From: a virus | Length of the DNA: 24,264 nucleotides | Virus record (IMG/VR): IMGVR_UViG_3300034522_000002 | Location: 1 to 24,264 of that record | Direction: 5' to 3' (one strand) | Shown: positions 1 to 24,264 of the stretch, one piece after another | Layout: every line of letters begins with the position of its first letter | Position numbering within the stretch: position 1 is the stretch's first letter | The notes under the pieces: generated by a model | What the model saw: only the letters and a program-made list of their open reading frames with translations | Databases searched by the model: none | Told to the model about the DNA's origin: nothing | Made by a program: the position numbers and the translations under genes

Positions 1-213
1 CAAGCCGAGCGCCACCTGGGCCGCAGCTTGTGTAGAACCTCCAGTACCACCTTTATTCACCGGCAGCGCGGCAGGAATTGCCCCGCTTGAAGGGGCACCC
101 AAGGCGGCATAGAGCTCAGCAGTCATGACGTTGATTTTTAAACCGGTACTTCTTGTGGTGTCTCCACCGGCACCGGTTGGTGCCGTACCGAGGTTTATAT
201 CTTGTCTTGCCAT
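1..213 (-). CDS. Tail fibre protein, N-terminal part (cut by window edge)
   Basis: The visible 71 codons start at an ATG at 213, preceded by a good ribosome binding site (AGGTGGAGAG about 8 bases upstream). The peptide begins MARQDINLGTAPTGAGGDTT and contains a Gly/Thr-rich stretch (NKGGTGGSTQAAA). This opening is typical of tail-fibre or tail-spike proteins of Pseudomonas phages, where the N-terminus attaches to the tail tip and the C-terminus binds the cell surface. It follows the gpJ homologue and two small tail-tip genes, the usual place for a side or central fibre. The receptor-binding part lies beyond the window, so its specificity cannot be read. Family call is from recognition of the N-terminus only. 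Confidence 0.75.
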   Translation of the reverse strand, partial: MARQDINLGTAPTGAGGDTTRSTGLKINVMTAELYAALGAPSSGAIPAALPVNKGGTGGSTQAAAQVALGL

Positions 214-235
214 TTTTAAATTCTCTCCACCTTTA

Positions 236-865
236 TTAAATGACTGGCTTCGCAAAGACCACAGGCACAAACAGAGACATGACGTTTGAAACACCAACGG
301 TAAACATCACTATCCGATTATTTGCGTAGTCCCAAGTGCAGTACAGTTTCGCCGTACGAATATTCGCCCCACTTACATCCATGCCGATGTTATTTATCAT
401 CATGTAATCGCCTGTATTTAAAGGCGAGGCTGCGGAAAAGTTAATCTGTGTTGTGCCCTGCCCCGTCGAACTTGAGCCTATGAACGTCCAGCTCGAAATG
501 GTTCGGGTGAACTGCGCGCAAGGTGTGCCGCTGTCAAACAGAAGCTTGGAGTTTCCATCCCAGAGACGGAAGCCGTATTTTGCTGTCGGCTGCGACAAAA
601 ACGCGGCAGCGAAGTATTTGCCAGATCCTCCGCCTACAAATGAAAAACCAGTCCAGTTCCCTGCGCTTCCGTTGATCCTCGCATAGCTCAGTGTGAAAGA
701 TCCGTTTGGTCGGATGAATACAAGCGGCGGTTCCTGAGAAGTAATAGGAGTCGGAAAATTGATCGGCCCGCTATAGTCGCCACGATGGAGCACGACCAAG
801 CGGGAAAACTCAGAATCCAGAACAACAGTATTATCGTTGTTTGTGAACTGCATTCCATAGCTCAT
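236..865 (-). CDS. Tail-tip-associated protein, 209 aa, function unknown
   Basis: ATG at 865 overlaps the TAA of the upstream gene (TAATG), with GAGG about 8 bases upstream, so the pair is probably translationally coupled. The protein is soluble-looking, rich in aromatic and beta-type residues, with no signal peptide. Its start (MSYG, then LDSEF and DYSG near residues 17-32) matches the layout of the upstream 115-aa protein, suggesting a shared N-terminal domain. I recall similar small proteins next to lambda-type J genes, some annotated DUF6453, but I am not certain of that assignment. A structural role at the tail tip or a fibre-attachment role is inferred from position. The gene looks more AT-rich than the genes to its right, as is common in exchanged host-range segments. 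Confidence 0.7.
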   Translation of the reverse strand: MSYGMQFTNNDNTVVLDSEFSRLVVLHRGDYSGPINFPTPITSQEPPLVFIRPNGSFTLSYARINGSAGNWTGFSFVGGGSGKYFAAAFLSQPTAKYGFRLWDGNSKLLFDSGTPCAQFTRTISSWTFIGSSSTGQGTTQINFSAASPLNTGDYMMINNIGMDVSGANIRTAKLYCTWDYANNRIVMFTVGVSNVMSLFVPVVFAKPVI

Positions 866-1212
866 TACTTGTACCTCATAACCAATAATCTCTGGGTTGA
901 GATTGCAGGAGCAGGAGATGCACTACTTGCGATATTTCGGTTAATAAACCATACCCTCACCAGCCCGCTTAAGACCTCCGGCTCTTGCTGTACCGCGTTA
1001 AGATCTTGCGAACTTTGATCGGCGGGATATGGAGATACAGGAATACAAACGGCATTACAACTTGCGGGATCGCAACCGGAAACTGCTATATCCAGATAGT
1101 TAGCGCCTGCCGGTCTAGTAACTAAACCAGAATATATAACCCTGACTGTGAACGAGGTCTCATCCAACTCTAGGAGGCCTGTAGGCCCCCACACTCTAGC
1201 GCCGAAACTCAT
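865..1212 (-). CDS. Small tail-tip-associated protein, 115 aa, function unknown
   Basis: The start chosen is the ATG at 1212, which overlaps the gpJ stop codon as ATGA. An upstream in-frame start at 1230 would intrude further into gpJ and is less likely. The protein starts MSFGARVWG and shows LDETSF and IYSG motifs, echoing MSYG, LDSEF and DYSG in the next gene; the two look like distant paralogues sharing an N-terminal domain. Two cysteines in DPASCNAVC (about residues 54-58) could form a disulfide or bind metal. No membrane segment is seen. Position directly after gpJ suggests a tail-tip or fibre-connecting component. No specific function can be assigned. Confidence 0.7.
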   Translation of the reverse strand: MSFGARVWGPTGLLELDETSFTVRVIYSGLVTRPAGANYLDIAVSGCDPASCNAVCIPVSPYPADQSSQDLNAVQQEPEVLSGLVRVWFINRNIASSASPAPAISTQRLLVMRYK

Positions 1213-4200
1213 GCGTCGAGATCTCCCCACTGATAACGCTTTACGCCAGCCGCATCGAACACCTTGCCGCCACGGTTGTTTATGACCTGGCGAGCCTGGC
1301 CCCCGAACGAACCGTTGATTTCAAACGTCCCATCGAAGAAAAGCTTCCACCCCGTCTGGCCAGCGACATAGTTGTTAGACTGGATGTAGTTGCCGATCTT
1401 GGCGTTGGTGATAGTGCCGTCCTGGATGAATGCAGCCTTGATGAAGGTCTGCCCACCCTGCACAGCGAACGGCACCGTACCAGCCTGCCCGATGGCGAAA
1501 AGGTCTGCGTCGATGACGAACTTCGACTGCAGGCCACCCGGCCCGTTCTCCAGTCCCAGGCCCACCCCTGCCCACTTGTATACTCCCGTAGCGGACTCGT
1601 ACTGCAGTCGCACCGACCAGTTCAGCGTCACCTTTCCGTTCACTGCTTGGATAGCCGTGGCATTGGTCTGGATCGCCGCGGTATTACCGTTGAGCGTTGT
1701 CTTAACGGTTTCGATGCTGGACGACAGGGCGCCGTCGGCATTAATGCGTGCGGTTTGCTCGCTGACGATCGCCGCAGCGTTAGCCGCAACGCTGGCCTCC
1801 ACCACATCCGTGCGCTGGCCCTGCGCCAGGTCGCCCTCAATGAGTGCGGACTGTGTTGACCAGACCCCGACGTAGCTAGCTTCCGACCCCATCAGCGCAC
1901 TGTCGTCACCCTGAAGCGGCGGGTTGACCTGCAGGTAAATGCCGTCGACCCGCTGCGCCGTGGTGGTTACCTTTCCATCAAGCGTGGTCACCGTGGCCTT
2001 GAGGGTACTCAGCCCGCTGGCCGTTGCGGTGACGCCGGTGACAGGATCGTTCACCGTGGTCTTCACCGCGTTCAGCTGCGAGGCCTGGGCGGTGATGTCC
2101 TGGCCGTGCTGGTTAATCGTCGCCGAGTTCTGCTGAACCTGGGTCACTAGAGCGTTGACCGTCTGCGTGACTGTGCCGATGTCGGTCCAATAGGTGGCGT
2201 TCGGCGGCGGGTTGTTCGCCGGCACCGCGCCATTGGCCTGGTACAGGTGCTGGCCCACGCGAACGATTTCGTTCAGCGCGTACGCCTTGGATGGCACGTA
2301 CTCCAGCGCATCCACCACCTCCCCGATCAGCTGCTCCAGCTCATCCTTGGCCGCGTCAATGCGACCGTTCACCGAGCCTGGCCCGTTTCCGTCGATCAGG
2401 TCGATTCGATCCTTCAGGTGCTGACCAAGGGCGGTTTCGTCAATCTGCCCTTTGATCTGCTCAAGGATCGGCCCAGCATCCGAGCTGGCCTGGCCCATAA
2501 CGCCATTCACAACCGGATAGAACGGCCCGATGTTGCCGGTGCGGTCCACCAAGCGCGCCCAGAAGAACAGGGTTGCGCCCGCCAGCAGCGACTGCATGCG
2601 GTAATCGGCCTGCGGATACGCCAGGTCGGCCAACTTGGTCGCCGCCGCCAGGTTGTTCGCCGGGCCATACCACAATTCCGTGCGCTGGGTATCCTCGGCA
2701 CCGGCAGGGAAGCCCCACTTGATGCCGATGCCGAACAGTTCGCTGGTGGTGGTCAGGAACGACACCGCCGGCGGCAACCCGACCTTTCCTTCCAGATTGG
2801 TTAGGTTGGAGTTCTTCCAGATCGAGGAAATCTCGAAGGCGCTGACCGACCGCACGCGCGCCAGGTAGGCGCCCGAGTAAATGCCGGTGACGTCAACGCT
2901 CGTTGAGCCCGTGCGCTGCACCTTGATCCAGTTTCCGTTGTCCTTGCGCCACTCCACGTCGTACGCCACGGCACCGGTAACGGCTGGCCACGAGATGTTC
3001 ATGGTGCTGATGGCCAGGCCCTGGTCGATCGATACGTTCGAAGTAATGGTCACGCTGGCCGGCGCCGGAACCACGGTGATTGGGATCACGCTGATTGGGC
3101 GTTCTTCCAGGCGCGCGCCGGTGTCGATGCTGGGAAACTTACTTGGCTCGTACTGCAAGGCGCTGATGTCGTAATCGCCCTCAGGCGTACGTGCGGTCCT
3201 CATCACTCTATATAGAGGGATTGCCAGGTCGTCCGCATCGATCGCCCACTGAAGCTGTTCAGCAGGCGCCTCGCTGTAGGCTACGGTCACGGTTACGTTG
3301 CGGCCGCTCACACTCTCTACGGTGCGCCCTTCTGCGTGCCCGCCTGGGAGGTTGATCACCAGCCGGTCGCCAGCCTTGGCCATGGTGTCGCGATCCAGGG
3401 TGATGACCTTGCCCGCCGCCGCCGCGATTCGCCCACCGATCTCCCGGCCAGCCAGCAGCGAGTCGGCAACAGGGATAATGAACCCTGGCAGCGGGATGCG
3501 GCCTTCCATGCCGGTCCTGAAGCTGATGGTGCGGTCCTGGTTATTGCTCAGTACCAGCCATTTAGCGCGGCGCTGGGCCTCGGATACACGAGTGCAGCCT
3601 ATTGCACTGATCTCCGTCGGCTTGTCGCCCAGGCGACGCTGGAGCGGCAGGTCGGAATAGACCGTGACGTCGGTGTCGTAGTTGTTCAGCGGGTTGTCGT
3701 AGCTGACCAGGCAGCGAGTGAAGCGGGTTTTCGCCGAGGCGCTGCCGTAGGATATTTTGCCGTCGATTACGTTGGACCGGGTGAAGACGTAATCGATGTC
3801 TTGTGAACGAGGCATATCAGCCTGCATGACCAGCTGACCCTGGGCCCAGTACGTCATGCCGCGGTAAATGCCAGCGATGTCACGCAGCAGGGACCAGGCG
3901 TCGGCCTTTCCCTGCAGGTTCATGTCGCACAGGAAACGCGGCTCAACGCCGTCCGCACCATTGGGCACCATCTGGTCGCAGTATTGCGCGATGCGGTACA
4001 GCTCCCACTTGTCCACCATCCACGGCTTGATGCGGCGGCCCAGGCCAAAACGGTCTTGGGTGCAGATTCCGTAGGTGATCCAGGCTGGGTTATTGGTCCA
4101 GGCCTCTTTCATGGTGCCGTCCCAGGCGCCGGTGTACGTGCGGGCCACTGGGTCGTAGTTACTCGGAACCTGCCAGCGACGGGCCTTGCACTTCACGGTC

Positions 4201-4934
4201 ACGGCCGGGATGTTGGTGAACTGCTCGGCGTCGAATTCAACGAACAGCAATGCAGTGTTCGGATAGCGCAGCTTGGCGTCGATCACCTGGGTGTAGCCGG
4301 CGATGAAGAGGCTGTCCGCGATCTTGTCGGTGTTCTGGTTTGGGGTTATGCGGCGAACCCGGATCAGCCAGCCGCTGGTTGCTGGCGGCAGATCGATACG
4401 CAAGGAGCGCTCGTAGCGGGTGGTGGTCTTACCCGACATAGCTCCTACCAGAACTTCCTGATAGGCACCCCCGTCGGTAGCAACATCCACTGCGTATTGA
4501 ATCGTGTAGCCGTTAATGTTTCCTTCGCTGTCCTGGCTCGCGAGGCGCGGCGTGGCCAAGCGGATGCGAGTTGCCGAGAGCTGAAGATTAGTAATCGACT
4601 GCACCCATGGTGCCCCGCTGCGCAGCTCGATGTTCAGCGAGGTTTCGTTGTCGACAGATGGAATACCCGGGATGTAGGTCTGCTCCACAGAACCTGGGCG
4701 CCACTCCCACTTGACGTTCGTGAAGTTGAAATTACCGCTGGCATCCTGGATAGGAGTGTTGTCGAGGAAGATGTCGCGCGCAGTTGGCGTGCCGTCGAAT
4801 TCACCCTCGCCAACGGCGATCAGAATCTTGGCCACGTTGGTGGAGCGCAGGCTGTCGGGCGCCTCTACGGGTGCCTTTGGCTTGGTCTCGCCACCTTTGG
4901 CACCGTTAATATCCAGCTTCTGTGCTGCGCCCAT
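1209..4934 (-). CDS. J: Tail tip host-specificity protein, lambda gpJ homologue
   Basis: This 1241-aa protein is close to the length of lambda gpJ (about 1130 aa) and occupies the same slot after K and I. gpJ forms the trimeric tail tip that binds the host receptor. The N-terminal two-fifths carries typical gpJ sequence, including the WDGTMKEAWTNNPAWI and RFGLG stretches near residues 270-300. A fibronectin III-like segment follows at about 620-700 and a short aromatic module (AYALNEIVRVGQHLYQAN) near 880-895 that resembles carbohydrate-binding modules. Predicted coiled-coil repeats (about 920-1090) precede a DUF1983-like C-terminal domain (FAVQGGQTFI, AFIQDGTITNAKIGN). The ATG at 4934 has GGAGG five bases upstream. 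An intrinsic terminator sits directly before this ribosome binding site. Confidence 0.93.
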   Translation of the reverse strand: MGAAQKLDINGAKGGETKPKAPVEAPDSLRSTNVAKILIAVGEGEFDGTPTARDIFLDNTPIQDASGNFNFTNVKWEWRPGSVEQTYIPGIPSVDNETSLNIELRSGAPWVQSITNLQLSATRIRLATPRLASQDSEGNINGYTIQYAVDVATDGGAYQEVLVGAMSGKTTTRYERSLRIDLPPATSGWLIRVRRITPNQNTDKIADSLFIAGYTQVIDAKLRYPNTALLFVEFDAEQFTNIPAVTVKCKARRWQVPSNYDPVARTYTGAWDGTMKEAWTNNPAWITYGICTQDRFGLGRRIKPWMVDKWELYRIAQYCDQMVPNGADGVEPRFLCDMNLQGKADAWSLLRDIAGIYRGMTYWAQGQLVMQADMPRSQDIDYVFTRSNVIDGKISYGSASAKTRFTRCLVSYDNPLNNYDTDVTVYSDLPLQRRLGDKPTEISAIGCTRVSEAQRRAKWLVLSNNQDRTISFRTGMEGRIPLPGFIIPVADSLLAGREIGGRIAAAAGKVITLDRDTMAKAGDRLVINLPGGHAEGRTVESVSGRNVTVTVAYSEAPAEQLQWAIDADDLAIPLYRVMRTARTPEGDYDISALQYEPSKFPSIDTGARLEERPISVIPITVVPAPASVTITSNVSIDQGLAISTMNISWPAVTGAVAYDVEWRKDNGNWIKVQRTGSTSVDVTGIYSGAYLARVRSVSAFEISSIWKNSNLTNLEGKVGLPPAVSFLTTTSELFGIGIKWGFPAGAEDTQRTELWYGPANNLAAATKLADLAYPQADYRMQSLLAGATLFFWARLVDRTGNIGPFYPVVNGVMGQASSDAGPILEQIKGQIDETALGQHLKDRIDLIDGNGPGSVNGRIDAAKDELEQLIGEVVDALEYVPSKAYALNEIVRVGQHLYQANGAVPANNPPPNATYWTDIGTVTQTVNALVTQVQQNSATINQHGQDITAQASQLNAVKTTVNDPVTGVTATASGLSTLKATVTTLDGKVTTTAQRVDGIYLQVNPPLQGDDSALMGSEASYVGVWSTQSALIEGDLAQGQRTDVVEASVAANAAAIVSEQTARINADGALSSSIETVKTTLNGNTAAIQTNATAIQAVNGKVTLNWSVRLQYESATGVYKWAGVGLGLENGPGGLQSKFVIDADLFAIGQAGTVPFAVQGGQTFIKAAFIQDGTITNAKIGNYIQSNNYVAGQTGWKLFFDGTFEINGSFGGQARQVINNRGGKVFDAAGVKRYQWGDLDA

Positions 4935-4951
4935 ACTTTCCTCCAGGCAAT

Positions 4952-4972
4952 AAAAAACCGCCTCTTAGGCGG
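4952..4972 (-). terminator. Intrinsic terminator between gpI and gpJ
   Basis: Read on the minus strand, a 6-bp GC-rich stem (CCGCCT / AGGCGG, loop AAG) is followed by six T residues and then ATT. It lies after the gpI stop and its T-tract ends about 17 bases before the gpJ start codon. Because the late operon must continue into gpJ, read-through or antitermination is implied. Confidence 0.75.
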
Positions 4973-4991
4973 CTTGCTCGATGCGTCGTGG

Positions 4992-5573
4992 TTATGTCTT
5001 GTCTTCGGCGTAGATCGATGCCGAGATAATCGCCCCGCCCCACCGGCGCTCTCCGATGCAGATTGGGACAGGGTTTCCGCTGGCCGTGGTGTTCTTTGCG
5101 CTGCCGAATGCATAGCTGGGCATGTTTTCCGGTGATGCGCTCTGCTTGAGGCCCGCGGCCTGAGGGCTCAGCATCTGGATCACGCCGCCGGCAGTGAGGG
5201 AGATACCCGGTGCCAGGGTTGCACCGTTGGTTATGGTACTCATGGCAATCAGGATGACGCCGAGAACTGTCTGTAGCAGTCCGGCGCGCTTCGCGCCCTC
5301 TACCACAGGCACAATCCTGACTTCCTTGGTGCCGCCCATGCCGAACTGATCCGGACCGGCGTTCTTCCGGTTGCGGAAGATGGCAAAGCGAAGTCCGAGG
5401 CGGTCAAGGCGGCGAATCTCAGCCTCGAATCCGTCAATCGTGGCCTTCAGCGCACGGAATACCTCCCAGGTGTCGCCCGATCCGACCTGGCGCCGGTGCA
5501 GCCTGCCGAATTTTTGAGCCAGCGAGCCGGAAAGCTTGATGGTGGTCATCGGCGAATAAACGATGGCGCTCAT
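4992..5573 (-). CDS. I: Tail assembly protein, lambda gpI homologue
   Basis: The ATG at 5573 is chosen because it overlaps the gpK stop as ATGA and has a very strong AAGGAGG site 4 bases upstream; earlier in-frame starts would sit inside gpK. The 193-aa product has the gpI pattern: an N-terminal ubiquitin-like beta-grasp segment (TTIKLSGSLAQKFGR, then a WEVFRALKATIDGF helix), then a Gly/Ala-rich hydrophobic middle segment (LLQTVLGVILIAMSTITNGA), and a C-terminal part ending in VPICIGERRWGGAIISASIY. In lambda, gpI is needed for tail-tip assembly but is not found in the finished tail. The hydrophobic segment may explain its behaviour as a membrane-interacting or chaperone-like factor, which is inference. 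The order K-I-J is as in lambda. Confidence 0.9.
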   Translation of the reverse strand: MSAIVYSPMTTIKLSGSLAQKFGRLHRRQVGSGDTWEVFRALKATIDGFEAEIRRLDRLGLRFAIFRNRKNAGPDQFGMGGTKEVRIVPVVEGAKRAGLLQTVLGVILIAMSTITNGATLAPGISLTAGGVIQMLSPQAAGLKQSASPENMPSYAFGSAKNTTASGNPVPICIGERRWGGAIISASIYAEDKT

Positions 5574-6325
5574 CGGGCCTCCTTGTGTCGAAGAATTAAA
5601 CGGGTGCGCTGCAGCCATGGCCCGCCGTAGACGATCACCTCTGACGGCCGGCCATACAAGTGATGCAGCACGAAGGGGCCGGGGCCGAACACCCCGGAAT
5701 CTTCACCGGGCAGAGCTGGGTCAGTGCCCAAGTAAATCCCGGCATGGTTCGGGTGAGCCGTTCGGCCAACCTCCATCACGATCATGTCGCCACGCTTAGG
5801 GCTGTCGACCTGCTCGAACCCGGCGGCGGCGTAGTTCGCCTCGTACAGGCTGGTGCTGTCTGCACTCTCCCACCAGCCATCGGCGCGCTGGAAGGCTTCG
5901 AACTCCAATCCCCACTCCCGCTGATACCAGTCGGCGCAAACCTGCCAGCAGTCCCAGGCGCCGTGCACGAACGGGCGCTTGAGCAGCGGCGTGCTGCCGG
6001 TGGGCGTGATCGTGCGAAGGTCGCCTTCAGGCCATGACAGGATGTGCCAGGGCAAGGCCGTGGCCTCACACATCGCCAGGTCTCGCGACGACGGGCGACT
6101 GGTTGCGTCCGGGTGGGAGTGAACGATGCCAATCACCTGACCCTGGTCTTCCGCCGCGGCGTAGTCCTCTGGCTCAAGCCGGAACTCTTCGTTTGGATCG
6201 GTGGCGATGTTCCGGCACGGGAAGTATTTCTGCGCCCTGCCCACGGCCAGTACCAGCCCGCAGCACTCTTTCGGGTACTCGGCCGCCGCATGCGCCTGGA
6301 TGGCCGCAATGATGTGTTTGCGCAT
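5570..6325 (-). CDS. K: Tail tip peptidase, lambda gpK homologue (JAMM plus NlpC/P60)
   Basis: The 251-aa protein has the two-domain layout of gpK. The N-terminal JAB1/MPN (JAMM) domain keeps all zinc and catalytic residues: Glu20, then HSHP with His69 and His71, and S79-x2-D82. The C-terminal NlpC/P60 domain starts near residue 118; Cys126 in WDCWQV is the likely nucleophile, and His194 in NHAGIYLG the likely base. NlpC/P60 enzymes cleave peptidoglycan peptide bonds, so this protein probably helps the tail pass the cell wall, and also takes part in tip assembly. The ATG at 6325 lies three bases after the gpL stop. Because both active sites look intact, it is probably enzymatically active rather than only structural. 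Confidence 0.93.
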   Translation of the reverse strand: MRKHIIAAIQAHAAAEYPKECCGLVLAVGRAQKYFPCRNIATDPNEEFRLEPEDYAAAEDQGQVIGIVHSHPDATSRPSSRDLAMCEATALPWHILSWPEGDLRTITPTGSTPLLKRPFVHGAWDCWQVCADWYQREWGLEFEAFQRADGWWESADSTSLYEANYAAAGFEQVDSPKRGDMIVMEVGRTAHPNHAGIYLGTDPALPGEDSGVFGPGPFVLHHLYGRPSEVIVYGGPWLQRTRLILRHKEAR

Positions 6326-6328
6326 TAT

Positions 6329-7078
6329 TCAGCTCCGGGCAATGAGTGACACAGCGGGAAAACCCCCGAATGGGTAGGGGTTGCCCTCGCCAAAGCGCGG
6401 GTCACAACCCTTGCCAATGGTTCCGTCGCACTCGTCCAGCTCAGGGTTGTCGGTGACTACCCCATCTTTCGTCACGTAAGGGCCGGTGTATCCACAGTTG
6501 GGGCCTCTGTAACCCCCCGTTAGGCACCAGTGGCACAGAGTGGTCATCTGCCTGCCGATCGTCTCGCCGCCGACGTCGCCCGGGCTGGCCAGGTCCCAGC
6601 TGACTGTTTCGCCGTCCTCGTTGGTCTTCTGGTCGACATACCAGACCTCGATCGATTCCTGGGTGGGGTCGGCCGTGGGGTTGCCACCTTCGAAGTTCAC
6701 AGCGTCCAGGTACTCGGCCAGCGTGTTTCGAATAGTCAGCTTGAACTCGAGCAGATCCTCGAAGGCCAAGCAAAGCGCGGTGATGCGCCCGTTGACGTTG
6801 CCCACCGACAGCTTCGGCCTTACCGCAGTACCGTCGCCGTTCGCCTCGCTGCCCTCGTACTGCATGGGCCAGGCGCCGTATTCTTCACCCTTCCACCAGA
6901 TCGACTTGGCCGGCAGCTGGTCAGCGTTGCCGCCGGCGGCGATCAGTTCGGCAGGCGTATGCGGGATCGCATGACCGTGGAAGCGCAGAACGTCGGCGCC
7001 GTAATCGCTGCCGTCCAATTCGAACAGCATGACTTCGTTGCCAGGCTCAAGAGTCTGGATAGCGCTGATAAGCGACAT
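6329..7078 (-). CDS. L: Minor tail protein, lambda gpL homologue
   Basis: The 249-aa product follows gpM and precedes gpK, as in lambda. The N-terminal part (ISAIQTLEPGNEVMLFELDG, FHGH, GEEYGAWPMQYEG) is typical of the gpL family, which forms part of the tail-tip ring. The C-terminal third is cysteine-rich: Cys182 and Cys185 (TLCHWC), Cys195 (GPNCGYTG), Cys217 and Cys225 (CDGTIGKGCDPRFG). Lambda gpL is reported to bind a [4Fe-4S] cluster through C-terminal cysteines, and the pattern here fits such a site. AAGG upstream of the ATG at 7078 gives a usable ribosome binding site. Confidence 0.92.
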   Translation of the reverse strand: MSLISAIQTLEPGNEVMLFELDGSDYGADVLRFHGHAIPHTPAELIAAGGNADQLPAKSIWWKGEEYGAWPMQYEGSEANGDGTAVRPKLSVGNVNGRITALCLAFEDLLEFKLTIRNTLAEYLDAVNFEGGNPTADPTQESIEVWYVDQKTNEDGETVSWDLASPGDVGGETIGRQMTTLCHWCLTGGYRGPNCGYTGPYVTKDGVVTDNPELDECDGTIGKGCDPRFGEGNPYPFGGFPAVSLIARS

Positions 7079-7088
7079 GGATTGACCT

Positions 7089-7427
7089 TTACGGGTGGAA
7101 AGCGCGCTCGAACGTCGCTGTCACTTTGAATACGCCCCCGCCCATGGGCGTAGGGGTTGGGTTCTTGCAGGTGAACAGGCCAAGCTGGCCCAGTGGCGTG
7201 GTCCACAAGAAGGCCTTGGCGCCCTTGTGACGGTCGAAGAACGCCATCATGGCCAGGGCTGTAGCCGTGTTGCTCGTGTGGGTGATCGGATAGGCATCGA
7301 CTTTGTTGTTGATGCCGTCCCCGACCTCTTGCTTATAGCCGTCCCCGAACTGGGAGGTGCGCACCCGATATGTGATATCGGGCGCCTCCCCGTGCTGGGT
7401 GGCCCAGGTGAACGTTTCAATCGCCAT
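7089..7427 (-). CDS. M: Minor tail protein, lambda gpM homologue
   Basis: The 112-aa protein matches the Phage_min_tail family in length and pattern: MAIETFTWATQHG at the start, RTSQFGDGYKQEVGDGINN at about 24-42, and FLWTTPLGQLGLFTCKNP near the end. gpM is a small structural protein joining the tube to the tip. The ATG at 7427 is two bases after the tape measure stop, and its GGAAGG ribosome binding site lies over the end of the tape measure gene, so translation is likely coupled. The order tape measure, M, L, K, I, J is fully lambda-like. Confidence 0.92.
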   Translation of the reverse strand: MAIETFTWATQHGEAPDITYRVRTSQFGDGYKQEVGDGINNKVDAYPITHTSNTATALAMMAFFDRHKGAKAFLWTTPLGQLGLFTCKNPTPTPMGGGVFKVTATFERAFHP

Positions 7428-7429
7428 GG

Positions 7430-10400
7430 TTACCTTCCGTTGATCAGGCGCCAGATTGAGCCGCCAGGTTGCAACCCTTTGGAAATAGCGGTTTCTGCCT
7501 CGGTCTTGGCGGCCTGCTGGATACCCTTGCCAAGCTGCGTGGTGTCTTCCTGAGTTGCGTTGCCGCCAACGCCTGCCGTTTGCACGGACACCGACACGGG
7601 GAAGTTGTAGGTGTTTCCACCCCCGCCACCGCCTGCCGCCGCCATGATCGAACTGCCGCCCGTCATTAATGGCGTGACGCTGCCACCCTGAGCGCCAGTC
7701 ATGAGGTACGACCGGCCACCCTGACTGAACAGCTCGGGCCCCTTTTCGTTTACCTCATAGAGCGTGTTCGGATCGACAGGCCCACCTGACGCCCTGCCCT
7801 CTACAAGAGCGCTGCCGATGCTGGAGCCGAAACTACCAGCGCCTGCGCCCGCCGCGGCACCGCCGCCAAACCAAGCGCCGATGGCAGTGCCCGCCAGGCT
7901 CGACAGCAAGCCGGACGCCGCCTGCCGAGTTGCGATACGCGCCATGTCGGCGATGATCGACTTGGCGAAGTCGGAGAACGATAGCTTCCCGGTCATGGCG
8001 AAGTTGACGACCGCATCCTCCATGCTGCTGAAAGCATTGCTGAACAGACTTTTTGTCTGCCCAGCGATGTTTTGAGCAGAGTCAAGATAGTTCTCCCAAG
8101 CTGCTGAGGCGCCTTTTGTCCAATCGCCCTGTGCCGCCTCAACATCCGCATAGTTCTGCCGGATCTGGTCAGTGGCGGCCTTGTTCGCGTCTGCGAGCGC
8201 CTGCGACTTACGCTTGAACTCTTCCTCAGACATGTTTCGCGACGGGTCGGAGCGCTGATTTTCCAGCTCGAGCGACTGCTGAGCAAACCGGTCTTGCTGG
8301 CTGTTCAGTTGCCCGTTCAATGCGTTCTGACGATCACCCTGGCCCACGCCCAATACTGCGCGCTGCCCAGCAAGCTCCAGCGCACGCTGTTGCTGACTCA
8401 GCGCCTGCACGTAGGAGCTGATTGCCCGCTCCTGCTTGGCGAGTCTCCCGGTCTCGTTGGTAGCCAGTACTTCAAGCTGGCTATCCGCGTCCTTCTGCGC
8501 CTTGACCATCCCTGCGCGTGCGTCAGCGATCTTCTGGTCCAGCTGGATGCTTTGCGCGGCTGTAGTGGTCTTCTTGCCCTGTGCAGCTTCAAGGGCAGCA
8601 ATCTCGGCTTCGTAGCCGGCGGTAACTTCATCCTTTTCGGCGCGGATCAAAACTGCACGCTGTGTCGCGTAATCAGCTTGCGAGATCAGACCGGCCTTCT
8701 GCGCGGCGTCCAACTGCTTCTGGGTATTGGCGTATTCGTCCTGAATGCCCTTGAGTGCGTTCTGCGCATCGTTGTATGCCGTGAGGTCTACAGCGCTGGC
8801 CGAAGCGGTTTTAGGGTCCTTGTTCTTGTCCTTGATGTTCTGCAGGGTTTTGGCGACATAGTCGGCCTGGACCTTGGGATCATCAGGGTTCGCCTTTTTC
8901 AGCACCTCGACGTCGCGCAAATACGCTTTGGTCAGCTTGTCTCGCTTCTCGGCATTGCTCAGCGTTGAGTCGCTGATTTGTTTGAGGCGCTGCCCAGCAG
9001 CAATGCCCTCCTTCTGGATTCGCGCCTGCTCCCCCAGGTAACCCGTTTTCGATTTCTCGGCTTCAATCTGAAGCTCGAGTAGATTAAGGGCAGCCTGGTC
9101 CTTGGCGGTGTCTCTGGTTTCCAGGCCAAGAGCAGCAGCCCGGCCGCCCTTTCCTCGATTGTTTGTAAGACGATCCCTGATCGCCTGGGCCTGCTCCTCC
9201 ATGGTGAGTGCTCGACCGACATTAAATGTCGCGTCCAGCGCTCCGGCTGCGGCGTCTTTGATGCCTTTCCAAGCTCGCTCTATCAGTCCGAGATTCTGGG
9301 TAATTTCACCACTTCGGGTTTGAATAGTTTCTGCGTAAGCCTTTGTCAGCAGGTCGGCTGCACCTACGGTATCGCCCTGTTCCTTCAACGCGACGATCTG
9401 CGAGTAGACGGAGGCTGTGAGGAAGTTGTACTGGTCGTTCAGTTCCTTTGCGGCCGCAACGGGATCCTTTGCGATCTTGACGAACTCAGCAATGGTTGCG
9501 TCGACTGACTTTCCGGTTGCGTCTTCCATGGCCGCGGCTGCCTCGGCGATAATGCCGAAACTCTCGCCCGCCACCACCCCGCTACCCGCCAGCTTGGCGA
9601 GTGAGGCGGCAGCCTCGCCCGTGGTGCCATTCGTAGCGCTGACTTGGCGGGCCAGGCTTGCGATCTGATCAGCCGAGGTGCCGGCATAGTTGCCGGTGAG
9701 GATCAGTGCCTTGTTGTACTCGTCAGCCTCCTGGCTGCCCTTGTTGTATCCATAAATCAGAGTGCCGATGACCGCTGCAACAGCCGCCACCGCGGCGACC
9801 ATGCCAAGGATGCTCATGGAGGCGCCGGTTACCGCCGGAGGGAGCGCACCATATGCTTTCTTGGCGTTCTCCGCCGCTTCTGCCGCCGTGTTCGAGCTTT
9901 CAGCCAGGCCCGACAGGCTTTCGCTTGCCTCACCAGCGTTCTCGGCGGTGTCCTTTGCTCCCGAGGCAATACCTGCGAGGGATTCGCCCAGCACCGCAGC
10001 ACCGGCGCCACCTGAAAATAACGAACGGAACTTGTCTTTCAGGGCGTCCATCGTCGGGCCAATGCCGCCGAAAGAGTCCTTGATCTGGCCGCCCTGCTGG
10101 ATTAGCACCATCAGTGGGTTCTGACCGCCCGCCAGGCTGGTGAAGATGTCCGTGAACTGCGCAGGTAATTGCCGAAGCGCCGCCTGCGTCTGCCCCGAAC
10201 TAATTCCGGTTTTCCGAAGCCCCTCATCGAATTCGCCCAGCTTCTGCCGGGATGCGTCGATGCGTGTCGAGTACTCGCGGAAGGTGTCGGCATCAATGAC
10301 GCCGGCGGCCTTGTACTTCTGCAGCTGGGCCTGCTGCTGATCGAGCTTGTCGAGCGCGGCCATTGTTGGGTTGAGCTTGCCGAGCAGTTCTTGCAGGCCC

Positions 10401-10840
10401 TCGGCCTGTACGCCCGTCGCCGCGGCGGCCTTCTTGGTTGCCTCGGCCTGGCGATCAGTCGATCCAACAAGCGCATCCGATTCAGCCTGCAAGCGACGCT
10501 GAAGCGAAGCCAGGCTGCTTACCGACGATCCCGACGACTCCATGGCGGAAGCGTTGGTGCTCACGCTGGTGGTCAGGCGCTGGTAATACTCGCTCGACTC
10601 CAGGGAAGCCTTTGCCGTTGCCAGAAGGCGGGCTTTGGCCTCTTCGAGCGTCTCGGAAAGCTTGCGCTCAGACGCCGACAGGTCCGCCGTTGCGGTCGCC
10701 GCCTTGTCGAAGCCAGCAGCCACTCCATCAGCAGCCTTCTCGGCGCGTCCGCCGGCAGCGGTAAGCTTGTCAAGATCGGTGCTTGCCTGCGCAGCATCCG
10801 TCGAATCGACCTTAATGCCGAGCTCAGCAATCGACGTCAT
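7430..10840 (-). CDS. H: Tape measure protein, lambda gpH-like
   Basis: This 1136-aa, alanine- and glutamine-rich, mostly helical protein is the tail length ruler. It starts with the usual TMP opening (ELGIKVDSTDAAQASTDLDK) and has long coiled-coil stretches. A prophage tape-measure domain is centred on residues 200-270 (QFTDIFTSLAGGQNPLMVLI). A strong hydrophobic segment lies at about 341-364 (GMVAAVAAVAAVIGTLIYGY) and a glycine/alanine-rich one near 960-1000. The lambda-type C-terminal domain contains the YEVNEKGPELF and GGRSYLM motifs. At roughly 0.15 nm per residue the tail would be about 170 nm long, an estimate only. GGAG precedes the ATG at 10840, directly after an intrinsic terminator. 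Confidence 0.95.
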   Translation of the reverse strand: MTSIAELGIKVDSTDAAQASTDLDKLTAAGGRAEKAADGVAAGFDKAATATADLSASERKLSETLEEAKARLLATAKASLESSEYYQRLTTSVSTNASAMESSGSSVSSLASLQRRLQAESDALVGSTDRQAEATKKAAAATGVQAEGLQELLGKLNPTMAALDKLDQQQAQLQKYKAAGVIDADTFREYSTRIDASRQKLGEFDEGLRKTGISSGQTQAALRQLPAQFTDIFTSLAGGQNPLMVLIQQGGQIKDSFGGIGPTMDALKDKFRSLFSGGAGAAVLGESLAGIASGAKDTAENAGEASESLSGLAESSNTAAEAAENAKKAYGALPPAVTGASMSILGMVAAVAAVAAVIGTLIYGYNKGSQEADEYNKALILTGNYAGTSADQIASLARQVSATNGTTGEAAASLAKLAGSGVVAGESFGIIAEAAAAMEDATGKSVDATIAEFVKIAKDPVAAAKELNDQYNFLTASVYSQIVALKEQGDTVGAADLLTKAYAETIQTRSGEITQNLGLIERAWKGIKDAAAGALDATFNVGRALTMEEQAQAIRDRLTNNRGKGGRAAALGLETRDTAKDQAALNLLELQIEAEKSKTGYLGEQARIQKEGIAAGQRLKQISDSTLSNAEKRDKLTKAYLRDVEVLKKANPDDPKVQADYVAKTLQNIKDKNKDPKTASASAVDLTAYNDAQNALKGIQDEYANTQKQLDAAQKAGLISQADYATQRAVLIRAEKDEVTAGYEAEIAALEAAQGKKTTTAAQSIQLDQKIADARAGMVKAQKDADSQLEVLATNETGRLAKQERAISSYVQALSQQQRALELAGQRAVLGVGQGDRQNALNGQLNSQQDRFAQQSLELENQRSDPSRNMSEEEFKRKSQALADANKAATDQIRQNYADVEAAQGDWTKGASAAWENYLDSAQNIAGQTKSLFSNAFSSMEDAVVNFAMTGKLSFSDFAKSIIADMARIATRQAASGLLSSLAGTAIGAWFGGGAAAGAGAGSFGSSIGSALVEGRASGGPVDPNTLYEVNEKGPELFSQGGRSYLMTGAQGGSVTPLMTGGSSIMAAAGGGGGGNTYNFPVSVSVQTAGVGGNATQEDTTQLGKGIQQAAKTEAETAISKGLQPGGSIWRLINGR

Positions 10841-10854
10841 ACTTATCTCCAGAC

Positions 10855-10881
10855 AAAAAAAAGCCCGCTCAGTGGCGGGCT
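10855..10881 (-). terminator. Strong intrinsic terminator after the lipoprotein gene
   Basis: On the minus strand a 7-bp stem (AGCCCGC / GCGGGCT, loop CACTGA) runs into eight T residues. It starts about 15 bases after the lipoprotein stop codon and ends about 14 bases before the tape measure ATG. It is the best terminator in the window. Confidence 0.85.
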
Positions 10882-10896
10882 ATATAGTTTCTCGTT

Positions 10897-11229
10897 CTAC
10901 TTCTTCAGCTTTGAATTCGTTTCCGCAAGCTTGCAGGTGATGTTTATGTCCGTTTTCATATCTTCCCCGAACTTTGCCACCGGCCTGGATCCGACGCCCT
11001 CGACTACGTACTTCGAGAAACCTGCATATCCGCCATACCTGTTCTTGGCGTTTACTTCGCCACATACAACGGTATTGTCAGGGAGGCGATAAACCGTCTC
11101 CGCCCTGAACTCAGCTGATGCAGAGTCGTTTAGGTTTCGCTTAACCTCTTCCCTGGCGCCATTTATATCGCTATTGCCGCACGCAGACAACACCGCGCCA
11201 ATCATTCCCACCAGCATCAATCGCTTCAT
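10897..11229 (-). CDS. Small secreted lipoprotein in the tail operon (possible moron)
   Basis: The ATG at 11229 is chosen because AAGGGAG lies six bases upstream; a TTG two codons earlier is less likely. The 110-aa product has a lipoprotein signal: Lys/Arg at 2-3, a hydrophobic core (LMLVGMIGAVL), and the lipobox LSAC with Cys17. Residue +2 is Gly, which favours the outer membrane. The mature part contains DSASAEFR and VVCGEVNAKNRYGGYAGF, a pattern I recall from many small secreted gammaproteobacterial proteins of unknown role. Cys56 and Cys99 could form a disulfide. Lambda has no gene here. Phage lipoproteins can block superinfection (for example Ltp of TP-J34 and Cor of HK022/phi80), so that role is plausible but unproven. 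It ends in its own terminator. Confidence 0.82.
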   Translation of the reverse strand: MKRLMLVGMIGAVLSACGNSDINGAREEVKRNLNDSASAEFRAETVYRLPDNTVVCGEVNAKNRYGGYAGFSKYVVEGVGSRPVAKFGEDMKTDINITCKLAETNSKLKK

Positions 11230-11424
11230 CGTCAACTCCCTTTAGATGGCGGCAATCTACCACCATCCAAGGGAAGCCCCCAAGCAGCCTGTACGAATCC
11301 CCAGTAACGCCCGACCATCGGCCAGTAGTAGCCTGCCACACGCAAGGATTCCCCAGTCCTACGCCTGCAAGCCCAAGGACTGGGATAGCGCCAATATCGG
11401 CGCGTTTATGACCTGGAGGTCAAT
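11230..11424. other. Non-coding stretch with inverted repeats upstream of the plus-strand gene
   Basis: I see no convincing gene in these 195 bases on either strand. The main structure is a perfect 9-bp inverted repeat (11352-11360 with 11376-11384). A second small hairpin (GCGCC at 11388-11392 with GGCGC at 11399-11403) lies just before the ribosome binding site of the plus-strand gene. No convincing -35/-10 pair was found for the lipoprotein gene or the plus-strand gene. Confidence 0.5.
11352..11384. repeat. Perfect 9-bp inverted repeat
   Basis: CCCAGTCCT at 11352-11360 is matched by AGGACTGGG at 11376-11384 with a 15-base loop. No T-tract follows on either strand, so it is not a standard terminator. 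It may be an RNA structure, a protein-binding site or a relic of insertion; its role is unknown. Confidence 0.6.
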
Positions 11425-11622
11425 GTGGCACTTGAACTGAATAGCTTGTCCCTTTCTCGCCGCAACAATCCGCCTACCGCTCAAGCCAGCCTTACCGATC
11501 AGGATGGTTGCGTAGTGATTGTGAACGTAAAGCTTGAAGGGAAACCGGTTGACGAGTTTTCCTTGAAGGAACTGAGTGTTTTGGCGATGGCGGCAGCAAA
11601 GCATCTCACGCACCAGGTTTGA
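11425..11622 (+). CDS. Small plus-strand protein, 65 aa, unknown function
   Basis: This is the only plausible gene on the plus strand. A GTG start at 11425 has a strong GGAGGT site 5 bases upstream. The product starts MALELNSLSLSRRNNPP, followed by a likely beta-hairpin (TAQASLTDQDG, VVIVNVKLEG) and a helix (LKELSVLAMAAAKHL). It has no signal peptide or membrane segment. Its last 17 bases overlap the 3' end of the 77-aa gene on the other strand, so the two converge, and its transcript would be antisense to the late operon. The ribosome binding site and protein-like sequence support it, but no family is recognised and no promoter is evident. A chance reading frame remains possible. Confidence 0.5.
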   Translation: MALELNSLSLSRRNNPPTAQASLTDQDGCVVIVNVKLEGKPVDEFSLKELSVLAMAAAKHLTHQV

Positions 11623-11839
11623 TCGAAGCCTGAAGCGCATCAATACGCGCTGCGAGTGCCGTGTCTGCATTGGCTCTCGCAGCCGATTCACTATGAACCT
11701 GAACGCTCAAGGTAGATACAGACTGAGACAGAGCCTGGACTCTATCATCGGTGATACGGACCATCCCGACGGTGTTGTCGCCGATCATGGCTTCGTTGAT
11801 GTAAAGCTGCCCGTCAACAATGGCAAAAGGCTTATCCAT
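11606..11839 (-). CDS. Stand-alone gpJ C-terminal-like (DUF1983-type) module, 77 aa
   Basis: The ATG at 11839 has an AGGAG site seven bases upstream. The protein starts MDKPFAIVDGQLYINEAMIG, which resembles PFAVQGGQTFIKAAFIQDG near the gpJ C-terminus in this same window. It continues with a heptad-like, alanine-rich stretch (VQALSQSVSTLSVQV, SAARANADTALAARIDALQ) suggesting a trimeric coiled coil. It therefore looks like a detached copy of the J-type C-terminal domain with a coiled-coil tail. It lies between the GT chaperone and tape measure genes, where lambda has nothing. A structural or assembly role at the tail is inferred; no experimental function is known to me. Confidence 0.7.
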   Translation of the reverse strand: MDKPFAIVDGQLYINEAMIGDNTVGMVRITDDRVQALSQSVSTLSVQVHSESAARANADTALAARIDALQASIKPGA

Positions 11840-11877
11840 AGATATCTCCTGCGGCCGTGCCGCGTCATGTTGGTTGT

Positions 11878-12581
11878 TTACGTCCGACTCTCGCTCATCA
11901 CCAGCAGCGCTTCGGCTTCCATCATCCGAAGGTCAGGGAAAGCCTCCGACAGTTCCGCGCGCTTGAGGCCGATCATACTGGCCACCGGCTTAAGTGCGTT
12001 GTAGTCAAGGCCCACGGCGCCGCCCATACCCACACGCCACTGCGTGAACATAGCCTCGAACAATAGGAAGGAAGGCCAATTCCCTGGCCAAACCTCATAC
12101 TGTTCCTCGGGAATGTCTGCCTTGGTCATGCCAAATGCCGCAAGATCAGCCTCCGAAGGCCCTTGCTCATATAGGGTGCGGGCGGCGCCGGTCAGTTTCC
12201 CAAACGGGCCGAGGAAAAGGCTTTCTGGTAAGCCTCCACAATCGCTTCACCGGCGCCTGCAGAGGTTTCGACCAGCGCCCGAATCGACTCGGGGCTCAGT
12301 TTGTCGTCGAAGCCCCAGCCAGTCACCAGCTCGCTGACTTGCTCGACCTGTCGATCGATGTGAGATGCAGTAATGTCGATCAGAGAGAGATCGTCACCTT
12401 TAGCCTTGAAAGACTCCTGATCCTCTTTGACCTTATCCTGCCAACCTGCAAACAGTGCCGCGAGCTCCTTGCGATCCCTGTATTTGAATTCGAACGGCAC
12501 TTGAAGAGTCGCGCCGCCAACTCGCGGAATATCAACGACGGCTTTGAACGTCGGATTTTGGGCGATCTTGAACTTTGCCAT
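11878..12581 (-). CDS. Tail assembly chaperone GT, made by -1 frameshift (join 12581..12195, 12195..11878)
   Basis: Translation begins as gpG at 12581. The ribosome can slip by -1 on the heptamer G GGA AAC at 12201-12195 just before the gpG TGA. It then reads CTG ACC GGC and continues open to a stop at 11878, giving about 234 aa (129 from G, 105 from T). The first 22 T codons lie before any ATG, yet read as good protein (LTGAARTLYEQGPSEADLAAFG), which supports fusion over independent initiation. The T part contains YEVWPGNWPSFLLFEAMFTQWRVG split over a conserved DUF1799-like motif (EVWPGNW, TQWRVG, GLDYNAL). In lambda, GT recruits tube subunits to the tape measure. A separate start at the ATG at 12129 (83 aa) is the alternative. 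Confidence 0.85.
12192..12581 (-). CDS. Tail assembly chaperone, lambda gpG counterpart
   Basis: The 129-aa product starts at the ATG at 12581, three bases after the tail tube stop. It opens with MAKFKIAQNPTFKAVVDIP, then VPFEFKYRDRKELAALFAGW, followed by a helical half (LIDITASHIDRQVEQVSEL, ESIRALVETSAGAGEAIVEAYQKAF). This matches the family of phage tail assembly chaperones that coat the tape measure protein before tube polymerisation and are absent from the final tail. The stop codon directly follows the slippery heptamer, so most ribosomes would end here and a minority would make GT. Its place between the tube and tape measure genes agrees with lambda G. Confidence 0.88.
   Translation of the reverse strand: MAKFKIAQNPTFKAVVDIPRVGGATLQVPFEFKYRDRKELAALFAGWQDKVKEDQESFKAKGDDLSLIDITASHIDRQVEQVSELVTGWGFDDKLSPESIRALVETSAGAGEAIVEAYQKAFSSARLGN
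12195..12201 (-). promoter_or_regulatory. -1 ribosomal frameshift slippery heptamer G GGA AAC
   Basis: In the gpG frame the codons are TTG GGA AAC TGA, so the heptamer fits X XXY YYZ exactly. Lambda uses the close relative G GGA AAG at the same place. The stop codon is the next codon. The sequence after it is GC-rich, but no strong stimulatory stem could be recognised by eye. Confidence 0.85.
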
Positions 12582-12583
12582 GG

Positions 12584-13240
12584 TTACACCACTACTGCCG
12601 AGTAACGGGTTGGCCGGCCGGCGAGAGAGATGGTGATGACGCGAGACATAAGGCTGTTTCGGCCCAGGGTGGGCGTCGAAGTGATGGATACATAGGCGTT
12701 GTAGAGAATGCTGCTGCCGCCAGGCAAGTTCAGACGAAGCACTCGGGTCTGCTTGTCTTCATCAGCGCCTTCGACCACTGGAACGTAAGGCAAATCAGGA
12801 TCATCAGCCACGGTGAAGGTCATGCTGATCGGGTTCTTGGTAGTCGGGATCTGCCGGTCGTCATCGTCAGCCAGGAAGCCGAAGGTCAGAAATTGCTGAT
12901 CGCCGCCACTGGTGTTCACGTCGGTGATCTGCGAGACCTCAACGAAACCGGTTACTTCGCGTACCGAGCCAGCGCCCGAGCCGGCCGGATATGGCTGGAG
13001 GTTGGTGGTGTTGACGTTTTCCAGGACGAAAGTTGCGGTCAGGCTGTTGGCCACGCGTGCGGCGCGGTCATTCAGGCGGGTCCAGCCGGAGGTTACGGCA
13101 ATGATGTCGCCGTCAGTCAGGCCGTGCGCCGCGGCGGTCGCCACCGCTGGGTTGGCATTGCTCAGCGCGGTTACCGGGATCGCCGGACCGTAGGTCGAAG
13201 CGATTTGCAGGGTCGCGCCGTTGGGGAGTCGAAAGCCCAT
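12584..13240 (-). CDS. Major tail tube protein
   Basis: The 218-aa product begins MGFRLPNGATLQIASTYGPA and contains NANPAVATAAAHGLTDGDII, a small domain common to many phage tube or coat proteins that may decorate the tube surface. It continues with beta-rich sequence (VSQITDVNTSGGDQQFLTFGFLADD shortened here to its QFLTFGFLAD core). It sits between the tail terminator and G/GT genes, the standard place for the tube protein (lambda V). It forms stacked hexamers around the tape measure. GAGG lies nine bases before the ATG at 13240. An intrinsic terminator is just upstream even though this protein is needed in many copies. Confidence 0.88.
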   Translation of the reverse strand: MGFRLPNGATLQIASTYGPAIPVTALSNANPAVATAAAHGLTDGDIIAVTSGWTRLNDRAARVANSLTATFVLENVNTTNLQPYPAGSGAGSVREVTGFVEVSQITDVNTSGGDQQFLTFGFLADDDDRQIPTTKNPISMTFTVADDPDLPYVPVVEGADEDKQTRVLRLNLPGGSSILYNAYVSITSTPTLGRNSLMSRVITISLAGRPTRYSAVVV

Positions 13241-13266
13241 GTGTTTTTTCCTCTTTGCAGAAATGA

Positions 13267-13289
13267 CAAAACCCGCTCAATGGCGGGTT
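13267..13289 (-). terminator. Intrinsic terminator before the tail tube gene
   Basis: On the minus strand a 7-bp stem (AACCCGC / GCGGGTT, loop CATTGA) is followed by a short T-run (TTTT counting the stem end, then GTC). The stem is nearly identical to the one at 10862-10881. The short T-tract suggests it is leaky. It lies after the tail terminator gene and before the tube gene. Confidence 0.6.
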
Positions 13290-13311
13290 CTGGGTTTGCC
13301 CAACGGGCGAA

Positions 13312-13728
13312 TTAGTTGGTGTCGGCTCGATACTGGAACGAGGCCGGCACAGTGAAGTTGTTGCCGTCAGGGATGCCTGGCCCTGGGCCGACCGGCGTAA
13401 GCACGATAGCTACCAGACCAGCGCGAGGGATGCGCAGATTCACCGGGAACAGCGCGGCCAGCTCATCAACAATGCCGCTCGCCTCGGTCCGATACTTGCC
13501 GGACGGTGCCACGATGTTGACCTGGAACACGCCGACGTACAGGTGGTGGTCGCCGCCGAGCGTGTTGCTGGCTGTCACCGCCGGCAGCGTGAAGGCCCTC
13601 AGGTACGTCTCGCCGGAAGCCGGTGTGTAGGTCTCGTTCTCGACCACCACCTTAAGGGGCTTGGTTCGTGCCTTGGCCCAGGCCAGCAGGCGCGACTCGA
13701 AAGCCGCAGCGATGATGTTATGGCTCAT
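13312..13728 (-). CDS. Tail terminator protein, lambda gpU-like position
   Basis: The 138-aa protein starts MSHNIIAAAFESRLLAWAKA and has a beta-rich middle (GDHHLYVGVFQVNIVAPSG) with an RTEASGIVDELAALFP helix. This architecture is typical of tail terminator-like phage proteins, which cap the tube at the head-proximal end and stop elongation. The start at 13728 overlaps the previous stop as ATGA, indicating coupled translation. Its location directly before the tube gene matches lambda U. The assignment rests on pattern and position; exact family membership was not tested. Confidence 0.8.
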   Translation of the reverse strand: MSHNIIAAAFESRLLAWAKARTKPLKVVVENETYTPASGETYLRAFTLPAVTASNTLGGDHHLYVGVFQVNIVAPSGKYRTEASGIVDELAALFPVNLRIPRAGLVAIVLTPVGPGPGIPDGNNFTVPASFQYRADTN

Positions 13729-14162
13729 ACCTGGTTATTCCTGATGGCTTCTTCGACGATCTGCTGGAAGCGGGCCAGCGTGATTTGCACCATGCCGGCG
13801 GGAGCCTGGTCGGAATGCCCATATTCAAGCGGCACGCCGTAGACCAGGTTGTTGACGATATAGGCGACCTGTCCGGCCTCCAGGCTGCTGACCTGGGCTA
13901 CCAGATTTGCGATGGTTTCGTGACCGCCCTTGTCGACAGTATCGATGCTCTGATTTGAGGGCGCGCCCACCGTGAACTGCCAGTTGCCTTTGAATCGCCC
14001 GGTGTCCACCGGTGACAGGCGGATGACCGAGGTACCGATCTCGATCACGACCTCGCGGAACACGTCGTCAATGGCTTCCTTGGCCTGCTCCGCGAATGCC
14101 GCCAGGCTCTCGGCAAAGCCGCCTTGCTGGCCGCCGTAGCGGCTTGTCATGTGATTGGCCAT
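13725..14162 (-). CDS. Tail completion protein, HK97 gp10-like
   Basis: The 145-aa product carries the family's signature pattern: an N-terminal helix (FAESLAAFAEQAKEAIDDVF), then SVIRLSPVDTGRFKGNWQ at about 47-64 and a C-terminal YIVNNLVYGVPLEYGHSDQ block. This is typical of HK97 gp10/lambda gpZ-type tail completion proteins, which finish the tail top so it can join the head. The ATG at 14162 overlaps the upstream TAA (TAATG), and an internal ATG four codons later is a weaker choice. Neighbours on both sides are connector and tail terminator genes. Confidence 0.85.
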   Translation of the reverse strand: MANHMTSRYGGQQGGFAESLAAFAEQAKEAIDDVFREVVIEIGTSVIRLSPVDTGRFKGNWQFTVGAPSNQSIDTVDKGGHETIANLVAQVSSLEAGQVAYIVNNLVYGVPLEYGHSDQAPAGMVQITLARFQQIVEEAIRNNQV

Positions 14163-14548
14163 TACTTACGCACCTGCAGCTCGAAGCCGACCGCAAGGCC
14201 GGCATAATTCCATGGGCCGACGGCGATCACCGTGTAGGTGGTGCCATCGAACTGGATACGGTCGTTACTCAGTGGCAAAGGCATGTCGGCCCCGTTGAGC
14301 TGCACCGGCGAGACCAGCAGCTTGACGTCGCCGCGAACGATCAGCGTGCCATCGATGTACTTGTCGTCGTATTCCTCGCGCAAGCCTGAGCCGTTCAGCA
14401 CCAGCTCTCCAGGCGGCTGCGGATTGTCTGGGTCGTATTCGCCCAATGTCTCCCGGCGCAACACCAGCTCAAGGCCTTTGCCGCCCTTGCTGCGCGGCGC
14501 GAGCATTCGTGTGGCCGTGGCCTTTGCGCGGTCATAGATATCTGGCAT
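14162..14548 (-). CDS. Head-tail connector protein, family uncertain
   Basis: The 128-aa protein is taken from the ATG at 14548, which overlaps the previous stop (TGATG); a GTG one codon earlier is possible. It begins MPDIYDRAKATATRMLAP, then a beta-rich body (LELVLRRETLGEYD, KYIDGTLIVRGDVKLLVSP, FDGTTYTVIAVGPW). The size and beta-barrel-like pattern suit the small head completion or stopper proteins that sit between portal and tail. It lies between a connector-type gene and a gp10-like gene. The specific role (stopper or adaptor) is inferred from order, not from a diagnostic motif. Confidence 0.65.
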   Translation of the reverse strand: MPDIYDRAKATATRMLAPRSKGGKGLELVLRRETLGEYDPDNPQPPGELVLNGSGLREEYDDKYIDGTLIVRGDVKLLVSPVQLNGADMPLPLSNDRIQFDGTTYTVIAVGPWNYAGLAVGFELQVRK

Positions 14549-15603
14549 CACTTGCGCCTTATTTTGTAGATGGCCGAGCAGCGGCAGTTGGCGCGCTCAC
14601 TCCACCCAGCTCCGAGGCTCGTATCGCCCGGATACCGAAGCAATGCGCCGTTCGGGCTTTGGAATGGCTGATCCTTCTGAACCTCTTGCCCGCCCATCAC
14701 TGAGTGGGTGTGACGGACTTTCTTGTCGCCTCGGTCTCGCCAGGTCTTCGTTACCAGATCACGATCAAGGCCCTGAGCAATCAACTGCTCATACACCTGG
14801 TCGCGGCCGGCACCGAATGACTCCAGCGCCTCGGCCTTGGACAACATCTCGGCATAAGTCTTAATCAGGCGATCAGCGTAGCGACCGGCGATCTTGTCCA
14901 CGTCAGCCTGTGCGACTGGCGTTCCCGCCTTGATTGCTCTGTTCACGATCCCATCGAAGCGGCGGTCCCGGCGCTTGCGCTGCAAGTACTTGCGCATCTC
15001 GTCGGGATTGCCGCCCAGGAGTTGGGCACGAGCATTCAGGACGTACTGGGCATAGTTGCCAGGCAGGCCGATGACGCCGCCTGAGCGTGAGCCCGTCTGC
15101 GCACTTACACGACCCAGGAGGTCAAGCGCTGCCTGGCGAGGCGTGCGAATCATCGGCGTGGCGCTGACTTCCACCTGCACTGCAGCAGGCTGCGGACTGG
15201 GCCACCCGACAATGCGTCGGCGAGTACCCATCACTTCGCGAATAGCGGCGCGCACATCGATGGATGCGTTGGCGCGGATCTCTTCCGCCTTGGCCGACAC
15301 CCACTTCTCAGCAGCGGGCTGCCTGGCATCGAACTCAAAACGACCAAGCTCACGGGGTATAACAATCGCCTTAACCTCGAACTTGGCGCCGGCGATGAAC
15401 ACCGACCGCGCCAGCTCAAGGAACACGGACAGCGCTCCCAGGCTTAGCAGTGCGACCAGCCCATCCTCATCATCTTCAGCGATCAGGCGCTCGACTTCTG
15501 CAATCGTTGTTGCGCTGACCACCGTCTTGACCTGATCCAGATAGGCCCGCTGCATCGCAGGCTCCATTCCTTCGATGGCCTGGATGATCTGCGCCGGGGT
15601 CAT
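14548..15603 (-). CDS. Head morphogenesis protein, SPP1 gp7/Mu F-like
   Basis: The 351-aa product has a helical N-terminal half and the family's C-terminal module: KTWRDRGDKKVRHTHSVMGG, then GALLRYPGDTSLGAGW and the closing RANCRCSAIYKI with two cysteines near residue 343. Proteins of this family bind the portal or enter the capsid in few copies and influence DNA ejection. The ATG at 15603 overlaps the previous stop as ATGA. Its place is unusual: such genes mostly follow the portal gene, whereas here it lies downstream of the capsid and between connector genes. It could be a fusion or relocation of the module. Confidence 0.8.
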   Translation of the reverse strand: MTPAQIIQAIEGMEPAMQRAYLDQVKTVVSATTIAEVERLIAEDDEDGLVALLSLGALSVFLELARSVFIAGAKFEVKAIVIPRELGRFEFDARQPAAEKWVSAKAEEIRANASIDVRAAIREVMGTRRRIVGWPSPQPAAVQVEVSATPMIRTPRQAALDLLGRVSAQTGSRSGGVIGLPGNYAQYVLNARAQLLGGNPDEMRKYLQRKRRDRRFDGIVNRAIKAGTPVAQADVDKIAGRYADRLIKTYAEMLSKAEALESFGAGRDQVYEQLIAQGLDRDLVTKTWRDRGDKKVRHTHSVMGGQEVQKDQPFQSPNGALLRYPGDTSLGAGWSERANCRCSAIYKIRRK

Positions 15604-16121
15604 ACCGTAAACACCGCAGGCAGCGTGTAGCGAGCCACCAGCACCGGGGCAATCATCTCGTCGATGATACTGATCACCGGTCGGACAGAGCCGGCGGCGT
15701 CTGCACCCACCGACACGGCGAATTCAGTTTCCAGCGGCCCGACCTTCTCGCGCTTGACCAATGATGCAGACACGAAGTCAGGGCTGAGGCTTCCCGGCTC
15801 GACGATCTCACGCAGAGCCGCCTCGTACGTTGCCTGCTCAACCTCGACTGGCACCTGGTCAGCTGGGATCGGGTTGCCTTCATAGTCATAGGCGCCTGCG
15901 CGCGGCCATTCCCTGGCTTGCCCTCTACCCTCGGTCTTCACGCCGGGGAACAATGACTGCCACGCGCCAGAGGCCAGCAGCTTCCGGTAGCGGCCGTCGA
16001 TGTAGACCGATGCCCGGATCAGCGCGGCCTGCTTCGCCACTTCATCGCCGGCCCAGGCGGTATTCGCGCGCGCAGCGTGATAGGCGTCGGCAGCTGCGAC
16101 GGTTCCGTAAAAGTCTGGCAT
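15600..16121 (-). CDS. Head-tail connector/adaptor protein, DnaT-like phage family
   Basis: The 173-aa protein starts MPDFYGTVAAADAYHAARAN, with a helix-rich pattern (AALIRASVYIDGRY, EQATYEAALREIVEPG). It resembles a phage family labelled in databases as putative DnaT-like single-stranded DNA-binding proteins, but its position after capsid genes indicates a head completion adaptor instead. ATGs at 16121 and the ATGA overlap with the next gene define its limits. The upstream ribosome binding site is weak (GAGATA). No catalytic motif is visible. Confidence 0.72.
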   Translation of the reverse strand: MPDFYGTVAAADAYHAARANTAWAGDEVAKQAALIRASVYIDGRYRKLLASGAWQSLFPGVKTEGRGQAREWPRAGAYDYEGNPIPADQVPVEVEQATYEAALREIVEPGSLSPDFVSASLVKREKVGPLETEFAVSVGADAAGSVRPVISIIDEMIAPVLVARYTLPAVFTV

Positions 16122-16140
16122 CGGGATATCTCGAATAGGT

Positions 16141-16157
16141 GGAGCGACTTGCGCTCC
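16141..16157. repeat. Small hairpin between the HeH-domain and connector genes
   Basis: GGAGCG at 16141-16146 pairs perfectly with CGCTCC at 16152-16157 across a 5-base loop. On the minus strand no T-run follows, so it is not a terminator for the late operon. On the plus strand GGTTTT follows, a weak terminator-like context. It may only stabilise the mRNA 3' end of the upstream gene. Confidence 0.45.
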
Positions 16158-16171
16158 GGTTTTGCTGGGTG

Positions 16172-16558
16172 TTACGCCTTGGCGGCGGCCAGTGCGGCCT
16201 GCAGGGCTTCCAGATTCGCTTCCTTGTCGAACTCGACATTCAGCGCGGTCAGCTCATCCATGACCTTCTGCTTTTCGGCAGCGGCCAAGGCTTCGTCCAG
16301 CTTCTTCTGCAAGGTTTCGGTCTTGCTGTTGCCGGCTGCATCGATACCCAGCGCTTTCAGCTTGGCGAAGAGCTCGGTTCGCTCGTCACCATCACCGGCA
16401 GGCGCTTTGTCTTCCACGCTCAGAAAAGCAAGGCGAGACGCGCCCTTATGGCCTTCTGGGGTCAGATCGACCTCCTTGGTTTTGCCTGGCAGGATATAGA
16501 CCACACCATCCGTGGTATGCACGCCCTGCAGTGCCTTCGAGTTATTGGTCACTTTCAT
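16172..16558 (-). CDS. Head-region protein with two HeH/LEM-like motifs
   Basis: The 128-aa protein begins MKVTNNSKALQGVHTTDGVV, an opening I know from small proteins found after phage capsid genes. The C-terminal half has two helix-extended-helix (HeH, SAP-like) motifs: about 61-92 (ELFAKLKALGIDAAGNSKTE) and 99-127 (MDELTALNVEFDKEANLEAL). HeH/SAP folds often bind DNA, so a role in contact between capsid, connector and genome is possible but inferred. It lies directly after the major capsid gene, the slot of lambda FI. The ATG at 16558 has an AGGAGG-type site a few bases upstream (TAGGAGGTCGAC). Confidence 0.75.
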   Translation of the reverse strand: MKVTNNSKALQGVHTTDGVVYILPGKTKEVDLTPEGHKGASRLAFLSVEDKAPAGDGDERTELFAKLKALGIDAAGNSKTETLQKKLDEALAAAEKQKVMDELTALNVEFDKEANLEALQAALAAAKA

Positions 16559-16570
16559 GTCGACCTCCTA

Positions 16571-17533
16571 TCAGGATACTGGCGGGGTGATTTCGTCGAG
16601 GTACGCCACGGCGCCCGGCAGACGAATCTCGGTACCGCCGGTACGGGCGATGATCCCGGTTTCGAAGCCCATGATGGACTTCTGGCGCGGGGCCAGGACG
16701 CGGCGCGGCATTGGCAGGTGGAAGCGAACCACTTCCGGGTCCTTGCGGTACGCAACCAGACGACCACCACCATCCTGCGAAGCGTTCCGGGCTTCGCGCA
16801 GTGGCGCGATGTCCAGCGGCAGCCCGGTCTCGGCGGTGTAGATGTTGTTGCGGCGCATGTATTCCAGCACCGTCATGAAGCCATCGCCAGCGCCCATGCG
16901 CTTGGTTGCCACGGCGCGGAATGCGTCAGGCGGCATGCGCAAGGTATCCGCCCACTCGACTTCACCGGTGTTGGTGCGGATGCTGCCCAGCAAGCCGTTC
17001 ACGTCAGCCATGATCAGGTCGACGTCTTTGGCGGACCAGTAGGTCGAACCAGCAGTGCCGGACGCAGCGGCGTCAACACGCGAAACGTTGCTGTCGTTCA
17101 ACAGTCCGGTCCAGTGCTTCTCAACACTGCCAGTGAAGGCAATGCTGTTCAGCAGGCGCTCAACCTTGTCGGCGGCCGAATCAGCCTTGGTGCCGCTCAG
17201 GTTGATGCCGTACAGCTGTGCCTGGTTCACTTCTTCCAGGTTCCATTCCCAGCCGGAGCCGATCATGGCAAAGTCGTGCGATGCCTGGTCGTGCGTTGCC
17301 GAGTTGAACGGCATGTCAGTGCCCGAGCCCGATAGGAACTTGGCTTCACCGGCAGTATCGACGGTGAAGAACGTGGTGCCGATGGCCCATGGAGCGCCTT
17401 CAGTGACCACTGGAATGCTCGCGGCGTAGTTAAACGTCGGGTAGCGGCGGGTGTAGATGCGCGTTTCGATGTTCCGGCCCTGGGCCAGAACGAACGGGAA
17501 CGCCGACTGAGCGTCTTCGAAAGCTTGAGGCAT
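16571..17533 (-). CDS. Major capsid protein, DUF2184 family
   Basis: The ATG at 17533 is preferred: it is one base after the upstream stop with GGAG eight bases before it. A GTG at 17584 would overlap the cement gene by 50 bases. The 320-aa product starts MPQAFEDAQSAFPFVLAQGR and contains ETRIYTRRYPTFNYA, GWEWNLEEVNQAQLYG and RMPPDAFRAV, matching DUF2184-type HK97-fold capsid proteins. It builds the icosahedral shell. Position after protease/scaffold and cement genes confirms the call. Confidence 0.92.
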   Translation of the reverse strand: MPQAFEDAQSAFPFVLAQGRNIETRIYTRRYPTFNYAASIPVVTEGAPWAIGTTFFTVDTAGEAKFLSGSGTDMPFNSATHDQASHDFAMIGSGWEWNLEEVNQAQLYGINLSGTKADSAADKVERLLNSIAFTGSVEKHWTGLLNDSNVSRVDAAASGTAGSTYWSAKDVDLIMADVNGLLGSIRTNTGEVEWADTLRMPPDAFRAVATKRMGAGDGFMTVLEYMRRNNIYTAETGLPLDIAPLREARNASQDGGGRLVAYRKDPEVVRFHLPMPRRVLAPRQKSIMGFETGIIARTGGTEIRLPGAVAYLDEITPPVS

Positions 17534-17534
17534 G

Positions 17535-18014
17535 TTAAGCGCTCCGATGTTTGAGGGAGATTTCAACGATGTCGCCGTTCGCACCGGTGGTGTCGAAAAT
17601 GGCGCCAGGGATCAACACCGCGCCTTCAGCGGCGGTCGTGACGTAGCGATTGGTCGCGGCGACGTAGTACACGTCATCACCAGGCACTACAGCTGCGCCG
17701 GCGGTTACGTACATCTGGCCATCGGTCATGAACGCGCCGGTGAAGTCTCGCGGGTAGCCGTCGATCAGAGTGGAACCGGTCGCCACAGGCGGTACGGCTG
17801 CGCTCAGCACAGCCAGGCCCAGGAACAGGGTGCCAGTGGCGGCGATCTTGTGATCGTTGCCAGCACCAGCCACACGGAAGCCAGGCGCGCCGAAGACAAT
17901 GCCTTCGGCGTTCGAGACGGTGCGACTGATCTTGTTGCACTTCTCTTCGTTGGCGACCAGGCCGGGCACGCCCTTGGCTGGAGCGTTGGTGTACGTGGTT
18001 TGGTAAGTAGCCAT
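17535..18014 (-). CDS. Structural cement (decoration) protein, gp24-like
   Basis: The 159-aa protein begins MATYQTTYTNAPAKGVPGLV and has a small-residue, beta-rich sequence (DGQMYVTAGAAVVPGDDVYY, GAVLIPGAIFDTTG). This fits the structural cement protein family found before DUF2184-type capsid genes; such proteins bind on the capsid surface and stabilise it. AAGGAG lies seven bases before the ATG at 18014. It is one base away from the capsid gene, so both are probably made together at high level. Confidence 0.82.
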   Translation of the reverse strand: MATYQTTYTNAPAKGVPGLVANEEKCNKISRTVSNAEGIVFGAPGFRVAGAGNDHKIAATGTLFLGLAVLSAAVPPVATGSTLIDGYPRDFTGAFMTDGQMYVTAGAAVVPGDDVYYVAATNRYVTTAAEGAVLIPGAIFDTTGANGDIVEISLKHRSA

Positions 18015-18024
18015 GGTGTGCTCC

Positions 18025-18579
18025 TTATGCTTTCGGCAGGTGGGCGGTTTGCATGTCCGAAATCATCTTCAGCCGTGCTTTTTCCGAATCATCACCACCG
18101 GCAGCGCTGTCCTGGTGGATCATGTGCTGGCGGAATGGGTCATTGGCCGGGTTCTTGGCAGCGTCTTCTACCAGGATCTCGAAGCGGGCATCGATGTAGG
18201 CGTCAGCCTTGCCCGTTACGGCCGCATCACCCAGCTTGGCGATGACCACGGCCTTGCGGATCTCGGCGTCGGTCTTGCCGGTGTAGTCGGCGTCGGCGAT
18301 GGCCTTGGCTTTGCTGAGCAGGTCGGCGCGGGCAGTTACGCGCTTGTCGATATCGGAGTCACTGATCACGGCCGCCTTCAGCTTGGTGATCTCGTCGTCT
18401 TTCTTCGCCAGTTCGCCGTCCTTCAGCGCGATTGCAGTGGCGTGCGCGTCGGTCAGGGTCTTGGTGGCATTGGCAGCATCGGCAAGCTTGGTATTCAGCT
18501 TCTCGATGGCCTGGGCGCCTTGCTCGGTGACATCAATGGAGATGCCATCGACAAGGAGTTTTCGCAGTGCATCAGCCAT
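18025..18579 (-). CDS. Nested in-frame scaffold protein (predicted)
   Basis: An ATG at 18579 lies in frame inside the DUF2213 gene (codon 193) and has AAAGGAGG at 18594-18587, a near-perfect Shine-Dalgarno with a 7-base spacer. The 184-aa product starts MADALRKLLVDGISIDVTEQ and is helical with a predicted coiled coil (ELAKKDDEITKLKAAV), fitting a scaffold. It shares its stop with the full gene. This is the same arrangement as lambda C/Nu3, where scaffold is needed in excess over protease. The start is inferred from sequence only. Confidence 0.72.
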   Translation of the reverse strand: MADALRKLLVDGISIDVTEQGAQAIEKLNTKLADAANATKTLTDAHATAIALKDGELAKKDDEITKLKAAVISDSDIDKRVTARADLLSKAKAIADADYTGKTDAEIRKAVVIAKLGDAAVTGKADAYIDARFEILVEDAAKNPANDPFRQHMIHQDSAAGGDDSEKARLKMISDMQTAHLPKA

Positions 18580-19155
18580 GTCATGGCCTCCTTTGGGGGT
18601 GTCTGGTTTGTGGTCACCGATGCGAAGATCGATGCCGCCCCGAGCGCGATGCTCAAGGCTGAGGTGGTTCATTTTCATGGGGCCGAGGTAGCAGTCGTAC
18701 TGCTCGCCGTCGCCGGTTACTCCATCCTGGAACACGACTTCGGCGCCGTAGCCCATGGACAGCTCACGCTTGCCTGACTCGTAGTCAGCAATGGCCTTGG
18801 CATCCATCAGCACCAGGGGCACCTTGACGAACTGCCCGTCACGGACAACCTCGCCACCGGTCTGGCCGATCGCAACGTCCTTCCAGTTCTTGGAATTGAC
18901 GCCATCGCCGCCCGGGTGCCCGTTGGTCATTGGTCGGTATGCGTACGAGTGCATGGCGTCGGCGTGGAACACCGCGCTTTCGGGCCGGTACACGCGCACA
19001 ATTGGCTTATCGCGCAAGCCGTGCTCGTTGTCAGGGTCAATCTCGGTACCCAGGTAATCCTGAATGCCGGTGCGCGCCACCCTTGCCTCGGCCACCAGGT
19101 AACCGTCCTCGGTGCGCCGTACGCCCGTGACTGGCACGGAGTCGGTAAAGATCAT
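18025..19155 (-). CDS. Capsid maturation protease with C-terminal scaffold, DUF2213 family
   Basis: The 376-aa protein has two parts. Residues 1-185 match the DUF2213 phage family: GVRRTEDGYLVAEARVARTG, FHADAMHSYAYRPMTNGHP, GKRELSMGYGAEV and GPMKMNHLSL. His80, Ser133 and His164 are the most likely active-site residues by analogy with S78-type prohead proteases (inference). Residues 193-376 are charged, helical and alanine/lysine-rich, as in scaffolding proteins. A strong internal start at residue 193 suggests the scaffold is also made alone, as in lambda C/Nu3. The start at 19155 overlaps the portal stop as ATGA. Confidence 0.85.
   Translation of the reverse strand: MIFTDSVPVTGVRRTEDGYLVAEARVARTGIQDYLGTEIDPDNEHGLRDKPIVRVYRPESAVFHADAMHSYAYRPMTNGHPGGDGVNSKNWKDVAIGQTGGEVVRDGQFVKVPLVLMDAKAIADYESGKRELSMGYGAEVVFQDGVTGDGEQYDCYLGPMKMNHLSLEHRARGGIDLRIGDHKPDTPKGGHDMADALRKLLVDGISIDVTEQGAQAIEKLNTKLADAANATKTLTDAHATAIALKDGELAKKDDEITKLKAAVISDSDIDKRVTARADLLSKAKAIADADYTGKTDAEIRKAVVIAKLGDAAVTGKADAYIDARFEILVEDAAKNPANDPFRQHMIHQDSAAGGDDSEKARLKMISDMQTAHLPKA
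18587..18594 (-). promoter_or_regulatory. Internal Shine-Dalgarno for the nested scaffold start
   Basis: AAAGGAGG on the minus strand, seven bases before an in-frame ATG at 18579. It is among the strongest ribosome binding sites in the window and lies exactly at the boundary between protease and scaffold regions. Confidence 0.75.
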
Positions 19156-20957
19156 GGGTCGAGTTCCTCGAAGATCTCAGGACCCAGCTCGATCGCGCCA
19201 CGGTATGGCTCAACCTTGTCGATATCGACACTGCCGGGTTCGTAGGTGAAGGTGATGTGCGGCTGGTAGTCCGGCCAATCCCAAGACGCGCCAGCCTCAA
19301 CGATGGTGACGTGACGCCAAGCCAGCTCGGAGCTGTTGAACAGCAGCACCACCGCGCCTTCGCCGAACTTGTCGATGAGCCGGGCACCGCCTGGTGCAAT
19401 CTTCAGCTCACCCTTGCCATCACCCGACCAGGACTCGCCGACCTTCATCCAGTCAACAGGCGAGCGGCTGTAGGCGACGGTGACATGCAGATCCTCAACC
19501 GGGACCGTGAATTCAAACCCCTGCGACTTGGCCCAGGCGATGATTTCGGCACCGTTGGTGACCTTGCGGGACACGTACAGCGTGCGCGGCGCGGCGTCGG
19601 AAAGGGCTTTCTTGTCCGCTACCGCATCCCCTTCACTTACCGGAAGATCGTCATCACCTGCTCCACCCTCTTCGTCCGGAAGCTCGGCGCCGAACTGGTC
19701 GATGGCCGCTTCCAGCCCAGGCATCACGCTCAGCTCCACCAGAAGATTCACCGATGCAGCTGAGAGCGCATCATCAGGGAACAGGCCCGAGTCCTTCAGC
19801 GCCTTGATGGTGTCCGCCGTGGTCTTGCCGATGTCTGCCCGCTCCTTGGCCGTGGCCTGCCATAGAGGAGCCCAGGCGTAGTGGATCTCCTTGGGCCGGA
19901 CGCCCAGTGCCGAACGGATCAAGCACTCATCCAGCACGCCCATGGACGGCTTGATCTCCAGCTTTTGGCGCGATGCGACGTTGTCGTAGTAGTTGCGGGT
20001 GTTCTCTTCGCCGTTGGCGCCCAGACCGGTGGAAGACTGACCGAACATGCGCGTTCCAGGGATATCGAACGCGCCAGACACGCCTTGCTCCGTCTTGGCT
20101 ATCACCTCAGGCAGATTGCCGAAGCTGGCCGACTTGGAGCTGTGGGTTTCATTGCCGTCGAGGATCAACGTGCCATTGATGCCCTTGGCTGTAGCAGCAA
20201 GGCGCAAGCGCTCCAGCAGCAAGCGCTCGTAGTTCTTGTCCTGCATGCTCGTCATCAGGTTTGGGATGTTGATGACGTCGATCTTGGCCTCGTAGACCAG
20301 GCTTACCACGTTGGCCACCGTCTCGTCGTAGTGACGCACGGCAGGCATAGCGGCCAGCAGCACCGAGTCACCCCATCCAAAGCCAGTGCCGATCGCCAGC
20401 TCAGGGTCAGGGTGCGGCGTGCCGATGAAGATGACCAAGCGCGACGGGTGGATCTCCACCACGCTGCCCGGCAGCCGGTAAGCCTTGGGCTTGCCAAAGC
20501 GAGGGCTTTGCGGGTCCTGTTCGATCTCGGTCGCGCTGAGTTGCCGGCGAGTCATGACGGTGAGGTACTTCACGCCACCCTGCCGCACGCGCTCAGGGTT
20601 AAGCTCGGATGCCGTGTCTCGCTCCCCGGTGCCGATGAATACAGCAGCACCACCGAACAGTCGGGCCTTCAATAGGGCCTCAAGGATCTTGCCCTTGACG
20701 TTCAGGCGATCTTCCTCGGCTTCGATCAGCTCGATCTGGGCCTTGTCAGCCTGCCAGCTGCGCCAGTTGCGGCATGCGTCCACCGCGGGGATGGTCACGC
20801 CCTTCTGCGCAGTCCACGAGCCACGGAAGGCGTTCAGGAGCTGATGGTCGTCCATCTCCGGGATGGCATAGTGCGAGTGGGATGCCTTGTCGCGAGCAGT
20901 ACCCAGTCCTGCGACCAGGTTCTGCAGGCTGTCTTTCAGGTAGCTGAATGCGCTCAT
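19152..20957 (-). CDS. Portal protein (DUF1073 type) fused to an Acb1-like 2H phosphoesterase domain
   Basis: The 601-aa protein follows TerL (ATGA overlap) and precedes the protease, the portal slot. Residues about 30-420 fit a DUF1073-type portal (ALLKARLFGGAAVFIGTG, GWGDSVLLAAMPAVRHYDET, GTRMFGQSSTGLGANGEENT). An acidic linker (about 425-456) leads to a C-terminal domain of about 145 aa, near the 152 aa of T4 Acb1. That domain has the two HxT motifs of 2H phosphoesterases: H491-V-T493 in LHVTVAYS and H567-I-T569 in PHITFTY. Acb1 degrades cyclic oligonucleotide signals of CBASS immunity. NCBI already names some DUF1073 proteins after Acb1, so the link has precedent; activity here is inferred. 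Confidence 0.88.
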   Translation of the reverse strand: MSAFSYLKDSLQNLVAGLGTARDKASHSHYAIPEMDDHQLLNAFRGSWTAQKGVTIPAVDACRNWRSWQADKAQIELIEAEEDRLNVKGKILEALLKARLFGGAAVFIGTGERDTASELNPERVRQGGVKYLTVMTRRQLSATEIEQDPQSPRFGKPKAYRLPGSVVEIHPSRLVIFIGTPHPDPELAIGTGFGWGDSVLLAAMPAVRHYDETVANVVSLVYEAKIDVINIPNLMTSMQDKNYERLLLERLRLAATAKGINGTLILDGNETHSSKSASFGNLPEVIAKTEQGVSGAFDIPGTRMFGQSSTGLGANGEENTRNYYDNVASRQKLEIKPSMGVLDECLIRSALGVRPKEIHYAWAPLWQATAKERADIGKTTADTIKALKDSGLFPDDALSAASVNLLVELSVMPGLEAAIDQFGAELPDEEGGAGDDDLPVSEGDAVADKKALSDAAPRTLYVSRKVTNGAEIIAWAKSQGFEFTVPVEDLHVTVAYSRSPVDWMKVGESWSGDGKGELKIAPGGARLIDKFGEGAVVLLFNSSELAWRHVTIVEAGASWDWPDYQPHITFTYEPGSVDIDKVEPYRGAIELGPEIFEELDP

Positions 20958-22234
20958 TGGTTGCTCACGTTTGCGAGTGTGTAGCTGCCCGCAATCGGGA
21001 AGCGCTGGACAATGAAGTAGCCGAGTGCATCGACCGGGTCTTCAGTGCCGTCCTTGTTGGGTTCGCCGTTTTCGTTGTATGCCTGCTGTTCCAGCACCTG
21101 GGTGGTGACCGGGCAGTTGTCGGTGTTCACCAGGTAGCGGCGCTTCTGCTCGATGTTCAGGAACATGGCGTTCACGGCTAGTACCCGATCTCGCACCATG
21201 GGGTTGGATGGGTTCACCATCACCATGAAGCCGGCGGCGCGGAGCAGGCTGTGGTCCGACTCGCTGCCGTTCACGCTCTTGCGGTTCTTGCCGCTGGCGT
21301 CCGGATATACCGTGATGCTGTGCCCCGGAAAGCGGCGCTTCAGCTCGACGATCATCGCCGGCGTGTCGAACAGGCTTGTGGCCTCTTCCAGCAGCATGGG
21401 CAGACCGTCGCGGATGACGTGGATCGTCGCTGCCATCCTGTTGATGTTGAAGTCCATGCCGACGTGCAACTGTTCGCCTGGGCGGATGGTTGCGTCCGTG
21501 TGGTTCTGCTTGCGGCAGAAGCTTGGGTACACGCTGCCAGACGTCAGGTTGACGAATAGACCGTCGATGTACGCGTCTACCAGGTTCGCCGGGTAAGACT
21601 TGCGCAAGGACGGAATGTAGTCCTTCGGTAGGTTCTTAGCGTTCTGTCGCGTGGAGGCATGCACTATCCCGTAAAACTGTCGCTGCGACGGGTCGGCGGC
21701 CAGTTCCTTGACGAACTTGCGATATACCCAGTTGAAGCCCTCGGGCGTCGTCGTAACATCGATGGTGTTCTGCTCGCGCCCAGGCCAAACGGTGGACATC
21801 CGCGCAATGATCTTCTTCCAAGCGCTGTCGGCCTTCTTGATCGGCATGCAGTCGATCTCGTCGACCAGCGCATGAGCGATGTTGAAACCCACGATGCGGT
21901 GCGGGTGCTCCATGCTCTTGCAGATGATCGTCGAAAGGCAGCGGCCCTTCTTGTCTCGCAAATACACGCGCTTGTTACTGGCAACGATGTCGGCGAACAG
22001 CCCGAAGGCCTCAGCAACCCCCGGCAGGGTGTCGTAGAAGATGTCGGTTATCTGCGGGTAGGTCGGAGCAAAGTAGCCCTGGGGGATGCCCGGAAATTCC
22101 AGCGCGTTGATGCACATGCGCACACAGCCAACGAACGTCTTGCCGCTGCGGTAGCCCCCAACGAAGGCCATGAACTTGTTGTGGCTCTTGATGAACTCAA
22201 ATTGAGGCTTGTTCAGCATCAGGATCGCTTGCAT
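20954..22234 (-). CDS. terL: Terminase large subunit
   Basis: The 426-aa packaging motor is taken from the ATG at 22234; a TTG two codons earlier is possible. Walker A is GGYRSGKT (residues 26-33) and Walker B ends in LVDEID with Asp125 and Glu126. The nuclease domain shows VGMDFNI (Asp261), VYPDASG (Asp312) and DPVDALGYF (Asp399, Asp402), the acidic residues expected of an RNase H-like terminase nuclease. All key residues look intact. It overlaps TerS by 38 bases and the portal by ATGA. Whether the phage packages by cos or headful cannot be decided here. Confidence 0.95.
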   Translation of the reverse strand: MQAILMLNKPQFEFIKSHNKFMAFVGGYRSGKTFVGCVRMCINALEFPGIPQGYFAPTYPQITDIFYDTLPGVAEAFGLFADIVASNKRVYLRDKKGRCLSTIICKSMEHPHRIVGFNIAHALVDEIDCMPIKKADSAWKKIIARMSTVWPGREQNTIDVTTTPEGFNWVYRKFVKELAADPSQRQFYGIVHASTRQNAKNLPKDYIPSLRKSYPANLVDAYIDGLFVNLTSGSVYPSFCRKQNHTDATIRPGEQLHVGMDFNINRMAATIHVIRDGLPMLLEEATSLFDTPAMIVELKRRFPGHSITVYPDASGKNRKSVNGSESDHSLLRAAGFMVMVNPSNPMVRDRVLAVNAMFLNIEQKRRYLVNTDNCPVTTQVLEQQAYNENGEPNKDGTEDPVDALGYFIVQRFPIAGSYTLANVSNQ

Positions 22235-22730
22235 CTTCAACCCCGATGATTACTTGCTTAGGCTCGGGCAGGCCCTTATCCGGGTCCTCCAGTTCGCGCT
22301 GCAACTTCTGGATGTTCAGCCGCTTGATCTCATCGTCCAGCGACTTGTCTGGTTCCACGCGGCGATTGACGAAAGCGTCACCCATCTCCTTGGCGGCCTG
22401 CTCCAGGATCTGCATAGCCAGACCGATGTTCTTCATCGTCTCGGCCTTCTCCACGAAACGATTCATGGCGCGGAGTCGATAAGCTCGGTTGGCTATGGGT
22501 ATCTCTGCGGTTTGCTCACGGAAACGCTTGCGAGTGTCGTGGAACAGGGTTTGCCATTTGAGTGCCAGATGGGAGCCAGCACGCTTTGTGGGGTCGTGCT
22601 GCTCTACCTGCTGGCGGGTCACGTCCACGTCGAATTCTTGCTTCACCGCCTGTGAGACCTGGCTCGGCGTGTCGAAACAGGCCAAAGCCTGAACGATGAA
22701 GCTCTTCACCTCATTTTTCAGGGCTGCCAT
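22197..22730 (-). CDS. terS: Terminase small subunit, DUF2280 family
   Basis: The 177-aa product starts MAALKNEVKSFIVQALACFD and has a helix-turn-helix-like N-terminus (TPSQVSQAVKQEFDVDVTRQ), then a helical oligomerisation part (FVEKAETMKNIGLAMQILEQ) and an acidic tail. This fits DUF2280 small terminases, which bind the packaging site on phage DNA and load the large subunit. It lies directly upstream of TerL and overlaps it. The ribosome binding site is weak, so expression may depend on coupling from upstream translation. Confidence 0.88.
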   Translation of the reverse strand: MAALKNEVKSFIVQALACFDTPSQVSQAVKQEFDVDVTRQQVEQHDPTKRAGSHLALKWQTLFHDTRKRFREQTAEIPIANRAYRLRAMNRFVEKAETMKNIGLAMQILEQAAKEMGDAFVNRRVEPDKSLDDEIKRLNIQKLQRELEDPDKGLPEPKQVIIGVEDASDPDAEQASI

Positions 22731-22761
22731 AAGTTAGATTCCGTCTCACGCCTGTCTTACA

Positions 22762-23385
22762 TCAGGCCAACTTGAGCAGACAGGTTCCGCAGGCCCTCGC
22801 GATATTCAATTTCCCCACCTCAGCAGGACTGTTTGCTGCGTCCACCAACGCTTGAACGTCAGGGCTTGCACCGTAGCGGCGGACCACACCGACGAACTCT
22901 TCGACGTCGTGACCGCGCATTTCAAGCTTTGGCGCGCCTTCCTTGGTGAAGGCAGGCTGGCCGTACTTATCCATGGCGTGTGCGATGTGATAAAGCTCGT
23001 GCTCTACCAGCGCACAAAAGTCGGTGTCGCTGCACTGGGCGCAGTAGTCAGCGGCCAGAGTGATGATGTAGGCCGGCACATCGCCGAACCAATCTCGCAT
23101 CTGTTGCTCCATACGCGCCTTCTGCCAACCGCCGGCGCGGAACGCTACCTGCTCGGCCTGGCCCAAGACTGTGCGGCCCTGCTTCTCGAAGCTCGACGAC
23201 GCCCACATGATCTGGATGTCTGCATCCAGTAGGTGGGCGTGGTCTTCGTTGTGGATGCTCCCGGTGTCGGCAAGTATCTCGGCTTGGAGCCATTCCCACA
23301 CTTCAGGGGCGGGCGTCAGGCGGACACCGAAGTCCGAGAGGTCCGATAGCTCAAGCAGTGACGCCGGGGGTAGTGGTCTTTGCAT
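22762..23385 (-). CDS. Putative phage zinc metallopeptidase (PhageMetallopep type)
   Basis: The ATG at 23385 has GAGGGG nine bases upstream; a GTG at 23412 is an alternative. The 207-aa protein contains HELYH (His129, Glu130, His133), the zinc-binding HExxH motif, and RGHDVEEFVGVVRRYG with His159 and Glu162/163 as likely further ligands. This is the known pattern of a putative phage metallopeptidase family. Two CxxC pairs (Cys115/118 and Cys199/202) may bind a second metal. The substrate is unknown. It overlaps the Ntn-hydrolase gene by 35 bases and precedes TerS. Confidence 0.8.
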   Translation of the reverse strand: MQRPLPPASLLELSDLSDFGVRLTPAPEVWEWLQAEILADTGSIHNEDHAHLLDADIQIMWASSSFEKQGRTVLGQAEQVAFRAGGWQKARMEQQMRDWFGDVPAYIITLAADYCAQCSDTDFCALVEHELYHIAHAMDKYGQPAFTKEGAPKLEMRGHDVEEFVGVVRRYGASPDVQALVDAANSPAEVGKLNIARACGTCLLKLA

Positions 23386-23821
23386 CAGCCATCCCCTCGT
23401 TGATGAACACACTGCGGATCGTGCCGCCTGTGTAGATGTCTCGCTTCATCGCAGCACGCACCGCATCTTCTGCGCTTGCACCCATATCCATTGCGGCAAT
23501 TGCATATGCAGAGCCACTGCCGATGGCATCAGGGTTGGAGAGTTCAAGATCCTGCTTCCAGATGCCTGTCTTATCGTCATGACCGACCATCATTAGATTG
23601 CCGCCGTCGACGACATAACCTGAGCACTCCACGGGGACTGGCGATGGAGTTCCGAAGTAGGCGGCGATCAAAGCCTTCTCGTCACATACGGCACCCGACA
23701 GAAAGAAGCTGACCCCGCTGACAACCTGGCACTTCGGGGCATTGTCAGAGACGATGCGATCGTTTCGGGTTTGCCGAGAGTCATAGGCGATCACGCCGTC
23801 TTTGTAGGCAATGGTCGTCAT
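23351..23821 (-). CDS. Proteasome/HslV-like Ntn-hydrolase
   Basis: The ATG at 23821 is chosen: it overlaps the upstream stop as ATGA and places Thr directly after Met. The 156-aa product begins MTTIAYKDGVIAYDSRQT, so removal of Met would expose a catalytic Thr as in proteasome beta subunits and HslV. Asp14 and Lys30 (NAPKCQ) match the conserved Asp and Lys, and GSGSAYAIAAMDMG at 101-114 matches the GSG active-site loop, followed by DIYTGG. It therefore looks like an intact Ntn threonine peptidase of about HslV size. No partner ATPase is in the window; it may use the host's HslU or act alone (inference). Confidence 0.82.
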   Translation of the reverse strand: MTTIAYKDGVIAYDSRQTRNDRIVSDNAPKCQVVSGVSFFLSGAVCDEKALIAAYFGTPSPVPVECSGYVVDGGNLMMVGHDDKTGIWKQDLELSNPDAIGSGSAYAIAAMDMGASAEDAVRAAMKRDIYTGGTIRSVFINEGMADAKTTTPGVTA

Positions 23822-24084
23822 TGGATCGGCCCCTCTCCCATTCGGAATGTCTTGTTGGCGCGGGTGTAGCCGCCGCAATAGATGACTCTAATTTCACCCC
23901 ATACAGGGTGGAAGTCGACATGCTCACCATCCGTGGACTTGAGCGGAGTATCCACGACAACAGCAATTCCGACCTTGGTGTCGCAGTACCTGACGCCATC
24001 AACACGCTGGCCGTCGATGAACACTTCCCTTCGACCCCGGCCATCATCCCAGTAGTGGACGTGCTCGCCTGATTGTTCGCTCAT
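23818..24084 (-). CDS. Small protein, 88 aa, unknown function
   Basis: The ATG at 24084 has AGGAG about eight bases upstream. The protein begins MSEQSGEHVHYWDDGRGRRE and is rich in charged and aromatic residues, with a likely beta-sheet core (GIAVVVDTPLKSTDG, GEIRVIYCGGYTR). It has no signal, membrane segment or known motif. It overlaps the Ntn-hydrolase gene as ATGA, so the two are probably co-translated and perhaps functionally linked. No family is recognised. Confidence 0.65.
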   Translation of the reverse strand: MSEQSGEHVHYWDDGRGRREVFIDGQRVDGVRYCDTKVGIAVVVDTPLKSTDGEHVDFHPVWGEIRVIYCGGYTRANKTFRMGEGPIQ

Positions 24085-24099
24085 GCCCTGCTCCTCTCT

Positions 24100-24135
24100 C
24101 GCGCCACAATTTGGCGCATTCGAAAACGTGGCGCG
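24100..24135. repeat. Nested inverted repeats between holin and the 88-aa gene
   Basis: CGCGCCAC at 24100-24107 pairs perfectly with GTGGCGCG at 24128-24135. An alternative inner hairpin uses GCGCCA (24101-24106) with TGGCGC (24112-24117). The two cannot form together. No T-run follows on the minus strand, so this is not a clear terminator. Confidence 0.5.
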
Positions 24136-24137
24136 GG

Positions 24138-24264
24138 TTATTCGACCTTGCGGCCAGGAAGCTTGAAGTCGGTAACCCGGTCAGCAATGGCGCGGATCTT
24201 CTCCACACCCAGGAAGCCAACCCAGCCGCCGACAAAGGTGGACATGGTCTGAGGCAGGCCGAAG
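24138..24264 (-). CDS. Phage holin, C-terminal part (cut by window edge)
   Basis: The 41 visible codons end in TAA at 24138-24140 and read FGLPQTMSTFVGGWVGFLGV followed by EKIRAIADRVTDFKLPGRKVE. A hydrophobic glycine-rich segment and then a short basic tail is typical of the last transmembrane helix and cytoplasmic end of lambda-family (class II) phage holins; EKIRAIADR is close to the ending I know from these. Holins form membrane holes that release the endolysin. It lies upstream of the packaging genes, a common place for lysis genes in Pseudomonas prophages. The N-terminal part is outside the window. Confidence 0.72.
   Translation of the reverse strand, partial: FGLPQTMSTFVGGWVGFLGVEKIRAIADRVTDFKLPGRKVE

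Follow-up and report, generated by a model that had tools for sequence, protein, structure and literature searches.

An Acb1-type phosphoesterase domain at the C-terminus of a phage portal protein, variably present and apparently exchanged among close relatives

Why should a portal protein, an essential part of the phage head, end in a domain related to the anti-CBASS nuclease Acb1? The question is raised by the stretch of 24,264 nucleotides analyzed here (the window), which derives from a relative of Pseudomonas phage phiPSA1 (best match among named phages, with portals 85% identical). Acb1 has so far been studied as a free enzyme, and a version fused to essential head parts links counter-defense with virion assembly. 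The portal gene is found in the order terminase-portal-protease-cement-capsid, as expected for a DUF1073-type portal (PF06381), and its stop codon overlaps the start of the DUF2213 protease-like gene in an ATGA. We will refer to Table 1 for all coordinates of these features. The window also holds two further long ORFs on the minus strand, at 1209-4934 (1241 aa) and 7430-10840 (1136 aa).

Table 1. Features of the portal locus and of its fusion protein, and loci carrying the domain on head proteases.
Feature	Position	Strand	Basis
Portal protein with C-terminal Acb1-type domain, 601 aa	19152..20957	-	PHROG 146 portal 1.1e-140; 8hds Pam3 portal 534 bits
Terminase large subunit, upstream of portal	20954..22240	-	PF03237/PF17289
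Head maturation protease-like gene, downstream of portal	18025..19155	-	PF09979 DUF2213
Cement protein	17535-18014	-	gene order
Major capsid protein	16571-17584	-	gene order
Portal fold, residues 39-385	19803..20843	-	PF06381 Phage_portal_3 / DUF1073, E 1.7e-90; TIGR01555
Acidic linker, residues 430-456, fast-evolving	19590..19670	-	dN/dS 0.37 among near relatives
Acb1-type 2H phosphoesterase domain, residues 457-601	19155..19589	-	PF23474, AlphaFold2, Foldseek, dN/dS
First HxT motif, H491-V-T493	19479..19487	-	aligned homologues
Second HxT motif, H567-I-T569	19251..19259	-	aligned homologues
498-bp stretch, 48 bp instead in domain-less relatives (net 150 codons, in frame)	19170..19667	-	L036/L037
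Loci with the Acb1 domain N-terminal on head proteases	L193:9992-11104, L346, L332, L303:3992-4834, L194, L195, L198		

The first-pass annotation, made from the letters of the window, had described an Acb1-like domain at the portal C-terminus, set off from the portal fold by an acidic linker. Both parts of this description hold. Residues 458-600 match the Acb1 profile PF23474 (E 6.2e-44, 149.7 bits against a curated cut-off of 27), and a single-sequence phmmer search of the PDB with the domain, freed of its portal part, recovered solved Acb1 (7t26, E 9.3e-12) as well as the portal of cyanophage Pam3 (8hds, 4.5e-35). On sequence, the Acb1 match of the portal C-terminus is far beyond chance. The linker is real, with boundaries at about the residues listed, and evolves fast. 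Directly ahead of the domain it contains no ATG, GTG or TTG codon that could serve as an internal start, and a separate small product comprising the domain is therefore unlikely.

An AlphaFold2 model of the domain, based on 34 homologues, reached a pLDDT of 92.5 and a pTM of 0.86; a model from a shallow alignment (pLDDT 70.5) was left aside. Foldseek comparison of this model with a PDB library gave 7t26 as the best match (E 3.5e-10, TM 0.72/0.76), then 7t27, followed by the Burkholderia phage BCSR5 phosphodiesterase 9q2y and E. coli LigT, and in a viral-model library, "Anti-CBASS protein Acb1" is the name of many of the named matches. The comparison with Acb1 suggested at first pass thus ended in a 2H fold that is closest to solved Acb1. 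The Pam3 portal shares the two-domain architecture from end to end (8-600, 534 bits), but its second motif reads HIS and it retains the lid tryptophan discussed below. As its structure has 12 chains, the earlier supposition of twelve copies per portal is reasonable. The sequence of the Pam3 chain contains the Acb1 domain, yet Foldseek matched none in the coordinates of this portal, which means that the domain is disordered, cut off or not modelled there.

The two HxT motifs of the window domain, H491/T493 and H567/T569, are 76 residues apart, as had been pointed out, and their counterparts in FBB1 Acb1 are 70 apart. Both motifs are near-invariant in 201 distinct domain sequences, and this conservation extends across every partner protein. 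The second motif, which never served as a search pattern, has H in 201/201 sequences and T in 181 (S in the remaining 20). The first has H in 200/201 and T in 201/201, a count biased by some scans that used this motif as a pattern; it is also present in 36/36 homologues that first came from a scan without this motif among its patterns. HVT at 549, a third motif of this kind, is not an active-site motif and was rejected. Y461, R548, D560 and E594 are kept in more than 97% of the 201 domains, and E597, the counterpart of Acb1 E141, is E in just 148 of them.

Hobbs et al. identified Y12, W74, F107 and W147 as the ligand-stacking residues of Acb1. Two of these have counterparts in the portal domain, Y461 for Y12 and W561 for F107, the latter position being aromatic or histidine in 200/201 domains. 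W74 is without a clear aromatic counterpart (A521 is the nearest aligned residue, in an unsure alignment; W503 is near-invariant in the virion-fused class), and this portal, which ends in EELDP, lacks the C-terminal lid that bears W147. A tryptophan near the lid position is found in 84/147 DUF1073-portal fusions, in 15/16 Mu-type fusions, and also in Pam3. In sum, the window domain shares with T4/FBB1 Acb1 (gene 57B) the 2H fold, the HxT/HxT tetrad, the PF23474 match, the Y12 equivalent and an aromatic residue at the F107 position, but differs in being fused to a portal, in an identity of about 30% and in having no clear W74 counterpart and no W147 lid. Judging from its residues, the portal-borne domain is likely to be active; its affinity or substrate may differ from T4 Acb1, since the W74 counterpart is unclear and the W147 lid is missing here.

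Is the domain needed by the portal that carries it? Among near relatives, the portal core has a dN/dS of 0.076 and the linker one of 0.369; with 0.117, the domain is under purifying selection. Searching with the portal part alone, we found 62 IMG/VR portals, 41 of them with the domain, 20 without it and one cut off. The domain is lacking in relatives with 82-97% identical portals, some reaching about 97% over residues 1-430. In L036/L037, the nucleotide match to the window gene is 92% up to gene base 1290 and resumes at base 1789 with 93-95%; the 498 bases are replaced by 48 in these relatives, and the reading frame is kept. The pairs L486/L487 and L444/L446 reveal the same in-frame presence/absence difference. 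No replacement module is found in the domain-less portals; the protease gene begins immediately or only a few bases further on. Presence or absence of the domain must have changed 12 times on the portal-core tree, and well-supported branches force at least 9 of these changes.

Domain and core also disagree in their similarities. L035 and L043 have distant cores (60% and 61% identity to the window portal) with close domains (91% and 85%), and in L033, L072 and L030 close cores of 87-90% identity are joined to domains of only about 70%. L045/L460, whose portal ORF continues into an unrelated tail where the contig stops and which is probably a truncated or chimeric contig, was set aside. By these sequence comparisons, the domain is dispensable for the portal and exchanged independently of the portal core. 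Its gain and loss in near-identical phages makes its role testable, and natural pairs differing here mainly by the domain (L036/L037 versus the window, L486 versus L487, L444 versus L446) make a clean CBASS-protection test possible.

The domain is not restricted to DUF1073-type portals. HK97-type portals (PF04860; Mesorhizobium, Methylosinus) and Mu-type portals (PF06074; Sphingomonas) likewise carry it at their C-terminus, and it is part of a portal-MuF protein (L281). Moreover, it forms the N-terminus of head proteases of the DUF2213 (Bosea and Neorhizobium prophages), Peptidase_S78 (Xanthobacter) and XkdF (L303) families. The DUF2213-protease fusions have a separate, domain-less portal upstream, which places the module at the junction of portal and protease, fused to one or the other. 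Some portals consist of three parts, with Acb1 and a PBECR3 nuclease following the portal in L326:1848-4223, and Acb1 and an ADP-ribosyltransferase-family domain in L408:2279-5557; L286 combines the Acb1 domain with ART-PolyVal. On the domain tree, the virion-fused members constitute a large group, separated by a long supported branch from the stand-alone proteins of T4 type. Among 385 sampled genomes from the class to which the Bosea locus L195 belongs, only two matches exceeded the cut-off, one being the genome of L195 itself, and three weak ones fell below it. Internal Acb1 domains were also observed in giant, polyvalent-like proteins of about 1800-2600 aa (L300, L284, L288, L342), of which L300 also has a helicase region and L284 a methyltransferase region.

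The kind of fusion as such is already known from Iyer et al. 2017 (PMC5512222), from the Acb1 name in Pfam, and from the Pam3 portal. Iyer et al. reported 2H-portal and 2H-MuF fusions and proposed that these degrade nucleotide signals of defense, so that the window portal shares with them both the 2H domain and a proposed role against nucleotide-activated defense. The statement of the first-pass annotation that the role of the domain on a portal is not settled is fair, but it passed over this proposal of 2017, which covers both the fusion and the counter-signaling role. The paper predates the characterization of Acb1, and its available portions include neither a presence/absence or exchange analysis nor a mention of head-protease fusions. 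As far as searches of the open-access literature go, no description exists of the presence/absence pairs, of the exchange of the domain or of its fusion to head proteases, and these searches found neither a study of a portal-borne Acb1 nor substrate data for portal-fused members. A related arrangement is given by the MuF toxins (PMC5576092), in which an effector domain is likewise joined to a portal-associated head protein whose gene adjoins the portal gene; there, however, MuF carries toxins, whereas here a portal carries what would be a signal-degrading enzyme.

With a confidence slightly better than even, we regard the domain as a dispensable, competent Acb1-type 2H phosphoesterase that is carried on the portal, made late, and cleaves a nucleotide immune signal. 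This reading rests on homology, fold, the conserved tetrad, purifying selection, modular gain, loss and exchange, and the position among packaging genes; activity, substrate, timing and place of action are what we infer. The domain would be an accessory on the portal C-terminus that is not needed to build the portal. Portals are generally expressed late, and thus the enzyme, made along with the late packaging genes, would appear at the start of head assembly, when CBASS-type responses set in. Such a late-made portal would fit the timing of T4 Acb1 and CBASS, as Hobbs et al. observed T4 Acb1 activity from about 15 min into infection, coincident with late CBASS onset. The site of action would be the cytoplasm, where portals are present as free subunits, rings and procapsids. 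Catalysis would be of the metal-independent acid-base type via H491/T493 and H567/T569, the most probable signal being a CBASS cyclic di- or trinucleotide that contains adenosine. The substrate may differ from that of T4-type Acb1 because of the long supported branch between the stand-alone and virion-fused members.

Alternatively, the domain may be a packaged effector, which resides inside the head with the portal, is perhaps freed there through cleavage by the prohead protease, and accompanies the DNA into the next host, where it would degrade immune signals as infection begins. We consider this possible but doubtful. The location is borrowed from the related E217 portal, whose C-terminal barrel extends into the head (PMC10329688). 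Along this line, the domain is present on other head-interior proteins (protease N-termini of the DUF2213, S78 and XkdF families, portal-MuF, the giant polyvalent-like proteins, and portals also bearing PBECR3 nuclease or ADP-ribosyltransferase domains), and its lack of a match in the Pam3 portal coordinates is what cutting or flexibility would give. Delivery into the host was also proposed for such fusions by Iyer et al. 2017 (PMC5512222) and in the MuF-toxin paper (PMC5576092). However, no cleavage site is demonstrated, twelve copies at most would be delivered, and CBASS responses start late and not at entry. Furthermore, portals are not ejected but remain with the capsid. Since an E217-type barrel faces the head interior and portals stay behind, delivery would need proteolytic release, and import with the particle, raised at first pass, is a weakly supported idea.

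An activity on RNA or another nucleotide, be it as RNase, 2',3'-cyclic phosphodiesterase or 2'-5' phosphoesterase, for RNA repair or against another defense, seems unlikely to us. Functions are broad across the 2H superfamily, LigT is among the further structural matches, PHROG 755 is annotated as RNA ligase, the ligand-stacking residues differ from those of T4 Acb1, and an RNase role is the first option offered by Iyer et al. 2017 (PMC5512222). Nevertheless, Acb1 is the closest family by a wide margin, both by solved structure and by sequence, and 3'3'-cGAMP and cAAA were cut by T4 Acb1 and all nine related proteins tested by Hobbs et al. A structural or binding domain devoid of enzyme function would be consistent with the location on a structural protein and the retention in many portals, but it is highly improbable, as the catalytic residues stay the same from one fusion partner to another and portals without the domain exist. 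Somewhere between these two we place the speculative and rather improbable notion that an anti-CBASS enzyme was repeatedly placed on the very head-assembly proteins that CBASS detects, such that tethering would destroy the signal at the place and time of its synthesis. Its basis is the reported interaction of the prohead protease of phage Bas13 with a CBASS sensor (Richmond-Buccola 2024, as cited in PMC12409349), together with the occurrence of the domain on three head-protease families and on three portal families encoded beside such proteases. If this holds true, the CBASS trigger becomes its own off-switch.

For annotation, it follows that the name "anti-CBASS protein" should be avoided for whole portals and "RNA ligase" for this domain. 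The latter label is attached to PHROG 755, the phage family matching this domain, and likewise to many gp57B homologues in GenBank.
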